Origin: Spirosoma oryzae | GTDB lineage: Bacteria; Bacteroidota; Bacteroidia; Cytophagales; Spirosomataceae | Length of the DNA: 64,000 bases | Reading direction: 5' to 3' | Assembly: GCF_003002825.1 (NCBI RefSeq) | Contig: NZ_PVTE01000008.1 | Location: 186,001-250,000 of the forward strand | In this document: one piece after another, positions 1-64,000 of the stretch | Position numbering within the stretch: position 1 is the stretch's first letter | Layout: each line of letters starts with the position of its first letter | The notes under the pieces: model-generated | Seen by the model: only the letters and a program-made list of their open reading frames with translations | Database searches by the model: none | What the model was told of the DNA's origin: nothing | Position numbers and translations under genes: made by a program

Positions 1-210
1 CAGGCGCGCACCCGCATGTTCTTATCCCAGCAGGAAGTTCGCGAACAGGTAGACCGGCTGACGCGCGAGATTGCCCGCCTAAATATGCAGGTGTCGGCAT
101 CAGGCCGTTTCGATAAACCGGCGGAGGGACGCCCAACACCATCGACCGATCCGCAACCCATCGGCCTGGATCGCTTTCGGCAGGAAACACCCAACACGCC
201 AGCCGCCTGA
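1..210 (+). CDS. C-terminal end of an unidentified protein (5' end outside window)
   Basis: The frame is open from base 1 to the stop at 208-210. An ATG at 16 exists, but the frame continues upstream, so this is more likely the tail of a longer gene. The visible part has a helical, charged stretch (QQEVREQVDRLTREIARLN, coiled-coil-like) followed by a Pro/Thr-rich, probably disordered tail. I do not recognise the family. It runs in the same direction as the DUF3109 gene that follows after about 70 bases. Confidence 0.5.
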   Translation, partial: QARTRMFLSQQEVREQVDRLTREIARLNMQVSASGRFDKPAEGRPTPSTDPQPIGLDRFRQETPNTPAA

Positions 211-282
211 TAACTCGGATAAGCGACCAGAGCGTCGTACCTTTACGTAGCGAATGGGCTAAAGCGCCTGCTCGACCGACGC

Positions 283-858
283 ATGATTCTGATTGAAAAT
301 ACCTGTATCAGCGACGACGTTGCTGAGAAATTTTTTGTCTGTAACCTCGACAAGTGCAAGGGTGCCTGCTGCGTAGAGGGCGACATGGGCGCTCCGCTCG
401 AAGGCGACGAGCCGGCCATCCTCGACCGGATTTATCCCGACATCAAACCGTTTCTGTCGCCCGAAGGCATTGCCGAAATCGAGCGACGGGGTGGTGGTTA
501 CGAACCCGATGGTGAGGGTGGCTACGTCACCAACACCATCAACAACCGGGAGTGTGTATACGCCACCTGGGACGAGCGTGGTATTCTGAAATGCGGCATC
601 GAAGAAGCCTACAACCATGGTAAGGTGGATTGGAAAAAACCAATCTCCTGCCACCTGTACCCCATTCGGGTTACCAAGTACGAGTCGTTCCACGCGCTCA
701 ACTACGACCGGTGGCCCATCTGTAGTCCGGCCTGCGGGTTCGGCGAACAGCTTAACGTTCCGATATACAAGTTTGTCCGGGAAGCACTAGTCCGAGCTTA
801 CGGTGAAGAGTGGTACGGGCAGCTGACGAAAGCGATTGAAGAGAAAGAAGGTAAATAA
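283..858 (+). CDS. DUF3109 family Cys-rich protein
   Basis: A 191-residue protein with the DUF3109 look: an early [11 protein letters not shown] cluster (near residues 21-31), then single cysteines in [25 protein letters not shown] and ICSPACGFG. This spacing suggests a metal or Fe-S site, as in the related YkgJ-type zinc/iron-binding proteins; that function is inference. Length and motifs fit the Bacteroidota family. A TACCTTTA box at 238-245 may be its -7 promoter element. The stop codon sits inside the left arm of a perfect hairpin at 857-899. Confidence 0.85.
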
Positions 859-899
859 ACAACATGGGGCCGATCAGCATGATCGGCCCCATGTTGTTT
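857..899 (+). terminator. Intrinsic terminator after DUF3109 gene
   Basis: Perfect 20-bp inverted repeat (arms 857-876 and 880-899) with a 3-base GCA loop. The left arm begins inside the stop codon. The right arm ends in TTGTTT; there is no long T-run beyond it. Confidence 0.75.
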
Positions 900-905
900 A
901 CTTTG

Positions 906-979
906 GTAGAGACGCAATCCTTTGCGTCTCACCGCCGGACGGTTTATGTTGGCGTAGGCGACTGGCGCGGGATGAGACG
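906..979. repeat. Degenerate GTAGAGACGC-type dispersed repeat
   Basis: Starts GTAGAGACGCAA, folds on itself (GAGACGCAA with TTGCGTCTC, 909-930) and ends in GATGAGACG, an inverted but decayed partner. A perfect copy of the same family lies at 25328-25410. Confidence 0.6.
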
Positions 980-1002
980 TTAAGGCCAGTTCGATCGCGT
1001 TT

Positions 1003-1407
1003 CTACACTGTCGTTGCCTGTATCCGTACGTTTCGCACTACCTCGTCGCAGCTGGCGCAGGCACGGGCTCCCTCCTGATGATACCACCGGCAGTTTGTTC
1101 GGATAGCGCAGGCTACCAACGTTTCCGCTGCCTTCCGGTTCATGGCGTCGACCACTTTACCAACCAGGCTGCACCCAGACTGCCCGGAATCCCAGTGCCC
1201 GCAACCCGATTTGGCGCAGTTGCTGGCGAAGCGAAACCGTTCCTCCGGTGCGCGTCCCTGCCGGGCCTTGTCGACAAATGTTTGATCGACGACGATGGGT
1301 TGGTCAAGATACTCGATTTGGCCGGTGGCAGTCTGCACACCGAACAGAGCGGCTCCGGGTTTGGCAATGGAGCTGGGACAGAGGAGGGAAGACATCAGCA
1401 GAGACAA
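1003..1407 (-). CDS. Small Cys-rich protein, partner of a double-glycine peptide
   Basis: 134 residues, or 130 if translation starts at the second Met (base 1395). The C-terminal half carries seven cysteines in a regular pattern: NCAKSGCGHW, GQSGC, VACAIRTNC, then RWYHQEGARACASC. This suggests a zinc or Fe-S site, or disulfides. Similar small proteins with a C..C-RW-x-Q-EG-x-x-AC-x-x-C core are, from memory, found in cyanobacteria and Bacteroidota; no function is known to me. It starts 18 bases after the stop of the double-glycine peptide gene (1426-1635) on the same strand, so the two are probably co-transcribed. A role with that peptide (modification, chaperoning or immunity) is inference only. 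Confidence 0.6.
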   Translation of the reverse strand: MSLLMSSLLCPSSIAKPGAALFGVQTATGQIEYLDQPIVVDQTFVDKARQGRAPEERFRFASNCAKSGCGHWDSGQSGCSLVGKVVDAMNRKAAETLVACAIRTNCRWYHQEGARACASCDEVVRNVRIQATTV

Positions 1408-1425
1408 TGATTAGTGATGAACGGA

Positions 1426-1635
1426 CTAAAAGGGCTGGGTGGTGGTGGGATCGAGCCACAGGCCCAGTACCGGGAACGGAAGCTGATTCACGCCGACACC
1501 ACCGTTTACCTGATCCAGCAGTTCCGGGTTGGCCTGCCCCTGCTCATCCAGCTGCGCCAGTTGATTCATAAACTCTTCCTGACTGGTAGCCTGATTTTTC
1601 AGCGCGTCGATCTTGGTAGTAACCTGATTTTTCAT
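1426..1635 (-). CDS. Double-glycine-leader peptide (putative bacteriocin/signal precursor)
   Basis: 69 residues. A long amphipathic leader, about 46 residues, ends in PELLDQVNGG, the classic site cut by C39 peptidases. The predicted mature part is VGVNQLPFPVLGLWLDP followed by TTTQPF: short, aromatic and proline-containing, with no Cys and no Lys. A C39-peptidase ABC transporter is encoded at 16601-18862. The gene sits between an XRE regulator (1756-1998) and a Cys-rich protein (1003-1407), all on the minus strand. The core resembles in style that of the peptide at 9747-9917 (GLGFWL against VLGLWL). Confidence 0.65.
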   Translation of the reverse strand: MKNQVTTKIDALKNQATSQEEFMNQLAQLDEQGQANPELLDQVNGGVGVNQLPFPVLGLWLDPTTTQPF

Positions 1636-1755
1636 GACTGATGTTCGTTATTTGGTTTGTCTTTGTTTGCGAATCAAAGGTCCGGCGAGGATCGCTCGTA
1701 AGCCATAACAACCCGTTGTATCCGAGTCGATTAGCGACTGACTTAGTCGATTTGG

Positions 1756-1998
1756 TTATACGCTCTGCTGACGCAGGGCCGTAATCAGCAGATCGGGCAG
1801 CGCCATGTCGATCAGGTCGACAAGGGCTATTTTGTAGAGCGACGATAACTGTTGCAGAACCGACAGCGACAGTTCGGTTCGGCCGGTTTCCTTTTTACTG
1901 TAAGCGGCCTGACTGACACCAAGGTGAAAAGCAACGTATTCCTGCGGGTAACCATGGATTTCGCGCAGCTTGCGGAGTTTAGTCGATATAGGGTGCAT
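1756..1998 (-). CDS. XRE-family helix-turn-helix regulator
   Basis: 80 residues, a single HTH_3 domain: KLRKLREIHGYPQEYVAFHL then GVSQAAYSKKETGRTELSLS, the typical Cro/CI helix 2-3 arrangement. There is no extra sensor domain. It is the first gene of the minus-strand operon with the double-glycine peptide (1426-1635) and Cys-rich protein. Two phased LytTR-like half-sites (2075-2109) lie upstream, reading toward this gene. It may regulate its own operon; this is inferred from position. Confidence 0.85.
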   Translation of the reverse strand: MHPISTKLRKLREIHGYPQEYVAFHLGVSQAAYSKKETGRTELSLSVLQQLSSLYKIALVDLIDMALPDLLITALRQQSV

Positions 1999-2039
1999 GG
2001 TTTTGGTAGAAGAAGTGAGCTATTCGTGATTGATTGATA

Positions 2040-2047
2040 CAAATGAA
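2040..2047 (-). promoter_or_regulatory. Candidate -7 element of the XRE/peptide operon
   Basis: On the minus strand the bases read TTCATTTG, one off the Bacteroidota TAnnTTTG. It lies 36 bases from the near TGGTCGA half-site; the equivalent distance at lanA is 37 bases. Weak on its own; the matched spacing is the support. Confidence 0.35.
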
Positions 2048-2074
2048 TACATCGAGTGAGCGGATGGGAATTTA

Positions 2075-2109
2075 TTTCGACCAATGCGTCACAACTTTCG
2101 ACCAATGCG
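2075..2109 (-). promoter_or_regulatory. Pair of phased LytTR-type half-sites
   Basis: Two identical 14-mers TTTCGACCAATGCG at 2075-2088 and 2096-2109, exactly 21 bp apart (two helical turns). Read on the minus strand they are CGCATTGGTCGAAA, the orientation found before lanA. They lie in the divergent gap between the XRE operon and the LytTR gene, and could act on either promoter. On the plus side the second copy covers the place where the -33 box would sit for a TATATTTA at 2123-2130. LytTR regulators (AgrA, ComE, PlnC) are known to bind direct repeats with this period. Confidence 0.65.
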
Positions 2110-2146
2110 GGCTATCTGACGCTATATTTAGCCAACAGTACTCCCT

Positions 2147-2920
2147 ATGAACCACGTATTATCCTGCTACCTGCTCGACGACGAGTCGCCGGCTCATATC
2201 ATCCTGTCGAAATACATCAGTCGATTACCGTACCTCACACTCGCCGGTCAGAGCTACGATCCGTTTGAGGGACTCGATCAGATACAGACTCTTAAGCCCG
2301 ATATACTCTTTCTGGACGTTGAGATGCCGTTTATGACCGGTGTCGAGTTTCTGAAGGCCCTGCCGCAGCCCCATCCCGTGGTGGTTATGGTTACGGCATC
2401 GCCCCAGTTTGCCGCTGATACGTATAATTTCGACGCCGTCACCCACTACCTGCTCAAGCCGGTGGGCTTCGACAAGTTTCTGGAAGCGGTTAATCGCGTA
2501 ACCAAGCGGCTTGGCTTTACCCCCAGCACGACGGACCCACTACCCCAGCCCGAGCGTAAACCGACCCCTGCCCCCCCAGCCGTCGACAGCCGCGAGACAG
2601 TGCCGTATTTTCTGATTAAGGAAGACAAAAAGCTGATTCGGGTAGCCCCGGAAGACATTGTCTTTGCGGAAGGCATGAAGGATTACATCAAACTTCACCT
2701 GACCACCCGCGTGCTGATTACGCACATGACGATGAGCAAGCTGGAAGATATGCTGCCGCCGTCTCAGTTTCTGCGTATCAACCGGTCGTATCTAATTCGG
2801 CGACAGGCCATCAAGGAGATCGACGGCAACACGATCACGACGCTCGATGGCAAGCAGGTAACAATTGGTGTTACCTATCGGGACCGCGTCATGGACGCCC
2901 TGAAGCAAAATATACTGTAG
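2147..2920 (+). CDS. LytTR-family response regulator
   Basis: 257 residues. A receiver domain (about 4-120) has the acidic pair DD at 11-12, phospho-acceptor D57 in FLDVEMP, T83 and K104 in LLKP. A Pro-rich linker follows, then a LytTR DNA-binding domain (about 155-255) with VFAEGMKDYIKLH, MTMSKLEDMLPP, FLRINRSYLI and the closing KQVTIGVTYRDRV. It is the natural partner of the two LytS-type kinases that follow at 3007 and 4216. Regulators of this class commonly control bacteriocin and quorum-sensing genes. Repeats with LytTR spacing occur at 2075, 5400 and 5958. Confidence 0.95.
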   Translation: MNHVLSCYLLDDESPAHIILSKYISRLPYLTLAGQSYDPFEGLDQIQTLKPDILFLDVEMPFMTGVEFLKALPQPHPVVVMVTASPQFAADTYNFDAVTHYLLKPVGFDKFLEAVNRVTKRLGFTPSTTDPLPQPERKPTPAPPAVDSRETVPYFLIKEDKKLIRVAPEDIVFAEGMKDYIKLHLTTRVLITHMTMSKLEDMLPPSQFLRINRSYLIRRQAIKEIDGNTITTLDGKQVTIGVTYRDRVMDALKQNIL

Positions 2921-3006
2921 TCTACGGGGATACCTGCGACTGATTACCTGTTGGTTCACTGCACTTTGTCACCGCACCGACCGGTCGACAATCTGATGCT
3001 CTTTTC

Positions 3007-4200
3007 ATGAACTCTCCTACTATTGCCCCGCCCCGGCTAACTCTCTTTATCCAACGTCACTGGGATTGGATTCGCATCACACTGCATATACTATTATGGA
3101 TAGTGACCTTTGGATTGGCCTTTTACACTACGTCAATTCTAGCACCGAATGATCTATTTGTTAGAAGTGTATTTGCGCCAGGCATCGCACTACTTACGCT
3201 AGCTTTTTTTTACATATCGGGCTATATCATATTCCCCAAATACCTTTATTCTTTTCGTTCTTTTCCTTTATTTACCAGTCTTATACTTTTGTTTTACATC
3301 ATTCACCTGTTTACTTACACCTTACTTTATTACTTACACAACTACAACCCAATCAACAATCAGTACATAGATACTCGTTGGCATTTATTTGAAAGTGCAG
3401 GTTTATTGGGTTGTTTTACTAGTCCGCGTGTTGCACTCATTAACGTTGTCTTTACTAGTAATGTAGCACTTATCTATCTAGTCCCCAAAGTAGCTAAAGA
3501 CCTGGTTGTCATCCTGTCCCGGTCACTACAACTCGAAGGCGATAAACTCCGGCTCGAACGCGACAACCTCGACCTGGAACTGAACTTCCTCAAGGCGCAG
3601 GTCAACCCCCACTTCCTGCTCAACACCCTCAACAGCGTCTACGCCCGCATCTTCGAGGCCGACCAGCAGGCCGCCGACCTGGTCCTGCACCTCTCTGAGC
3701 TGATGCGCTACAACCTCTACGAGACTGACCAGCCTCGCATCAGCCTCGACAAAGAACTCGCCTACATTCAGCACTACCTCGACCTGGAACGAAGCCGACT
3801 TGCCCACCAACCCGTGCTCATCGACTATGAGCAGAGCGGCCAGCCAGCCCACTACCAGATTGCCCCCCTGCTGCTGATTGCCTTTGTGGAGAACGCTTTC
3901 AAGCACGGGGTGAAGGGGGCCACCCAGCCGGCCTACGTGCAGGTCCGGGCTGACGTTGACACCAATGGCCACTTTACCTTCACCGTTGAGAACAGCCTGC
4001 CCGATAGTAAGCCATCGGCTAGCCGCCCCGAAGCGCGTTCAGGCGGTGTAGGGCTGGTCAACGTGCGTCGTCGGCTGGAAGCCCTCTACGCGGGGCTCTA
4101 TACACTCGACGCCACCGCCGACCGACCTACTTACACGGTCACCCTGACGATGGAACTAGAACAAGTCAGCCACCCAATGCCAACCGTTGCGCTAGCTTAG
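3007..4200 (+). CDS. LytS/YpdA-type sensor histidine kinase, copy 1
   Basis: 397 residues. The N-terminal ~170 residues hold several hydrophobic membrane helices with no recognised extracellular domain. A short coiled-coil linker (LEGDKLRLERDNLDLE) leads to a His_kinase (PF06580) domain with phospho-acceptor H202 in QVNPHFLLNTLNS. The HATPase part has ENAFKHGV (N-box) and GGVGLVNVRRRLE (G-box). The membrane half is AT-rich, the kinase half GC-rich. From about 3621 onward the DNA is nearly identical to the second kinase gene (4216-5397), while the membrane halves differ. It probably phosphorylates the regulator at 2147. Confidence 0.93.
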   Translation: MNSPTIAPPRLTLFIQRHWDWIRITLHILLWIVTFGLAFYTTSILAPNDLFVRSVFAPGIALLTLAFFYISGYIIFPKYLYSFRSFPLFTSLILLFYIIHLFTYTLLYYLHNYNPINNQYIDTRWHLFESAGLLGCFTSPRVALINVVFTSNVALIYLVPKVAKDLVVILSRSLQLEGDKLRLERDNLDLELNFLKAQVNPHFLLNTLNSVYARIFEADQQAADLVLHLSELMRYNLYETDQPRISLDKELAYIQHYLDLERSRLAHQPVLIDYEQSGQPAHYQIAPLLLIAFVENAFKHGVKGATQPAYVQVRADVDTNGHFTFTVENSLPDSKPSASRPEARSGGVGLVNVRRRLEALYAGLYTLDATADRPTYTVTLTMELEQVSHPMPTVALA

Positions 4201-4215
4201 CCAATTCATCCGTTT

Positions 4216-5397
4216 ATGCACTCCCCTACCATTACCCCGCCCCGGTTGATTGCTTTTACCCAGCGTTACTGGACTTGGATTCGCCCGCTATTGCACATTA
4301 TGTTCTGGGTGTTACTGTACTTACTACTGTTACGCCCGACGGCTCCAAGAGTTTTCAATGATAACGCGCTTGTTATCAAAACAGTAATAATTACGAGTTT
4401 GGTGGAGACTATTGTCATTCATTACTTTGTCAGCCTAGTTGTATTTCCCAAGTTTCTCTACAGGCAAGCCTATCTGAAATCAGCTGCTATATTCTTGTTG
4501 CTTTTCTTTATAGTTTATCAGACTAATACTATCTTATTTACTTATCTATCTACAATCAGCGATCAGGTAGGTACCGACCATAAACTAAAATACGCGGTCG
4601 CTACCGCTCATATGGTTCAACAAGCTGGCTTCTGGGGTTGCTTTACCGATTTACGTGCAGCACTGTGGAATCTATCCTTTGGTCTATTTCTACCTATTTT
4701 AACGCTCATTACTCAAGGCTTTAATGATTTGATTCGCTATCAGAGACGCCTTGTTGAAGCTGAACGAGTCAGGCTTAGGCTTGAGGTTGACTTTCTAAAA
4801 GCCCAGGTTAATCCTCACTTTCTCTTCAACACCCTCAACAGCGTCTACGCCCGCATCTTCGAGGCCGACCAGCAGGCCGCCGACCTGGTCCTCCACCTCT
4901 CTGAGCTGATGCGCTACAACCTCTACGAGACCGACCAGCCACGCATCAGCCTCGACAAGGAACTCGCCTACATTCAGCACTACCTCGACCTGGAACGGAA
5001 CCGACTTGCCCACCAACCCGTGCTCATCGACTATGAGCAGAGCGGCCAGCCAGCCCACTACCAGATTGCCCCCCTGCTGCTGATTGCCTTTGTGGAGAAC
5101 GCCTTCAAGCACGGGGTGAAGGGGGCCACCCAGCCGGCCTACGTGCAGGTCCGGGCTGACGTTGACACCAATGGCCACTTTACCTTCACCGTTGAGAACA
5201 GCCTGCCCGATAGTAAGCCATCGGCTAGCCGCCCAGAAGCGCGTTCAGGTGGTGTAGGGCTGGTCAACGTGCGTCGTCGGTTGGAGGCCCTCTACGCGGG
5301 GCTCTATACACTCGACGCCACCGCCGACCAACAAGCTTACACGGTCACCTTGACGGTGCAACTGGAACCAACGACCGCTTCTATACAAGTGTACTAA
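4216..5397 (+). CDS. LytS/YpdA-type sensor histidine kinase, copy 2
   Basis: 393 residues, starting 16 bases after copy 1. The first residues (MHSPTITPPRLIAFTQRYW) resemble those of copy 1 (MNSPTIAPPRLTLFIQRHW), and the PHFLFNTLNS motif (H201) through the G-box is almost unchanged. The membrane part between is strongly diverged. The pair therefore looks like a tandem duplication in which the kinase part has been kept the same, by recent copying or gene conversion, while the sensor part changed. Two kinases sensing different signals but feeding one regulator is the likely meaning. Directly downstream are the phased repeats and the lanA promoter. Confidence 0.93.
   Translation: MHSPTITPPRLIAFTQRYWTWIRPLLHIMFWVLLYLLLLRPTAPRVFNDNALVIKTVIITSLVETIVIHYFVSLVVFPKFLYRQAYLKSAAIFLLLFFIVYQTNTILFTYLSTISDQVGTDHKLKYAVATAHMVQQAGFWGCFTDLRAALWNLSFGLFLPILTLITQGFNDLIRYQRRLVEAERVRLRLEVDFLKAQVNPHFLFNTLNSVYARIFEADQQAADLVLHLSELMRYNLYETDQPRISLDKELAYIQHYLDLERNRLAHQPVLIDYEQSGQPAHYQIAPLLLIAFVENAFKHGVKGATQPAYVQVRADVDTNGHFTFTVENSLPDSKPSASRPEARSGGVGLVNVRRRLEALYAGLYTLDATADQQAYTVTLTVQLEPTTASIQVY
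4827..5352 (+). repeat. Near-identical kinase-domain duplication (partner 3621-4146)
   Basis: About 525 bp that match 3621-4146 almost base for base with a constant offset of 1206. Only scattered single differences are seen, for example NRL/SRL and the Arg-Pro to Gln-Gln change near the end. The flanking membrane-domain DNA does not match. Confidence 0.9.
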
Positions 5398-5453
5398 ACT
5401 GGTCGATCAAATTCCGGCATTGGTCGAAATCTCCCTGGTAATTGGTCTAAAGT
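5398..5453 (+). promoter_or_regulatory. Three phased LytTR-type half-sites upstream of lanA
   Basis: TGGTCGA at 5400, TGGTCGA at 5421 (in full GCATTGGTCGAAA, 5417-5429, identical to the 2075/2096 copies read on the other strand) and a variant TGGTCTA at 5443. The steps are 21 and 22 bp. The last copy ends just before the -33 element at 5455, a class II activator position. Likely bound by the LytTR regulator encoded at 2147. Confidence 0.65.
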
Positions 5454-5454
5454 A

Positions 5455-5487
5455 ATTGAAGCGGCCCTGGGGAGTTCGCTACATTTG
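5455..5487 (+). promoter_or_regulatory. Promoter of the lanthipeptide precursor gene
   Basis: ATTG (5455-5458), 21 bases, then TACATTTG (5480-5487), an exact match to the Bacteroidota TAnnTTTG -7 box. The precursor ATG follows at 5538. Confidence 0.6.
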
Positions 5488-5537
5488 AATCGTCAACCGA
5501 CACGAACTACATCCATCTCCCTAAAGCATCTGAAGCC

Positions 5538-5681
5538 ATGAAAAACGTAACTGCTACCACCGCCCCCCGTCTGACGTTAAAAAAAGAGCGTATCGTTTGT
5601 CTTAACTCAACTATTATAACAACTACAAATCACGGGAAATCAGGTTGGCCTTGTGGCCTTCTCACACTCACGCAATGCTAG
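5538..5681 (+). CDS. Class I lanthipeptide precursor (LanA-like)
   Basis: 47 residues, easily missed by gene callers. The leader contains RLTLKKERIVCLN (11-23), the L-x-L-K-K-x-x-I-x-x-L-N motif of Bacteroidota class I lanthipeptides. The following region is rich in Ser/Thr (S24, T25, T28-30, S35, T43, T45) and has cysteines at 39 and 47, the last residue. Two spans fit thioether rings of equal size: S35-GWP-C39 and T43-LTQ-C47. There is no double-glycine cut site, so leader removal is unexplained. It has its own promoter and regulator-like repeats, and the dehydratase gene lies 366 bases downstream. Identification rests on motif plus neighbour. Confidence 0.8.
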   Translation: MKNVTATTAPRLTLKKERIVCLNSTIITTTNHGKSGWPCGLLTLTQC

Positions 5682-5864
5682 TTTGCATAATCCTTTTCCG
5701 CAGCTAAATAGGAAAGATTAGCTCTTGAATCATTATACCAGGACTTTTTTGAAGACCCGGATTATTGCCAACCAATTACTGATGCCCTGTTCAGAATATA
5801 ATTTCAAGTTGCAACTACATACGCCTGTAAGTACCTGATCTACACGTCGATTGTTCTCAACAGC

Positions 5865-5900
5865 ATAACGGCCCGAGCATCTCGATGCTCGGGCCGTTAT
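5865..5900 (+). terminator. Terminator between lanA and lanB
   Basis: Perfect 16-bp stem ATAACGGCCCGAGCAT (5865-5880) with its complement at 5885-5900 and a CTCG loop. No long T-run follows. Confidence 0.7.
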
Positions 5901-5957
5901 TGTAATGCCCTGACTAACCGAACTTGGTGATTGGCGTTAAGCCTAATTTAATGGTAG

Positions 5958-5970
5958 TCATTGGTCGAAA
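5958..5970 (+). promoter_or_regulatory. Single LytTR-type half-site upstream of lanB
   Basis: TCATTGGTCGAAA matches the lanA and XRE-operon half-sites. No clear second copy at 21 bp is present; TTCGTTGGCC about 24 bases downstream is a poor partner. Confidence 0.4.
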
Positions 5971-6047
5971 AAGCGCCTGTTTCGTTGGCCTGCCCTATCG
6001 CAAGCGGTAAATTAGTACACTCCTTCCTCACTAGTTTACTTTAGTTC

Positions 6048-9000
6048 ATGCTCCAACGCCATGCCTTCTTCGTACTACGGCAACCAACCTTCCCGATCAG
6101 TACATTAATCCGTTTTTACGATCAACTCACCACGCATTCTTTCGAAGACCTTCTCCGGCAACATTACCAACAGCCACTGGCGCAGGAAGCCTTATTTGTA
6201 GCCTCTCCCATCTTATACGAGCGTTTCCAGCGATGGCTGTCCGGCGAACAACTGCCCGAACAGCCAAAACTGCTGCTGACATTACACAAATACCTGATCC
6301 GCATGTGTAGTCGGGCGACGCCCTATGGCCTGTTTGCCGGCTGCACAACCGGCACGTTCGGCGAACAAACCAGTTTCCGTGCCAGTACCGCTACCGCCCC
6401 CCGTACGCATACCCGTATCGATATGGACGGCCTGCTGGCGATTGGGCGATGGCTAACTACCCTACCCCACATCCGTAGTCAGCTTCGTTTGTTCCCTAAC
6501 ACGTCGATCTACGCAGCAGGGCCATCCTTACGCTATGTCGAACAACAGTGGGATATCGATCACCGCAACTACTTTATCAGTGCCGTCGAGGTCGATCAGT
6601 ACCTGACGACTATTCTTCAGGCAGCGCGCACAGGAGCGACCATCGGCGAGTTAACGACCTGCCTGACAGCCCTCCACACTAATGCCGACGAAGCCACCGA
6701 CTTCATCGACCAGTTGATCGACAGCCAGCTACTGGTCTTTGAGACCGAGCCAACCGTCACGGGACGGCCCTATCTCAACTGGCTAACAGAGCGCCTGGCG
6801 TCGCTGACCGACACAGACGAAGAAGTTGCCGCCCTGCAACAACTAACTGCCGGCTTACAGCAGCCCGACAAACGACAAACGTACAGACACATTCGTCAAT
6901 GGATGCGCGACCGACAGATCGGTCCGCCCACGACTGATATCATGCAGGTTGATTCGTATGTCGATAACCCGAGCCTGCAACTGGGCGAGCGGACCATGCA
7001 GCACCTGGAACGCAGTCTCGAAAAGCTGCTGCTACTCAATCAGCCTAATGTCTGTCCCGATCTGGACGAGTTCAAACGGCGATTTTATAATCGGTACGAA
7101 GACGAGGAAATCCCGCTGACGCTCGCACTCGATCAGGAAGTCGGCGTTGGGTATGGCTCCGGCTCTACACTGGGCGTCGGTTACGCACCCCTCATCGACG
7201 ACCTCACCTTCGCCAGTAGTGCAGCCCCCCAAACCACCACCTGGGACTGGTGGCAAACGTTTGTGATGGACAAATACGCGTCGGCACTTCGCAGCCGACG
7301 CGCCACCAGTGATATCGACGAGATTGTCCTGACCGACGACGATCTGACTTACATCGCTCAGCAGCGCCCTATGACGGATAGCATGCCGGATACCTTTTAT
7401 GCCTTCGGTTCGTTCCTGGCTTCGTCGGCAAAAGCGCTCGATGAAGGTAATTTCCGGTTTACGCTGCTCGCCTACCGGGGACCATCGGCGGTGAATCTTT
7501 TGAGCCGGTTTGGCGAAGGTGATCCGGCGCTGGCCCAGCACATTCGGCACTGCGCTGCCGAAGAAGAAATTCGACAGCCCGACGTGATCCTCGCGGAAGT
7601 CGTTCACCTGCCCGAAAACCGGGTCGGCAATATTCTGACTCGCCCAACGATTCATCCGTACGAGATTCCGTACATGGGGCATTCATCGGCCGATACCGAT
7701 CATCAGATCGACTTGTCGGACCTTGTCGTATCGGTGCGCAATAATCAGGTTATTCTGCGGTCGAAGCGACTTAATCAACGCGTAATTCCCCGGCAGACCA
7801 CCGCCCATAATTTTACGCGTGGTCTGCCGATTTACCGGTTCCTGTGTGATCTTCAGGCCCAGGATGCGCACCTCAACGTGGTCTGGAACTGGGGTGTATT
7901 GCGCACGCAGGTTTACCTGCCCCGCGTACGCTACCAGAACGTAATCGTCAGTCGGGCTACCTGGCAACTTCCGCCCCGGCAGCTCACCCCCGACAATCCG
8001 CTGCGACTGGTGGCCCAACTGACGGCGGCTGGTTTGCCTGACCAGTTTCTGCTAGCCCAGGGCGACAATGAGTTACTGATCAACCTGCACATTCCCGAAT
8101 CACTGGCGCTGCTATCGGCAGAAATCCACCGCTTGCTGGCCACAGCGACGCCGGGCAGCGATCCCAGCCCGCTCCGCCTGGTCGAATTTCTGGCCAAACC
8201 CGATCAGTGCCCCTTCACCAATCGACGCGATGTGTTCACGCATGAGGTAATCATACCCTTCAGCAGCAATCATAACCGCCCGTTACCGGGGCTACAGCAA
8301 ACCAGCAAGCAATTACCACAACGCAAGTTCTCGGTCGGGAGCGAATGGTTTTACCTGAAAGTGTACACCGGTGAAAAGACCTCTGATGCCTTGCTGATGC
8401 AAACCATTTACCCGGTTGTGCAGCAACTGCTGAAGACGCAGACCATTCAGGAATTTTTCTTTATTCGTTACAAAGACACCGATCCACACCTGCGGCTGCG
8501 TTTCCGGGGCAACCCACACCTGGAATTCTATCACCATGTCGTGCGGGCTATGGAGAAGGCGTTACACGATTCAGTTGAGGTCGGTATCGTCCACCGGGTA
8601 CAGGTCGATACGTATCAGCGCGAGTTCGAGCGGTACGGTATGGAGCATATCGGCCTGTGCGAAACACTGTTCCACTGCGACAGTTTGTCGACGCTGTCGT
8701 TTCTGGCGCATACCGGCGATACATTTAACGAGGACTTACGCTTTGCCTTCGCCGTTTGTAAGATCGACCGCTTATTGACCGATACGGGTCTGACAGCTAC
8801 CGACTGCCGGGCAATTCTCAACGCCTTGAAAGAAAGCTTTTTTCAGGAGTTCGGTGGCAATGCAGCCCTGCGGCACCAGCTCAACGAGAAATACCGGACC
8901 TACCGCCCCCTGATGAACCAGGCGCTTAGTAGTAATTTTCCGGGCTTGGCTACTGACGACTGGAGCGACACACAGACCCGGCTGCTTCGCCAGTTAGCTA

Positions 9001-9164
9001 ATACATTCGCCGACACCGATGCGTTGTTCGGTATCCTTTCCAGTCTGATTCACATGATTGTCAACCGCCTGTTTCCGTCCAAGCAGCGGGCGTACGAGCT
9101 GGTACTTTACCATTGTCTGGCCCGCCATTATGATTCCGTACGGGCTAGACAGGCTGTCTCCTGA
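6048..9164 (+). CDS. Full-length lantibiotic dehydratase (LanB)
   Basis: 1038 residues, one polypeptide. The N-terminal part (to about 740) is the tRNA-Glu-dependent glutamylation domain (Lant_dehydr_N), with the hallmark CSRATPYGLFAGCTTG near residues 86-103 (as in NisB-like RTTPYGLF). The C-terminal part (about 760-1030, from SVGSEWFYLKVYTG, with FFFIRYKDTDPHLRLRFRG) is the SpaB_C / thiopeptide-type elimination domain. Together they dehydrate Ser/Thr of the precursor in the cytoplasm. Size and domain order fit an active, unsplit LanB. The substrate is most simply the peptide at 5538-5681. No LanC cyclase, reductase or second LanB-like gene follows. A terminator stands 32 bases after the stop. 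Confidence 0.93.
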   Translation: MLQRHAFFVLRQPTFPISTLIRFYDQLTTHSFEDLLRQHYQQPLAQEALFVASPILYERFQRWLSGEQLPEQPKLLLTLHKYLIRMCSRATPYGLFAGCTTGTFGEQTSFRASTATAPRTHTRIDMDGLLAIGRWLTTLPHIRSQLRLFPNTSIYAAGPSLRYVEQQWDIDHRNYFISAVEVDQYLTTILQAARTGATIGELTTCLTALHTNADEATDFIDQLIDSQLLVFETEPTVTGRPYLNWLTERLASLTDTDEEVAALQQLTAGLQQPDKRQTYRHIRQWMRDRQIGPPTTDIMQVDSYVDNPSLQLGERTMQHLERSLEKLLLLNQPNVCPDLDEFKRRFYNRYEDEEIPLTLALDQEVGVGYGSGSTLGVGYAPLIDDLTFASSAAPQTTTWDWWQTFVMDKYASALRSRRATSDIDEIVLTDDDLTYIAQQRPMTDSMPDTFYAFGSFLASSAKALDEGNFRFTLLAYRGPSAVNLLSRFGEGDPALAQHIRHCAAEEEIRQPDVILAEVVHLPENRVGNILTRPTIHPYEIPYMGHSSADTDHQIDLSDLVVSVRNNQVILRSKRLNQRVIPRQTTAHNFTRGLPIYRFLCDLQAQDAHLNVVWNWGVLRTQVYLPRVRYQNVIVSRATWQLPPRQLTPDNPLRLVAQLTAAGLPDQFLLAQGDNELLINLHIPESLALLSAEIHRLLATATPGSDPSPLRLVEFLAKPDQCPFTNRRDVFTHEVIIPFSSNHNRPLPGLQQTSKQLPQRKFSVGSEWFYLKVYTGEKTSDALLMQTIYPVVQQLLKTQTIQEFFFIRYKDTDPHLRLRFRGNPHLEFYHHVVRAMEKALHDSVEVGIVHRVQVDTYQREFERYGMEHIGLCETLFHCDSLSTLSFLAHTGDTFNEDLRFAFAVCKIDRLLTDTGLTATDCRAILNALKESFFQEFGGNAALRHQLNEKYRTYRPLMNQALSSNFPGLATDDWSDTQTRLLRQLANTFADTDALFGILSSLIHMIVNRLFPSKQRAYELVLYHCLARHYDSVRARQAVS

Positions 9165-9195
9165 CGTCACTAAACTATGCTTATCTAAACGTCTC

Positions 9196-9222
9196 AGACC
9201 GGTCCTCGACCGGTCTTTTTTT
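9196..9222 (+). terminator. Intrinsic terminator after lanB
   Basis: Stem AGACCGGTC (9196-9204) / GACCGGTCT (9208-9216), loop CTC, followed by a T-run to 9222. A classic rho-independent terminator. Confidence 0.88.
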
Positions 9223-9293
9223 AGCCTAAACCGGCCATTATAACGCAACTGACTACACTATAGGCAACGGGCATAAACCACAACGAACCGTTG

Positions 9294-9324
9294 TTGAAAA
9301 GGCATTTCAAACCATACACCTTTG
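9294..9324 (+). promoter_or_regulatory. Promoter of the first peptide gene group
   Basis: TTG (9294-9296), 20 bases, CACCTTTG (9317-9324). The upstream GTTGTTGAAAA block is repeated exactly at the promoter of the lipoprotein gene (10361-10371). The same 20-base spacing is seen at 10365, 12202 and 15220. Confidence 0.5.
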
Positions 9325-9406
9325 AATCAACAAAACGCCGAATACTACCGGCCATCTCCATTGACGAATAACGCAATCGATTCACCCAATTCAACCGCAA
9401 AAACGT

Positions 9407-9622
9407 ATGCAACCACGAAGCAGCCGCCCCCGGACCAGCACAGCCCACCACCCCGCTGATTTTACCTTCGAAACGTGGATTAATGATCAGGATGAGTGCC
9501 TCCTTGACGACGACCTCAGTTCGTTCGACACCAACTGGATCATATCAGCAACAGACCTGTTCGGCACCCTGGAACTCCCCATCGGCGACGAGCAGCAGGA
9601 CCAGTACGACGAAGCCGCCTGA
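9407..9622 (+). CDS. Small acidic protein of unknown function
   Basis: 71 residues. The first ~18 are basic and Ser/Thr/Pro-rich; the rest is strongly acidic (FETWINDQDECLLDDDLSS, then FDTNWIISATDLFGTLELP and a Gln/Asp/Glu tail). There is one Cys and no double-glycine. It lies about 80 bases after a good promoter and just ahead of the double-glycine peptides, so it may be another precursor or an accessory protein. I do not recognise a family. An internal start is possible. Confidence 0.45.
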   Translation: MQPRSSRPRTSTAHHPADFTFETWINDQDECLLDDDLSSFDTNWIISATDLFGTLELPIGDEQQDQYDEAA

Positions 9623-9746
9623 CCAAGGTATACACTATAACCTGAATGACTATATTATAATAATAAGTTTTTGATTGTCAAATCAATACATCGAAAATTT
9701 GCAACATCAATCAGGTCAACACGATACAGGTCGAACTACTAAAACA

Positions 9747-9917
9747 ATGACAAACGAAGACATGGATCACCCAGAAAACCAGTCGTTACGACAAGACGAA
9801 CTTGAGCAGATCGACGGGGGACGTCCAGGCGGGCAACCGGTTCAGGATATGCCTGTGCCAAAGGTACCCGTCTGGTACACCGACCCGGAGACAGGTCTTG
9901 GTTTCTGGCTGTATTAA
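9747..9917 (+). CDS. Double-glycine-leader peptide, aromatic/Pro core
   Basis: 56 residues from the ATG at 9747; a longer TTG-started frame from 9675 is less likely. The leader DELEQIDGG ends in a double glycine at 24-25, with a second GG at 28-29. The core runs QPVQDMPVPKVPVWYTDPE then TGLGFWLY: four Pro, three aromatic residues near the C-terminus, no Cys. The next peptide gene starts 25 bases later. Probably exported and cut by the C39 transporter at 16601-18862. Confidence 0.7.
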   Translation: MTNEDMDHPENQSLRQDELEQIDGGRPGGQPVQDMPVPKVPVWYTDPETGLGFWLY

Positions 9918-9941
9918 TCACCCTCGACTAACCAGACAAGT

Positions 9942-10151
9942 ATGAAAACACTCGATCAATTTATTCCAGCTATTGGCAGCGAGTTAGATGCCGCGAGCCA
10001 ACAGCAAACAGGTGGTGGTTTCGATGATGTATCGTTTGCCCGGTTGCCGATTGCGTTTCCCCGACCACTCCCACCCATTGATTGGCCAATCAGATTACCA
10101 CCAATTAATTTACCGATACAGTTGCCGATTCCTTTTGCCACGGATTACTAG
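9942..10151 (+). CDS. Double-glycine-leader peptide with proline-rich core
   Basis: 69 residues. Leader MKTLDQFIPAIGSELDAASQ then QQTGGG at 21-26. The core has eleven prolines in about 43 residues: FARLPIAFPRPLPPIDWPIR followed by LPPINLPIQLPIPF, with a near-repeat LPPI(D/N)-x-PI. This layout recalls proline-rich antimicrobial peptides such as apidaecin or oncocin, but it has only two Arg, so the likeness may be only in composition. No Cys. The maturation and activity are unknown; the leader fits the C39 transporter encoded downstream. Confidence 0.7.
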   Translation: MKTLDQFIPAIGSELDAASQQQTGGGFDDVSFARLPIAFPRPLPPIDWPIRLPPINLPIQLPIPFATDY

Positions 10152-10274
10152 CCCCCTATTGATACGTAATAGATAATAGTTATCGATACGACGACGCATT
10201 CATAGTAGACAACCGGGCGGACACGTACGGAAAGCAATTCAAAAAACTATGCAGGTGAATGGGATGTACAGAGC

Positions 10275-10304
10275 AATTTTCCCGCTCTAGATAGCGGGAA
10301 AATT
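10275..10304. terminator. Hairpin after the Pro-rich peptide gene
   Basis: 12-bp stem AATTTTCCCGCT (10275-10286) / AGCGGGAAAATT (10293-10304), loop CTAGAT. No T-run follows directly, so it may be a weak terminator or a processing signal. Confidence 0.5.
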
Positions 10305-10364
10305 CTTACCTAAAAAAACACCCACACCTTATAACCTGATCGAATAAAGTACAACAACAGGTTG

Positions 10365-10395
10365 TTGAAAAACGTAAAATATCACCTGACCTTTG
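10365..10395 (+). promoter_or_regulatory. Promoter of lipoprotein/peptide genes
   Basis: TTG (10365-10367), 20 bases, GACCTTTG (10388-10395); the lipoprotein ATG is at 10427. The upstream block GTTGTTGAAAA is shared with the 9294 promoter. Confidence 0.5.
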
Positions 10396-10426
10396 TACCA
10401 TACCAGCAAGCAAAAACAGCAAGAAA

Positions 10427-10657
10427 ATGACCACAAAAAATCTATTGGTAGCGGCCGGACTTTTGTTCCTGGCTACCGCCTGTAAAGAAAGCAACACCAT
10501 TGCTCCAGCATCGACGACTGTTCAAAAAGAATCGCCTGCCCCCAAACTACAGGGTGACCCCCTTGACGACACGATCGACAATCCGAAAGGCAAGCCAGCG
10601 CGAATAAGAGATCTTACGCCAGAAAGACCTTCCCCCATCACGGAATTGCCGAATTAG
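10427..10657 (+). CDS. Small lipoprotein, possible immunity protein
   Basis: 76 residues. A signal peptide LLVAAGLLFLATAC ends in a lipobox with Cys19; the rest is a hydrophilic, Pro/Thr/Lys-rich tail without a recognised domain. It is set among the peptide genes, 21 bases before the next one. Small lipoproteins encoded next to lantibiotic genes (the LanI type) often give self-protection. That role here is inferred from position and size only. Confidence 0.7.
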   Translation: MTTKNLLVAAGLLFLATACKESNTIAPASTTVQKESPAPKLQGDPLDDTIDNPKGKPARIRDLTPERPSPITELPN

Positions 10658-10678
10658 ACTTACTTATTTTCTAAAATT

Positions 10679-10840
10679 ATGCACACGGATATTCAGGAAA
10701 TTTCACAGACTGAAGCGGCAGACATTACAGGCGGGAACTGGTTTATCCAACTGGCAGCGCGCCTTGCTGATACGCTCTGCGATTTGAGCGATGATTTCGA
10801 AGCAAACGGATCGAACAGACCTTACCAGCAGTACGAATAA
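10679..10840 (+). CDS. Double-glycine-leader peptide, ADITGGNW pair member 1
   Basis: 53 residues. MHTDIQEISQTEAADITGG then NWFIQLAARLADTLCDLSDD and an Asn/Gln/Tyr tail. The leader aligns without gaps to that of the peptide at 10878-11006 (QEI-S/T-Q-x-EA-x-DITGGNW), showing a recent duplication with core divergence. The core is amphipathic, with one Cys. Confidence 0.7.
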   Translation: MHTDIQEISQTEAADITGGNWFIQLAARLADTLCDLSDDFEANGSNRPYQQYE

Positions 10841-10877
10841 TTCAGTTTATTTTTTCACGTATATGTTCAACACAGCT

Positions 10878-11006
10878 ATGCAAGTAGACTATCAGGAGAT
10901 TACCCAGGAAGAAGCAAAAGACATCACGGGTGGCAACTGGCTATCTGACGCTCTCGTCGATGCAGCCGCGGACCTGCTCCGCCGACTAATGGGCCCCAAC
11001 GTTTAA
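10878..11006 (+). CDS. Double-glycine-leader peptide, ADITGGNW pair member 2
   Basis: 42 residues from the ATG at 10878. The start was chosen because the leader MQVDYQEITQEEAKDITGG then matches the neighbour peptide residue for residue; an ATG at 10863 would add five residues. The core NWLSDALVDAAADLLRRLMG reads as an amphipathic helix, a plausible membrane-active peptide. Starts 37 bases after the previous stop. Confidence 0.7.
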   Translation: MQVDYQEITQEEAKDITGGNWLSDALVDAAADLLRRLMGPNV

Positions 11007-11254
11007 ATTACCCTCTTTGCAATACCTGATCGCTTCGTTGCTGATTCGTCAGCGGAAGATAATTGATAGCGATTCCAAAACGCCCTGACACAGATCGGCG
11101 AAACTCAGCCAATTAGCGGACCCTATCGACAACAGGCATCAGGAAACTACTCATACACAGTGCGCGTACCGTTTGCTGTGAGTTTGGCATCCGGGCTAAG
11201 TCCAGAACGCAGTGAACAAAATCAATTTTTATAACTATTTAACAATCAAACACA

Positions 11255-11380
11255 ATGTCTAATTTCAACCTCGATCAGGCCGAAGTAGTAGAAATGAATG
11301 CATTCGACATGAATCAGGTAGACGGTGGTGACGCGCTGCACTACATGCTGGCGGCTGCTATTCTACTTTTGTTACTGTAA
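11255..11380 (+). CDS. Double-glycine-leader peptide, QAEVVEMN pair member 1
   Basis: 41 residues. Leader MSNFNLDQAEVVEMNAFDMN then QVDGG; core DALHYMLAAAILLLLL, a purely hydrophobic membrane-spanning-like segment. The leader is shared with the next peptide (FN-x-x-QAEVVEMN). It is separated from the 10878 gene by about 250 bases without a visible gene. Confidence 0.7.
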   Translation: MSNFNLDQAEVVEMNAFDMNQVDGGDALHYMLAAAILLLLL

Positions 11381-11432
11381 CCTGTCACAAGTGTTATTAC
11401 AAATCTATTAATCAACTAATTTTACACAAAAA

Positions 11433-11609
11433 ATGAACACATTCAATTTTTATCAAGCCGAGGTAGTAGAAATGAATTCCGAGGATTTACAAATTGTGGA
11501 GGGTGGTATATTCGGATGGGATGATGTTGCTATCGCCGTAGTTGCATATGTTGCCTGCGAAGTAATTGATGGGATAGCACGTTATGCAAATGGCGAACGT
11601 TCACGGTAA
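11433..11609 (+). CDS. Double-glycine-leader peptide, QAEVVEMN pair member 2
   Basis: 58 residues. Leader MNTFNFYQAEVVEMNSEDLQ then IVEGG; core IFGWDDVAIAVVAYVACEVI followed by a charged tail DGIARYANGERSR. A hydrophobic helix with one Cys. It is a paralogue of the peptide at 11255 in the leader only, so the core has been exchanged or diverged quickly. Base composition shifts to AT-rich from here on. Confidence 0.7.
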   Translation: MNTFNFYQAEVVEMNSEDLQIVEGGIFGWDDVAIAVVAYVACEVIDGIARYANGERSR

Positions 11610-11649
11610 TATATAATCACTTAATTAACTACAAAATTCGTAAGAAATC

Positions 11650-11799
11650 ATGTTCAATCAATTTGATAGCCTCTCGGAAAATGAAATGAGTTTTATCATC
11701 GGTGGTGGTGGTATATCGGACTTGACTGTTAGAGTCTTGACTTGGATTGGTGATAATTTCCATAGATTGCAGGTTGAAGACCCTTCACTCTATATGTAA
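11650..11799 (+). CDS. Double-glycine-leader peptide, IIGGGG type
   Basis: 49 residues. Leader MFNQFDSLSENEMSFIIGG, then GG and the core ISDLTVRVLTWIGDNFHRLQ ending VEDPSLYM. The leader is of the same short acidic kind as its neighbours but not closely related. The core looks like an amphipathic helix with Trp, Arg and His. A strong terminator follows 20 bases after the stop, closing the peptide array. Confidence 0.65.
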   Translation: MFNQFDSLSENEMSFIIGGGGISDLTVRVLTWIGDNFHRLQVEDPSLYM

Positions 11800-11818
11800 T
11801 CTTTCTGAGTAATGTAAT

Positions 11819-11867
11819 AGAAATGATCTGTGTAACCAGTAGACAATTGGTTACACAGATCATTTCT
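11819..11867 (+). terminator. Terminator closing the peptide array
   Basis: Perfect 20-bp inverted repeat (11819-11838 and 11848-11867) with a 9-base loop. Confidence 0.8.
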
Positions 11868-12180
11868 GTTGCACGACATATGGCTAAGCAAGCAAGAATA
11901 TTAGTTGGCGCATAAATCTGCCATGAATATTGATTCTATATACACGATTATTATTACATGCAATAGTGCTCTTCTTCAAATTATCCTCCAAGAAAACTTT
12001 ACCAATATTTCCATTAAAAAAACCTGCAACAATTTACAAGTAAAATCATAGCCCATTTACATATCTTGTTCGAACACTTTACATACAACAATATGCATTA
12101 TTATGCAGCAAAAAAGTTTCTTAGATAAATATTATCGACAACTTTGTACTTGCAAAACAGATATCCTATTCCGGCGGGCT
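11868..12180. other. AT-rich gap without a gene
   Basis: About 310 bases, strongly AT-rich. I see no frame of useful length, no double-glycine motif and no strong hairpin. It ends where the first copy of the 328-bp duplication begins. Confidence 0.6.
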
Positions 12181-12508
12181 ATAGAGTACAACACACTGTT
12201 ATTGAGCCCCGTATAGTATCTACTGACCTTTGGTATACAAAACTGGTACGCCGGTAGCCAGTATCCCAAACGCCAGAAACGATGCAAAAACAATTTCACC
12301 CACCTACCGTCATTGAGCATACGACGGAGGCTTACCTGCCCCAGGTTACGGTTCGGGGGCAGCTCATCTATTGCTCGGTCGCGCTCGCCATTGTGGCGGC
12401 TCTGGTAGCCCTTCCTTTCATTCGTACCGCTGTATCGGTGCAGAGCGCGGGCATCATCCGCCCGGTTGCCGAACGTAATGACCTTCGCCCGCTGGTAGCC
12501 GGTACGGT
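12181..12508 (+). repeat. First copy of the 328-bp promoter + hlyD-start duplication
   Basis: Aligns without gaps to 15199-15526: the same promoter, leader and first ~75 codons of the HlyD adaptor gene. By eye about nine bases in ten agree. Similarity stops sharply after the shared GGTAGCCGGTACGGT. The two direct copies bracket a 2.7-kb AT-rich segment. Confidence 0.9.
12202..12232 (+). promoter_or_regulatory. Promoter copy driving the truncated hlyD
   Basis: TTG (12202-12204), 20 bases, GACCTTTG (12225-12232). Conserved with 15220-15250, so it could still drive the downstream AT-rich genes. Confidence 0.5.
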
Positions 12509-12527
12509 GGCTACCACTGTTTGGTGA
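12282..12527 (+). pseudogene. Truncated HlyD-type adaptor (N-terminal fragment)
   Basis: 81 codons. The first ~75 residues (starting MQKQFHPPTVIEHTTEAYLP) match the complete adaptor at 15300-16478, including the membrane helix and SAGIIRPVAERNDLRPLVAG. The frame then diverges (TTVW) and stops. The whole biotinyl/coiled-coil/barrel part is missing, so it cannot act as an adaptor. It is a by-product of the 328-bp duplication. Confidence 0.88.
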
Positions 12528-12673
12528 TAACTCTGTTGTTTGGCGACTACAAAGTTAATCCCGTTATCAGTTCTTTTCAATTTTCCGACACGCCCTTAGC
12601 GTAATTGATAATTGGTTAACAACTCCAGGCCCGAAAATTCATTTTCACCATATTTAATGTTGACCATTTAAGT

Positions 12674-12713
12674 AAATTGCTAGCTCGTCATACTTTTGAT
12701 AAGCTAGCAATTT
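12674..12713. repeat. Inverted repeat upstream of the VanZ-like remnant
   Basis: 12-bp arms AAATTGCTAGCT (12674-12685) and AGCTAGCAATTT (12702-12713) with a 16-base spacer. Could be a terminator for the truncated hlyD or an operator. Confidence 0.5.
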
Positions 12714-12731
12714 ATAATACTATAATGTTAT

Positions 12732-13091
12732 ATGTCAAATCGTATATTATTTGTTCTTTCCTGCGACACAATTGCTCTATCAGATCAGTTGTATATAAGA
12801 CCATTATCAATGGACATAGATCCTATTATAGATATTGTATTAGGAAGTTTGCCAAACTTCCTGGCTGTAATTGCACTGTCATTATTATTCTTACACATTA
12901 CAATAAGGCACAAATTTAATTCTTTCAACCCAAAGAGTTTAATTTCAATATTCGTAACTTTAGGTGTTGTGTCATACGAACTATTCCCTCATTATACTAT
13001 CAACAAATCATTTGGGGAAACTTTTGATTATTAAGACATAATAGCCTCTATATCAGGTGACATAATTTCGTACTTAGTAGAAGAGAAATGA
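12732..13091 (+). pseudogene. VanZ-like membrane protein interrupted by a stop
   Basis: The open frame from 12732 gives 100 residues with two or three hydrophobic helices (DIVLGSLPNFLAVIALSLLF, SLISIFVTLGVVSYELFP) and stops at TAA 13032-13034 after FGETFDY. The same frame continues for 18 codons as DIIASISGDIISYLVEEK to TGA at 13089-13091. FD-x-x-DI-x-A-x-x-G-x-x-x-x-YL is the usual ending of small VanZ-like proteins, so the TAA looks like a nonsense mutation. The shortened protein might still be made. The function of this class is unknown. Confidence 0.55.
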
Positions 13092-13290
13092 CTCTCTAAA
13101 TAGACAATGTGGCACTAAAGCTAATTACCTATTCCAGAGTTTTCTTATAAAACTCGTCCGTGTTTCATCAAGTCAATCAGTCCTTTCACTCTTTTCGATA
13201 ATTATTATATTTGTATAAGCACGAAATTCCTGGCGAACAACTAAAAAGCAAGCCAGTTACATTCGATGTGACTGGCTTGCGCTATAGATT
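13092..13290. other. Gap before the CPBP gene with a hairpin
   Basis: About 200 AT-rich bases without a gene. Near its end is a 15-bp hairpin (13248-13262 / 13266-13280, loop TCG, one G-T pair), preceded by an A-run. On the minus strand this has the form of a terminator. On the plus strand it lies just ahead of the ATG at 13291 and could affect its translation. Confidence 0.5.
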
Positions 13291-14016
13291 ATGAAACAGA
13301 TTATAGCAGAAATAACTAATTTTACACAAGGGTCTAGTCTCCTTCAAAGAGACATTCAGGCAAGTAGTTCCGTTAAAATGGTATTTATTTTAAAAGCATT
13401 CCTACTACTCTTATTGATTAAGCTATTAGTAGGTTCGACATGTGTAATTCTTAGTAAATACGGGTTTATTAATTCTGTAAAAAATGGCGATAACTTAACA
13501 AGTTGGTTATCAGAGGTATCTACTATCAGGTTTTTCGTAGAAGTAGTCATACTCGCTCCATTACTAGAAGAGTTTTGTTTCAGAGGCATTACCCAATCGA
13601 ATAGTACTGTATTAATTTACTCTTCTATAACTTTTCTATATCTTTTTTCCTGTAGATTAAATGGAGTCAATTTTTACGAATTTCATTTAAAATCAATACT
13701 AATACTGTTAGTAAGCGTGACACTATGCATCATTTTTAAAGATGAAATTATAAGCACATTCTTAACGATTAACGCATCTACAATTTCAAGAATCTTCTTA
13801 GTTTATCTCAGTTCTATATTCTTTGCGCTATGGCACTACAATAACTACAATTTTGCAAATGTCAATTTTCAAACTAAAGTACTTACCTTGTTACCGCATT
13901 TCTTATCCGGTCTCATTTTCAGCTGGTTTGCCATAAAGTATGGAATAAAGTGGAGTTTATCTGCACATATATTTAATAACTTTATAGCTGTTATAATTAC
14001 GTTAATTATAGCATAA
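13291..14016 (+). CDS. CPBP-family intramembrane endopeptidase
   Basis: 241 residues, AT-rich, mostly hydrophobic helices. All CPBP (Abi/Rce1-like) motifs are present: APLLEEFCFRG (EE-x-x-x-R), FALWHYNN (F-x-x-x-H) and HIFNNF (H-x-x-x-N). Such proteases act within the membrane. In bacteriocin clusters relatives serve as self-immunity proteins (the PlnI/SkkI type) or process peptides. Its place between the peptide array and the export genes supports one of these roles, without deciding which. Confidence 0.85.
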   Translation: MKQIIAEITNFTQGSSLLQRDIQASSSVKMVFILKAFLLLLLIKLLVGSTCVILSKYGFINSVKNGDNLTSWLSEVSTIRFFVEVVILAPLLEEFCFRGITQSNSTVLIYSSITFLYLFSCRLNGVNFYEFHLKSILILLVSVTLCIIFKDEIISTFLTINASTISRIFLVYLSSIFFALWHYNNYNFANVNFQTKVLTLLPHFLSGLIFSWFAIKYGIKWSLSAHIFNNFIAVIITLIIA

Positions 14017-14091
14017 TAACCTATTTTATTCGTTCATCAAAAACCAATAAAATCACCATACAAATTATTACCTTTTAAACAATCACTTAAT

Positions 14092-14445
14092 ATGAAAGCG
14101 AGAATTTTAGTTACACTAGTTTTTGTAATCATTGTTCAAATAATTACCATTGAAACATCAAAAGCTCAGGCATTTTCTACTGAAAATGAGATAGCCAGAA
14201 ACAAAATCATATTGACTTACGATAACGATAATTTATATCGCTCCGATTCTACTGTAACGCTGAAGCAGGCAAAAACGGGTCGGCTGTTTCTCATGCTAAC
14301 GTTACCGCTAATTGCCGGATCAATATTAGCCAACCAAAATAATCAAAAAGGGCTAGCAGTCGGGCTGGCTTCTGGAGCGATAGCTACCTCCGGCTTTTCT
14401 CTGTATCTATCGCTAAAATCCAACAGCCACAAGAATAAAAAATAG
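14092..14445 (+). CDS. Small secreted/membrane protein of unknown function
   Basis: 117 residues. A signal peptide (ILVTLVFVIIVQIITIETSK, cut near AQA), a short polar stretch, then two hydrophobic segments (LFLMLTLPLIAGSILA and GLAVGLASGAIATSGFSLYL) and a Lys-rich end. No family recognised. Its TAG stop overlaps the earliest possible start of the next gene. Confidence 0.6.
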   Translation: MKARILVTLVFVIIVQIITIETSKAQAFSTENEIARNKIILTYDNDNLYRSDSTVTLKQAKTGRLFLMLTLPLIAGSILANQNNQKGLAVGLASGAIATSGFSLYLSLKSNSHKNKK

Positions 14446-15110
14446 TGGCTACCCGTGCTGATGAGCGTGATCCATATACATATTCACAGTACTTATCGAT
14501 GACACTATTCTCTTCGAAGTGGCTACTATCTCTCGGAATAAACATGCCGCAACCGCTTACTATGTCCACTGCAAAGGCGCAGCTTTACGGTGGATTGGCC
14601 TTTTTGGTCGGTGCCCCAATACTAGCCTGGCCTTTCTATCAGTTCTGGGGCTTCTCCATGAAAGCCGTCCTTGATTCGGGTGTCAGGCCAATACTAGGGT
14701 TTATTGCAGCCATGTTCGTCGGTATTGTCGCGCATGAACTAATTCATGGGTACACAGCGATCTGGTACGGCGGTATCCGGCGACAGGACGCTAAGTTCGG
14801 TGTACAGTGGCAAACGCTGACGCCATATTTTCACAGCACCGTTCCCCTATCCGTTCAGAAGTACCGATGGGTCGTTGGTATGCCGCTCCTTGTATTGGGG
14901 GCTATCCCCTATCTGGTGGCCCTGGCAACGGGTAATCTCTGGTTAACCGTCTTTGGTATCTTCTTTACGCTGGCGGCATCGGGCGATATGCTGATCCTTT
15001 GGCTCATGCGACACCTGCCCCTTACGGCAAGGGTGCAGGATCACCCCAAAAAGGCAGGTCTGATCGTACTTCCCGACGAGTCGACACATAATCCTGGTAT
15101 CGCTGACTGA
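14445..15110 (+). CDS. DUF3267 putative membrane metalloprotease
   Basis: Up to 221 residues from a GTG at 14445. ATGs at 14499 or 14544 (MPQPLTMSTAKAQLYGG) are more likely starts, giving about 188 residues from 14544. Membrane helices surround HELIHG, the HExxH zinc motif of DUF3267 (a site-2-protease-like fold), followed by a helix pair (LLVLGAIPYLVALATG, TVFGIFFTLAASGDMLILWL); the final GDMLILW Asp is a usual third ligand. The function of the family is unknown. Here it adjoins peptide export genes and is GC-rich again, unlike the CPBP gene before it. Confidence 0.75.
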   Translation: MATRADERDPYTYSQYLSMTLFSSKWLLSLGINMPQPLTMSTAKAQLYGGLAFLVGAPILAWPFYQFWGFSMKAVLDSGVRPILGFIAAMFVGIVAHELIHGYTAIWYGGIRRQDAKFGVQWQTLTPYFHSTVPLSVQKYRWVVGMPLLVLGAIPYLVALATGNLWLTVFGIFFTLAASGDMLILWLMRHLPLTARVQDHPKKAGLIVLPDESTHNPGIAD

Positions 15111-15198
15111 TGCCCACAAACTACATACAGGCCAATGCATCAGGTCGTCCATATCGGGCGACCTTTTGGGTTAGCCGCATAACCTAGTCGGGTAAGTT

Positions 15199-15526
15199 AT
15201 AGAGTACAACGGGCTGTTATTGAGCCGCGCACGGCAGCTGCGGACCTTTGGTATACAAAACCGGCATGCCGGTAGCCAGTATCCCAAACGCCAGAAGCAA
15301 TGCAGAATCAGTTACACCCGCCCACCGTCATTGAGCATACGACGGAGGCTTACCTGCCCCAGGTTACGGTTCGGGGGCAGCTCATCTATTGCTCGGTCGC
15401 GTTCGCCATTATCGCGGCTCTGGTAGCCCTTCCCTTCATTCGTACCGACGTGTCGGTGCAGAGCGCGGGCATCATCCGCCCGGTCGCCGAACGCAACGAC
15501 CTTCGCCCGCTGGTAGCCGGTACGGT
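15199..15526 (+). repeat. Second (intact) copy of the 328-bp duplication
   Basis: Promoter, leader and first codons of the complete hlyD; partner of 12181-12508. Confidence 0.9.
15220..15250 (+). promoter_or_regulatory. Promoter of the export operon
   Basis: TTG (15220-15222), 20 bases, GACCTTTG (15243-15250). Kept in both copies of the duplication although the spacer bases differ, which supports it as functional. Confidence 0.6.
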
Positions 15527-16478
15527 CGCGCAGGTGCTGGTACGCGACAATCAGCCGGTCAGGCGGGGGCAACCCATGATCCGGCTGCAAACGGACGTAC
15601 TCGACACCAAACTGCGGCTCAACCGTTCGCAGCAGGCAGAGAAACTGCTTAACATTCACGATCTCGATCGACTCGTCCGGGCGACGCGTCACGACCTGCT
15701 GACTATCGCTGGACTGCAATCGCCCCTGATCCGGCAGCAGTATGAGCAATTTCGGTTTTTGCTGACGGAGAATGTGCAGACGCAGGAAAAGCGGAAGCAC
15801 GAACTCGACGTCACGCAACAGCTCTATCAGGACAAAGTACTGGCGCGGCAGGAATTTGAAGACAAGGAGTTTGCGCACAAAACGGTTGTCGCGCAGTATG
15901 CCGCGCAGGTGGAGCGGCAGGTAAGCGACTGGCAGGCGAACCTGACGCAGCATCAGCTTGCCCTCGATGAGTTACGGGCGCAGGAACGGCAGCTCCTGAA
16001 CGAACGCGACCTGCACACGATCAAAGCGCCCGTCGATGGAACGGTGAGTCAACTGGCGGGCCGCTATCCGGGCAGCTATGTACAGCCGGGCGAGGTGCTG
16101 GGTGTGATCTCACCGGATTCCAACCTGCTGGTCGAGTGCTACGTCTCGCCCAAAGACATTGGCCTGCTGCGCCCCGGCATGACCGCCCGGATGCAGGTCG
16201 ACGCCTTCGACTACAACCAGTGGGGGCTGGTACAAGCCAAAGTCGCCGAAGTATCCAATGATGTCGTCGTCGTCAACGAACAGCCGGTCTTTAAAGTCCG
16301 CTGTCAGCTGGCGCGGAACTTTCTGACGCTGAAAGAAGGCTACAAAGGCTACCTGAAAAAAGGCATGACGCTGCGGGCCCGGTTCGTCGTTACCGAACGC
16401 AGCCTGTTCGACCTTCTCTACGACAACGCCGACGACTGGCTCAACCCCACACAGTCGCATACGCTGGCAAAAAACTAA
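15300..16478 (+). CDS. HlyD-family periplasmic adaptor of peptide exporter
   Basis: 392 residues. Short cytoplasmic start, one membrane helix (LIYCSVAFAIIAALVALPFI, about 29-48), lipoyl half-domain (VAGTVAQVLVRDNQPVRRGQ), a long coiled-coil hairpin rich in Gln/Glu, the second lipoyl half (IKAPVDGTVSQLAGRYPGSY) and a beta-barrel (LRPGMTARMQVDAFDYNQWG). It links the inner-membrane C39 ABC transporter (16601-18862) to the TolC-like protein (18859-20325). The N-terminus is duplicated at 12282. A gap of 122 bases with a repeat element separates it from the transporter gene. Confidence 0.93.
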   Translation: MQNQLHPPTVIEHTTEAYLPQVTVRGQLIYCSVAFAIIAALVALPFIRTDVSVQSAGIIRPVAERNDLRPLVAGTVAQVLVRDNQPVRRGQPMIRLQTDVLDTKLRLNRSQQAEKLLNIHDLDRLVRATRHDLLTIAGLQSPLIRQQYEQFRFLLTENVQTQEKRKHELDVTQQLYQDKVLARQEFEDKEFAHKTVVAQYAAQVERQVSDWQANLTQHQLALDELRAQERQLLNERDLHTIKAPVDGTVSQLAGRYPGSYVQPGEVLGVISPDSNLLVECYVSPKDIGLLRPGMTARMQVDAFDYNQWGLVQAKVAEVSNDVVVVNEQPVFKVRCQLARNFLTLKEGYKGYLKKGMTLRARFVVTERSLFDLLYDNADDWLNPTQSHTLAKN

Positions 16479-16492
16479 ACGTATCTCCCGGT

Positions 16493-16590
16493 CTAGGGTA
16501 TACGGTTTTCAGCTCACGGTAGCCATCATATAGCATCCGTCGACGAGCATATCCGTAAACCGTATACCGAAAACTGAACACCAACATTTC
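16493..16590. repeat. Dispersed GTATACGGTTTTCAG-type element
   Basis: GTATACGGTTTTCAGCTCACGG and, near the end, an inverted, imperfect partner (CCGTATACCGAAAACTG). Related elements are at 22330-22466 and 26935-26975. Sits between hlyD and the transporter gene. Confidence 0.45.
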
Positions 16591-16600
16591 CTCCCTCACC

Positions 16601-18862
16601 ATGGCCAACCATACGATTATCAAACAGCACGATATTACCGATTGCGGGGCGGCTTGCCTGGCGTCGATATCGGCTCACTATAAGTTGATGATGCCCATTG
16701 CCCGCATCCGGCAAATGGCGTCGACCGATCAGAAAGGCACCAACGTACTCGGCATGATCGAAGCCGCTACCCGCTTGGGCTTTCAGGCAAAGGGGGTACG
16801 GGGTACGTTCGAAAGCCTGACCAAGATTCCCAAACCGGCTATTGCTCACGTCGTCGTCAAGGAAGTGCTGCACCATTTTGTGGTCATTTACGACGTCACC
16901 GACAAGCACATCGTCGTGATGGACCCCGGACCGGGCAAACTCATCAAACACACGCACGAAGAGTTCAAGAAAATCTGGACGGGCGTGCTGATTCTGCTCC
17001 TGCCCGACGAGCAGTTCGAAGCGGGCAACGAAAAAGTGTCGGCCATGCAGCGGTTCTGGCAACTGATCCGGCCACACCGCAGCGTGATGATACAGGCCCT
17101 GTTCGGCGCGCTGATTTACACCGTACTCGGCCTGTCGACGTCGATTTACGTGCAGAAAATCGTCGACAACGTGATCGTGGAAGGCAACCGAAACCTGCTC
17201 AATCTGCTCAGCGTCGTCATGATTCTGATTCTGGCTTTGCAGCTGTTTATCGGTACGCTCAAAAGCATGTTCGCGCTCAAGACCGGGCAACAGATCGACG
17301 CGCGGCTGATTCTGGGGTATTACAAACACCTGATGAAACTGCCGCAACAGTTCTTCGATACCATGCGCGTTGGGGAGATCATCTCGCGGATCAACGACGC
17401 CGTCAAGATTCGGGCGTTCATCAACGATGCCGCTACCAGCTTGGTTGTCAACGTATTCATTGTCCTGTTTTCGTTCGGCATGATGTTTACCTACGACTGG
17501 AAACTGGCGCTGATTATGCTGGCCGTCATTCCGTTCTACGCGGGTATCTACGTTGTCGTCAACCGGCTGAACAAGAAGCACCAGCGGACGCTGATGGAAG
17601 ACGCGGCCGAACTGGAATCGCAACTGGTCGAGTCGCTCAACGCCATGGGTACGATCAAGCGATTCGGTCTGGAGTCGTTCGCCAACATTAAAACGGAGAC
17701 GCGTTTCGTCAAATTACTGAAAACCATTTTCACCTCGGCCCGCAACTCGGTATGGTCGGGTAACGCGACGGAGATTGTGTCGCGGCTGTTTACGATTATC
17801 CTGTTGTGGGTCGGCGCGGGCTTTGTCATCGACAATCAGATCACGCCCGGCGAACTGCTGTCGTTCTACGCACTGATCGGCTACTTCACCGGCCCGGCCA
17901 GTCAGCTGATCGGCGCAAACCGTACCGTACAGGACGCGCTGATTGCCGCCGACCGTCTGTTCGAGATCATGGACCTGGAGCGGGAAGCCACCGAGAACAA
18001 GATCGAGCTACAACCGGAGATGCTGGGCGACATCCGCTTCACCGACGTGTCGTTTCGCTACGGCACCCGTACCCAGGTATTCGACAAGCTGACGCTGGTC
18101 GTACCGCAGGGCAAGATTACGGCCGTTGTGGGTGAAAGCGGCTCGGGCAAATCGACCATGCTGTCGCTGCTGCAAAACATTTATCCGCTGCAACATGGCA
18201 GTATTCACATCGGCGATTACGACATCAAACACATCAGCAACGACAGCATCCGCCGGCGGGTAAGCGTGGTCCCGCAGAAAATCGACCTGTTTGCGGGTAA
18301 TGTCATCGACAACATCGCCGTGGGCGACTACCAGCCGAACATGCAGCGTATCATATCCATCTGCCAGCGACTCGGCATCACCGATTTTATTGAGAAACTG
18401 CCCAACGGTTTTCATACGTACCTCGGTGAAAACGGAGCCAGTTTATCGGGGGGGCAGAAGCAGCGAATTGCCATTGCCCGCGCCCTATACCAGAATCCTG
18501 ACGTGCTGATTCTGGACGAAGCGACCTCCTCGCTCGACTCCGTTTCGGAGCAGTGTGTGCAGGAAACCATTCGCCACCTGCGCGAACACAACAAGACGGT
18601 AATTCTGATTGCGCACCGGCTCAGCACGGTGATGCACGCCGACAAAATCGTCGTAATCGAGCAGGGTAAACTTATCGAAGAAGGTACCCATACGGAGCTG
18701 CTGATGCGGGAAGGCGCGTATTACAAGCTGTGGGCGTCGCAGATGCCGCTAACCATTTCAGCACACCCGGCAACGACACTTAACCTGATGCAGATCAGCG
18801 CCAACGGCGATCAGTCGGCGGCTTCCGAATCGGCTATCACACCAGCCACCCTGACCGTATGA
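16601..18862 (+). CDS. Peptidase-containing ABC transporter (C39, PCAT)
   Basis: 753 residues. N-terminal C39 peptidase (about 1-135) with C15 in DITDCGAACL, the His of LHHFVVIYDV (92) and D108 in MDPGPG. Then a six-helix ABC exporter membrane domain (about 150-440) and a nucleotide-binding domain with Walker A GESGSGKST (about 511), signature LSGGQKQR (about 616) and Walker B VLILDEATSSLD. Such proteins cut leaders after a double glycine and export the peptide. The seven peptides at 9747-11799 and the one at 1426 carry that site; the LanA peptide does not. The stop overlaps the start of the next gene by 4 bases (ATGA), so the two are translationally coupled. Confidence 0.96.
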   Translation: MANHTIIKQHDITDCGAACLASISAHYKLMMPIARIRQMASTDQKGTNVLGMIEAATRLGFQAKGVRGTFESLTKIPKPAIAHVVVKEVLHHFVVIYDVTDKHIVVMDPGPGKLIKHTHEEFKKIWTGVLILLLPDEQFEAGNEKVSAMQRFWQLIRPHRSVMIQALFGALIYTVLGLSTSIYVQKIVDNVIVEGNRNLLNLLSVVMILILALQLFIGTLKSMFALKTGQQIDARLILGYYKHLMKLPQQFFDTMRVGEIISRINDAVKIRAFINDAATSLVVNVFIVLFSFGMMFTYDWKLALIMLAVIPFYAGIYVVVNRLNKKHQRTLMEDAAELESQLVESLNAMGTIKRFGLESFANIKTETRFVKLLKTIFTSARNSVWSGNATEIVSRLFTIILLWVGAGFVIDNQITPGELLSFYALIGYFTGPASQLIGANRTVQDALIAADRLFEIMDLEREATENKIELQPEMLGDIRFTDVSFRYGTRTQVFDKLTLVVPQGKITAVVGESGSGKSTMLSLLQNIYPLQHGSIHIGDYDIKHISNDSIRRRVSVVPQKIDLFAGNVIDNIAVGDYQPNMQRIISICQRLGITDFIEKLPNGFHTYLGENGASLSGGQKQRIAIARALYQNPDVLILDEATSSLDSVSEQCVQETIRHLREHNKTVILIAHRLSTVMHADKIVVIEQGKLIEEGTHTELLMREGAYYKLWASQMPLTISAHPATTLNLMQISANGDQSAASESAITPATLTV

Positions 18863-20325
18863 ACCGCTTCCTCTACACCGCACTGCTGACGGGCTGGCTT
18901 GGATCAGCTTACGCGCAGCCGCTCCACACAGCCGGACAAGTTCCTGCCACAGACGAGCCTATTTCCGTCACAATGACGCTTGACCAATGCATCGCGCTGG
19001 CGATCGATAACCAGCCATCGATCCGGCAGGCGCAGCTTCAGCAACAACTGGCCGACAACACCGTCGAGCAGACACGCAAGAGCCAATTGCCGGTTGTGTC
19101 GGCGTTCACCAACCAGGGACAGAATTTTGGCCGCAACGTCGATCCGTACACCAATTCGATCACCAATTCGCAGATTGCCACCAGCACCCTGGGCGTCGGT
19201 GCCAGTTGGACGGTGTTCAACGGTTTTCAGCTAAAAAATACGCTTGCTCAACAAAACCTGACGGCTCAGGCCAGTCAGTTTGAGCTGGCAGCCACCAAAA
19301 ATGCGGTGACGTTCAACGTGTTGCTGGCATATCTACAGGTCCTGACGGCGCAGGACCTCGACCGGGCCAGTATGATGCAGGTACAGGTCTCGCAGGCTCT
19401 GGTTGACCGCACCGAAAAGCTGGTGAAGGCCGGCACGACTGCCCCGTACAACCTGTATGACGCCCGGAGTCAACTGGCTAATGACCAGATTCAGCACGTA
19501 CAAACCGAAACGAACCGTAAGACAGCCCTGCTGACATTACTTCAGTTGCTGAACCTGCCCGCCACGACCCAGTTGGTACTCGATCATATCAATGATCCCA
19601 GTACGGTAACGCCCCCAAGCCCTGGCAATGCCTATCAGGTATACAGTCAGGCCCAGACGTTTATGCCCGATGTGTTAGCCGCCAACTTGCGTACGAAGGC
19701 CAGTCAGCTTGGCCTCAAACTGGCAAAAGGATTAGCTTACCCGAGCGTCACGCTGAATGCCAGTTGGGGAACCTCCTACTCCAGTGCCGCCCGACGCAGT
19801 GTCATGACCGGCGATATGGTCGAGCAAACAACGACGGGCTTTGTCGACGTATCCGGGCAATCGTATCCGGTACGGGTGCTGACGCCCGTAACCGGCGCGG
19901 AGGACATCGCTTATTTCCAGCAGCTGACCAATAATCAGTACAAAAGCCTGACGCTGAGTATCCGTATTCCGATTCTCAACGGCTTTCAGGTTCGCTACCG
20001 CACGACCAACGCCCGCCTGCAACAGCAGCTCGCGGAATCGCAGGCCGAAAGTACCCGGCGGAATCTGCGACAAACCATCGATCAGTCGGTGACGCAGCAA
20101 CAAAACGCCTACGATCGGTACACAGCCCTGTCGGCTCAGGTCACCACACTGACGCAATCATTTCAGGCGGCTGAAGCCCGGTACAACGCCGGTCTGCTCC
20201 CCGCCGTCGATTACAACCTGGCGAAAAGTAACCTCGACAAGGCAACCATCAGTCTGATTCAGGCGCGTTACGAACGTATCCTGCGCGACAGGATCGTTCA
20301 CTTCTACCAAAGTGGCGCGCTATGA
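18859..20325 (+). CDS. TolC-like outer-membrane efflux protein
   Basis: 488 residues. Signal peptide ending SAYAQ, then the OEP double repeat (MTLDQCIALAIDNQPSIRQA at the start of repeat one; long helices with many Gln/Ala; ARYNAGLLPAVDYNLAKSNL near the end). It forms the outer-membrane channel for the HlyD/ABC pair, making a complete type I export line. It starts with ATGA overlap to the transporter gene. Confidence 0.93.
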   Translation: MNRFLYTALLTGWLGSAYAQPLHTAGQVPATDEPISVTMTLDQCIALAIDNQPSIRQAQLQQQLADNTVEQTRKSQLPVVSAFTNQGQNFGRNVDPYTNSITNSQIATSTLGVGASWTVFNGFQLKNTLAQQNLTAQASQFELAATKNAVTFNVLLAYLQVLTAQDLDRASMMQVQVSQALVDRTEKLVKAGTTAPYNLYDARSQLANDQIQHVQTETNRKTALLTLLQLLNLPATTQLVLDHINDPSTVTPPSPGNAYQVYSQAQTFMPDVLAANLRTKASQLGLKLAKGLAYPSVTLNASWGTSYSSAARRSVMTGDMVEQTTTGFVDVSGQSYPVRVLTPVTGAEDIAYFQQLTNNQYKSLTLSIRIPILNGFQVRYRTTNARLQQQLAESQAESTRRNLRQTIDQSVTQQQNAYDRYTALSAQVTTLTQSFQAAEARYNAGLLPAVDYNLAKSNLDKATISLIQARYERILRDRIVHFYQSGAL

Positions 20326-20463
20326 TTTTTCAACACAGCGTACACAAAGGTTTCGCCATTCCTGGCCAGTGAGCAGCAGTAAGAACGCGGGAAACTGAAT
20401 ACAACCTTTGTGTTCCCTGTGCCTCTGCGTTGAAAAAATAATCGCGCTACCTTTATCCCCATT

Positions 20464-20796
20464 ATGGCTGAACAGCACGATTATTTTGAGGATGTGTATC
20501 AGGTTGTCCGACAGGTGCCCCACGGGCGCGTGACAACTTACGGCGCAATTGCCCGCTATCTGAGCCTGCGGGCGGGAGCGCGGATGGTCGGCTGGGCCAT
20601 GAACAGTTCGCACGGCCACAACGTACCCGCCCATCGGGTTGTCAACAGTGCGGGGGTTCTGTCGGGTAAGCACTTCTTCGGCGGCCCAACCATCATGCAG
20701 CAGCTACTTGAAGACGAAGGCGTACAAATCGTCGACGACCGCGTTGTCGACTTCCAGACCAAACTGTGGGACCCGTCGGTTGAACTGGCGCTGTAA
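20464..20796 (+). CDS. Alkyltransferase-like (ATL) DNA repair protein
   Basis: 110 residues, one MGMT DNA-binding domain: YQVVRQVPHGRVTTYGAIAR, RMVGWAMNSS, then VPAHRVVNSAG. In true O6-alkylguanine transferases this motif is PCHR; here the acceptor Cys is Ala, as in ATL proteins (Atl1/YbaZ, usually PWHR). It should bind alkylated guanine and flag it for nucleotide excision repair rather than remove the alkyl group. A TACCTTTA box at 20448 may be its -7 element. Confidence 0.88.
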   Translation: MAEQHDYFEDVYQVVRQVPHGRVTTYGAIARYLSLRAGARMVGWAMNSSHGHNVPAHRVVNSAGVLSGKHFFGGPTIMQQLLEDEGVQIVDDRVVDFQTKLWDPSVELAL

Positions 20797-20810
20797 TTTT
20801 TCAAAGCTTC

Positions 20811-20896
20811 TGTCATCCCGACGCCAGGAGGGATCTTCTGTAACAGGCGATATTTTCAGCTAATCACCGAAGATCCCTCCTGGCGTCGGGATGACA
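20811..20896. repeat. Perfect inverted repeat, TGTCATCCCGACG family
   Basis: 28-bp arms (20811-20838 and 20869-20896), fully complementary, with a 30-base spacer. It lies between convergent genes, where it may also end transcription both ways. Dispersed elements with this sequence occur, from memory, in many Cytophagales genomes. Confidence 0.85.
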
Positions 20897-20901
20897 AAAA
20901 T

Positions 20902-22323
20902 CTACGCCAGCAGCGATTTTTTCTCGTTATACAGCTTCCAGACCAGTTCGCCGAACAGCGTATTGGCCCAGGCAAACCACTTGCGGGTAAACTTCGTCGG
21001 GTCGTTTTTGTGGAACGACTCGTGCATGAAGCCCGTGTTGGCATGGCAACGCTGAAGCATGTTCAGGCAGGTTTTAATTTCGCGATCGTCAGTGCTCGTC
21101 AGGGCGCGCAGGATGATGCTCATCGGCCAGATCATGTCCATACCCGCGTGCGGTCCGCCGATGCCTTCGCCCGCCGTTCCTTTGAAGAAAAACGGATTTT
21201 CTGCGCTCAACACGTACCGGCGTGTATTCTGGTAAATCGGGTCACTGACCGGCACTGAACCCAGATACGGCATCGCCAGCAGACTCGGCACGTTGGCGTC
21301 GTCCATCAGGTTATAACTGCCGAAACCGTTCACCTCGTAGGCGTAGATTTTGCCGAACTGCGGATGCGTTACAATGGCATGCGCTTTCAAAGCCGCTTCG
21401 ACTTCGCTAGCCAACGACGTACAGGCGTCGGCAGCGGCTTTGTCCTTGTGAATGGCCTGAAGCATCTCAGCCGCCTGCCGCAGCGACACGACCGCAAAGA
21501 AGTTTGACGGAACCAGATACGGGTAAATCGTCGCGTCGTCGCTGGGGCGGAACATCGAGCAGATCAGTCCGTTGGGTTTAGCCGGGTAGCCGTAGCCACC
21601 CAGCGGCACGCCATCGGTTGCCCAGGTCGTCCGTCGTTCGAACTTGTACGGCCCATGCCCGTTTTTACGCTGCTGCTCACGGAACGTTTTGACGGTCAGC
21701 GCAACAGACTCCCGCCAGTCCTGATCGAAGGGCGTGGTATCGCCGGTACGCTTCCAGTATTGGTACGCCAGACGAACGGGGTAGCACAGACTGTCGATCT
21801 CCCACTTACGTTCGTGCAAACCGGGCTGCATGTCGGTTACGTCGTCTTTCCACTCGCTGACCTTGCTGGCATCCTTGTAAAACGCGTTGGCGTACGGATC
21901 TTTCCGGATGCACTGCACCTGCCGGTTGATCACCCCCGCGATCAGTTGCCGCAGTTTATCGTCGGTCTTGATCAGCGACAGATAGGGCGTTACCTGTGCC
22001 GTTGAATCGCGCAGCCACATCGCGTCGATATCGCCGGTGATAACATAGGTATCGGGCTTCCCGTTAGCGGTTGAAAAGTCGACGGTCGTATCGAGTGTAT
22101 TCGGAAAACAGTTGCCAAACAGCCAGGCCAGTTCAGGATTTATCTTGCTTTGACTGACAGTCTGAATCGCCTTCTCCACGGCCGGACTCGTGAAGTTGCG
22201 GTCTTTCTCAGCCACGCGCACGACGGGAAAATCGGCACCGCCAGCGGCAAGGCTAAACGCCGGTCGGGCCAATACGCCAGCGGTTGCCAGCGAACTCTGT
22301 TGTATAAAATGACGACGGTTCAT
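20902..22323 (-). CDS. GH125 exo-alpha-1,6-mannosidase-like protein
   Basis: 473 residues. Tat-like signal (MNRRHFIQQSSLATAGVLA), then a GH125 (metal-independent alpha-mannosidase) domain over the whole length: DIDAMWLRDSTAQVTPYL, HERKWEIDSLCYPVRLAYQY, GVPLGGYGYPAKPNGLICSM, and GTAGEGIGGPHAGMDMIWPM. It likely trims alpha-mannose residues from glycans in the periplasm or outside. No other glycan genes lie next to it. Confidence 0.9.
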   Translation of the reverse strand: MNRRHFIQQSSLATAGVLARPAFSLAAGGADFPVVRVAEKDRNFTSPAVEKAIQTVSQSKINPELAWLFGNCFPNTLDTTVDFSTANGKPDTYVITGDIDAMWLRDSTAQVTPYLSLIKTDDKLRQLIAGVINRQVQCIRKDPYANAFYKDASKVSEWKDDVTDMQPGLHERKWEIDSLCYPVRLAYQYWKRTGDTTPFDQDWRESVALTVKTFREQQRKNGHGPYKFERRTTWATDGVPLGGYGYPAKPNGLICSMFRPSDDATIYPYLVPSNFFAVVSLRQAAEMLQAIHKDKAAADACTSLASEVEAALKAHAIVTHPQFGKIYAYEVNGFGSYNLMDDANVPSLLAMPYLGSVPVSDPIYQNTRRYVLSAENPFFFKGTAGEGIGGPHAGMDMIWPMSIILRALTSTDDREIKTCLNMLQRCHANTGFMHESFHKNDPTKFTRKWFAWANTLFGELVWKLYNEKKSLLA

Positions 22324-22329
22324 ATCAGG

Positions 22330-22466
22330 TTAGTTTTCGGTTTACAGTATACAGTTTTCGGTTTGCAGAGGTCGCTCATTACCGTTCGGCTCCTCGAGCG
22401 ACGAACCTCGCCACGATAGCCGCCGTGTGACGGACCATCGAAAACCGTGAACTGGATACCGTAAAC
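22330..22466. repeat. Imperfect inverted repeat, TACAGTTTTCGG family
   Basis: GGTTTACAGTATACAGTTTT at the left and an inverted, imperfect partner (AAAACCGTGAACTGG...CCGTAAACC) at the right, with a GC-rich centre containing GTCGCTC/GAGCGAC. Related to 16493-16590. Confidence 0.5.
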
Positions 22467-22470
22467 CCAT

Positions 22471-23331
22471 TTACAGGTTGCGTATGTATTTTTGCCCGCC
22501 CAGCGCGCGCATCTGCCGGGCAATCTGCCGGGTCCGACGCTGTACGTAGTTGGATGGGTTACGAATGGAAAGCAGAATAGGATTGGGCAGCACGGCAGCG
22601 ATGCGGGCAGCCTCGTTTCGCGACAGTTCAGCCGCCGAATGATGGTAAAATCGCTGGGAGGCCGCTTCGACACCAAACGTCATCGGTCCAGTTTCGGCGA
22701 CGTTCAGATAGACTTCCAGGATACGTCGTTTGCCCCAGATCAATTCGATCAGTACGGTGAAATAAACCTCCAGCCCCTTGCGCACATAGCTTCGCCCGCT
22801 CCAGAGAAACACGTTTTTGGCCACCTGCTGCGTAATCGTACTGGCACCACGGGGGCGTTTACGGTGTTGATTCTCCCGGATAGCATCCTGAATTTCATCG
22901 AAATCGAAGCCCCAGTGTCTCGGAAACGCCTGATCCTCCGAAGCTATCACGGCCAGAGCCGCTTCCTTGCTGATGTCGTCGTACGAGCGCCATTTTTTGT
23001 AGACGTGGCTACTTTCGTCGGTTCCGAACGTATCGATCCAGCGCGAGACAACCAGGGGTGTTACCCAGATCGGCACGTATTTGAGCACGACCACCGCACC
23101 AAACGACGTGATGAGCAGAAACACCACCACCCGCACCAGTAGCCAGTACAGCTGCGCCAGCACCGGTCGTTGGTGCATGAACTGCCGCACCTGCTGCCAC
23201 CGTCCCGACGAGATTCGCTTACTCGATCCAGAGTAGTTCTTTCCAGAGCGGTTCTCGCCAGCCTGTCCCGCCTTCGGGCGGGGCTTCTGAACCGGTTTCA
23301 GGGGATTATCGTCTGGACTGCGAGGACTCAT
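22471..23331 (-). CDS. mtgA: Monofunctional peptidoglycan glycosyltransferase
   Basis: 286 residues. A basic cytoplasmic N-terminus (about 60), a membrane helix (LLVRVVVFLLITSFGAVVVL), then a GT51 domain: VIASEDQAFPRHWGFDFDEI with the catalytic Glu, RGASTITQQVAKNVFLWSGR, and KRRILEVYLNVAETGPMTFG. No transpeptidase domain follows, so it is MtgA rather than a class A PBP. It polymerises lipid II glycan strands. Confidence 0.93.
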   Translation of the reverse strand: MSPRSPDDNPLKPVQKPRPKAGQAGENRSGKNYSGSSKRISSGRWQQVRQFMHQRPVLAQLYWLLVRVVVFLLITSFGAVVVLKYVPIWVTPLVVSRWIDTFGTDESSHVYKKWRSYDDISKEAALAVIASEDQAFPRHWGFDFDEIQDAIRENQHRKRPRGASTITQQVAKNVFLWSGRSYVRKGLEVYFTVLIELIWGKRRILEVYLNVAETGPMTFGVEAASQRFYHHSAAELSRNEAARIAAVLPNPILLSIRNPSNYVQRRTRQIARQMRALGGQKYIRNL

Positions 23332-23423
23332 ACACTAGTGGCGGAACTGCGAAAATGGGCATTTTTCGGCTAGACTCGGCAGCGACCAGCCAAATTTTCT
23401 CCTGAACCGGCACGGTCAGCAAC

Positions 23424-24551
23424 TCACTCCTCAACAAACAGCGTAGCGGCTACCCGGTCGGCAAAGAGTTTACCAGCGGGGGTCAGTCGTAACCGATCGC
23501 CATCGCGCAGGAGCCAGCCGGTTTGGTACAGATTTGTCAGTTCACGCTGTAGCTGACCGGAAAAGTCGTTACCGAGCAGCGTATCGAGTTCGGCGATAGA
23601 ACAGCCCCACTGTGTACGCAGGCCCGTCAGCAGATACTCATTTACCTGGTCGGCGACGGTCAACTCTTCAACAGTGGCGGGCAGTACACCCTGCCGAATA
23701 TCAGCGATATAACGAGCGTTGTTGGCGATATTGTACTGCCGACTCACCCCATTGTATGAGTGCGCGCTCGGTCCGACACCCAGATACGGCCGGCGCTGCC
23801 AGTAGGCTGTATTGTGACGAGCATACTGGCCAGGTTTGGCGAAGTTCGATATTTCGTAATGCTCGTAACCCGCGTCGATCAGCGCGGCTGTCAATTGCTC
23901 AAACTGCGTAGCGGCCAGTTGTTCATCGATGGGCGTCAGCTTACCGCTTCGCTCCCACCGCCCAAAAGCCGTGTCAGGCTCGATCGTCAGCGCATAGGCC
24001 GACAGGTGTGGTACATCCAGCGCCAGCATGGTCGTCAGATCCGTTTCCCAGCTCGCATCGGTCCGGTTCGGAATCCCGTAGATCAGGTCAACACTTAGAT
24101 TTGAGAAACCGGCCTGCCGCGCCCGGTCGACACTGGCCAGTGCTTCCTGCGCATTGTGCGCCCGGTTCATCCAGCGCAAACTTGTTTCATCAAACGTCTG
24201 AATGCCGATACTTAATCGATTGACGTAGCGCCGTAACATCGTTAGTTTGACGGCGTCAGTCAGATCATCAGGATTCGCTTCGAGGGTGATTTCAGCGCCG
24301 GTCGCAACGCTATACTGCTCGTGGATGGTCACGAGCAGGCGATCCAGTTCGGTCTCAGTGAGTAACGAGGGGGTTCCTCCGCCAAAATAGATGGTTTCGA
24401 GCGGCTGACTGGGCAGGTAAGCCTGCTGCAACCTGATCTCCGCACAGATCGCATCGACCAGGTCGGCCTTGCGACTCAGATTGGTACTGAAATGAAAATC
24501 GCAGTAATGACAGGCTTGCTTGCAGAACGGAATATGGATGTACAGGTGCAT
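23424..24551 (-). CDS. hemW: Radical SAM heme chaperone HemW
   Basis: 375 residues from the ATG at 24551; the open frame reaches back to 24572, but MHLYIHIPFCKQACHYCDFH is the usual HemW start. The radical SAM C-x3-C-x2-C cluster is in that segment, followed by YFGGGTPSLL and SIGIQTFDETSLRWMNRAHN. The C-terminal HemN-like domain is present. It was formerly annotated as oxygen-independent coproporphyrinogen oxidase; it lacks the N-terminal extension of HemN. Role: delivery of heme to target enzymes. Confidence 0.93.
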   Translation of the reverse strand: MHLYIHIPFCKQACHYCDFHFSTNLSRKADLVDAICAEIRLQQAYLPSQPLETIYFGGGTPSLLTETELDRLLVTIHEQYSVATGAEITLEANPDDLTDAVKLTMLRRYVNRLSIGIQTFDETSLRWMNRAHNAQEALASVDRARQAGFSNLSVDLIYGIPNRTDASWETDLTTMLALDVPHLSAYALTIEPDTAFGRWERSGKLTPIDEQLAATQFEQLTAALIDAGYEHYEISNFAKPGQYARHNTAYWQRRPYLGVGPSAHSYNGVSRQYNIANNARYIADIRQGVLPATVEELTVADQVNEYLLTGLRTQWGCSIAELDTLLGNDFSGQLQRELTNLYQTGWLLRDGDRLRLTPAGKLFADRVAATLFVEE

Positions 24552-24605
24552 TGTACCCGTATGACAACGCACAGCGGCAATCAGTTCAGCGGCTTGCGTG
24601 GCGGT

Positions 24606-25058
24606 CTACAGCGACTTTTCCAGCACGATTTTCAGCCCGTATCGCCCTGGCTCGGTTTCGACGATCGCAAAACCTGACCGAATGTTCAGCAGCAACATAC
24701 TCCGCCACTGATTGTAGGTTTTGGTTTGAACCGTTTTGTACCCCTGTGCCCGGCACCAGTCGTGCTGTTGGCGCATCAATTCAGCTGCGATGCCTTGCCC
24801 ACGAAAATTCGAATCGACGCAGCCTAACCAGCTGTAAAATAAGCCCGGCTCACGTTCATAGCCGAGTTTGCAACCAATGATGCGGTTTGCTGAGCAGGCA
24901 AGCTGAACAAGCAGGACGGGGTAGTTTGCCGCAGCCAGCAGATCATCCCGAATGGCGTCGGGCGTCTGATTGGTGAATACGGCAGCAAGCAGGCCAATCA
25001 GTTCAGTAAACTGAGGCTCTGGCGGTAAGGTGGTAGCGGTTTCGTACTGAATGGTCAC
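24606..25058 (-). CDS. GNAT-family N-acetyltransferase
   Basis: 150 residues. The acetyl-CoA motif A is visible as WLGCVDSNFRGQGIAAELMR (R-G-x-G-I-A), then WCRAQGYKTVQTKTYNQWRS and a C-terminal beta strand. Substrate unknown. It stands alone between hemW and a small Cys-rich peptide gene on the same strand. Confidence 0.88.
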   Translation of the reverse strand: MTIQYETATTLPPEPQFTELIGLLAAVFTNQTPDAIRDDLLAAANYPVLLVQLACSANRIIGCKLGYEREPGLFYSWLGCVDSNFRGQGIAAELMRQQHDWCRAQGYKTVQTKTYNQWRSMLLLNIRSGFAIVETEPGRYGLKIVLEKSL

Positions 25059-25106
25059 AAGACGAAGCTACGCGGTATGTGATGAAATGTAGCAGGTAAG
25101 GTCCAC

Positions 25107-25262
25107 TCAATCCGGGCACTTTTTGCAGCGCTTACCTTTCTTGTACTTCTTGCAGCATGACTTCAGTACGCACTCAGTACCCATAAATGGGTTAGCCTTA
25201 ACTGCCTGCCTGACCGAGGTGGTCAGCGTGTACTCGTCAACTGATACGACTTCCGTGTTCAT
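25107..25262 (-). CDS. Small Cys/Lys-rich peptide
   Basis: 51 residues, short enough to be missed. The N-terminus is ordinary (MNTEVVSVDEYTLTTSVRQA), then NPFMGTECVLKSCCKKYKKG followed by KRCKKCPD: five cysteines and many lysines, a likely zinc-binding knuckle or nucleic-acid-binding tail. I recall similar short proteins with a G-TEC-x-L-K-x-CCKKYKKGKRCKKCP ending in Cytophagales, of unknown function. Confidence 0.7.
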   Translation of the reverse strand: MNTEVVSVDEYTLTTSVRQAVKANPFMGTECVLKSCCKKYKKGKRCKKCPD

Positions 25263-25327
25263 TATACTAACTCGTTACGGAAGCAAAAGTAAGCTTATTT
25301 AGAACAAGTAAAAATTAAAATTTCAAT

Positions 25328-25410
25328 TGTAGAGACGCGACCCTTCGCGTCTCAGCTGACGGATGGTACTGCCTGACGGATGATGAGACGCGAAGGGTCG
25401 CGTCTCTACA
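25328..25410. repeat. Perfect inverted repeat, GTAGAGACGCGAC family
   Basis: 27-bp fully complementary arms (25328-25354, 25384-25410) with a 29-base spacer containing two TGACGGATG(G/A)T copies. Each arm also folds on itself. The right arm covers the stop codon of the phzF-like gene (25406-25408). A decayed relative is at 906-979. Confidence 0.85.
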
Positions 25411-26209
25411 GTTGCCTGATTTCGGCGGTCATGTATAACTGCACTTCGCCACTGATGTAAACCCGATCGCCGTCAAGTTCGCAGCGCAGATAGCCACCAC
25501 GGGGCGAAATCTGACGGGCGGTCATCGTGTTGCGCCCTAGCTTTTCGGCCCAATATGGAATCAGGGTTGTGTGCGCGGAGCCGGTAACCGGGTCTTCATC
25601 GACACCCGACTGCGGACCGAAAAAGCGGGATACAAAATCGACACTGGAGTCAGGGCCGGCGGGAGCCGTTACGATGATGCCCCGAGCCGGAATGCTGCTC
25701 ATCTCCCGGAAATCGGGGTTGAGCCCTTTAACGGTCGCTTCGGAGTCATAGACGACCATATAATCAGACCGGCCTTTCAGCACGTCGACGGGCTTCACAC
25801 CCAGACTGGCCATCAATGCCGGTGGTAGCACGTTTGCTTTATGGACGGGATCGGCGGGAAAGTCGAGCGTCAGCCAGTTATCGTCGGTACGGCTAACGTT
25901 CAGTCGGCCACTACGCGACTCAAAACTGATCGTATCCGTGGTCGCCTGTTTTTCCAGAAAAAACACGACGTAGCTGGTTGCCAGCGTTGCATGTCCACAC
26001 AGATCGACCTCCACCGTGGGGGTAAACCAGCGGATGTGGAAGTTATTGTCGCCTTCCGTTTTGACGTAAAACGCCGTTTCCGCCAGGTTATTCTCAGCGG
26101 CAATTTTCTGCATCCGTTCGTCGGGCAGCCAGTCGGTAAGCGGGACTACAGCAGCCGGATTTCCGCAAAACAGCTGATCGGTGAACGCATCGAGTTGGTA
26201 GAGACGCAT
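25406..26209 (-). CDS. PhzF-family isomerase/epimerase
   Basis: 267 residues. YQLDAFTDQLFCGNPAAVVP at the start, NNLAETAFYV with the catalytic Glu, DLCGHATLATSYVVFFLE, and in the second half DEDPVTGSAHTTLIPYWAEK. It is a full two-lobe diaminopimelate-epimerase-like fold. Substrate unknown; these are common stand-alone enzymes not tied to phenazine synthesis. Confidence 0.92.
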   Translation of the reverse strand: MRLYQLDAFTDQLFCGNPAAVVPLTDWLPDERMQKIAAENNLAETAFYVKTEGDNNFHIRWFTPTVEVDLCGHATLATSYVVFFLEKQATTDTISFESRSGRLNVSRTDDNWLTLDFPADPVHKANVLPPALMASLGVKPVDVLKGRSDYMVVYDSEATVKGLNPDFREMSSIPARGIIVTAPAGPDSSVDFVSRFFGPQSGVDEDPVTGSAHTTLIPYWAEKLGRNTMTARQISPRGGYLRCELDGDRVYISGEVQLYMTAEIRQL

Positions 26210-26240
26210 GGGGTTCAGGCGTTACGTGACGTAAAAAAGG

Positions 26241-26930
26241 TTAGTCAACAGGGTTAGAATTATACGTTTTCAACTCGGCAAATAACTCCGCCGACCAATC
26301 CGTCAGGGCGTCAAGCTTTCTGTCGGCAATAGCAAACTTCGGATCATCACGTTCGAAATCGGCTGGTACCGCTATGGTAATTGTTCCGGCGGAATGCGCC
26401 GACAGCACACCACTGCCCGAATCTTCAAACGCAATGCAATCGGTCGGGGAAACGCCAAGCCGACGGGCCGCGCCCAGGTAGACGTCGGGTGCCGGTTTGT
26501 TATTTGCTTCCAGTGTAGCCGAATGCCAGAGCGTCAGCCGATCGCGAATGCCCAGCCGGTCGATAACGACTTCGATCAGACTCATGGGCGACGCCGACGC
26601 GATGGCAACGGGAATCCCCCGTTCGTTGAAAAACGTCAGCGCGTCAATCGCACCGGGCATCGGGCCAGCATAGGCACCGATCCGCTCGTGCGCTCCTTCG
26701 GTGATCCGGTGAGCAATTTCCGCCAGCGTCGCGCCCGGCTCCTGCACCCACGGATGCCGTTGGTACCAGTAGTTTACCACGGCCGGAATAGGCATGCCCG
26801 TCGTTTGTTTACACTGATCGTCGGTTAGAAATAACCCGACCGTGTCAAACACAGCTCGTTCGGCCGCCCGCCAGTGGGGTTCAGAATCCACCAGTAGCCC
26901 GTCCATATCAAATAAAGCAGCGTGTATCAA
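26241..26930 (-). CDS. HAD-superfamily sugar phosphatase / phosphoglucomutase-like
   Basis: The open frame extends to 27155, but the extra 75 codons overlap the YciI gene and read as nonsense; the likely start is TTG at 26930, giving MIHAALFDMDGLLVDSEPHW (229 residues). HAD motif I DMDG-LLVDSE, motif II IASASP, motif III NNKPAPDVYLGAARRLG, motif IV FEDSGSGVLSAHSAG. It resembles HxpB/YniC (2-deoxyglucose-6-phosphatase) and beta-phosphoglucomutases. The non-ATG start is my inference. Confidence 0.85.
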   Translation of the reverse strand: MIHAALFDMDGLLVDSEPHWRAAERAVFDTVGLFLTDDQCKQTTGMPIPAVVNYWYQRHPWVQEPGATLAEIAHRITEGAHERIGAYAGPMPGAIDALTFFNERGIPVAIASASPMSLIEVVIDRLGIRDRLTLWHSATLEANNKPAPDVYLGAARRLGVSPTDCIAFEDSGSGVLSAHSAGTITIAVPADFERDDPKFAIADRKLDALTDWSAELFAELKTYNSNPVD

Positions 26931-26934
26931 AATA

Positions 26935-26975
26935 GCAGTTTTCAGTTTTCGGTAGCCAGTTTTCGGTATCTGCTC
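26935..26975. repeat. Short copies of the CAGTTTTCGGT element
   Basis: CAGTTTTCAGTTTTCGGTAG and CCAGTTTTCGGTATC in tandem, just upstream of the HAD gene start. Same family as 16493-16590 and 22330-22466. Confidence 0.4.
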
Positions 26976-27024
26976 CGGAACAGGCTCATCGCCGTAAACC
27001 GCATGCAGAAGACCGTCAACCGGA

Positions 27025-27312
27025 TTATAATTTTGCCGGCATGAAGGGACGGGTATCGACTTTGTCCCAGACCTGTTGTACAACGTAGGGATCACCCGCC
27101 AGATACGTCGCCAACTCCGCTTCCGACTCCAGATCGAGTACCAGCATCGAGCCAATCATACGGCCGGTCGGGTCAAGCAGCGCGCCCCCGATAACGAACT
27201 TCCCCAGCGCATTAAATTGCCTGACATAATCGAAGTGAGCCGCTCGTGCCGCCATCCGCCGGGTCAGTGCGTCGGCGTCGGTATGGTCATAAGCATGAAT
27301 AACGTACTGCAT
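27025..27312 (-). CDS. YciI-like protein
   Basis: 95 residues. YVIHAYDHTDADALTRRMAA, RAAHFDYVRQF, LGKFVIGGALLDPTGRMIGS, then AGDPYVVQQVWDKVDTRPFM: the ferredoxin-like YCII domain with the conserved His-Asp pair. A small cytoplasmic protein or enzyme of unclear function. Upstream of, and probably co-transcribed with, the HAD gene. Confidence 0.88.
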   Translation of the reverse strand: MQYVIHAYDHTDADALTRRMAARAAHFDYVRQFNALGKFVIGGALLDPTGRMIGSMLVLDLESEAELATYLAGDPYVVQQVWDKVDTRPFMPAKL

Positions 27313-27498
27313 ACTGAACTGGGTTTAATAGGGGAAAGATACCAGAAGTTACCCCATGAATCAACAGGTAAGGTAGCCAGACACGCATCGGCCCGGCTGC
27401 GCTCCCGGTTTCCTGCGGAATCGCATGGCCAATCGAGAAAATCGGCCGTTTCTGCGTATTTTCCGGCTTCTATGCTTTTTTAGCCACTTTTTCAGCGA

Positions 27499-29892
27499 AT
27501 GAATCGACTGCTTTACAGCCTGTTGCCGCTGCTTCCGCTCGTCTCCCTGGCCCAGTCCGGCCCGAGCCCCCAGCGCCCCGCCCTGACCATTGAATCGATC
27601 ATGCAGGACCCTAAAATTAGCGTGGGCACCACCCCGTCTGCCCCATTTTGGTCCGATGATTCCCGAACAATTTATTTTAACTGGAATCCCGACCGCGCCA
27701 AAAACGATTCACTGTACAAGATTACCCTATCGGGAACCAGAACGCTGAGCCCGTCGAAACCGCAGAAAGTCAGCCCCGCCGAGCGCCTGGCCCTGCGTAC
27801 TGATCCCAGCCCTATCTATAATCGTGCCCGTACACAACGCGTGTTCGAGTCACAGGGCGATCTGTTCTGGATCGACACGAAAACCGGTCGTATCCGGCAA
27901 CTAACCAATACCGTCGACGCCGAAACCGAACCCCGTTTTAGTGGCGACGAAAAGCGGGTTACGTTCCGGCGTAGCGGCTCAAATTTATTCAGCATCGACC
28001 TGACGACCGGTGAACTCGTCCAACTGACCGACTTCCGACCCGGTGCGAAAAAGAGCGAACCAAAGCAAAATGACGAAGAAGCGTTTTTGAAAGCCGAGCA
28101 GCTGCGCCTGTCGACAGTCGTAACGGAACGCAAGGAGCGAAAGGACGAGGCCGAACGACTCAGCAAGCGCAATCGCCCGAAACGCCCGAAAGAGATTTAC
28201 CTCGACGACAAGCAACTGGTTGGTCAGCAGCTTAGCCCCGACGGACAGTACGTCACCTACCGGGCCATCAAAAGTGCGTCGGGAGCTAAGATCGCGCAGG
28301 TTCCCAATTACGTGACCGAGTCTGGCTTTACCGAAGACATTCCAACCCGCGTTAAGGTAGGTGCTCCCCAGTCGACGCAGGAGTTTTTCGTGTACGACGT
28401 TGCGAAAGATACTGTCCGAACGCTCAGTGTCAAATCGCTGATCGGCATCACGGATCGTCCGGCTTACCTGGCCGACTACCCAAAAGCGAAAGCCGATACG
28501 GCGAAGAAGCCACGACCCGTTACGTACAGCAACGTCGTCTGGTCGGAAGACGGTAAAGTCGCCGTGGTCGTCATCCGGTCGGGCGACAACAAAGACCGCT
28601 GGATCACGCGGCTCGACCCTGCGACGCTAACGCTGACGGTTCTGGATCGGCAACACGATGACGCCTGGATTGGCGGACCGGGTATCGGCGGGTCGTTTTC
28701 GCCGGGCAGCATGGGTTTTCTGGCCGATAACCATACCCTCTGGTTTCAATCGGAAGCCGACGGGTATTCGCATCTCTACACCGTCGACGCGCTAAATCCC
28801 GGTACGAAAAAGCAGCTGACATCGGGTAAATTCGAAGTACAGGAAGTCCGGCTGTCCAACGATAAGCGGTCGTTCTTTCTGCAAACCAACGAAGTACACC
28901 CCGGCGAACAGCATTGGTACCGGATGGCCGTAACGGGTGGTAATCGTACCCGATTAACGACCATGCCGGGCGCAAACGACGCGCTGTTGTCTCCCGACGA
29001 AACTCACATGGTCATTCGGTATTCATCGGCTACAAAACCGTGGGAGTTTTACCTGAGTCCCGTTGCAAGTACAGCCTCGCCGATTCGCCTGACCGATTCG
29101 CAGACGGAAACGTTTAAAAGCTACAGCTGGCGCGAACCGACGTATGTGACGATTCAGGCCCGCGACAACCAGCCAATCTACGCCCGGCTGTATAAACCGT
29201 CACAACCAACCGGAAAGGCCGTCGTATTCGTCCACGGTGCGGGTTATTTGCAGAATGCACACAAGTGGTGGAGTCAGTATTTCCGCGAGTACATGTTCCA
29301 TAACCTGCTGGTCGACAAGGGCTACACGGTACTCGACATCGATTATCGGGGTAGTGCGGGCTACGGTCATGACTGGCGAACGGGGATCTACCGGCACATG
29401 GGCGGCAAAGACCTGACCGACCACGTTGACGCCGTGCAGTGGCTGGCTAAAACGCAGGGCGTCGACGCCGGAAAAGTAGGCATTTACGGCGGCTCATACG
29501 GTGGCTTCATCACGCTGATGGCCATGTTCACGACACCCGACGCGTTCAAAGCCGGCGCTGCCCTGCGCCCTGTTACCGACTGGGCTGCCTATAACCATCC
29601 GTACACGGCCAACATCCTGAACGAACCGCAGAACGATTCGCTGGCTTATCGCCGATCGTCGCCGATCAATTTCGCCGAAGGCCTAAAAGGAAACCTCCTG
29701 ATCTGCCACGGCATGGTCGATGTCAACGTGCATTTTCAGGATGCGGTCCGACTGTCGCAGCGCCTGATCGAGCTAAAAAAAGAGAATTGGGAACTGGCCC
29801 CCTACCCCGTCGAAGACCACGGCTTTATCGAACCGACCAGTTGGATGGACGAGTACAAGCGTATCCTGAAACTATTCGAAGAGCGATTGTAA
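27499..29892 (+). CDS. S9-family peptidase (prolyl oligopeptidase / DPP IV-like)
   Basis: 797 residues. Signal peptide (LLYSLLPLLPLVSLAQ), a beta-propeller region (about 40-520) with WD-like strands, a charged insertion with many Lys/Glu/Arg near 185-235, and a C-terminal alpha/beta-hydrolase with GIYGGSYGGFITLMAM (Ser about 666), the Asp of MVDVNVHFQDA and the His of VEDHGF. It is likely periplasmic or outer-membrane exposed and releases dipeptides or cuts small peptides. It is monocistronic and ends at a shared bidirectional terminator. Confidence 0.93.
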   Translation: MNRLLYSLLPLLPLVSLAQSGPSPQRPALTIESIMQDPKISVGTTPSAPFWSDDSRTIYFNWNPDRAKNDSLYKITLSGTRTLSPSKPQKVSPAERLALRTDPSPIYNRARTQRVFESQGDLFWIDTKTGRIRQLTNTVDAETEPRFSGDEKRVTFRRSGSNLFSIDLTTGELVQLTDFRPGAKKSEPKQNDEEAFLKAEQLRLSTVVTERKERKDEAERLSKRNRPKRPKEIYLDDKQLVGQQLSPDGQYVTYRAIKSASGAKIAQVPNYVTESGFTEDIPTRVKVGAPQSTQEFFVYDVAKDTVRTLSVKSLIGITDRPAYLADYPKAKADTAKKPRPVTYSNVVWSEDGKVAVVVIRSGDNKDRWITRLDPATLTLTVLDRQHDDAWIGGPGIGGSFSPGSMGFLADNHTLWFQSEADGYSHLYTVDALNPGTKKQLTSGKFEVQEVRLSNDKRSFFLQTNEVHPGEQHWYRMAVTGGNRTRLTTMPGANDALLSPDETHMVIRYSSATKPWEFYLSPVASTASPIRLTDSQTETFKSYSWREPTYVTIQARDNQPIYARLYKPSQPTGKAVVFVHGAGYLQNAHKWWSQYFREYMFHNLLVDKGYTVLDIDYRGSAGYGHDWRTGIYRHMGGKDLTDHVDAVQWLAKTQGVDAGKVGIYGGSYGGFITLMAMFTTPDAFKAGAALRPVTDWAAYNHPYTANILNEPQNDSLAYRRSSPINFAEGLKGNLLICHGMVDVNVHFQDAVRLSQRLIELKKENWELAPYPVEDHGFIEPTSWMDEYKRILKLFEERL

Positions 29893-29901
29893 GTCAGAAG
29901 T

Positions 29902-29977
29902 AGAGGAAAGAGAAAAGACACAAGAAGAAAGATACGTTTTGTGGCGTCTTTCTTCTTGTGTCTTTTCTCTTTCCTCT
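29902..29977. terminator. Bidirectional terminator between convergent genes
   Basis: A perfect 30-bp inverted repeat (29902-29931, 29948-29977) with a 16-base loop. One arm is almost all purine and the other all pyrimidine, an unusual composition. Confidence 0.8.
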
Positions 29978-29981
29978 TCAG

Positions 29982-31199
29982 CTAATTCTTTGTTTTCATC
30001 GACTCGAACAACTCCAGCGACCGACGCATGAACAGTACCTCCGATGGAACATGCTTCAGTTTTTTCAGCGTCACCAGACTGATCTGACTGGCCCCCTGCT
30101 TCTGCATTCGTGCGCAGGTTTGCTGTGAAATGAAGTACGGAATCACCTCATCTTCATCACTATGAATCAGATAGGTCCGACCCTGAGCTGCCCAGTTGGT
30201 CAGATCGTTGGTTAGCAGGGCCTTACCAAACGTAGACGTCGAATTGCGCACATCAGCCCGAAACTGGTCGGTACAAAGCTGATCGAAGCTGACGGTGAAC
30301 GACCGGGCACTGTCGAGCGACGTGGTGAGTTGTTCGGCGTAGGGCGACTTAAAGTAGTAGTTAAGCGGCTTGTTACCGTTGTACAGCTTGTTATACACCA
30401 TCGTCTGCCAGACGTACAGGTAATTGACCACCCCGGCACTTGGGGTTGTCTGATGGGTAATGTAGTCGAAAAACGACGCCATAGCGTACGGACCCGATCC
30501 ACAACTGGTGCTGGTCAGGGGCAGCTGGTCAGCATACTGTTGTTCGATCAATTGCTGCGCCGACAAGGTAGCGTAACCACCTTCCGAAAATCCCGCCAGA
30601 AATAGTTGGCCGTTCCACAGTTTGGTTGCGCCGGCCTGGCTGGCGTTAGCCTGATCGGTCCGCTGCTGAAGCCACTCCTTCGTTGCCCGCAGCATATCGA
30701 CACTCGCGTGGGCCAATGATGCCCGGTTTTCGTAGGGATGCGCAATACCACTGGCGTCGCCATAGCCTACATAGTCGGGACAGGCTACGATATAGCCGTG
30801 CGTGGCAAAGTAGATCGGATACGAAAACGTGGGGGTCGCATAGTCATAGCCCGACGGAACCTCTGTGTTGGAGAATGCCGTCGGATGCTGGTAGCCCAGC
30901 AGGGGCATAGACTGACCTCCTGTTGCCTGAGTCGGCAGATACACCACACCCGATGCCGTAACGCGGGTGCCATCTTCCAGGGTTGTGTAGTACGTCAGCC
31001 GCTGCATAACCAGGCTATATGAACCGGGGGTGTACACCAGCGAATCGTTGGGCGCTTTCAGCGTCTTCAGCACCGCATTCGAATAGGACGCCATCGGTGC
31101 GCTTTGGATCAGAACCGGGTCGGGTTTCACGTCATCCGGCTGACAGGCAGCGACGATAAATATGAAAAGAACGGCAATCAGGCAAACAAAACGATTCAT
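29982..31199 (-). CDS. Alpha/beta-hydrolase lipoprotein (secretory lipase-like)
   Basis: 405 residues from the ATG at 31199; the frame allows 31217. Lipoprotein signal with lipobox IVAAC. After that a hydrolase fold: oxyanion region LLGYQHPTAF, GYIVACPDYVGYGDASGIAH, nucleophile in LAGFSEGGYATLSAQQ (G-F-S-E-G), and a late HSDEDEVIPYFISQQ with the acid and LKHVPSE with the His. Related to the LIP/secretory lipase and prolyl-aminopeptidase-like esterases of Bacteroidota. Substrate unknown. Confidence 0.87.
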   Translation of the reverse strand: MNRFVCLIAVLFIFIVAACQPDDVKPDPVLIQSAPMASYSNAVLKTLKAPNDSLVYTPGSYSLVMQRLTYYTTLEDGTRVTASGVVYLPTQATGGQSMPLLGYQHPTAFSNTEVPSGYDYATPTFSYPIYFATHGYIVACPDYVGYGDASGIAHPYENRASLAHASVDMLRATKEWLQQRTDQANASQAGATKLWNGQLFLAGFSEGGYATLSAQQLIEQQYADQLPLTSTSCGSGPYAMASFFDYITHQTTPSAGVVNYLYVWQTMVYNKLYNGNKPLNYYFKSPYAEQLTTSLDSARSFTVSFDQLCTDQFRADVRNSTSTFGKALLTNDLTNWAAQGRTYLIHSDEDEVIPYFISQQTCARMQKQGASQISLVTLKKLKHVPSEVLFMRRSLELFESMKTKN

Positions 31200-31360
31200 A
31201 AACAGCCGCATAAGCACGGCAACAAACGGTGGTAAACTACTTGGTATGGATTAAGACAATCCACTGCCAGTACGCTCCAAGTCATCAGATTCGTGGCATT
31301 CATCCGCTGGGTAATCGACGGAATGGCTCAGAACATAAGACTTAACCGGCAACAGGCGCG

Positions 31361-32449
31361 TCACGCAAACGCGTTAATCGCCACGCAAATTTGCTCAATT
31401 TCGGTCAATTTCACAGCTGAGTTGAGCGGTAAGCTTAGCACCTCGCGGTGTAACTGTTCCGAGATTGGAAAGGACAGCGTGTTCAGTGACGCGTAGGCGC
31501 GTTGCCGATGGGGCGGCACGGGGTAATGCACGTCGGTGCCGATTCCGTGATTCTGTAGCCAAGTACGGAGGTTATCCCGCCGGGGGTGTCGAATGACAAA
31601 CAGATGCCACGCATCCTGATCAATCTGATCGGCCGGGGGCAGTTGTACGTCCGGTTGGTGGATGTTCGTCAGATAATACCGGGCCAGCATCCGGCGGTGC
31701 TCGTTCTCCGACGGTAGCGACAGCAACTTTACCGACAGCACAGCCGCCTGAAGTTCGTCGAGTCGGCTGTTTTGCCCAATACAGTCATTGACGTAGCGTT
31801 GGGTAGAACCGTAGTTGCGGAGCGCCCGCAGCCGGTCGGCCAGCGCGTCGTCGTCGGTGGTAATGGCTCCGGCATCGCCCAATGCCCCCAGATTTTTACT
31901 GGGATAAAAGCTCCAGGCAGCCGCGTCGCCCAGTTGCCCGGCCCGGCGCTCGCCATAGCGTGCCCCGTGCGCCTGTGCGGCATCTTCCAGTATCCGCAGG
32001 TCGTACCGCTCGGCCAGTTGCCAGATCGGCGTCATCAGGCAACAACGCCCATATAGATGCACGGGCAGAATCGCCCTTGTCCGACTCGTAATGGCTTCCT
32101 CAATTCGGCTGGTGTCCAGCAGATACGTCTGCGGATCGGGTTCAACCAGTATCGGAACCAGTCCGGCCTGACTGATGCTCAGGATGGACGCGATGTATGT
32201 ATTCGCCGGCACGATCACCTCACTACCAGCCGGAAAATTCCAGGCCATCAACGCTAGTGTTAATGCATCGAGTCCGTTGGCAACACCAATGCAATGCCGG
32301 GTACCCACCGTCTGCGCAAAGGCACGCTCAAACGCCTGCACTTCGGGGCCCATCACGTACCAGCCCGATGCAACAACCCGATTGACGGCAGTCTGCACGG
32401 CGGCCTCATGCGGCAGATTAACGAGTTTCAGGTCAAGAAACGGAATCAT
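31361..32449 (-). CDS. DegT/DnrJ/EryC1 sugar aminotransferase (FdtB-like)
   Basis: 362 residues from the ATG at 32449, chosen because it overlaps the upstream TGA as ATGA; the frame could also start at 32458. MIPFLDLKLVNLP start, VANGLDALTLALMAW, VIVPANTYIASILSISQAG, LEDAAQAHGARY and the PLP lysine in WSFYPSKNLGALGDAGAI. It transaminates a dTDP-3-keto-6-deoxyhexose at C3. The partner gene upstream is a 3,4-ketoisomerase, so the pair makes a dTDP-3-amino-3,6-dideoxyhexose for surface glycans. No other glycan genes adjoin. Confidence 0.92.
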   Translation of the reverse strand: MIPFLDLKLVNLPHEAAVQTAVNRVVASGWYVMGPEVQAFERAFAQTVGTRHCIGVANGLDALTLALMAWNFPAGSEVIVPANTYIASILSISQAGLVPILVEPDPQTYLLDTSRIEEAITSRTRAILPVHLYGRCCLMTPIWQLAERYDLRILEDAAQAHGARYGERRAGQLGDAAAWSFYPSKNLGALGDAGAITTDDDALADRLRALRNYGSTQRYVNDCIGQNSRLDELQAAVLSVKLLSLPSENEHRRMLARYYLTNIHQPDVQLPPADQIDQDAWHLFVIRHPRRDNLRTWLQNHGIGTDVHYPVPPHRQRAYASLNTLSFPISEQLHREVLSLPLNSAVKLTEIEQICVAINAFA

Positions 32450-32853
32450 CGGGTACACAACAGCACTGGCTCATCCACCAGACGGCTACCTGGATACGGC
32501 TCGTAGATATAATCGGCGGGATCGTAAGGATGATTCGATACGACGAGCAGGACTGCATCGTTGGTAAATTCGTCCATGATGTGCCAGTCTTCCGGGTCCA
32601 GGACCAGACACTGCTGCGGATCGGCCAGATAGTAGGTTGTTTCCTGCTTACCGTTATGGTTGTAGACTCGACAGCTTCCGTTCAGGCAGATCAGCGCATT
32701 GACGGTCTGTACGTGCCGGTGGCCGGCGCGCGGCTGTACACCGGCACCGTAAATGTAAAAAACACGCTTTATCCCACCCGGCAGTATGTCGTCGAAGACA
32801 GTCAAATGGCCAGATTCGGATGAGTAGGTCTTTAACTGGTACAATTTTGCCAT
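32446..32853 (-). CDS. FdtA/QdtA-type dTDP-sugar 3,4-ketoisomerase
   Basis: 135 residues, a single cupin. FDDILPGGIKRVFYIYG, the His pair in RAGHRHVQTVNALICLNGSC, LDPEDWHIMDEFTNDAVLLV and YDPADYIYEP are typical of FdtA/QdtA/WxcM-like isomerases. It converts dTDP-4-keto-6-deoxyglucose to the 3-keto form, the substrate of the DegT enzyme encoded next with an ATGA overlap. The exact product (Fuc3N or Qui3N) cannot be told from sequence alone. Confidence 0.9.
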   Translation of the reverse strand: MAKLYQLKTYSSESGHLTVFDDILPGGIKRVFYIYGAGVQPRAGHRHVQTVNALICLNGSCRVYNHNGKQETTYYLADPQQCLVLDPEDWHIMDEFTNDAVLLVVSNHPYDPADYIYEPYPGSRLVDEPVLLCTR

Positions 32854-33067
32854 GCCGTGCGGGTAAGTAATTTCCTAGTAGATAGATTATATACGCGTAG
32901 TAGATTATACTACCTTTTTAGAACGACGTCAAATATATTCATTTATCGGTTTCGGACTGATACGCCAGTGTTAACCTTAGTCAGCGCGCACTTCTTTGCA
33001 GATAAAGCGTCTCAAACGTGATGAATTGGCACGAACCGGCTTATTTCGCCTTATAATTCCCCGTCGT

Positions 33068-33730
33068 ATGACAACCCGAACCATCCTGTTGACCCTACTA
33101 GGATTAGGACTACTTGCTTTCCTTTACGTTACCTTTTTCAGTGAATCGACCAGCGCCGACGCGTCGGTCGATCCGGTTCGCTACCGGCAGGAACTCCTGG
33201 ACAAGCGGACGAAAAAAGACGAGGACTTTCGCAGTGACTCCGACTCGCCCGTTCCCGACAAGGCAACATTTAACGGACTCTCCTACTTTGCACCCGATCC
33301 GGCCTACCGGGTAACAGCGCGGCTGGAACCCTTTGCCGACAAGACACAGAAGCTGGTTGTCCGGATGAGCGACGGTAGCGAAGAGGTGTACGAAAAATTT
33401 GCCCACGCCGTCTTCCGGCTGAATGGCGAAACGTGCCGGCTGCTGATCGTCAAAGTCGATGATACCTATTCGATCCTGTTCCGCGACCTGACTTCGGGCC
33501 AGGAAACGTACGGCGGGGGGCGCTATCTGGAACTCGATCCAAAGCAGTTGACCGATACGCAGGCAATACTGGACTTCAACACAGCCTATAATCCCTACTG
33601 CGCGTACAATCCGGGGTACGCCTGCCCGTTGCCGCCCGCTGAAAACAAACTTCCTGTAGCCGTAAAAGCCGGCGAACGCTACACGCACCAGCCTGAAACA
33701 GCACGTATGCCCGACAGCAGCCGGAAATAA
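33068..33730 (+). CDS. DUF1684 family protein
   Basis: 220 residues from the ATG at 33068, which places the membrane anchor (ILLTLLGLGLLAFLYVTFF) at the N-terminus; the frame extends to 32996. DUF1684 signature: EDFRSDSDSPVPDKATFNGL, YFAPDPAYRVTARLEPF, FRDLTSGQETYGGGRYLEL and FNTAYNPYCAYNPGYACPLP. Function unknown; it is common in Bacteroidota and probably periplasm-facing. Confidence 0.9.
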   Translation: MTTRTILLTLLGLGLLAFLYVTFFSESTSADASVDPVRYRQELLDKRTKKDEDFRSDSDSPVPDKATFNGLSYFAPDPAYRVTARLEPFADKTQKLVVRMSDGSEEVYEKFAHAVFRLNGETCRLLIVKVDDTYSILFRDLTSGQETYGGGRYLELDPKQLTDTQAILDFNTAYNPYCAYNPGYACPLPPAENKLPVAVKAGERYTHQPETARMPDSSRK

Positions 33731-33846
33731 CGTACTGATGAGCGAACCGGACCCGTGTTCTGTCCGAAACCAGCCATCCGACGGCTTTACCACCAATGAA
33801 CCCGTCGCTTTCTGCGTTCTTCCTTTCGCTGGTCTGCTCTTCTCCT

Positions 33847-33854
33847 TACCTTTG
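33847..33854 (+). promoter_or_regulatory. -7 element upstream of pheT
   Basis: TACCTTTG, an exact TAnnTTTG, 24 bases before the pheT ATG. The -33 region has only a TTT tract at 33824. Confidence 0.45.
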
Positions 33855-33877
33855 CATTTTTATCGCAATGCCGCCGT

Positions 33878-36322
33878 ATGGAGATTTCCTATAAATGGTT
33901 ACAAACGTTCATTGATTTACCCGAGTCGCCCGAGGAAGTTGGCAAACGACTGACCGGAACGGGTCTCGAAGTCGAAGGTGTCGAGCGGTTCGACGCGGTG
34001 CCGGGTGGGCTCGACGGGCTGGTCGTGGGCGAGGTGCTGACCTGTACCAAACACCCTGATGCGGATGCACTCAGCCTGACCACCGTCGACGCAGGCGATG
34101 CGGAACCGCTGTCTATTGTCTGTGGTGCGCCCAATGTAGCTGCTGGTCAGAAAGTTATCGTAGCGAAAGTGGGGGCGACGCTTTACCCGGCGGGTGGTCA
34201 GCCGTTTACGATCAAGAAAGCAAAGATTCGCGGAGCCGCGTCGGAAGGCATGCTCTGTGCCGAAGACGAAATTGGCCTTGGGCAGTCGCACGCGGGTATC
34301 CTGGTGCTCGACACCCCACTGCCAAACGGCACCCCGGCTGCCCGCTATTTCAACCTCGAAGCCGACTATCAGATCATCATCGGCCTGACGCCAAACCGCA
34401 TCGATGCCGCTTCGCACCTGGGTACCGCCCGTGACCTTCACGCGGTACTGAACCGGCCGTTGCGGTTGCCCGACGTCAGTGCCTTCGCCGTCGACAACAC
34501 CGACTTTACGCTGGATGTGCGCGTCGAAAACGTCGACGCCTGTCCTCGCTATACCGGTCTGACCATCAGCAACCTGACCGTCGGTGAATCGCCCGACTGG
34601 CTCAAACAGCGCCTGCGGACCATCGGTATCAACCCGATCAACAACGTTGTCGACATTACCAACTTTGTTTGTCACGATCTGGGACAGCCGTTGCATGCCT
34701 TCGACGCTGATAAGATTACGGGCAATCAGGTAATCGTAAAAACGGTACCCGCCGGTACGCCGTTCGTCACCCTCGACGGTACCGAGCGCAGCCTGACCGA
34801 CACCGACCTGATGATCTGCAACGCCGAAGGACCAATGTGCATCGCGGGTGTATTCGGTGGGAAGGAATCGGGCGTTACCGAGCAGACGACCCGTATCTTC
34901 CTGGAGTCGGCATACTTCTCGGCCCAGTCAGTGCGCAAAACGGCGCAGCATCACCGGCTCAAAACCGACGCGTCGTTTCGCTTCGAGCGGGGCACCGATC
35001 CGAATATGCCGGTGTTCGCCCTGAAACGAGCCGCCCTGCTGATTCAGGAAGTCGCCGGTGGTCAGATTACGTCCGACATTACCGATCTGTATCCCAGCCC
35101 GGTTGAGCCGTTCCGGGTGCCAGTGCGCTACCGCAATATCGACCGGCTGATCGGGATTCAGATTGCGCACGACGAAATTAAGCGCATTCTGACCGCGCTG
35201 GACATCGAACAGGCCGACGAAACGACGGATGGCTTCACCGCCGTGGTCCCCCCCTACCGGGTCGACGTGACGCGCGAGGCTGATGTGATCGAAGAGATTC
35301 TGCGCATCTACGGCCTCGACAACATTCCGCTGTCAACAAACCTGTCGGCCGAATCGCTGACGGAGTTTCCGAAAAACGACGTCAATCAGTGGCAGAACCG
35401 GGTCGGCCAGCAATTGACGGCGGGTGGTTTCTTTGAGATTCTGACGCTCTCGCTGACGCGCCCGGCTTACCACGAAGCCATTCGCACCAGCTTACCCGGC
35501 ACCGACGTCACGCTGCTCAACCCGTTGAGCGAAGAACTGTCGGTAATGCGGCAGAGTATGTTATTCTCGGCCCTCGAAACGCTGGCTTATAACCTCAACC
35601 GGCGGCAAAAGGATCTGCGCCTGTTTGAGTTCGGTAAAGTCTATTTCCAGACGACTACCGACGAAGGCACGACCAAATATACCGAGCGTATGCGGCTCAG
35701 CCTGACCATGCTGGGGAACCAGCAGGCGGAAAGCTGGCAGCAGAAAAGTCAGCCGGTGGCGTACACCGATCTGGCTGCGGCCGTCCAGCGCGTCCTGAAT
35801 CTGTTCCGCATCGGCCCCGACCAGGACCGTAAAACCGATACGCAACCCGCCGACCCAACCCTGTTTCAGTACGGCCTGACATACCTGCTTAATAAAAAAC
35901 CGGTCGTGAGTCTGGGGCTTGTCCAGCCACGGCTGACGAAGCTGACGGACCTGAAACAACCCGTTTTCTACGCGGATTTCGACTGGGACTATCTGATGAA
36001 ACTGGGTAGCCCGAAAGTCCGTTACCAGGAAGTACCCCGCTTCCCCAGCGTCCGGCGCGACCTGTCGCTAGTACTCGACAAGAGTATCGCGTTCGAACAG
36101 ATCGACCGGCTGGCGCATCAGACCGAGCGCAAGTTGCTACAGGGCGTCAACGTGTTTGACGTATTCGAGGGGGAATCGCTCGGTACCGACCGGAAAGCGT
36201 ACTCTGTCAGCTTTGTTCTCCAGGACCCGTCGCAAACCCTGACCGACGCCAGCATCGATAAAACGATGCAGCGCCTGATGAGTGCGTTTGAGCGGGAATT
36301 GGGTGCCGTGATTCGCAAATAA
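33878..36322 (+). CDS. pheT: Phenylalanyl-tRNA synthetase beta subunit
   Basis: 814 residues, the normal length for the bacterial type. MEISYKWLQTFIDLPESPEE start, the EMAP-like tRNA-binding domain (GLVVGEVLTCTKHPDADALS, about 45-150), B3/B4 editing domain, B5 domain (RVPVRYRNIDRLIGIQIAHD) and the C-terminal anticodon-binding FDX-ACB domain (QEVPRFPSVRRDLSLVLDKS). The alpha subunit gene is not in the window. A coiled-coil protein and zapA follow. Confidence 0.97.
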   Translation: MEISYKWLQTFIDLPESPEEVGKRLTGTGLEVEGVERFDAVPGGLDGLVVGEVLTCTKHPDADALSLTTVDAGDAEPLSIVCGAPNVAAGQKVIVAKVGATLYPAGGQPFTIKKAKIRGAASEGMLCAEDEIGLGQSHAGILVLDTPLPNGTPAARYFNLEADYQIIIGLTPNRIDAASHLGTARDLHAVLNRPLRLPDVSAFAVDNTDFTLDVRVENVDACPRYTGLTISNLTVGESPDWLKQRLRTIGINPINNVVDITNFVCHDLGQPLHAFDADKITGNQVIVKTVPAGTPFVTLDGTERSLTDTDLMICNAEGPMCIAGVFGGKESGVTEQTTRIFLESAYFSAQSVRKTAQHHRLKTDASFRFERGTDPNMPVFALKRAALLIQEVAGGQITSDITDLYPSPVEPFRVPVRYRNIDRLIGIQIAHDEIKRILTALDIEQADETTDGFTAVVPPYRVDVTREADVIEEILRIYGLDNIPLSTNLSAESLTEFPKNDVNQWQNRVGQQLTAGGFFEILTLSLTRPAYHEAIRTSLPGTDVTLLNPLSEELSVMRQSMLFSALETLAYNLNRRQKDLRLFEFGKVYFQTTTDEGTTKYTERMRLSLTMLGNQQAESWQQKSQPVAYTDLAAAVQRVLNLFRIGPDQDRKTDTQPADPTLFQYGLTYLLNKKPVVSLGLVQPRLTKLTDLKQPVFYADFDWDYLMKLGSPKVRYQEVPRFPSVRRDLSLVLDKSIAFEQIDRLAHQTERKLLQGVNVFDVFEGESLGTDRKAYSVSFVLQDPSQTLTDASIDKTMQRLMSAFERELGAVIRK

Positions 36323-36332
36323 ATGACCCGTC

Positions 36333-36362
36333 GGTCGGTAATGCCAGGGGGCATTACCGACC
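36333..36362 (+). terminator. Hairpin after pheT
   Basis: 13-bp stem GGTCGGTAATGCC / GGCATTACCGACC with a 4-base loop. Only a short pyrimidine stretch follows. Confidence 0.6.
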
Positions 36363-36381
36363 TCTACTTCTCCCCACCACG

Positions 36382-36732
36382 ATGAACCCGAATGGAATCA
36401 ACGAGTTTCAGTTATGGGCGCTGATCGATCAGTTGCAGGGCAACATCGTCCAGTTGAAGGAAGAAGTCAGGACCGCGCAGCGATCGATCGAGAAACTTCA
36501 GCGGGAGCGACGGGAAGCAAAGGGCGAGTTGGTACTTAAGGAGCGGGAAATAAAAAAGCTGGAGAAAAAGCTGGCTGATTCAAAGAAAAAACCATCAAAG
36601 TCGAAAGAATTTGGTAAGATTGTAAGTAACAATCTGTCTGCGACAGATCCGAATACCGAACTAAAGCAGCAACTCGACGAATACATTCGGACTTTAGACC
36701 GATGTATAACGCACTGGAGTAATTTGTCATAA
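36382..36732 (+). CDS. Small coiled-coil protein upstream of zapA
   Basis: 116 residues. A long charged coiled coil (about 15-75: LIDQLQGNIVQLKEEVRTAQ to a Lys-rich KKLEKKLADSKKK-like stretch) and a short C-terminal helix. Bacteroidota often have a small coiled-coil gene immediately ahead of zapA, and a ZapB-like function at the division site is possible. I infer this from position and shape only. It starts 20 bases after the pheT hairpin. Confidence 0.75.
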   Translation: MNPNGINEFQLWALIDQLQGNIVQLKEEVRTAQRSIEKLQRERREAKGELVLKEREIKKLEKKLADSKKKPSKSKEFGKIVSNNLSATDPNTELKQQLDEYIRTLDRCITHWSNLS

Positions 36733-36752
36733 CTAATAACTGTTCCTGGCTA

Positions 36753-37055
36753 ATGTCAACCAAGCCGACCTCAGCCATAGAAGAAAGACCTGTAAACGTC
36801 AAAATTGCCGGCATAGGCTACAAAATTCTTGTAGAGCCGGAAACGGAGGCATTTGTCAGAAATGCCGCTGAACGCTTGCAGCAATTACTGGATGAATTGC
36901 GGGACGAGGGCATTGACAATCCCCACGAGGCTATGATGCGCGTAGCATTCGACGGGCTGGTCAATAAATTCAGAAGCGAACAACAGGGGCAGCAATTACA
37001 ACAAATGTTATACAAGCGAATCGCACACCTGGATAACGTCGTCACGTCGGCGTAG
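36753..37055 (+). CDS. zapA: Cell division protein ZapA
   Basis: 100 residues. RPVNVKIAGIGYKILVEPET matches the ZapA head domain (VNV-x-I-x-G-x-x-Y), followed by EAFVRNAAERLQQLLDELRD and a C-terminal coiled coil ending in YKRIAHLDNVV. It bundles FtsZ filaments. It lies 20 bases after the coiled-coil gene and before rny, the usual Bacteroidota order. Confidence 0.88.
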   Translation: MSTKPTSAIEERPVNVKIAGIGYKILVEPETEAFVRNAAERLQQLLDELRDEGIDNPHEAMMRVAFDGLVNKFRSEQQGQQLQQMLYKRIAHLDNVVTSA

Positions 37056-37268
37056 TCAGACAGGCTCGTGTACTTGCTTGTATACGTCGATATAATTCAT
37101 CACCGAATCAACTAAACAAAGCCGATTAGAGACGCTGTATATGGTAAAGTAGACCCGTCTTTCAGCTGATTTTTTTGTTGGTTTGTTCGTGATGAACATA
37201 CTGTATTCGGTAGTCGTATCGCAGCAGGTTGGTTAACTATTTTTGTCAACCTTAACGATATACTTCCA
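37056..37268 (+). other. zapA-rny intergenic region, possible small RNA
   Basis: 213 bases without a protein gene. In other bacteria the 6S RNA gene (ssrS) is linked to zapA, and I recall the zapA-ssrS-rny order in some Bacteroidota. I cannot confirm the 6S fold by eye: no long rod-like pairing is obvious, though a T-rich stretch (TGATTTTTTTGTTGG) at about 37168 could end a transcript. Confidence 0.25.
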
Positions 37269-38879
37269 ATGGATATTCCAGTTTGGATTGCCATTCTGGC
37301 TTTACTGGCCGGGGGCGGACTGGGGCTCGTGATTGGCCGGCGCTCAATGGCCGATACCCACGCGAGACGTGAGCAGGAGGCTGAAGAAAAAGCAGCCGCT
37401 ATCCTGAAAAATGCCGAACAGCAGGCCGAGACCATCAAGAAAGAACGGATGCTCGAAGCCAAAGACAAATACATCCGCCTGAAAGCCGAGTTTGAAGAAA
37501 CGACAAGTCAAAAGCGAAATCTGCTTCAGCAGAACGAAAACAAACTCAAGCAGCGCGAACAACAGCTGGCCCAGCAGGCCGATCAGCAGCGCACCCGCGA
37601 TCAGGAACTGAATCAGCAGCGGAACGAGATCAATCAGCAGCGAAATACCCTGACGCAGCAAAACGACGCGCTGGCCAAACGGCGGGAAGACGTCGACCGG
37701 CGGCAGCAGGAAGCCGAGCGTATGCTGGCAGAACAGGTGGCTCAGCTGGAACGCATCGCCGGTCTCTCGGCCGATCAGGCGCGGGAACAGCTCATCGACA
37801 CGCTGAAAGCCGAAGCCGAAACACGGGCCTCGTCGTACGTCAAAAACATCATCGAAGAAGCCAAGCTGACCGCCACGAAGGAAGCCAAAAAGGTAGTCAT
37901 CGAAACCATTCAGCGCACGGCTACCGAACACGCCATCGAGAACTGCGTGTCGGTATTCAACATCGAATCCGACGACGTCAAAGGCAAGGTGATCGGGCGC
38001 GAAGGACGTAATATTCGGGCGCTGGAAGCCGCAACCGGTGTGGAGATTATCGTCGACGATACGCCGGAAGCGATCATTATTTCGGGCTTCGACCCGGTAC
38101 GACGTGAGATTGCCCGCCTGTCGCTGCATCGGCTCGTGCAGGACGGCCGGATTCACCCCGCCCGCATCGAAGAGATCGTTGCCAAAACGCGCAAGAACAT
38201 TGAAGACGAGATTGTCGAGATCGGCGAACGAACGGTGATCGATCTGGGTATCCACGGTCTGCATCCCGAACTAATCAAGATGGTCGGCCGGATGCGTTTC
38301 CGGTCCAGTTACGGGCAGAATCTGCTGCAACACTCGCGTGAGGTGGCCAAGCTTTGCGCGACGATGGCTGCTGAACTGGGACTCAACGCCAAGCTGGCCA
38401 AACGGGCGGGTCTACTCCATGATATTGGTAAAGTATGGCCCGAAGAAGCCGAACTCCCCCACGCCATTCTGGGTATGGAGCTGGCCAAGAAATACAAGGA
38501 GAATCCGGAAGTAATCAATGCGATCGGCGCTCACCACGACGAGATCGAGATGACGAGCATGCTCTCGCCGATCATCCAGGTTTGTGATGCCGTATCCGGT
38601 TCACGGCCCGGCGCTCGTCGGGAAATGATGGAGTCGTACATCAAGCGGCTGAAAGACCTCGAAGCCCTGGCAGGCAGCTTCCCCGGCGTGACAAAATGCT
38701 ACGCCATTCAGGCCGGGCGCGAGCTTCGCATCATGGTCGATGCCGACCACGTATCCGATGACCGGGCGGGTGCGCTTTCGTACGAGATCTCGCAGAAGAT
38801 CGAAAAAGAAATGCAGTATCCGGGTCAAATCAAGGTTACCGTCATTCGGGAGATGCGCTCAGTCGCTTACGCGAAATAA
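37269..38879 (+). CDS. rny: Ribonuclease Y
   Basis: 536 residues. N-terminal membrane helix ([19 protein letters not shown]), a long Gln/Glu-rich coiled coil (about 30-170), a KH domain ([20 protein letters not shown]) and an HD domain with [20 protein letters not shown] and [10 protein letters not shown]. Membrane-bound endoribonuclease that starts mRNA decay. The ending [12 protein letters not shown] is the normal family C-terminus. A terminator follows 20 bases after the stop. Confidence 0.97.
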
Positions 38880-38897
38880 CGCCAGTCTCCCCCCGAT

Positions 38898-38948
38898 AAA
38901 GTGCACTGCACAACAGTTGATTCGCTGTTTTGCAGTGCACTTTTTTTT
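38898..38948 (+). terminator. Intrinsic terminator after rny
   Basis: 13-bp stem AAAGTGCACTGCA (38898-38910) / TGCAGTGCACTTT (38931-38943), extended by AACAG/CTGTT inside, followed by a T-run to 38948. Confidence 0.9.
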
Positions 38949-38981
38949 GACTGGCAAATTCCGCTATTTTTATCCTTACAT

Positions 38982-39659
38982 ATGGATTTTCTGACTACCG
39001 TACTGCTACTGCTTGTCGGGGCCGGCGGAGGAGTAGCAGCCGCCAACGTGCTGCGCAAACGCACTGGCCTGACCGACGTGCGCCATGAATCGACGCTGTT
39101 GCTGGAGCGCATCGAAAAAGTGTTCAAGGTGGTGATGGCGGAAGGCTATTTCTCCGAAATCTATAATTACCAGGATCAGAAAAAGATCCTGTACCTGCTC
39201 AACGACCCTAAGAAGGCAATGGTCATTGCCAAGTCGAAAGTGTTGGTCGGCTTCGACTTTGCCAAAGTGCGGTTTCAACTTCCCGACGCAGCAAACCGGA
39301 CGTTAGTCATCGAAGCCTTCCCGGAACCGGAAGTGCTGTCGATCGACACCGACTACCGGTTCTACGACATTCAGGCCGGTATCCTCAATCACTTCAACGG
39401 TACAGACTACACGCAGATTCTGAGTGAAGCCAAACAGGTAATGAACGAGCGGGCCATGCAAAGCGACCTACCCAAGATCGCCAACAACCAGATTCAGTAC
39501 ATGATGTATCAGCTATCGTCGTCGATGGGCTGGCATCTGGAACTGCCGGAAGCCGACCAGCGTCGACTCGATGCCCTGAAAGCCAAGGCCGAGCACGACG
39601 AATTACCAATCAAAGCTGTACTCCCGACTAGTAACGAGTCCGGTCGTTCACAGTCATAA
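38982..39659 (+). CDS. DUF4230 family membrane-anchored protein
   Basis: 225 residues from the ATG at 38982; the frame reaches 38901, but that part lies inside the rny terminator. N-terminal helix (LTTVLLLLVGAGGGVAAANV) and a DUF4230 domain: RIEKVFKVVMAEGYFSEIYN, ILYLLNDPKKAMVIAKSKVL, VGFDFAKVRF, and PEVLSIDTDYRFYDIQAGIL. Function unknown. Probably membrane-attached. Confidence 0.88.
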   Translation: MDFLTTVLLLLVGAGGGVAAANVLRKRTGLTDVRHESTLLLERIEKVFKVVMAEGYFSEIYNYQDQKKILYLLNDPKKAMVIAKSKVLVGFDFAKVRFQLPDAANRTLVIEAFPEPEVLSIDTDYRFYDIQAGILNHFNGTDYTQILSEAKQVMNERAMQSDLPKIANNQIQYMMYQLSSSMGWHLELPEADQRRLDALKAKAEHDELPIKAVLPTSNESGRSQS

Positions 39660-39684
39660 CCGTAACTCCTTTTCTTACTAGTCC

Positions 39685-41712
39685 ATGTCGCTATTCAACC
39701 GGCAGTTCGATGCTATGCGACTGCTAACCGGTCTTTTTTGCCTGTTCTGCTCCGTGAGTCTGGCGCAACTCAATCCCGACAGCGATGGCGGACAGTACTG
39801 CCGGGACGGAAAAATTCACGCGCTGATGCGTCAGGCTGCTGCCCCCAAAGCCAGGGTGGCTTATCCCGGCGACGATAATATCGACGTTAATTATTACGGT
39901 CTCGACCTTAACATAACCTACAGTCCCCGGTACCTGCGTGGTGCGGTGACGGTCAAGCTCAAATGTACAGCCGCCCGACTATCCTCTTTTTTTCTGGACC
40001 TTACCTCGGCAACCACGACTACCGGGCAGGGGCTCCGGGTCGATTCGGTAAAAGCCGGGGGGCAGAAACTAGCCTACCAGTTTACGCAAAACCGGCTGAC
40101 GATTACACCAGCGCAGCCCCTAACCAATAGTCAGTTGTATGCCGTGACAGTGTACTATCAAGGCATACCGAATGGGCAGACACAAGGTAGTTTTGTATTC
40201 GGCACCCACGAACGCACTAACGATCCGGTGATCTGGAGTCTGAGCGAGCCTTATGGCACGCCCGACTGGTTTCCCTGCAAAGACACACCCGCCGACAAAG
40301 CCGATTCGTCTGACGTGCGCATAACAGCCCCGTCCGTATTCGTGTCGGTGTCCAACGGCACGCTGGCCAGCACGACGGTCAACAACAACGGCACCACCAC
40401 CTACTACTGGCGCAGCCGGCACCCCATCGCGCACTACCTGATTTCGATCGCCATGTCGAACTACACGCGCTACGATACACCATTCACGTCAAATGGGCAG
40501 ACGATGCCCGTTACGCATTATATATACCCCGAGATTCTATCGTCGGTAAAAGCCAACCTCGATCTGACGCCCAGGATGCTGCAACTCTTCAGTAGCCAGT
40601 TTGGCCCCTACCCTTTTTCACAGGAGAAGTACGGCCACGCGCAGTTTGGCCGGGGCAACGGCGGGATGGAGCACCAGACGATCAGTTCCATGGAAGCCGG
40701 TGCCTTTACCCCCGCCGTCATCGCCCATGAGCTGGCCCATCAGTGGTTTGGCGACAAGATTACCTGCCGCAACTGGCAGAATATCTGGCTCAACGAAGGC
40801 TTTGCCTCCTACGCCGAGGCACTTTATGCCGAATCGGTTGGGGGGCGTTCGAGCTATGCGACGACGATGAGTAGTTTCCTGACGAGCGCCCGCACGGCGC
40901 GGGGCAGCATTTACGTGCAGGACATCAGCAATTTCGCCAACATCTTCGATGGTGCCCGCAGCTACGCCAAAGGAGCCACGGTACTGCACATGCTTCGAGG
41001 TATCGTCGGCGACGACACCTTCTTTCGGATTCTGCGCACCTATACCAACACGCTGTCACTGGCTTACCAGACTGCCGTCACCGAAGATTTTCAGGCGATT
41101 GCCGAACAGGTATCGGGTCAGAAGCTGGATTACTTTTTCAAGCAGTGGATTTACGGCGAAGGCTATCCGACGTACCGCTACCTGATTACCGGTACACCCA
41201 CGGCGAAAACCGTAACGGTACAATTGACGCAGCGTAACGCCGTCGCCAGCAATCCGAGTTCGTTCACCATGCCGATACAGCTTAAAGTACAATCGTCGGC
41301 GGGCGACACAACGGTAACGGTTACCAACAATGCCTTCAGCCAGACATTCACATTACCCGCCAAAGGAACGGTTACGGGTATTGTCATTGATCCGAACAAC
41401 TGGATTTTGAAAGCGACCGAAGCGGGTAATGTCGTGACGGCAGTAGCAGAACCCGCTGCCGGCTCCCTGACCGTTTTTCCCAACCCGGCATCTGACCAGG
41501 TATCGTTCCGCTTTTCGACGACAATGCCGGGCACTTTGTCGGTTAGCCTCACCAGTCTGACGGGACAGGTCAGCGCCCATCTGACGGAGCCGATACTCCC
41601 CCCCGGTGATCATACCCGACAGCTTTCGCTGAAAGGACTAGCCGCCGGTTCGTACATACTAACCGTCGCCACGGCATCCGGCCAGGAACGTCAGGTAGTT
41701 TTGGTGCATTGA
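39685..41712 (+). CDS. M1-family metallopeptidase with T9SS sorting domain
   Basis: 675 residues; translation may start at the Met at 39715, which gives a cleaner signal peptide (LLTGLFCLFCSVSLAQ). The aminopeptidase-N fold follows, with GGMEHQTISSME (G-x-MEN-like), zinc motif HELAHQWFGD (H348, H352) and E371 in WLNEGFASYAE. The last ~80 residues are a type A C-terminal sorting domain (LTVFPNPASDQVSFRF, LKGLAAGSYILTVATASGQ), so it is exported by the type IX system and attached outside. Pathway: extracellular peptide use. Confidence 0.94.
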   Translation: MSLFNRQFDAMRLLTGLFCLFCSVSLAQLNPDSDGGQYCRDGKIHALMRQAAAPKARVAYPGDDNIDVNYYGLDLNITYSPRYLRGAVTVKLKCTAARLSSFFLDLTSATTTTGQGLRVDSVKAGGQKLAYQFTQNRLTITPAQPLTNSQLYAVTVYYQGIPNGQTQGSFVFGTHERTNDPVIWSLSEPYGTPDWFPCKDTPADKADSSDVRITAPSVFVSVSNGTLASTTVNNNGTTTYYWRSRHPIAHYLISIAMSNYTRYDTPFTSNGQTMPVTHYIYPEILSSVKANLDLTPRMLQLFSSQFGPYPFSQEKYGHAQFGRGNGGMEHQTISSMEAGAFTPAVIAHELAHQWFGDKITCRNWQNIWLNEGFASYAEALYAESVGGRSSYATTMSSFLTSARTARGSIYVQDISNFANIFDGARSYAKGATVLHMLRGIVGDDTFFRILRTYTNTLSLAYQTAVTEDFQAIAEQVSGQKLDYFFKQWIYGEGYPTYRYLITGTPTAKTVTVQLTQRNAVASNPSSFTMPIQLKVQSSAGDTTVTVTNNAFSQTFTLPAKGTVTGIVIDPNNWILKATEAGNVVTAVAEPAAGSLTVFPNPASDQVSFRFSTTMPGTLSVSLTSLTGQVSAHLTEPILPPGDHTRQLSLKGLAAGSYILTVATASGQERQVVLVH

Positions 41713-41726
41713 CCGCTTTCGCCTGT

Positions 41727-42173
41727 ATGAACCGTCTTCTCTACGCGCTGCTTTTACTGCCAACGCTGGTACTGGGTCAGGACAATCTGGGCATTGTCCG
41801 GCATAATCATCTCGGTATTCACGTCAAAGATATTCCAACGAGCGCGGCTTTTTACCGGGACGTGATGGGGCTCAAGCCGGCACCCGTCCCCGACAATCTG
41901 AAAGCCACCCGCGCCTGGTTCGACCTGGGTAACGGCCAAATGATTCACCTGCTCAATGGCCGTTCCGAACAGGTAAACCATGATCGGAACGGTAGTCATT
42001 ATGCCTTGTACGTGGCCGATATTGCAAAATCGGAAGCGTATCTGAAGGCCAAGCAGTTGCCCTATCACCGGCAGGTCCGCTTCGACGGTGTCGTTCAGCT
42101 TTACTTTTCCGATCCCGATGGCTATTTATTTGAACTGAATCAGGTACCGGCAACAGACGGCAAATCGCAGTAA
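41727..42173 (+). CDS. Secreted VOC-family (glyoxalase/dioxygenase-fold) protein
   Basis: 148 residues from the ATG at 41727, which gives the signal peptide LLYALLLLPTLVLGQ; the open frame begins at 41709, overlapping the M1 stop. The VOC domain has HNHLGIHVKDIPTSAAFYRD, GNGQMIHLLNG, HYALYVADIAKSEAYLKAKQ and FSDPDGYLFELNQV, with the metal-binding His/Glu in place. Substrate unknown. A periplasmic VOC protein is uncommon. Confidence 0.87.
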   Translation: MNRLLYALLLLPTLVLGQDNLGIVRHNHLGIHVKDIPTSAAFYRDVMGLKPAPVPDNLKATRAWFDLGNGQMIHLLNGRSEQVNHDRNGSHYALYVADIAKSEAYLKAKQLPYHRQVRFDGVVQLYFSDPDGYLFELNQVPATDGKSQ

Positions 42174-42318
42174 ACAAAGCCGTTACAGCCAGTCAATACC
42201 GTACACTAACTCAATTGACCGTTCACCCCGTTTTTCAGTTGCTGAATCGTTTTTAATCGAAACTTGCCGTTGCGCGTTATATACAATCGTATCATCTGAC
42301 GGGCCAACAGCGTTTTGT

Positions 42319-43920
42319 ATGTCTCCCTTTATTCCAACTGAAATAACCCCGCCTGAAGCACTGTCGAACGTACCTCTTCCCGAAGTATTCAATCCGCTTT
42401 GGCACTCGCTTCTCAGTCATAGCACAGGCGGTATCGTCGGTCTGGTAGCCGTACGGGACACGGAACAGGCAGACAAACCCATTGTCGATTTTCGGTACCA
42501 GTTCCTGAACGAAGTAGCCCGGCGGGATACCCGAAATCAACAGCCGGATTCGACAGCGTCAATCATCGGTGCGTTGTTGAGCGATTTTTTTCCGTCGATC
42601 CGGCAGACAACGCTCTGGACGACGTATCTGGATGTAATCAGTACTGGTCAGCCGCGCCGGGTGGAACAACGTTACCAGATCGGCAAGCGGGATATTCAGG
42701 TTGTGCAGTCCGTTGCGCCCACCGGAACCGACGGTCTGTTGCTTACCTACGCCGATTCCAGCGACCTGCAACTACTTACCCGCCGACTGGCGCATCAAAC
42801 CATTCTTCTCAACGGCGTACTCAATTCGTCGCCCAATGCGATTCTGGTTTTCGATGCCCAGCGGGATGTTCAGCAGGAAATCATCGACTTTCAGCTGACG
42901 CTGACCAATCGGCAGGGCCTGCAATTGACAGGCTTATCCGATGCGCAGCTGTTAGGTTACCCACTGTCGCTGCTTTATCCCCTTACCTCCGACCAGTTCG
43001 ACCGCCTACGGCAGCTTGTTAAAACGGGGGGTAGCCTGGTCGTCGAAAAGTACGTTCCCCGCTGCACATGCTGGCTGTCCATTTCGATCACTACGTTGAA
43101 CGACGGTTTTGTGGCCACCGTGCAGGACGTGAGCGCCGATCGGCAGATGCGTAGGCAGTTGGAGCAAACGGTACAGGAACTTCATCAGTCGAACCAAAGC
43201 CTGGAACAGTTCGCGTATATCGCCAGCCATGACCTCCAGGAACCGCTGCGTAAAATCGTGTCGTTCAGTGACGTTCTGAGAACGCAATTTGCGGGCGACA
43301 TCAGCGAAGCCGCTTCTGATATCGTCCAGCGGATGCAGCAGTCAGCCAGTCGGATGCGTGATCTGGTCAGTGATCTGCTCAACTACGCCCGCCTGTCGGG
43401 AACACGTATGGCCTTCCAGCCAGTCGATCTCAACCAGTTGCTGGAGCATGTGGTGGATGATCTGGAATTTATGATTCACGACCAGCAGGCGAAGGTTGTC
43501 GTTGGCGAGCTGCCCACTGTCCAGGGCGACGCCGTTCTCCTCCACCAGCTGTTTCAAAATCTGGTTACCAACGCGCTGAAATTTCATTCCGGGATGCCCG
43601 GTACCCCCACGCCGGTCATACAGATAAACGGTAGTCTGCCCGATTCAACGTCACTCCCCCAACCGATACAGAAGTCGGAAAACCCGCCCCAGTCCTACGC
43701 GCTGCTGACGGTTGCCGACAATGGGATCGGTTTCGATGAAAAGTATACGGATCAAATTTTCACCATCTTTCAGCGGCTGCACGGGCGGTCGCAATACACC
43801 GGTACCGGTATGGGGCTGGCCATTTGCAAGAAGGTAGTCGACATTCACGGTGGCTACATCACGGCGACCAGCCAGGAAGGAAACGGTGCGACGTTTCACA
43901 TCTATCTGCCGGTTACCTGA
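42319..43920 (+). CDS. PAS-domain sensor histidine kinase
   Basis: 533 residues, no membrane helix seen. Two PAS-like regions (about 30-150 and 165-280), a dimerisation helix with H304 in FAYIASHDLQEPLRKIVSFS, and an HATPase with FQNLVTNALKFHS (N-box), VADNGIGFDEKYTDQIFTIF and GTGMGLAICKKVVDIHGGYI. Phytochrome/FixL-like soluble kinase form. No response regulator is adjacent, so its partner is unknown. Confidence 0.92.
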   Translation: MSPFIPTEITPPEALSNVPLPEVFNPLWHSLLSHSTGGIVGLVAVRDTEQADKPIVDFRYQFLNEVARRDTRNQQPDSTASIIGALLSDFFPSIRQTTLWTTYLDVISTGQPRRVEQRYQIGKRDIQVVQSVAPTGTDGLLLTYADSSDLQLLTRRLAHQTILLNGVLNSSPNAILVFDAQRDVQQEIIDFQLTLTNRQGLQLTGLSDAQLLGYPLSLLYPLTSDQFDRLRQLVKTGGSLVVEKYVPRCTCWLSISITTLNDGFVATVQDVSADRQMRRQLEQTVQELHQSNQSLEQFAYIASHDLQEPLRKIVSFSDVLRTQFAGDISEAASDIVQRMQQSASRMRDLVSDLLNYARLSGTRMAFQPVDLNQLLEHVVDDLEFMIHDQQAKVVVGELPTVQGDAVLLHQLFQNLVTNALKFHSGMPGTPTPVIQINGSLPDSTSLPQPIQKSENPPQSYALLTVADNGIGFDEKYTDQIFTIFQRLHGRSQYTGTGMGLAICKKVVDIHGGYITATSQEGNGATFHIYLPVT

Positions 43921-44074
43921 CCATTACATCACATATCTGGCTGCGCAGACAGATAAAAACTGGAAATCTCAACTTTTTGTCGTTACATGCGGTTTGTTAA
44001 GTCAGGCACGCAGTCGATTGTTACTGTATACTATTGATTAGCCGGCCGGGCGTCTCTTTCTCTACCTGTACCGC

Positions 44075-45268
44075 ATGAACACAACTGACTCAACGTCTCC
44101 TTCTGTTGAGGGAAAATCCAGTGCCCATTCGCCGGCAAAATCCGGTTCGTCCACGATCAATACGATAACTGATCTGCTTTGCTTCTCTCACCTGCGCTGG
44201 AACTTCGTTTATCAGCGTCCCCAGCACTTACTGAGCCGGGCAGCCGCCGGATACCGGGTTTGGTTCCTGGAAGAACCTGTCCGGTCGAATGAGACCAAGA
44301 TGGGCAGCTACCAGCCGCTTGAGGGCGTTACCGTACTGACCCCACATATTCCGCATCATACACCCGCCGACGAAGCTGTACGGCTTCAGCGCCAGCTGCT
44401 TGATGCATTTTTGCAACAACAACAGCTGACCAACTTCATCGCATGGTACTACACGCCAATGGCGTTGTTGTTCAGTGATCACCTGAAGCCCCGGCTGACG
44501 GTGTATGACTGCATGGATGAGTTGTCGGCATTCTGGGGTGCGCCCCCGCAATTGCTGCAACAGGAGCAGCGCTTACTCGACCGGTCGGCCATTGTCTTTA
44601 CCGGCGGTATCAGCCTGTTTGAAGCCAAACAAAACCGGCATCCGCAGGTGATGGCTTTCCCGAGCAGCATCGATTTTACTCATTTTTCGCAGGCCCGTCA
44701 GTCCTTGCCTGACCCAGCCGATCAGGCAGCTATTGCTAAACCGCGCATCGGGTTCAGTGGTGTGATCGACGAGCGGTTCGACTATGAACTGGTTGGCAAA
44801 CTGGCCGAACAGCACCCCGACTGGCAGTTCGTCCTGATCGGACCAATTGTTAAGATCGATCGGAAACTGCTGCCGAAAGCGGCTAACGTGCACTACCCAG
44901 GCATGAAGGATTATAAAGAGCTGCCAGCTTACTTCAGCAACTGGGACGTCGCTATCCTGCCGTTCGCCCTCAACGAATCGACCCGGTTCATCAGCCCGAC
45001 CAAGACGCCGGAATACCTGGCAGCCGGCTTGCCAGTCGTGTCTACGCCGATACGCGATGTCGTCAGGACGTACGGAAACGAAGATTTTGTGCAGATCGCC
45101 GACACAGCCGACGAATTTGGTAAAGCTATTGAGCGGGCGCTAGCAGGTCGTCACCCCGAAAACTGGGAACAGATTGACCGCTTCCTCACCGAGAATTCAT
45201 GGGACCATACCTGGCAGGAGATGAACCGACTGATTCTGGCCAACGCTAAACTGGCTGTCGAGCAGTAG
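44075..45268 (+). CDS. Glycosyltransferase (GT4-like, TuaH type)
   Basis: 397 residues. After a Ser/Thr-rich start, LLCFSHLRWNFVYQRPQHLL is the hallmark of a group of GT-B enzymes acting on surface sugars. The C-terminal nucleotide-sugar half has PRIGFSGVIDERFDYELVGK, WQFVLIGPIVKID, VAILPFALNESTRFISPTKT and PEYLAAGLPVVSTPIRDVV with the donor-binding Glu. Acceptor unknown. Monocistronic, ended by a good terminator. Confidence 0.9.
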   Translation: MNTTDSTSPSVEGKSSAHSPAKSGSSTINTITDLLCFSHLRWNFVYQRPQHLLSRAAAGYRVWFLEEPVRSNETKMGSYQPLEGVTVLTPHIPHHTPADEAVRLQRQLLDAFLQQQQLTNFIAWYYTPMALLFSDHLKPRLTVYDCMDELSAFWGAPPQLLQQEQRLLDRSAIVFTGGISLFEAKQNRHPQVMAFPSSIDFTHFSQARQSLPDPADQAAIAKPRIGFSGVIDERFDYELVGKLAEQHPDWQFVLIGPIVKIDRKLLPKAANVHYPGMKDYKELPAYFSNWDVAILPFALNESTRFISPTKTPEYLAAGLPVVSTPIRDVVRTYGNEDFVQIADTADEFGKAIERALAGRHPENWEQIDRFLTENSWDHTWQEMNRLILANAKLAVEQ

Positions 45269-45286
45269 CCTGAGCTACGATATAGA

Positions 45287-45330
45287 AAAAGGGTTGCCTG
45301 TCAGCACGGTGCTGAACAGGCAACCCTTTT
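45287..45330. terminator. Bidirectional terminator
   Basis: AAAAGGGTTGCCTGT and CAGCAC pair with GCTG and ACAGGCAACCCTTTT (45287-45330), with a T-run at the right and an A-run at the left. It serves both the glycosyltransferase gene and the convergent NFACT gene. Confidence 0.88.
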
Positions 45331-46974
45331 TTATTCTCCTTTGGGCACGACCATTACCACGCTTTCTTTCTCGATCAGCACTTGCCCCTCGGCTAATCCT
45401 TTGGGTTTACGCACGTACTTTCGGGGCGTTACCGTAACGGGGCAAAGACTGTCTGTACGCCGTTTCGAGTACCAGGCGGCCAATTCAGCCGCCCGCTCGA
45501 TCACGTTGCGGGGAAACGGCCTACCGGCCCGGTACTTGATCAGTACGTGCGAGCCAGTTACGTCGCGGGCGTGTAACCACAGATCTTCCTTGTAGGCAAA
45601 TCGTTGCGTAAGTAAGTCGTTGTTGCGCGCGTTGCGTCCGATTAGAATCCGGAAGCCATCGACGTCGACCTCCTTGAAAAGTTGATCGGCGGTGAGCGGA
45701 CCTGCTGTCTGCTCGTTGGTCAGTCCCTGCTGTTTTACGTACCGACGCAGCTCTTTCAGATTTGTCAGTTCCGCTAAAGCCTGGCGCTGTTCGTCAATTT
45801 TCACGAGTTCGGCTTCCTGCGCCGTTACTTGTGCCGTCAGATGCTCCTCCTCAATTTTTTCGTTTTTTGCTTTCCGATAAAAGTTCTCCGCGTTTCGTTG
45901 CGGGCTCAAATCGGGCTTGAGTTTCAGCGTTGTCGGTTGTTCGTGGTACAAATCGTATACAGTCAACCGTTCCGGCGATTTCATACCCGGTGGCACATCG
46001 ATGGCGTGCAGATTCGCCAGCAGTAGATGCCCCATCTGCTCATGACTCAGCCCTTCGTCGCGGCTCATCAGCCGTTCCATAGCGGCATCGATCAACGCAC
46101 CGGCCCGCTTCTTCCGTTTGTCGAGCAACCGTAACCAGCTTCCTCGCTCGCGTTCGAACGTATTCTGACCGTTGAAACTGACAAAAAACCGATTGGCTGC
46201 TTCGATAGGGTTGTCCGTTTCCCACTGAACCTCCCCGATCGGCAGCAGGCTCAGCGTAGGTTGGTGGTGCCAAAGGGTCAGATAGAATCGGGACGCATTC
46301 AGCAGCGCCAGCGTATCCTGAATTAATAGCCATTGATCGACGCCAGCTAACTGACCGTTACTTTTCTCGGTCAGCCATTCGTTTACTTCTTTCCCAAACG
46401 TTGGAAACAGTGCCCGGTGGTTGTAGCCTGACGCCACGTATGCTTCGTAGGATTGGTCGAGTGGTCGATCAAGCTGATTCAGTTGCAAGTCGTTATCACT
46501 GGTCAGGCGGTGGTTAAACAAGTCAACGACGGTGTCGTGATCGAAGGCAATCAGGTTGGGGCGATTACCGAAAAACTTGAAAACCAGTGTGTAGCCGTCC
46601 GTCAATTCAATACCCAGGCACCGCTCGTTCAGAAACGAGCGAACACCCGTGACCAACCGCCCCGGACGGTTAGCCGGCGTTGAATCGTTTCCTGCCGATC
46701 CCGTGGTATCGACCTCAATCAATTTAGTAAACAGGTCGACACTGTTCGTACGCGCCCGACGTACGGTCTCGGCAAAAAATAGCCCGGAGAAGTCGGGACG
46801 TAGCGTTGCCTTAATGAAAAACGGCCGGTAATAGCTCAGCGGGCCCTTGGCTTCTGCAAACACCAGTACAATCTCATCCCGATCCTGACTGAAGCATTCC
46901 ATCAGCCGAAGCCCGACCAATTGCGTGGCCAGAGCAGGTCCCAGCTGACGCAGGAAATAATAGTTGGTATGCAT
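45331..46974 (-). CDS. NFACT-family protein (RqcH-like)
   Basis: 547 residues from the ATG at 46974 (MHTNYYFLRQLGPALATQLV); the open frame extends upstream to 47052 without protein-like sequence. NFACT-N domain, a coiled-coil middle (about 370-430) and an NFACT-R domain: FRILIGRNARNNDLLTQRFA, KEDLWLHARDVTGSHVLIKY. In Bacillus, RqcH binds stalled 50S subunits and adds Ala tails. The Bacteroidota form probably has the same ribosome quality-control role; this is transferred from the family. Confidence 0.85.
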   Translation of the reverse strand: MHTNYYFLRQLGPALATQLVGLRLMECFSQDRDEIVLVFAEAKGPLSYYRPFFIKATLRPDFSGLFFAETVRRARTNSVDLFTKLIEVDTTGSAGNDSTPANRPGRLVTGVRSFLNERCLGIELTDGYTLVFKFFGNRPNLIAFDHDTVVDLFNHRLTSDNDLQLNQLDRPLDQSYEAYVASGYNHRALFPTFGKEVNEWLTEKSNGQLAGVDQWLLIQDTLALLNASRFYLTLWHHQPTLSLLPIGEVQWETDNPIEAANRFFVSFNGQNTFERERGSWLRLLDKRKKRAGALIDAAMERLMSRDEGLSHEQMGHLLLANLHAIDVPPGMKSPERLTVYDLYHEQPTTLKLKPDLSPQRNAENFYRKAKNEKIEEEHLTAQVTAQEAELVKIDEQRQALAELTNLKELRRYVKQQGLTNEQTAGPLTADQLFKEVDVDGFRILIGRNARNNDLLTQRFAYKEDLWLHARDVTGSHVLIKYRAGRPFPRNVIERAAELAAWYSKRRTDSLCPVTVTPRKYVRKPKGLAEGQVLIEKESVVMVVPKGE

Positions 46975-47468
46975 ACAAGGGCAAAGGTAGCGTAGTTGGC
47001 TATCTGATCCATTTACCTGGTTTCGTTCCAGTCGGTGCCACTCATCAGGCATAGCGAGCCCAGCCCGGACAGTACCGTATTATTTCCCCGTATAAATACC
47101 AATTATCGAATGTGTCGGCTTGACAGTATGGACTGGTTAAGCGGATTCTGATTAACCAGTGTTCGACAAAAACAGAGAACATACTGCTTACTTCGATGTA
47201 TCCGATTTATGCAATCTTCCAAAATAGACAAAGTATAGATTAAATATAAATTAACAGAACAGCCGTCTACTTACAGCATAAAGTGCTTTTAATCAGTAGC
47301 ATAGCATGGTGCAAACAAGGCTCCAAATACCATTTTATAACATTATGACTAGATACTTAAATATTAATAAGATAGTCATCTTGTAAAATGCACAGATAGC
47401 TATAATATTTGTACAAATAATGCCTTTGGTTTTTCACTAACTATTTCCAAATCTTTACTACAACCTTT
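46975..47468. other. AT-rich region upstream of susC
   Basis: Nearly 500 bases without a credible gene, AT-rich after 47150. TATAATATTTGTAC at about 47401 is close to a -7 box (TA-n-TTTG), giving a leader of roughly 60 bases before the susC ATG. No clear hairpin or operator was seen. Confidence 0.5.
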
Positions 47469-50400
47469 ATGAGAACATCGTTCTACAGGGTGCTGCAGAC
47501 CACACTCGTGGCTGCGGTTATGCTGTTGTGGAGTCTTCATGTCTCTGCGCAGGACCGTCGTCTGACGGGTAAAATTACGGGCCCGGATGGCCCTTTACCC
47601 GGCGCTAACGTCGTACTGAAAGGTACCCAAACAGGTACATCGACTGACGCTGAAGGGAATTACTCATTACCGATACGAGGGGCTAACCCGATCATTGTTA
47701 TTTCGGCAATCGGTTACAAGACGAAAGAAGTAGAGATTGGCAATCGTTCGACGGCCGACGTTCAGGTCGACGAGGATGCAACGGCCCTGAGCGAAGTAGT
47801 CGTAACGGGGTACACCACGGAAAACCGCCGGGATGTAACGGGTGCCGTATCGACGGTGCAGCCGGCTCAACTGCGGGTTGTTCCATCAACCAACGTCGAG
47901 CAACAGTTGCAGGGCCGCGTCGCCGGGGTTACCGTTATTACTAACGGTCAGCCAGGTACGAGCAGTCAGGTACGTGTACGGGGATTTGGCTCATTTGGTG
48001 GTAACCAACCGCTGTATGTTGTCGATGGTGTGCCAACACAAAACATCAGCTTTATTCCCCCGGACGATATTGAAAGTACGACGGTACTGAAAGACGCGGC
48101 TTCTGCTTCGATTTATGGAGCGCGGGCTGCTTCGGGCGTAATCGTAATCACCACAAAACGTGGTCAGCGCCGGGCTCAGAAACTGAGTGTTAGCTACGAC
48201 GGTCTGTATGGCGTGACCGATCCTGGCCATGGCCCTAAACTCCTGAATCCACAGCAGCAGGCGGACTGGACGTGGCAAGCTCGTAAGAACGATATTTACC
48301 AAGCTGGTGGCACCGTTGGTCCAGACAGTTTTACAGGTCTGGCAGGTGGCCAGTATGGAACAGGGCCAACGCCAGTTCTGCCTGATTATCTGCTGGTAGG
48401 TAATCGTTCGGGCTTGTCAGCTTCGCAGGTCGATCTATCGTCAGAAGCATCAAAGTACAATGTCAATTCGACAAACGGTGCTATCTATAACGTTATTCCG
48501 GCTAATAAAGAAGGTACCGATTGGTATAAGGCCATTACACGGGTAGCGCCATTAACCCGTCATACACTGGGCTTTTCAGGTGGTACGGAGTATAGCCGCT
48601 TCTACGTCAGTTTAGGCATGCAAAACCAGCAAGGTATTGTACTGAATAACAACTATTCTCGCTACACCCTGCGGGCCAATACAGAGTTCGATTTAAGCAA
48701 AAAGCTCCGAATTGGTGAAAACTTCCAGGTTGCGTACATCCGTAACGTTGGTGTTCTAGGTGGCGTAGGTAGTCAATTGGGTAATGGTACAAACAATAAC
48801 TCCAGTGTATCGAATGACGAGAACGACGTGTTGACAGCCTTCCGCATTGCTCCAATCATTCCGATCTATAACTCGTTTGGTGGCTACGCTGGCACGTCTG
48901 CTCCGGGTTTTAACAACCCAAACAACCCGGTAGCCAACCGGCAGGCGCAGGCGAACAATGGCAATTTCAACATCTACGGCTTTGGTAACGCGTATGTAGA
49001 ATATGATGTCATCCCCGACCTGACGCTACGGAGCAGCATTGGTGGCACGTACTACTCGAACTACTTTAATAACTATGGACGGGTACAGTACGAGAACTCT
49101 GAAAACAACACTACGTATACGTACAGCGAAGGGTCGAGCTACGGCCTGTCTTGGACATTTACCAACACGGCCAACTACAAGCATACGTTCGGCAGAAGCG
49201 ATGTCTCTGTACTGGCCGGTATTGAGTCGCTCAACACGGGTTTGGGACGGGGTGTAAATGGATCGGGTATCAATCCGTTTACGACTGATCCAAACTACGT
49301 AACGATCTCAACAACGACGCCGGGCGCGACGCGACAGGTAGGCAGTTTTTACGGTCCGGGCAACAAATTTTTCTCGGTATTCGGACAGGCTCGCTACATC
49401 TACAATCAGAAGTATATCTTGACGGGTGTGATTCGTCGCGATGGTTCATCGCAGTTTGCCCCTAGTAACCGATACGGGGTGTTCCCAGCTGTATCGGCCG
49501 CGTGGCGTATCTCTTCGGAAGAATTCATGAAGAATCTTCCTTGGATTACCGATCTGAAAATTCGCGGAGGATACGGTATTATGGGTAACTCCAACTACCT
49601 AAGTTCTACAAACCAGTACAACCTCTTTGCATCTAATGCCGGTAATGGCTACGATATAAGCGGTACTAACAATGCCGTAGCGGCAGGTTTCTATCGCAGT
49701 CAAATCGGCAATGCTGATGCAAAATGGGAAAGTAGTATTACATCGAACATTGGTTTTGACGGGTCGTTCTTTAATAATAAACTAGAAGTAGTACTCGACT
49801 TCTGGCGTAAAGACACCCGTGATCTATTGTTTCAGCTGAGCCTACCAGGCGTTGTTGGCGTACGAGCATCAGCTCCGTATTCAAATATCGCTAGCATGCG
49901 CAACCAAGGTATTGACTTGTTAGTAACCAATCGAGGCAATATAACACGCGACTTGGGTTATGAAGTAACGCTGATTGGGGGCTTGCTGCAAAACAAAATT
50001 ACCTCCCTAGCCCCGGGCGTACCTTATTTTACTGTGCCCAACGTCACGCAACGGTTAAGCACTCCAGTAGTTCGTAACGAACCCGGACAAGCACTGTCGT
50101 CATTCTACGGCTACAAAGTAGTTGGTCTGTTCAATTCGAAGGAGGAAGTAGCTGGCGCGCCACCGCAGGATGGTGCTGCACCAGGTCGTTTCCGGTATGC
50201 TGACACAAATGGCGATGGCAAAATCAGCGACGATGACCGGCAGTATCTGGGTAGCCCGATTCCGAAATTTACGGGTAGTATCACGCTAGGGTTAAAATAC
50301 AAAGGCTTTGACCTTAACACCAACCTGTATACATCGCTAGGCGGGCAGATCTTTAATTATTCTAAGTGGTACACCGACTTTTATCCGTCGTTCACAGGGG

Positions 50401-50765
50401 CTGCTGTCAACGCCCGGGTACTTGATTCGTGGTTGCCTTCACACACTAACACGAGTGTTCCCATCTACGAAAGCACGTCTAATTTCAGCACTAACACACA
50501 GGCTAACTCATACTACGTTGAAAACGGATCGTATGCTCGCCTTCAGTACCTGACGCTGGGTTACACGTTCCCTTCGGTGATTCTCAACAAAGTCAACTTC
50601 AACCGCCTTCGCGTCTACGTATCGGCAACAAACTTGTTCACGATCACTAAATACTCAGGGCTGGACCCCAGCGTGGGTGGTTCTGCTGACACAAGCTTTG
50701 GTATCGATGTAGGTAACTATCCCATCACTCGGGCCTATAACGTAGGTGTAAGCTTCGGCCTGTAG
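47469..50765 (+). CDS. SusC/RagA TonB-linked outer-membrane transporter
   Basis: 1098 residues. Signal peptide (TTLVAAVMLLWSLHVSAQ), carboxypeptidase-regulatory-like domain (LTGKITGPDGPLPGANVVLK), TonB box region ALSEVVVTGY, plug domain (VQPAQLRVVPSTNVEQQLQG, RVRGFGSFGGNQPLYVVDGV, DAASASIYGARAASGVIVIT) and a 22-strand barrel ending NVGVSFGL. It takes up a bulky nutrient (glycan or peptide) with the SusD lipoprotein that follows 76 bases later. No polysaccharide-degrading enzyme or anti-sigma factor is adjacent, so the substrate is unknown. Confidence 0.96.
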   Translation: MRTSFYRVLQTTLVAAVMLLWSLHVSAQDRRLTGKITGPDGPLPGANVVLKGTQTGTSTDAEGNYSLPIRGANPIIVISAIGYKTKEVEIGNRSTADVQVDEDATALSEVVVTGYTTENRRDVTGAVSTVQPAQLRVVPSTNVEQQLQGRVAGVTVITNGQPGTSSQVRVRGFGSFGGNQPLYVVDGVPTQNISFIPPDDIESTTVLKDAASASIYGARAASGVIVITTKRGQRRAQKLSVSYDGLYGVTDPGHGPKLLNPQQQADWTWQARKNDIYQAGGTVGPDSFTGLAGGQYGTGPTPVLPDYLLVGNRSGLSASQVDLSSEASKYNVNSTNGAIYNVIPANKEGTDWYKAITRVAPLTRHTLGFSGGTEYSRFYVSLGMQNQQGIVLNNNYSRYTLRANTEFDLSKKLRIGENFQVAYIRNVGVLGGVGSQLGNGTNNNSSVSNDENDVLTAFRIAPIIPIYNSFGGYAGTSAPGFNNPNNPVANRQAQANNGNFNIYGFGNAYVEYDVIPDLTLRSSIGGTYYSNYFNNYGRVQYENSENNTTYTYSEGSSYGLSWTFTNTANYKHTFGRSDVSVLAGIESLNTGLGRGVNGSGINPFTTDPNYVTISTTTPGATRQVGSFYGPGNKFFSVFGQARYIYNQKYILTGVIRRDGSSQFAPSNRYGVFPAVSAAWRISSEEFMKNLPWITDLKIRGGYGIMGNSNYLSSTNQYNLFASNAGNGYDISGTNNAVAAGFYRSQIGNADAKWESSITSNIGFDGSFFNNKLEVVLDFWRKDTRDLLFQLSLPGVVGVRASAPYSNIASMRNQGIDLLVTNRGNITRDLGYEVTLIGGLLQNKITSLAPGVPYFTVPNVTQRLSTPVVRNEPGQALSSFYGYKVVGLFNSKEEVAGAPPQDGAAPGRFRYADTNGDGKISDDDRQYLGSPIPKFTGSITLGLKYKGFDLNTNLYTSLGGQIFNYSKWYTDFYPSFTGAAVNARVLDSWLPSHTNTSVPIYESTSNFSTNTQANSYYVENGSYARLQYLTLGYTFPSVILNKVNFNRLRVYVSATNLFTITKYSGLDPSVGGSADTSFGIDVGNYPITRAYNVGVSFGL

Positions 50766-50841
50766 TCGTAATCTGGGCAGGATGACGTAAGTGATCCTGC
50801 CCACTCCGAATGTACGTTTATTACAAAAGCATACTATTCTT

Positions 50842-52584
50842 ATGAAATACAATACAGTGAAAGGTATGGTCGTCACAGCGATGCTGGTGAGCGTTACCAT
50901 CGCCTGCAACGACAAATTTCTGAACGTTCCAGCGACGGGTCAGCTTGCTAGCAATCAGCTAACTTCACGGGCTGGTATCGATGGCTTACTTATCTCGTCC
51001 TATGCTCAGCTTAATGCACGGGGCTTTACTCAGACCGCCAGCTCCTACAACTGGATGCGTGGTAGTATCTCGGGAGGGGATGCCAATAAAGGCTCCAACT
51101 CAGGCGACTTTAACGCCATTACTCCTTATGAAACCTACCAGATCCTGCCAACCAGTAGCGAAGCTAACGGTAAGTGGAACGCTATGTACGAAGGCATTGC
51201 CCGGGCAAACTCGGCGCTACGGGCACTGTCAACTGCCGGCTCAGACGTAACGAGCAGTGATAAGCAGCGGATCTCGGGCGAAGCCCGCTTCCTTCGTGGT
51301 CACTACTACTTTGAACTGAAGCGCGCCTTCAACATGGTGCCCTACGTGGACGAAACGGTAGACTACGGTACGGGTATCGATAAAGTACCTAACAACGCGG
51401 ATATCTGGTCGAAAATTGAAGCGGACTTCCAGTATGCATACGACAATCTGCCAGCTACACAAACGGCTGTCGGCCGGGCGAACAAATGGGCGGCTGCCGC
51501 TTACCTGGCAAAGACGTACATGTACGAAAAGAAATATTCGAATGCGAAAACACTTTTCGACCTAATCATCGCTAGCGGTACGACAAGTGGCGGAACGAAA
51601 TATGCGCTGGTAGCTAACTACACCGATATTTTCAACGCAGCTACGGAAACCAACTCGGAATCGGTATTTGCTTCGCAGGCAGCCGCTAATACAGGTAGCT
51701 CTGACAATGCCAACCCTGATCTGGTTCTCAACTTCCCGTATAACACGGGCTCGAACGGTCCAGCCGGTTGCTGCGGCTTCTTCGCACCAAGCTTCGAACT
51801 AGCGAACTCATTCCGTACGTCGTCGAATGGTCTACCGCTGCTCGATGGCTCGTACAACTCAGGCGCTAATCAATTAAAAACCGACCAGGGTATTGCTTCC
51901 AGCGCGTCGTTCACGCCAGACGCAGGTCCAGTTGACCCCCGTCTCGACTGGTCGATCGGCCGCCGGGGTATCCCCTACCTCGACTGGCAAAACCACCCCG
52001 GTCTCGACTGGATTCGTGACCAGGGTTTCGCCGGTCCGTACTCGCCGAAGAAATTTGTCTTCTACAAGTCGCAGGACAAAACGCTCACCGATGGTAGCTC
52101 GTGGACCGATGGTTATTCAGCGATCAACTATCAGATCATTCGCTTTGCCGACGTGCTATTAATGGCTGCTGAAGCAGAGATCGAAGTTGGTAGTCTGGAA
52201 ACAGCACGTACCTACATCAATCAGGTGCGGTCACGGGCAGCCAATTCAACCTACTGGGTTAAAGCCTACTCGGGCGGCAATGCGGCAAACTACGTCATCA
52301 GCACGTACACAACAGCGTTTGCTAGTAAAGATGCAGCGCGTACGGCGGTTCAATTCGAACGTAAACTGGAACTGTCAGGTGAAGGTCACCGCTTCTTCGA
52401 CCTTGTTCGTTGGGGTATAGCCTCTACCGTTCTAAACAACTTCTTGGCTTATGAAAGCGCACGTTTACCGGTCGCTTACGCAGGGGGTAAGTTCACGGCA
52501 GGAAAGGATGAGTATATGCCTATTCCACAACTACAAATTGATTACCAAGGCAAATCTGTCCTGACACAGAACCCCGGTTACTAA
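50842..52584 (+). CDS. SusD/RagB nutrient-binding lipoprotein
   Basis: 580 residues from the ATG at 50842, which gives the lipoprotein signal MKYNTVKGMVVTAMLVSVTI before AC; the frame opens at 50791. TPR-like N-terminus (KQRISGEARFLRGHYYFELK is the standard SusD helix), and C-terminal RagB/SusD part with YQIIRFADVLLMAAEAEIEV and VQFERKLELSGEGHRFFDLV. It forms the lid of the SusC barrel. A strong terminator follows, so this is a two-gene operon. Confidence 0.95.
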   Translation: MKYNTVKGMVVTAMLVSVTIACNDKFLNVPATGQLASNQLTSRAGIDGLLISSYAQLNARGFTQTASSYNWMRGSISGGDANKGSNSGDFNAITPYETYQILPTSSEANGKWNAMYEGIARANSALRALSTAGSDVTSSDKQRISGEARFLRGHYYFELKRAFNMVPYVDETVDYGTGIDKVPNNADIWSKIEADFQYAYDNLPATQTAVGRANKWAAAAYLAKTYMYEKKYSNAKTLFDLIIASGTTSGGTKYALVANYTDIFNAATETNSESVFASQAAANTGSSDNANPDLVLNFPYNTGSNGPAGCCGFFAPSFELANSFRTSSNGLPLLDGSYNSGANQLKTDQGIASSASFTPDAGPVDPRLDWSIGRRGIPYLDWQNHPGLDWIRDQGFAGPYSPKKFVFYKSQDKTLTDGSSWTDGYSAINYQIIRFADVLLMAAEAEIEVGSLETARTYINQVRSRAANSTYWVKAYSGGNAANYVISTYTTAFASKDAARTAVQFERKLELSGEGHRFFDLVRWGIASTVLNNFLAYESARLPVAYAGGKFTAGKDEYMPIPQLQIDYQGKSVLTQNPGY

Positions 52585-52609
52585 GCCGATTTTGCAAAAG
52601 CCAATTCGT

Positions 52610-52646
52610 AAAAGCGCCCCGATGCATACCGCGTCGGGGCGCTTTT
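52610..52646 (+). terminator. Terminator after susCD
   Basis: 13-bp stem AAAAGCGCCCCGA (52610-52622) / TCGGGGCGCTTTT (52634-52646), 11-base loop. Confidence 0.9.
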
Positions 52647-52703
52647 GTGTCCGAACAATATGATCGGGTAACCGTTTATTCGGTAACAAACTGAATCAAC
52701 GCT

Positions 52704-52883
52704 ATGAGCAAAGGAGCCCCACAACCAACCGTCCGGGATACGGCCGACGAAACCAAGAAGTACGAACTAAATACCAATCTGCCCGACGAGAACCAAGGCA
52801 AGACGTCGCGTGGCAAACACAAGAGCAAACAAAGCACGGAAGACGAGCACGACGCAACTGGCTCCGTCGAAAAAGAAGACTAG
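52704..52883 (+). CDS. Small hydrophilic protein, unknown
   Basis: 59 residues, starting MSKGAPQPTVRDTADETKKY. Almost entirely polar, rich in Lys, Glu, Asp and Thr, with no hydrophobic core; likely disordered. It stands between two terminators, so it has its own transcript. No family recognised. Confidence 0.55.
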   Translation: MSKGAPQPTVRDTADETKKYELNTNLPDENQGKTSRGKHKSKQSTEDEHDATGSVEKED

Positions 52884-52920
52884 CCTAAACAGGCTGATAA
52901 TTTGGCTCTTGCAAAAAATG

Positions 52921-52952
52921 AAAAGGCTCACTGACGCGTCAGTGAGCCTTTT
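52921..52952. terminator. 32-bp perfect palindrome terminator
   Basis: AAAAGGCTCACTGACG followed at once by its complement CGTCAGTGAGCCTTTT. It serves the small gene upstream and may also act for the minus-strand lipoprotein gene. Confidence 0.85.
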
Positions 52953-53005
52953 ATACGTTTATAGCGTTGTCGGTAAAAGATACCGGCAGTTGTGCCTTAG
53001 TACGA

Positions 53006-53218
53006 TTACTTCGCGCTATCAGCCGACATCATCGTCGAAGCCGAATCCGTAGCCATCGTCGAAGCCGAATCGCCCATCATCGTCGAAGCTGAGTCACCAG
53101 CCATCGTCGATGTTTCGGTCGAGGTCGTTTCGGTCGATTCGGTCTTTTTCGAGCTGCACGAGGTGGCAAGGGCGATCATGGCCATGAAAAAGAAGGCAGA
53201 TTTCGTGATTGCTTTCAT
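53006..53218 (-). CDS. Small repeat-containing lipoprotein
   Basis: 70 residues. Lipoprotein signal (AITKSAFFFMAMIALATSC), a Ser/Thr/Glu stretch, then three to four copies of an 8-residue unit (GDSASTMM / GDSASTMA / TDSASTMM). The tandem repeats are also visible in the DNA (ATCGTCGAAGCCGAATC units). Function unknown; probably a disordered outer-membrane-attached tail. It is divergent from the ECF sigma gene. Confidence 0.65.
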   Translation of the reverse strand: MKAITKSAFFFMAMIALATSCSSKKTESTETTSTETSTMAGDSASTMMGDSASTMATDSASTMMSADSAK

Positions 53219-53287
53219 AGTTTTATCGGAGTATTTTGTTTAAGTGAAACAGATCAATGTCGCTGTTAATACAGGTAAGTCGGAAAG

Positions 53288-53322
53288 GTAACCCAACATT
53301 TTTCATCTTTTTTTTGGGTTAC
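53288..53322. promoter_or_regulatory. Inverted repeat in the divergent lipoprotein/sigma gap
   Basis: GTAACCCAA (53288-53296) and TTGGGTTAC (53314-53322) with a 17-base T-rich spacer, 25 bases before the sigma gene. A possible operator or sigma-dependent promoter part; not a normal terminator because no gene ends here. Confidence 0.4.
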
Positions 53323-53347
53323 GTTTTTCACCGCGCCGTATTAATCA

Positions 53348-53926
53348 ATGAGCAACGTAATGAAGGAAAGTAGACGTACGACCCTGACTGACGATGAGTT
53401 GTTACTAGGCCTGGCCGACGGATCGGACTCGGCCCTGCAACAGCTGTATCGCCAGTACTTCCCGATGGTGCTGCACTTCGTCACCAGCAACAGCGGTAGT
53501 GAGGATGACGCCAAGGATATTTATCAGGAAGCCCTCATCGTCGTATACGAGAAGGTACGGGCCGGATCGCTTGAGTTACAGTGCCAGCTAAAAACGTATC
53601 TATACTCGGTTGGCCGGCGGCTGTGGCTGAAGCAACTGGCACAACGGGGCCGCTACATTGTCAGCGATACGGAGCAGTCGGTACGCGTTGACGACGACAT
53701 GACGGACCATGAAGAACGGGACCGGCAGTTTGAGTTGATGGCAGAATCGCTCGACCGGTTAGGCGAACCCTGCCGGACGTTGCTCGAAGATTTTTACATC
53801 CGGCACCTGAGTATGCAGGCGATCACGGACAAATTTGGGTATACCAACTCAGACAATGCCAAGACGCAGAAATACAAGTGCCTGATGCGGTTGAAACGGT
53901 TGTTTTTTGCAGAGTATAAACAGTAA
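53348..53926 (+). CDS. ECF-type RNA polymerase sigma factor
   Basis: 192 residues; starting at the second Met (53360) is also possible. Region 2 (LYRQYFPMVLHFVTSNSGSE then DDAKDIYQEALIVVYEKVRA) and region 4 (EPCRTLLEDFYIRHLSMQAI, TDKFGYTNSDNAKTQKYKCL). It is followed after 5 bases by a membrane-tethered serine protease, an unusual place where an anti-sigma factor is normally found. It probably responds to an envelope signal. Confidence 0.9.
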   Translation: MSNVMKESRRTTLTDDELLLGLADGSDSALQQLYRQYFPMVLHFVTSNSGSEDDAKDIYQEALIVVYEKVRAGSLELQCQLKTYLYSVGRRLWLKQLAQRGRYIVSDTEQSVRVDDDMTDHEERDRQFELMAESLDRLGEPCRTLLEDFYIRHLSMQAITDKFGYTNSDNAKTQKYKCLMRLKRLFFAEYKQ

Positions 53927-53931
53927 CGATA

Positions 53932-54954
53932 ATGGGAACGAACGACGAGCAGGAAATAGAAAACGCCCTCCGCGCCTATGGCGACCGGGTTCGGTTGCGC
54001 CAGAAGCTGGCAGCCGTGCAGGCTGCTGTCGATATGGATGCTATGCGTCAGCAGGCCGACGACCTTCGCTCGGAACCCACCCCCATGCGTTCGTGGTGGA
54101 CGAATTATCGTACGACACTGGCCGTAGCCGCTTCGGTTGCCGTCGTGACGACGTTCACGTCCATTTTCGTTTATCGTTCCTATCAGAACGGTCACCAGCA
54201 ACAGCAGCAGCAGTATAGCCAGTTGAGCAAGGAAATTCAGGCGGTGAAATCATCGCAGCGAAGAATCCTGAACGATCTGGATGGCCGTGGCCGGGCACTC
54301 AACGCAGCCGTTGCGTCGGCGCAGATTGCAGGGACCGGCTTTATGCTGACCGCTGACGGCTACCTGGTCACCAGTAACCACACGGTTCGTGATGCAGATT
54401 CGGTGTATGTACAGAGTCAGCAGGGGGCCGTTTATAAAGCAAGGGTCGTTTATAACGACCAACCCCACGATCTGGCAATTCTTCAGTTGTGCGACGATTC
54501 GGCCTTCCGGCAGGCGTCGACTGCTGTGCCGTACGGTATAGACCCTCGGCCATCCGATTTGGGTGAGCGGGTTTTCACACTCGGTTACCCCCGCGACGAG
54601 ATCGTTTACGGTGAAGGCTATCTGAGCTCATCCACGGGCTATCAGGGCGATTCAACAGCGTACCAGGTAGCGATTGGCGTTAACCCGGGTAACTCGGGGG
54701 GGCCACTCCTGAATGAAAAAGGAAATCTGATCGGTATCATCAGTGGCAAGCAAACCACTGCTGAAGGGGTAAGCTTCGCGGTCAAAACCGATTACCTGCT
54801 GAAAACTATCAACAGCATTCCCACCGATTCGCTGAAGGGCCAACCGCTTCGCCTGAACAAAAAGAATACGCTCACGACCTTACCGCGTAAGCAGCAGATC
54901 AAGCGGATGATGGCCTGCGTGTATCAGGTGAGCGTATTCAAGCACAGGCAATAG
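53932..54954 (+). CDS. Membrane-anchored trypsin-like (S1C) serine protease, ECF partner
   Basis: 340 residues. The first ~50 are cytoplasmic and charged (EQEIENALRAYGDRVRLRQK), then a single membrane helix (TLAVAASVAVVTTFTSIFVY, about 62-81), a coiled-coil Gln-rich linker and a DegP/HtrA-like protease domain with H150 (TSNHTV), D180 (HDLAIL) and S255 (GNSGGPL). No PDZ domain follows. The inside-out layout of charged head plus membrane helix is that of an anti-sigma factor, so the head may hold the sigma factor encoded 5 bases upstream. That dual role is inference. Confidence 0.85.
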   Translation: MGTNDEQEIENALRAYGDRVRLRQKLAAVQAAVDMDAMRQQADDLRSEPTPMRSWWTNYRTTLAVAASVAVVTTFTSIFVYRSYQNGHQQQQQQYSQLSKEIQAVKSSQRRILNDLDGRGRALNAAVASAQIAGTGFMLTADGYLVTSNHTVRDADSVYVQSQQGAVYKARVVYNDQPHDLAILQLCDDSAFRQASTAVPYGIDPRPSDLGERVFTLGYPRDEIVYGEGYLSSSTGYQGDSTAYQVAIGVNPGNSGGPLLNEKGNLIGIISGKQTTAEGVSFAVKTDYLLKTINSIPTDSLKGQPLRLNKKNTLTTLPRKQQIKRMMACVYQVSVFKHRQ

Positions 54955-55017
54955 CACGAAGACAAACATTTCCGTCGGTAGCTGGTTCTAAGCACGTACT
55001 ATCGAACCGACAACGAG

Positions 55018-55365
55018 ATGAAAAAAGTAATGATGCTGGCTTTCTCGCTGGCGCTGACCGTAGCTGCGGCTTCGGCACAGGATACGAAGCAGAACGCGAA
55101 GGAAACGGCCAAACAGGCTGGTCGTACGGCAGACGCTGCTATGGACAAAGCGGGTCGCGAAACGAAAAAAGCGGGCCGGGCCGTAGCAAACGAAACGAAG
55201 GAGTCGGTCAACGCTGCCAAACGCGGTGCAAAAAGCGTAGGTAACAAAATGTCGAACGCGGCTTCTAATGCGAAAGAGGACATGAAAGACGGCACCAATA
55301 AAGCGTTGAACAAAGCCGACCGGGGTATGAAAAAAGCAGAACGCAAACTGGATAACTCCAAGTAA
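55018..55365 (+). CDS. Secreted Lys/Ala-rich helical repeat protein
   Basis: 115 residues. Signal peptide (VMMLAFSLALTVAAASAQ), then almost only Lys, Ala, Glu, Asn and Thr in an 11-residue-like rhythm (KETAKQAGRTADAAMDKAGR, KESVNAAKRGAKSVGNKMSN), as in LEA or apolipoprotein-like stress proteins. Probably periplasmic and helical on binding. Function unknown. A terminator follows. Confidence 0.7.
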   Translation: MKKVMMLAFSLALTVAAASAQDTKQNAKETAKQAGRTADAAMDKAGRETKKAGRAVANETKESVNAAKRGAKSVGNKMSNAASNAKEDMKDGTNKALNKADRGMKKAERKLDNSK

Positions 55366-55384
55366 GTCGTTCCGGAATAGTAGA

Positions 55385-55420
55385 TGAAAAAGCCGCTTCC
55401 CGAAGGAAGTGGCTTTTTCA
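55385..55420 (+). terminator. Terminator after the LEA-like gene
   Basis: 16-bp stem (55385-55400 / 55405-55420) with one G-T pair, loop CGAA, ending in a T-run. Confidence 0.85.
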
Positions 55421-55489
55421 TTGCGGTAGAATCCTGGTTAGCGACAACGCGTACTGGCTTCCCTTGCAAATACTGTGTAATTTTAGGTG

Positions 55490-55738
55490 ATGAACACACA
55501 AATTTCCGTTTTACTGTTCGGTATTACCCGCGACCTGACCGGTCAATCGGCCGTAACCCTGCCCCTTACTGAAGGAGCCCGCGTAAGCGACTTACTGGAA
55601 TCCATACACGCGCAATTTCCTGATTTAGCCCGTATTCGGTCGATGATGGTTGCAGTGAACGGTGAATACGCCGAACCTGATCTAGCCCTTTCTTCGTCCG
55701 ATGAAGTTGCCCTGATTCCGCCGGTTAGTGGCGGCTAG
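55490..55738 (+). CDS. moaD: Molybdopterin synthase sulfur carrier MoaD
   Basis: 82 residues from the ATG at 55490 (a GTG lies just before). Ubiquitin-like fold: ISVLLFGITRDLTGQSAVTL, and the C-terminus DEVALIPPVSGG with the terminal Gly-Gly that carries the thiocarboxylate. It precedes moaE by 42 bases. No other molybdenum cofactor genes are in the window. Confidence 0.93.
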   Translation: MNTQISVLLFGITRDLTGQSAVTLPLTEGARVSDLLESIHAQFPDLARIRSMMVAVNGEYAEPDLALSSSDEVALIPPVSGG

Positions 55739-55780
55739 TCGTAGCGGCCTTTCTTATTTCTCCCTCTTCCTTTCTCCCCT

Positions 55781-56191
55781 ATGGTTAGTATTACCTCCGA
55801 TCCCATCGACGTATCATCGGCGCTTACGCTGTTACAATCCGATCAGGCAGGAGCCATTGATTTTTTCCTGGGTATGGTACGCGACAATACCCAGCAGCGG
55901 TCCGTCGACCATCTCGAATACGAAGCCTACGACCGGATGGCGATCAGTGAGATGCGCAAGATCGTTGAGCAGGCCCGCGAACAATGGACCATCCTGAAAT
56001 GCGTTGTCGTGCACCGGAAAGGCACGCTTCGGGTCGGCGAGATCGCGGTGCTGATCGGCGTATCGACCCCCCACCGCGCGGACTCGTTCGATGCCTGTCG
56101 GTACATTATCGATACCATAAAACAGACGGTACCGATCTGGAAAAAGGAAGTATTTACCGACGGCGAAACGTGGGTAAATGCCCACCCCTGA
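55781..56191 (+). CDS. moaE: Molybdopterin synthase catalytic subunit MoaE
   Basis: 136 residues. GAIDFFLGMVRDNTQQRSVD, LEYEAYDRMAISEMRKIVEQ, VVHRKGTLRVGEIAVLIGVS, HRADSFDACRYIIDTIKQTV and PIWKKEVFTDGETWVNAHP contain the catalytic Lys residues and the substrate Arg/His of the family. It inserts two sulfurs into precursor Z with MoaD. Confidence 0.94.
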   Translation: MVSITSDPIDVSSALTLLQSDQAGAIDFFLGMVRDNTQQRSVDHLEYEAYDRMAISEMRKIVEQAREQWTILKCVVVHRKGTLRVGEIAVLIGVSTPHRADSFDACRYIIDTIKQTVPIWKKEVFTDGETWVNAHP

Positions 56192-56204
56192 TCATCCCTG
56201 GTGC

Positions 56205-57323
56205 TTATTTTCCGGGTAAGGCGTACGTACCAGCCAGAGGATAATGGTCCGAATAACGTACGGTGTTGATCGTTTCCAGATTCAACACGGGCAGGCGCGG
56301 GTCGTGAAACTGGTTGTCGATGCGGATGTAACCCGGCAGACGGTTGTAGGTGAAGCCAAAACCATGGCCTTTGTCTTCAAAGCTGCTGGGTAGCGTCCGA
56401 CGCATGCGTTCGTAGACGACGCTGTACGGCGTGTCGTTAAAATCACCGGCGACCAGCACAGGGAACTCACTTTCCTGAATATGCCGCTCGACATGCCGTA
56501 CCTGCCACTGGCGCTCAATAAATCCGGTTCGCAAGGCGCTCAGCACACCGTGCGTTTCGTGCTTCACCCCCGCTATCTCCTGCTGTTTCAGCACCTTACC
56601 AACCCGAATACCCATCGAATGCAGGTGAACGTTAATGACCCGTATAGTATCGTTACCAATCTTGATGTTAGCCCACAAAATACCGTTATGTGGCCCAAAA
56701 CTTTCCCGGTCTGAGTGGATGATCGGGTATTTTGAATAGATCGCCATAGCCGGGTTCCCAGATTCTTTATCCAATTCGGTCGGATTCAGGATAACCGAGT
56801 ATTTATAACCGGCCTTCAGCATCCGCTGCTTTATATTGTAAGCAGGAATGGACTGAACGGTCGTCAGTTCCTGTAGGCATTTAATCGGTGCATCGTAGTT
56901 GACGACGTAATCAACGGCATTAACTACCTGCGGAATTAGTTTTGAGCGGTCAAACTGATTATCGACGTAAAACGACTGGACGTTGTAGTTGAACAGTTTT
57001 ACCGATGCGGTCGTCGCCGGTTCAGGCGAATGCCACGAGAACGTGCGTTTGCCGAACAAAATAACGCCAATGAGCACCACGATTGCTGATAGCCAAACCC
57101 GCCACGGCCGGGTAAAGGCCCACACAAGTAGCACCGCCAGATTAATCAGCCATACCACCGGTATCGAGATCATCAGCATACCGGCCAGCCAATGTTCGAT
57201 ACTGAGTGTGTAAAGCAGCCAGTAAGCCAGCAAGGTGTAGAATGCCAGCAGGATGTTGATAGACCAGAATATTGATCGAAAAAAAAACGTGATCAACTGA
57301 CTGGCCCGCGTACGTGTAGACAT
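56205..57323 (-). CDS. Membrane-anchored endonuclease/exonuclease/phosphatase protein
   Basis: 372 residues. Three N-terminal membrane helices (about 12-100), then an EEP domain: LFNYNVQSFYVDNQF, CLQELTTVQSIPAYN, NDTIRVINVHLHSMG, FPVLVAGDFNDTPYSVVYER and the ending RYSDHYPLAGTYAL. Catalytic Glu, Asp-x-Asn and Ser-Asp-His are all present. The active site would face the periplasm or outside. Common in Bacteroidota; substrate unknown (phosphodiester or nucleic acid). Confidence 0.9.
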   Translation of the reverse strand: MSTRTRASQLITFFFRSIFWSINILLAFYTLLAYWLLYTLSIEHWLAGMLMISIPVVWLINLAVLLVWAFTRPWRVWLSAIVVLIGVILFGKRTFSWHSPEPATTASVKLFNYNVQSFYVDNQFDRSKLIPQVVNAVDYVVNYDAPIKCLQELTTVQSIPAYNIKQRMLKAGYKYSVILNPTELDKESGNPAMAIYSKYPIIHSDRESFGPHNGILWANIKIGNDTIRVINVHLHSMGIRVGKVLKQQEIAGVKHETHGVLSALRTGFIERQWQVRHVERHIQESEFPVLVAGDFNDTPYSVVYERMRRTLPSSFEDKGHGFGFTYNRLPGYIRIDNQFHDPRLPVLNLETINTVRYSDHYPLAGTYALPGK

Positions 57324-57413
57324 AGAATGATCACAGCAGTCAGCGTGCCGTTTCGTGTATAGGCCAAAAATAAGGGTAAACGGTTATATACGACTTTACG
57401 ACGGGCCTGTAGG

Positions 57414-57445
57414 TTTGTAAATCGTGGAAAAATGCACTACCTTTG
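57414..57445 (+). promoter_or_regulatory. Promoter of the rimP-nusA-infB operon
   Basis: TTTG (57414-57417), 20 bases, TACCTTTG (57438-57445): the full Bacteroidota consensus at both boxes. Confidence 0.7.
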
Positions 57446-57474
57446 CCGAGCAAATACCGTATGGCAATGTGTAG

Positions 57475-57500
57475 AAAAAGGGAGTCGGGACTCCCTTTTT
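57475..57500 (+). terminator. Terminator-like hairpin in the rimP leader
   Basis: AAAAAGGGAGTC (57475-57486), two G, GACTCCCTTTTT (57489-57500), ending in a T-run. It lies between the promoter at 57438 and the rimP ATG at 57516, with no gene in front of it on this strand. This fits attenuation of the operon or a short leader RNA. Confidence 0.7.
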
Positions 57501-57515
57501 TGTTAGCCTTACTTT

Positions 57516-58025
57516 ATGAACGACAACGAACAAATCATAAACCTGTTACAGCCCTACCTCAACAACGATCAGTTTTATATCGTTGATTGTCAGGTAGCCG
57601 GACGCCGGGGTGGTCGCATCAAAGTGACAATCCTGCTTGATAGTGACACGGGCATCAGTATCGATGAATGCGCCACGATCAGCCGTCAACTGGGCAACGA
57701 TATGGAGGAGCATCACTTATTTGACGATGCGCCGTTTACGCTCGAAGTCTCCTCGCCGGGGGTCGATTTTCCGCTGACGTTTGCGCGTCAGTATAAACGA
57801 AACATCGGCCGTCAGCTGGTAGTCACGCTGGTTAGCGGGGAACAACATCGGGGTACACTGCTGTCGGCCGATGAGACGGGCTTTGTGCTCGACATCGTTC
57901 CGGAAGCACTGTCGAAGACAAAACAAAAGAAAGAAGCGGAAGCAGGGATCGTCAGGCTGAGTGGCCCCACGCCCCTACCGTACGAGCAGGTCAAAAAAGC
58001 AACGGTAGAGATTGTATTCAGTTAG
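57516..58025 (+). CDS. rimP: Ribosome maturation factor RimP
   Basis: 169 residues. FYIVDCQVAGRRGGRIKVTI, LLDSDTGISIDECATISRQL, FTLEVSSPGVDFPLTFARQY are the conserved N-terminal features; the C-terminal SH3-like domain follows. It is needed for 30S assembly. First gene of the rimP-nusA-infB operon. Confidence 0.95.
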   Translation: MNDNEQIINLLQPYLNNDQFYIVDCQVAGRRGGRIKVTILLDSDTGISIDECATISRQLGNDMEEHHLFDDAPFTLEVSSPGVDFPLTFARQYKRNIGRQLVVTLVSGEQHRGTLLSADETGFVLDIVPEALSKTKQKKEAEAGIVRLSGPTPLPYEQVKKATVEIVFS

Positions 58026-58080
58026 GTAACCGTTTACCTAGCCCATACATACTACCGACTATAAACTACACAATACAACT

Positions 58081-59325
58081 ATGACCAGTGGATTATTAAT
58101 CGAATCGTTTGCCGATTTCGCCCGGTCGAAAAATATTGATCGGCCCACTATGATCGCCATTCTGGAAGAAGTCTTCCGGACAATGATTCGCAAGAAATAC
58201 GGGACCGACGAAAATTTCGACGTAATCATCAACGCGGAAAGCGGTGATCTAGAAATGTGGCGGACACGCGAAATCGTAGATGACGATTCGGAAGACATCT
58301 GGGATTATGACAAAATCCCCCTCGCCGAAGCCCGCAAAATTCAGGATGACTTCGAAATTGGGGAGCAGGTCGCCGAGGAAGTAAAGCTGGAGGATTTCGG
58401 CCGGCGGGTTGTGCAGACAGCCCGACAGACGCTCATCCAGCGCATCAAGGACATGGAGAAGGAACTCCTGTACCAGAAATACAAAGATCAGGTTGGTGAT
58501 TTGGTCGGTGCCGAGGTGTATCAGATGCTGAAGCACGAGATCATCCTGACCGACCCGGAAGGTAACGAGCTAAGCCTGCCCCGCACGGAGCAGATTCCCA
58601 AAGATCGGTACCGCAAAGGAGACGCCGTCAAAGCCGTTATCAGCCGGGTCGACATGAACAACGGGACGCCCAAGATTATCCTGTCGCGTACGTCGCCCGT
58701 ATTCCTGGAGCGGCTGTTTGAAATCGAAGTACCCGAAATCTACGACGGTCTCATTTCGATCCGCAAAATCGTGCGGGAGCCGGGTGAGCGGGCAAAGGTA
58801 GCCGTTGAATCGTACGACGACCGGATCGATCCGGTGGGTGCCTGCGTTGGTATGAAGGGGTCACGGATTCACGGTATCGTACGTGAACTGGGCAACGAAA
58901 ACATCGACGTCATCAACTATACCGAGAATCTTGAGCTGCTCATCAGCCGCGCGCTGAGTCCGGCGAAGGTTAGCTCGATGACCATCGACAGGGAAGCCAA
59001 ACGGGTCTCCGTCTTTCTGAAACCCGATCAGGTGTCGCTCGCCATTGGTAAAGGTGGTCAGAACATCAAACTGGCAGGTCGGTTGGTCGACATGGAAATC
59101 GACGTGTTCCGCGACAACGAAGGACAGGAAGACGACGAGGACGTCGATCTGATGGAGTTCTCCGATGAGATCGATAGCTGGATGATCGAAGAGTTACGGA
59201 AAGTGGGTCTCGACACCGCGAAAAGCGTGCTGGCCCTTAGCCCGGAAGAGCTTATCCGCCGAACCGATCTGGAAGAAGATACCGTTGTCGAGATTCTGAA
59301 TATTCTCAAACAAGAGTTCGAATAG
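58081..59325 (+). CDS. nusA: Transcription termination/antitermination protein NusA
   Basis: 414 residues. NusA N-terminal domain (to about 130), S1 domain (about 135-200), KH1/KH2 (EVPEIYDGLISIRKIVREPG, GSRIHGIVRELGNENIDVIN, VSLAIGKGGQNIKLAGRLVD) and a short C-terminal helical end (SPEELIRRTDLEEDTVVEIL). It lacks the long acidic repeats of the E. coli protein, as is usual in Bacteroidota. It starts 55 bases after rimP. Confidence 0.96.
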   Translation: MTSGLLIESFADFARSKNIDRPTMIAILEEVFRTMIRKKYGTDENFDVIINAESGDLEMWRTREIVDDDSEDIWDYDKIPLAEARKIQDDFEIGEQVAEEVKLEDFGRRVVQTARQTLIQRIKDMEKELLYQKYKDQVGDLVGAEVYQMLKHEIILTDPEGNELSLPRTEQIPKDRYRKGDAVKAVISRVDMNNGTPKIILSRTSPVFLERLFEIEVPEIYDGLISIRKIVREPGERAKVAVESYDDRIDPVGACVGMKGSRIHGIVRELGNENIDVINYTENLELLISRALSPAKVSSMTIDREAKRVSVFLKPDQVSLAIGKGGQNIKLAGRLVDMEIDVFRDNEGQEDDEDVDLMEFSDEIDSWMIEELRKVGLDTAKSVLALSPEELIRRTDLEEDTVVEILNILKQEFE

Positions 59326-59473
59326 GCCGTAGAAAAGGTACCCGGCAAAGCAGAAAGTCGTTACGTGCGGGTGTCATTCCGGTCCATTATTCGCAAAACG
59401 GGATTTATATTGTACGATCTCGTGTTCATACCATATCAGCAACCATTAAATTTGCCGAATATAGTCCGATAAT

Positions 59474-62400
59474 ATGGCAGAAGATAAGTCAATGCGCCTA
59501 AGCCAAGTGGCAAAAATTCTCAACAAAGGCTTGTCCTCTGTTGCGAGTAGTCTGTCTGCCAAAGGGTTTAAGGTGGAAATTAATCCTAACACCAAAATCA
59601 ACACAGAGCAGTTGGAGGTGTTAGCGAAAGAGTATAAATCAACGGAACTCCTGAACGGAACGCGCCGACCCGAAACGCCCGCACCTGCTGCGGTTGCGGA
59701 GTCGCCACGTCGCCAGGAGGATGATGTCGTTTTGTACCGTCGTGATGACGCGCGCCGTTCTGACGCAGAAGCGAAACCGGCTACACCGGTTGCCGCCCCA
59801 GCCCCTCAGAAACCAGCTACCGAGACCGCTCCCACGGGCCTGCCCGGCCTTACGGTCATTGGTAAAATCGATTTGAATGCCCGGCCTGGCGAGACCCGGC
59901 CCAGCGAGGCTCGACCTTCTGCGCAGCCCGCTCCAGCGGCAAAAGCGCCGGTTGAGCCGGCAAAACCTGTTGCTGAACCAGCCAAACCCGTCGTTGATAC
60001 GCCAAAGCCTGTTCAATCGGCACCAGCGCCAGCAGCGCCCGTTTCGGAAACGCCGAAGCCGGTTGCGGCACCCGTAGAGCCAGTCCCGGCGAAAGTAGAG
60101 CCGAAGCCAGCGACGCCCCAACCAACTCCGGTAGTGGCTGAAACACCAAAGCCCAAACCTGTCGAAACAGCTCCGGCTCCACAGCCGGCAGCCCCCGTGG
60201 TTCAGGCACCGAAAGTCGAAGCAACACCAGCTCCGGCTGCTCAACCGGCCACGCCATCGACAACACCGGTAGCTGCACCGGCACCGGTAGCAAAAACAGA
60301 ATCGGTACCAGCTCCGGCTTCAACACCTGCTCCTGCCGCAACGCTAGCGTCGCAACCGCAGGCTCCCGCTGCTACGACGCCAGCGGCCGACCAGCCTACC
60401 GAAACAATCCGGGCAGCAGGTAGCCATCAGCTGGGTGGGTTGAAGATTCTGGGTAAGATTGAACTACCAGTGAATAACCCCCGTCAGGGCGGTGGTGGTA
60501 GTAACGCTGATAAAAAGAAACGGAAACGTATTCGTGGCCGCGACGGCGTTGTCGGCGGTACAGCAGCACCCGGTGGTAACCAACCACAAGGTCAGGGTAA
60601 CGCCAACGTTCGAAACGACAGAGCCCCACGCGACGGACAGAGTAATGACCGGCCAGCTCGTGATGGCAATCGGAATTCGGGACAACCCACATCCGGTGGT
60701 CAGAACCAGAACGCAGGCACGAATAATAATACCAACGCAAACCGGGGCGGTCAGAATCAGAACAACGCCAATGCTAACCGGGGCGGTGGTCGTAATAATA
60801 CGGGTAACAATGCTGGCGGCAACAACAACCGGAACAACCGCCGGGAAGCGCCGTCGCAAGCTGACGTTCGGAAGTCGATTCAACAGACAAACGCCCGGAT
60901 GCAGGGCAACCAGCCCAACCGGGGTGCCGACCGTCGTCGTGACCGCCGGAATCAGCGGGAAGAAGATCGCCGTCTGTTGAACGAACAGGAGGAGCTGGAA
61001 GCAAAAATCCTGAAAGTAACCGAGTTCGTATCGGCCAACGACCTTGCCTCGCTGATGGACGTGTCGATCAACGAAGTGATCTCGGTCTGTTTGAACCTCG
61101 GTATGTTCGTGTCGATAAACCAACGACTCGACGCCGAAGCGATTACGGTTATTGCCGATGAATTTGGATTCGACGTACAATTCGTATCCGCCGAAGACGA
61201 AACCGAAGCGGGTGTCGATGTAGAAGCCGATGCACCGGAAGATCTGTCGCCCCGTGCGCCGATCGTCACGATCATGGGGCACGTCGACCACGGTAAAACA
61301 TCGCTGCTCGATTACATTCGTCGGGCGAAAGTAGCTGCCGGTGAGGCCGGTGGTATCACGCAGCACATCGGTGCGTACAGCGTTAAAACAGCCGACGACC
61401 GGAAGATTACTTTCCTCGATACACCGGGTCACGAAGCCTTTACGGCCATGCGTGCTCGTGGTGCGAAGGTAACCGACGTCGTTATCATCGTAATCGCGGC
61501 CGACGACAGCGTCATGCCACAAACCCGCGAGGCCATTAACCACGCGCAGGTAGCGGGTGTACCCATTGTATTCGCTTTCTCGAAAGTCGATAAGCCGGGT
61601 GCCGATTCGGAGAAGATCCGTACCGAACTGGCGTCGATGAACCTGCTCGTTGAAGAATGGGGCGGTAAATACCAGGCGCAGGAGATTTCGTCGAAGTCTG
61701 GTATGGGCGTCGACGACCTGCTGGAAAAAGTCCTGCTGGAAGCCGAACTGCTTGAACTGAAAGCTAACGCAGACCGCCGGGCACTGGGTACGGTTATCGA
61801 AGCCTCACTCGACAAGGGCCGGGGCTACGTATCGACCGTGCTGGTCGAAAACGGCACGCTGCGTCAGGGCGACGTAATGCTCGTTGGCGCACACTACGGT
61901 CGTATTCGGGCCATGACCAATGATCGGGGCGAACGGATTAAAGAAGCAGGTCCGGCACAACCGGTTCAGATTCTTGGTCTGCCGGGCGCACCGCAGGCTG
62001 GCGACAAGTTCAACGTGATGGAAACGGAGCGTGAAGCCCGTGAGATTGCGAACAAACGGGAGCAACTGTTGCGTGAACAGACGCTGCGTACCCGCAAACA
62101 CATCACGCTCGAAGAGATTGGCCGCCGGAAAGCGATCGGTACCTTCAAAGAGCTGAACGTGATTGTAAAAGGAGACGTGGACGGTTCGGTCGAAGCCCTT
62201 TCCGATTCGTTGCTGCAACTGTCAACCGAAGAAGTACAGGTCAACATCATCCACAAGGCAGTCGGTCAGATTTCTGAATCGGACGTTCTGCTGGCGTCGG
62301 CGTCGGATGCGGTTATCGTCGGCTTCCAAGTTCGTCCATCAGCCAGCGCGCGGAAACTAGCCGAGCAGGAACAGATCGAAATTCGGATGTACTCGATCAT

Positions 62401-62758
62401 CTACGACGCCATCAACGAAGTGAAGGATGCCATGGAAGGTCTGTTGGCACCGACTGTTGAGGAAGTGATCGTCGGTAACATCGAAGTACGTGAAGTCTTC
62501 AAGATCAGCAAAGTTGGTACGGTAGCCGGTTGCTACGTCACTGACGGTCTGATCAAACGTAATAACAAGATCCGTATCATCCGCGACTTCATCGTGGTTC
62601 ATACGGGCGAAATCAGCGCCCTCAAACGCTTCAAAGACGACGTCAGCGAAGTACGTTCGGGTTACGAATGTGGTTTGAGCATCAAAAACTTCAACGACAT
62701 TGAAGTGGGCGATGTACTCGAAAGCTTCGAACTGAAAGAAGTGAAACGGACACTTTAG
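59474..62758 (+). CDS. infB: Translation initiation factor IF-2
   Basis: 1094 residues. IF2-N helix ([20 protein letters not shown]), a long Pro/Ala-rich disordered stretch (about 75-315), an Asn/Gly/Arg-rich stretch (about 320-500), a second IF2-N-like domain, then the GTPase with G1 [11 protein letters not shown] (about 602), [27 protein letters not shown] and domains II-IV ending in [11 protein letters not shown]. The low-complexity linkers are typical of Cytophagales IF-2 but long. It places initiator tRNA on the 30S subunit. Confidence 0.97.
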
Positions 62759-62800
62759 TCTGGACCACTGATTCGTCTGATTTATTGATTTCCCAGATTT

Positions 62801-62836
62801 AAAAAGACCGTTGAGCAGTGGCCCAACGGTCTTTTT
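62801..62836 (+). terminator. Intrinsic terminator after infB
   Basis: Stem AAAAAGACCGTTG (62801-62813) / CAACGGTCTTTTT (62824-62836), 10-base loop, T-run at the end. It ends the rimP-nusA-infB operon. Confidence 0.9.
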
Positions 62837-62997
62837 ATTTGCTATGTTCTGAGTCAATGCATCTTGTTACGAAAGTCAACGTTATCTCTTTCGGCTATAG
62901 CTTAAGCAATCAGTGCAATCATACTAGTCAGCAGAATCAGTGGTTCAGACTACAATCACCATTCAGAACATCCACACAAACCAGTACGTATAGACCA

Positions 62998-63699
62998 GTG
63001 AACATTCTTAGTATCAGCGATATTCATGGGCGTTATGTATGGCGAAATGCGCCATTAGACGACGCTGACCACGTCATTTTCCTCGGTGACTACGTCGATA
63101 GTATGCTCTATGACGACGATGAGGTTATATCTAACCTGGAAGCCATCATCCGGTACAAAAAGAAAAACGAGGATCGGGTAACGCTGCTGGTCGGCAATCA
63201 CGACATTCAGTATCTCTACTACCCGTTGTATCCTTGCTCCGGTTTTAACCCGGCGGTACAACCAACGCTAAGCAAACTTTTTCGGGAGAACCAGGCCCTG
63301 TTTCAAATTGCCTATCAGCAGGGTACTCTTTTATATACCCATGCCGGCGTGTCGGCTACGTGGCTATCCCGGCTGCTCAGTCATACAGGGCAATCAGAAC
63401 GAGTGCTCGGCCCGACCGACGACATGGCCGGCTTTTTGAACGATCTCTACCAGCATGCAATCATGCGCGAGTATTTGTTCGAGGTGGGCCCGAAACGGGG
63501 TGGATCGTCGCCGGTCGGGGGGCCGGTATGGGCCGATCGAACCGAAACGTCTGTTGATTTGCTGGCTGGCTTTCATCAGGTTGTTGGGCATACGCCTACG
63601 CCTGCTTTTCAAACCATTGGCAATGAGACGGCGTCGATTACGTATACCGATGTACTGGGCGCAAAAACAGACTTTTTCCGGCTGACAATTCCGACGTAA
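62998..63699 (+). CDS. Calcineurin-like metallophosphoesterase
   Basis: The frame opens at 62818 inside the infB terminator, so that start is unlikely. The domain begins at NILSISDIHGRYVW, preceded directly by a GTG at 62998 (233 residues). Metal motifs: SDIHG, FLGDYVDS, LLVGNHDIQYLYY, YTHAGVS, and VVGHTPTP. The full GD/GNHD/GH set of the PPP-like family is present, so a phosphatase acting on protein, diadenosine or other phosphates is likely. The GTG start is my inference. Confidence 0.85.
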   Translation: MNILSISDIHGRYVWRNAPLDDADHVIFLGDYVDSMLYDDDEVISNLEAIIRYKKKNEDRVTLLVGNHDIQYLYYPLYPCSGFNPAVQPTLSKLFRENQALFQIAYQQGTLLYTHAGVSATWLSRLLSHTGQSERVLGPTDDMAGFLNDLYQHAIMREYLFEVGPKRGGSSPVGGPVWADRTETSVDLLAGFHQVVGHTPTPAFQTIGNETASITYTDVLGAKTDFFRLTIPT

Positions 63700-63770
63700 A
63701 TTACCTGTCCTAAACCAAACGCTTACCCCGCTTCGTTACTACGGGTAGACGTCTGCCGAAAGCAACCTGA

Positions 63771-64000
63771 ATGAATTTCCTATATCCTTCCTTCCTGATC
63801 GGTTTATCAGCCGTGGCATTGCCCATTGCGATTCACCTGTTTAACTTTCGACGCACCCGACGGGTCTATTTTTCCAATATCGAGCTACTGCGCGCGGTAC
63901 AGACCGAAACAAAGTCGTTTCGCCGGCTCAAACACTGGCTGGTGCTGGCCTGCCGCTGTCTGTTCGTAATATGTCTGGTGCTGGCCTTCGCTCAACCGTT
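63771..64000 (+). CDS. BatA N-terminal-domain protein (5' part only)
   Basis: Cut by the window end. The first 76 codons read MNFLYPSFLIGLSAVALPIA then IHLFNFRRTRRVYFSNIELL, LKHWLVLACRCLFVICLVLA: the BatA aerotolerance-type N-terminus with two membrane helices and the conserved P-IAIHLF-x-RR-x-R pattern. In Bacteroidota these are large membrane proteins with von Willebrand-like parts. The function of the family is poorly known. Confidence 0.85.
   Translation, partial: MNFLYPSFLIGLSAVALPIAIHLFNFRRTRRVYFSNIELLRAVQTETKSFRRLKHWLVLACRCLFVICLVLAFAQP

Follow-up and report, generated by a model that had tools for sequence, protein, structure and literature searches.

The window analysed here, a 64,000-nucleotide stretch of Spirosoma oryzae DNA taken from contig C8 (positions 186001-250000) of a genome assembled into 75 contigs, 6.57 Mb in all, encodes a LytTR response regulator (2147-2920, + strand) with a receiver domain and a LytTR DNA-binding domain. 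Both are over the Pfam cut-off (LytTR 67.3 bits, Response_reg 47.7 bits), and residues D57 and K104 are invariant in 30 aligned sequences. The predicted structure has a mean pLDDT of 83.5; the best 50 solved-structure matches listed for it are receiver domains, as are the best 60 matches listed in a sequence search with the full-length protein. With a profile of the LytTR domain, AgrA is detected at E 3.8e-4, whereas ComE reaches no better than 0.034. Two sensor histidine kinases are encoded on the same strand (3007-4200 and 4216-5397), each with a Pfam His_kinase PF06580 domain (80.9 and 83.3 bits, respectively) and the conserved histidine of LytS/PF06580 kinases in an NPHF motif (residues 200 and 199). 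The term signal-responsive, used in a preliminary description of this DNA, would follow only from this two-component nature of the system.

On the opposite strand, an 80-residue XRE protein (1756-1998; Pfam HTH_3 42.5 bits, cut-off 23) and pepX, an open reading frame for a 69-residue peptide with a double-glycine leader (1426-1635), form an operon in which pepX is the second gene. The remaining genes considered here are all on the + strand. The open reading frame lanA (5538-5681) encodes a 47-residue precursor resembling LanB substrates, with a leader, LTLKKERIVCL, that fits the pattern LxLxKx5L (NCBIfam lant_leader 14 bits, below the cut-off of 22); excerpts of PMC7268733 give this pattern as the leader motif of Bacteroidetes class I LanAs. 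A perfect 16-bp hairpin (5865-5900; -30.6 kcal/mol, z -6.9) separates lanA from lanB (6048-9164), which encodes a full-length dehydratase with both the N- and C-terminal domains known from class I lanthipeptide pathways (Lant_dehydr_N 526 bits, Lant_dehydr_C 221 bits). Further along are genes for a HlyD-type membrane fusion protein assigned by Pfam (15300-16478) and an ABC exporter with a C39 leader peptidase (16601-18862; Peptidase_C39 122.6 bits, NCBIfam TIGR01193 over cut-off), the putative exporter of pepX. Several double-glycine peptides are encoded in the window.

The full-length LanB is shared with the class I lanthipeptide clusters of Bacteroidota, and the leader fits their LxLxKx5L pattern. 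In contrast to those clusters, there is no LanC cyclase here, the genome containing no PF05147 (LANC_like) match at E <= 0.001, and six of the 11 precursors read lack cysteine beyond the leader motif. Since no LanC was found in the genome, the product may not be a lantibiotic, and that name is best withheld until its chemistry is known; the earlier label of bacteriocin would likewise be premature.

The preliminary description had reported a motif at six places around these genes, and half-sites were found at all six, within 0-3 bases. The 12-mer CATTGGTCGAAA occurs exactly at four of them: 2075-2086 and 2096-2107 on the - strand, and 5418-5429 and 5959-5970 on the + strand. The other two, the outer half-sites of the lanA promoter, are degenerate, 5440-5451 reading AATTGGTCTAAA (2/12 mismatches) and 5397-5408 reading AACTGGTCGATC (4/12 mismatches). 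Starts given previously as 2075 and 2096 were right, while 5400, 5421, 5443 and 5958 were off by 1-3 bases. A scan of the locus reproduced the steps between half-sites, which are 21 bp at the XRE promoter and 21 then 22 bp at lanA.

Taken singly, the 12-mer is unremarkable in the window, where it occurs ten times at <=2 mismatches against 5.8 expected, a count equalled in 6/100 shuffles; the signal sits in the phasing. Three tandem pairs (<=2 mismatches per half-site) are present, one at XRE and the rest at lanA, so that the window holds no further phased pair, as had been claimed; 60 windows simulated under a first-order Markov model contained a mean of 0.03 and a maximum of 1. The genome as a whole has six exact copies, four of them inside the window, and 58 copies at <=1 mismatch against 54 in the reversed control, which is no excess. 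That the repeats are chance occurrences, or a functionless residue of a mobile element, agrees with this last figure, yet is contradicted by the phasing and by the promoter geometry and conservation described below; we regard it as extremely improbable. A pair scan of the genome at <=3 mismatches gave three matches against four in the control and no further target, and a scan for TTGGTC-N13-18-TTGGTC (18 matches against 21) was discarded as too loose. One exact site on another contig (C22:20749) is single, lies 85 bp ahead of the start of a minus-strand open reading frame, has no -7-like box at an offset of 39 or 40, and is probably a chance match.

The half-sites at 2075-2086 (proximal) and 2096-2107 (distal) serve the XRE promoter, whose -7 box, TTCATTTG, lies at 2040-2047 on the - strand. 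This assignment rests on relatives in which the genes are arranged differently. In two genomes (G007, G012) XRE and the regulator gene point towards each other, with the pair found on the outer side of XRE; in six others (G002, G004, G005, G033, G017, G015) XRE lies from about 6 kb to 3.1 Mb away from the regulator, and the pair is kept. At lanA, three half-sites on the + strand (5397-5408, 5418-5429 and 5440-5451) precede the -7 box TACATTTG at 5480-5487. The proximal one is of the GTCTAAA type, which is also found at this final position in most lan promoters of relatives. Measured from start to start, the proximal half-site is 39 bp from the -7 box at XRE and 40 bp from it at lanA; distances of 36 and 37 given earlier used a different reference point, and the relation between the two promoters was right.

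The third promoter said to share the motif, that of lanB, does so in part. Unlike the phased arrays of XRE and lanA, it has a single exact half-site (5959-5970), with a -7-like box, TAAATTAG, at 6008, an offset of 49 rather than 39-40 and about one helical turn out of register. The same layout is repeated in one relative (G018). A separate promoter for lanB may be a consequence of the strong hairpin between lanA and lanB.

TAnnTTTG is the promoter consensus of Bacteroidota. Among 45 promoters (19 XRE, 16 lan, 8 ABC and 2 small-gene promoters), 42 have their best box of this kind starting 39 or 40 bp from the proximal half-site, and the remaining three show a tie with an equally scoring box at 39. 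The 45 were selected through their motif, and two promoters were left out: the XRE promoter of G013, which has a variant motif, and the ABC promoter of G034, which has no site of its own. At the lan promoters of G009, G020 and G023, the offset is 40. Three classes can be told apart, with two half-sites at XRE promoters, mostly three at lan promoters, and two or three at ABC promoters. All 29 XRE, ABC and small-gene promoters have GTCGAA in the proximal half-site, in part because these were selected by motif. In 692 kb of loci from the genus, near copies of CATTNGTCGAA (<=1 mismatch) form 36 pairs, spaced at 21 (30 pairs), 22 (three) and 43 bp (three), with none at any other spacing from 11 to 60 bp and none in the reversed control. 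The motif is thus a direct repeat with a period of about 21-22 bp, as for operators of LytTR regulators.

A regulator bound to such arrays might also repress the promoters. The geometry is compatible with this, the proximal half-site lying near the likely -33 region. Against it, the half-sites all lie on the upstream side of the -7 region and end at a constant distance from it, and the A of TAnnTTTG is missing from the best box of 15/19 XRE promoters, a defect to be expected of promoters that depend on an activator. According to excerpts of PMC4227749, AgrA acts from direct repeats located upstream. Repression is therefore unlikely, and we favour activation.

An array of the same kind lies outside the cluster. 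On contig C5 (268889-269560), one half-site precedes a gene for a small membrane protein, and three half-sites with steps of 22 and 21 bp precede the gene for an ABC ATPase. The operon encodes two small membrane proteins, the ABC ATPase and an ABC permease fused to an M1 peptidase (1205 residues, HETAH motif). Because three phased half-sites precede this unlinked operon, the regulon cannot be called self-contained, as it had been. Five genomes (G014, G017, G022, G029, G034) have the operon within the cluster or close to it; it lies outside the cluster in S. oryzae (G000), G007 and G018, and on another contig in G025. An array is present at 8/9 of these operons. Since it was the motif or the cluster that led to them, the figure is not a measure of the true share with an array; in the ninth (G034) the ABC genes directly follow XRE.

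The pair is not randomly placed in related genomes. The pair pattern (<=2 mismatches) gives 35 matches in 19 of 36 Spirosoma genomes, against seven in the reversed control. An orthologue of the regulator (above 260 bits, a cut-off chosen after inspecting the match lists) is present in 22 of the 36. Pairs occur in 19 of these 22 and in none of the 14 genomes lacking the regulator (p 1.8e-7, which is only indicative, since the genomes are related and it overstates their independence). The three regulator-bearing genomes without a pair have degenerate pairs (G010, G023) or a changed core (G013). Of the 35 matches, 30 loci were examined, and 29 adjoin homologues of the regulator, kinase, XRE, lan or C5 ABC genes; at the remaining locus (G027) the pair is 8 kb from the regulator and directly ahead of open reading frames for double-glycine peptides.

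At <=1 mismatch, 200 genomes of the family yielded 26 matches in 18 genomes, with none in the control; seven of the 26 lie outside the genus, five adjoining the system and two adjoining nothing related. When 20 orthologous loci of other genera were searched for direct repeats at 21 or 22 bp without regard to the motif, the motif type was recovered beside the system in 15 (16 of 33 rows were of the motif type, and 17 were unrelated repeats). A scan of 54 more distant loci, run without a control, found motif pairs in four rows at three loci. A LanB homologue lies within the fetched flank of 19 of 54 regulator-homologue loci, Chitinophaga, Emticicia and Pedobacter being among the genera concerned.

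The XRE protein correlates with the motif almost as strongly as the regulator does, making it necessary to distinguish between them. An XRE orthologue (89 bits or more, again chosen after inspecting the match lists) is present in 20/36 genus genomes; the motif occurs in 18 of these 20 and in one of the 16 others, and a pair is found at all 19 XRE promoters lined up. It could thus be the small XRE protein that reads the motif, regulating its own gene and the lan genes, with the LytTR gene a mere neighbour. Set against this are two genomes (G027, G010) that have the regulator and the motif without an XRE orthologue (E <= 1e-10), and the 21-22 bp period of the direct repeats, which is in keeping with a LytTR protein. 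A natural change of motif also bears on the question. In G013, within the genus, and in two genomes of another genus (G037, G072), the half-site core lacks its T, reading [GA]CCGAA at XRE and [GA]ACGAA in the proximal half-site at lan. Among 42 aligned regulators, only those of these three genomes carry the segments ESDSDY and TYMTM, whereas the XRE HTH segment SQAAYSKKETGRTELSL is the same in them as in other close relatives. In an alignment with AgrA, the two regulator segments fall around its residues L171 and E181. According to excerpts of PMC4227749, both residues lie close to DNA. With 85-90% identity among the three regulators, one swap event is indicated rather than three. Given that the motif core changes together with the DNA-facing segments of the regulator while the XRE HTH stays unchanged, the LytTR protein is most likely the reader, and a reading by XRE appears quite unlikely.

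We therefore propose, with a probability of roughly 85%, that the LytTR regulator binds the phased half-sites and activates the promoters of XRE-pepX, lanA, the C5 operon and probably lanB. One or both of the neighbouring PF06580 kinases would phosphorylate the regulator (2147-2920), which would then bind head-to-tail half-sites of the CATTNGTCGAA type spaced at 21-22 bp and activate promoters with a -7 box 39-40 bp from the proximal half-site; lanB would probably be reached through its one half-site. The system would presumably serve to make a modified peptide for secretion, and the ABC/M1 proteins would act in export, processing or self-protection. Of the original proposal, this keeps the LytTR-type phased repeat at the XRE operon and lanA and its tie to the two-component system, and drops the parts concerning lanB as an equal target, self-containment and bacteriocin production.

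ComE and PlnC bind direct repeats with a period of 21-22 bp. With the Gram-positive regulons of the AgrA/ComE/PlnC type, the present system has in common its LytTR regulator, a set of direct repeats ahead of the promoter that recur about every two helical turns, and peptide genes among the targets. It differs in its half-site, its Bacteroidota -7 box and its PF06580 kinases, and in having LanB genes, together with an unlinked ABC/M1 operon, as targets. As in the ComCDE/Blp pheromone circuits, a double-glycine peptide gene stands behind a LytTR promoter with a C39 exporter nearby: pepX is the gene after XRE, downstream of the phased pair, which would place it under the control of its regulator. 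Unlike in those circuits, the kinases belong to another family, and pepX relatives are found in only 6/22 regulator-bearing genus genomes (fetched regions, S. oryzae included), with one peptide of the family in another genus (G054); a putative pheromone role is based on this family. We tentatively raise the possibility, speculative at present, that a Gram-negative phylum harbours a peptide circuit which induces itself: pepX, made from the LytTR-driven XRE operon and exported by the C39 transporter, would be sensed by the PF06580 kinases and would induce pepX itself, a dehydrated peptide made with LanB but no LanC, and the unlinked ABC/M1-peptidase operon for self-protection.

The lan operon of most relatives examined also contains a gene for a degenerate receiver on its own, a homologue of the receiver of the regulator, with no Pfam match over cut-off. 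This open reading frame is not present in the S. oryzae lan operon. Where it occurs, it could possibly act as a built-in damper.

In the part of the open-licence PMC literature searched, no description of a Bacteroidota LytTR recognition element was found, and PMC6222199 is, judging from excerpts, an OmpR-family case. The present analysis gives a testable recognition element and a promoter rule for a LytTR regulator of this phylum. It also connects LanB-only peptide clusters with a remote ABC/M1-peptidase operon, one which mining by cluster would overlook, and the natural specificity swap may be used to study the choice of DNA by LytTR domains.

In 13 of the 15 regions examined, the interval between the precursor peptide gene lanA and the dehydratase gene lanB contains an ORF of 80-135 amino acids homologous to the receiver domain of the LytTR response regulator (window 2147-2920, + strand). 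The homology is recovered by hhalign with a probability of 97.8 (seven sequences against A1). Examples, among further loci with such ORFs, lie at L145:11736-12068 (+), L147:12117-12443 (+), and L160:7508-7870 (-) in relatives. The phosphorylation residues of the regulator receiver are absent from these ORFs, and a Pfam search with them returned nothing above cut-off. No receiver-like ORF is present between lanA and lanB in S. oryzae itself (window 5682-6047), and the corresponding interval of the congener G009 has only an open frame that lacks an early ATG.

Behind the small HTH_3 gene XRE, a Cys-rich ORF of 134 amino acids (window 1003-1407, - strand) lies downstream of the double-glycine peptide gene pepX; Pfam and NCBIfam searches with it gave no match. 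Similar ORFs stand after XRE in G018 and G023, two other genomes of the genus. In five more (G004, G005, G033, G002, and G015; loci L163, L164, L165, L166, and L167), XRE is directly followed by an ORF of 223-226 amino acids with a signal-peptide-like N-terminal start. G027 yields no XRE orthologue at E <= 1e-10, and its phased pair of motif half-sites is immediately upstream of two double-glycine peptide ORFs (L153:1833-2307).

A series of double-glycine peptide ORFs also occupies window 9747-11799, two of them resembling BlpC and cerein-type models with scores far below or below cut-off. A truncated copy of the start of the HlyD gene at 15300 is found at 12282-12527 (+; 94% identity over 77 residues).

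A conserved GAATCGTCAAC-like stretch, possibly a second operator, immediately follows the -7 box in several lan promoters, of this locus (window about 5487-5500) and of relatives.

At the DNA level, the two histidine kinase genes share 95% identity across the 579 bp of their kinase halves (window 3584-4162 versus 4790-5368) but differ in their sensor halves, a pattern that points to recent duplication or gene conversion.
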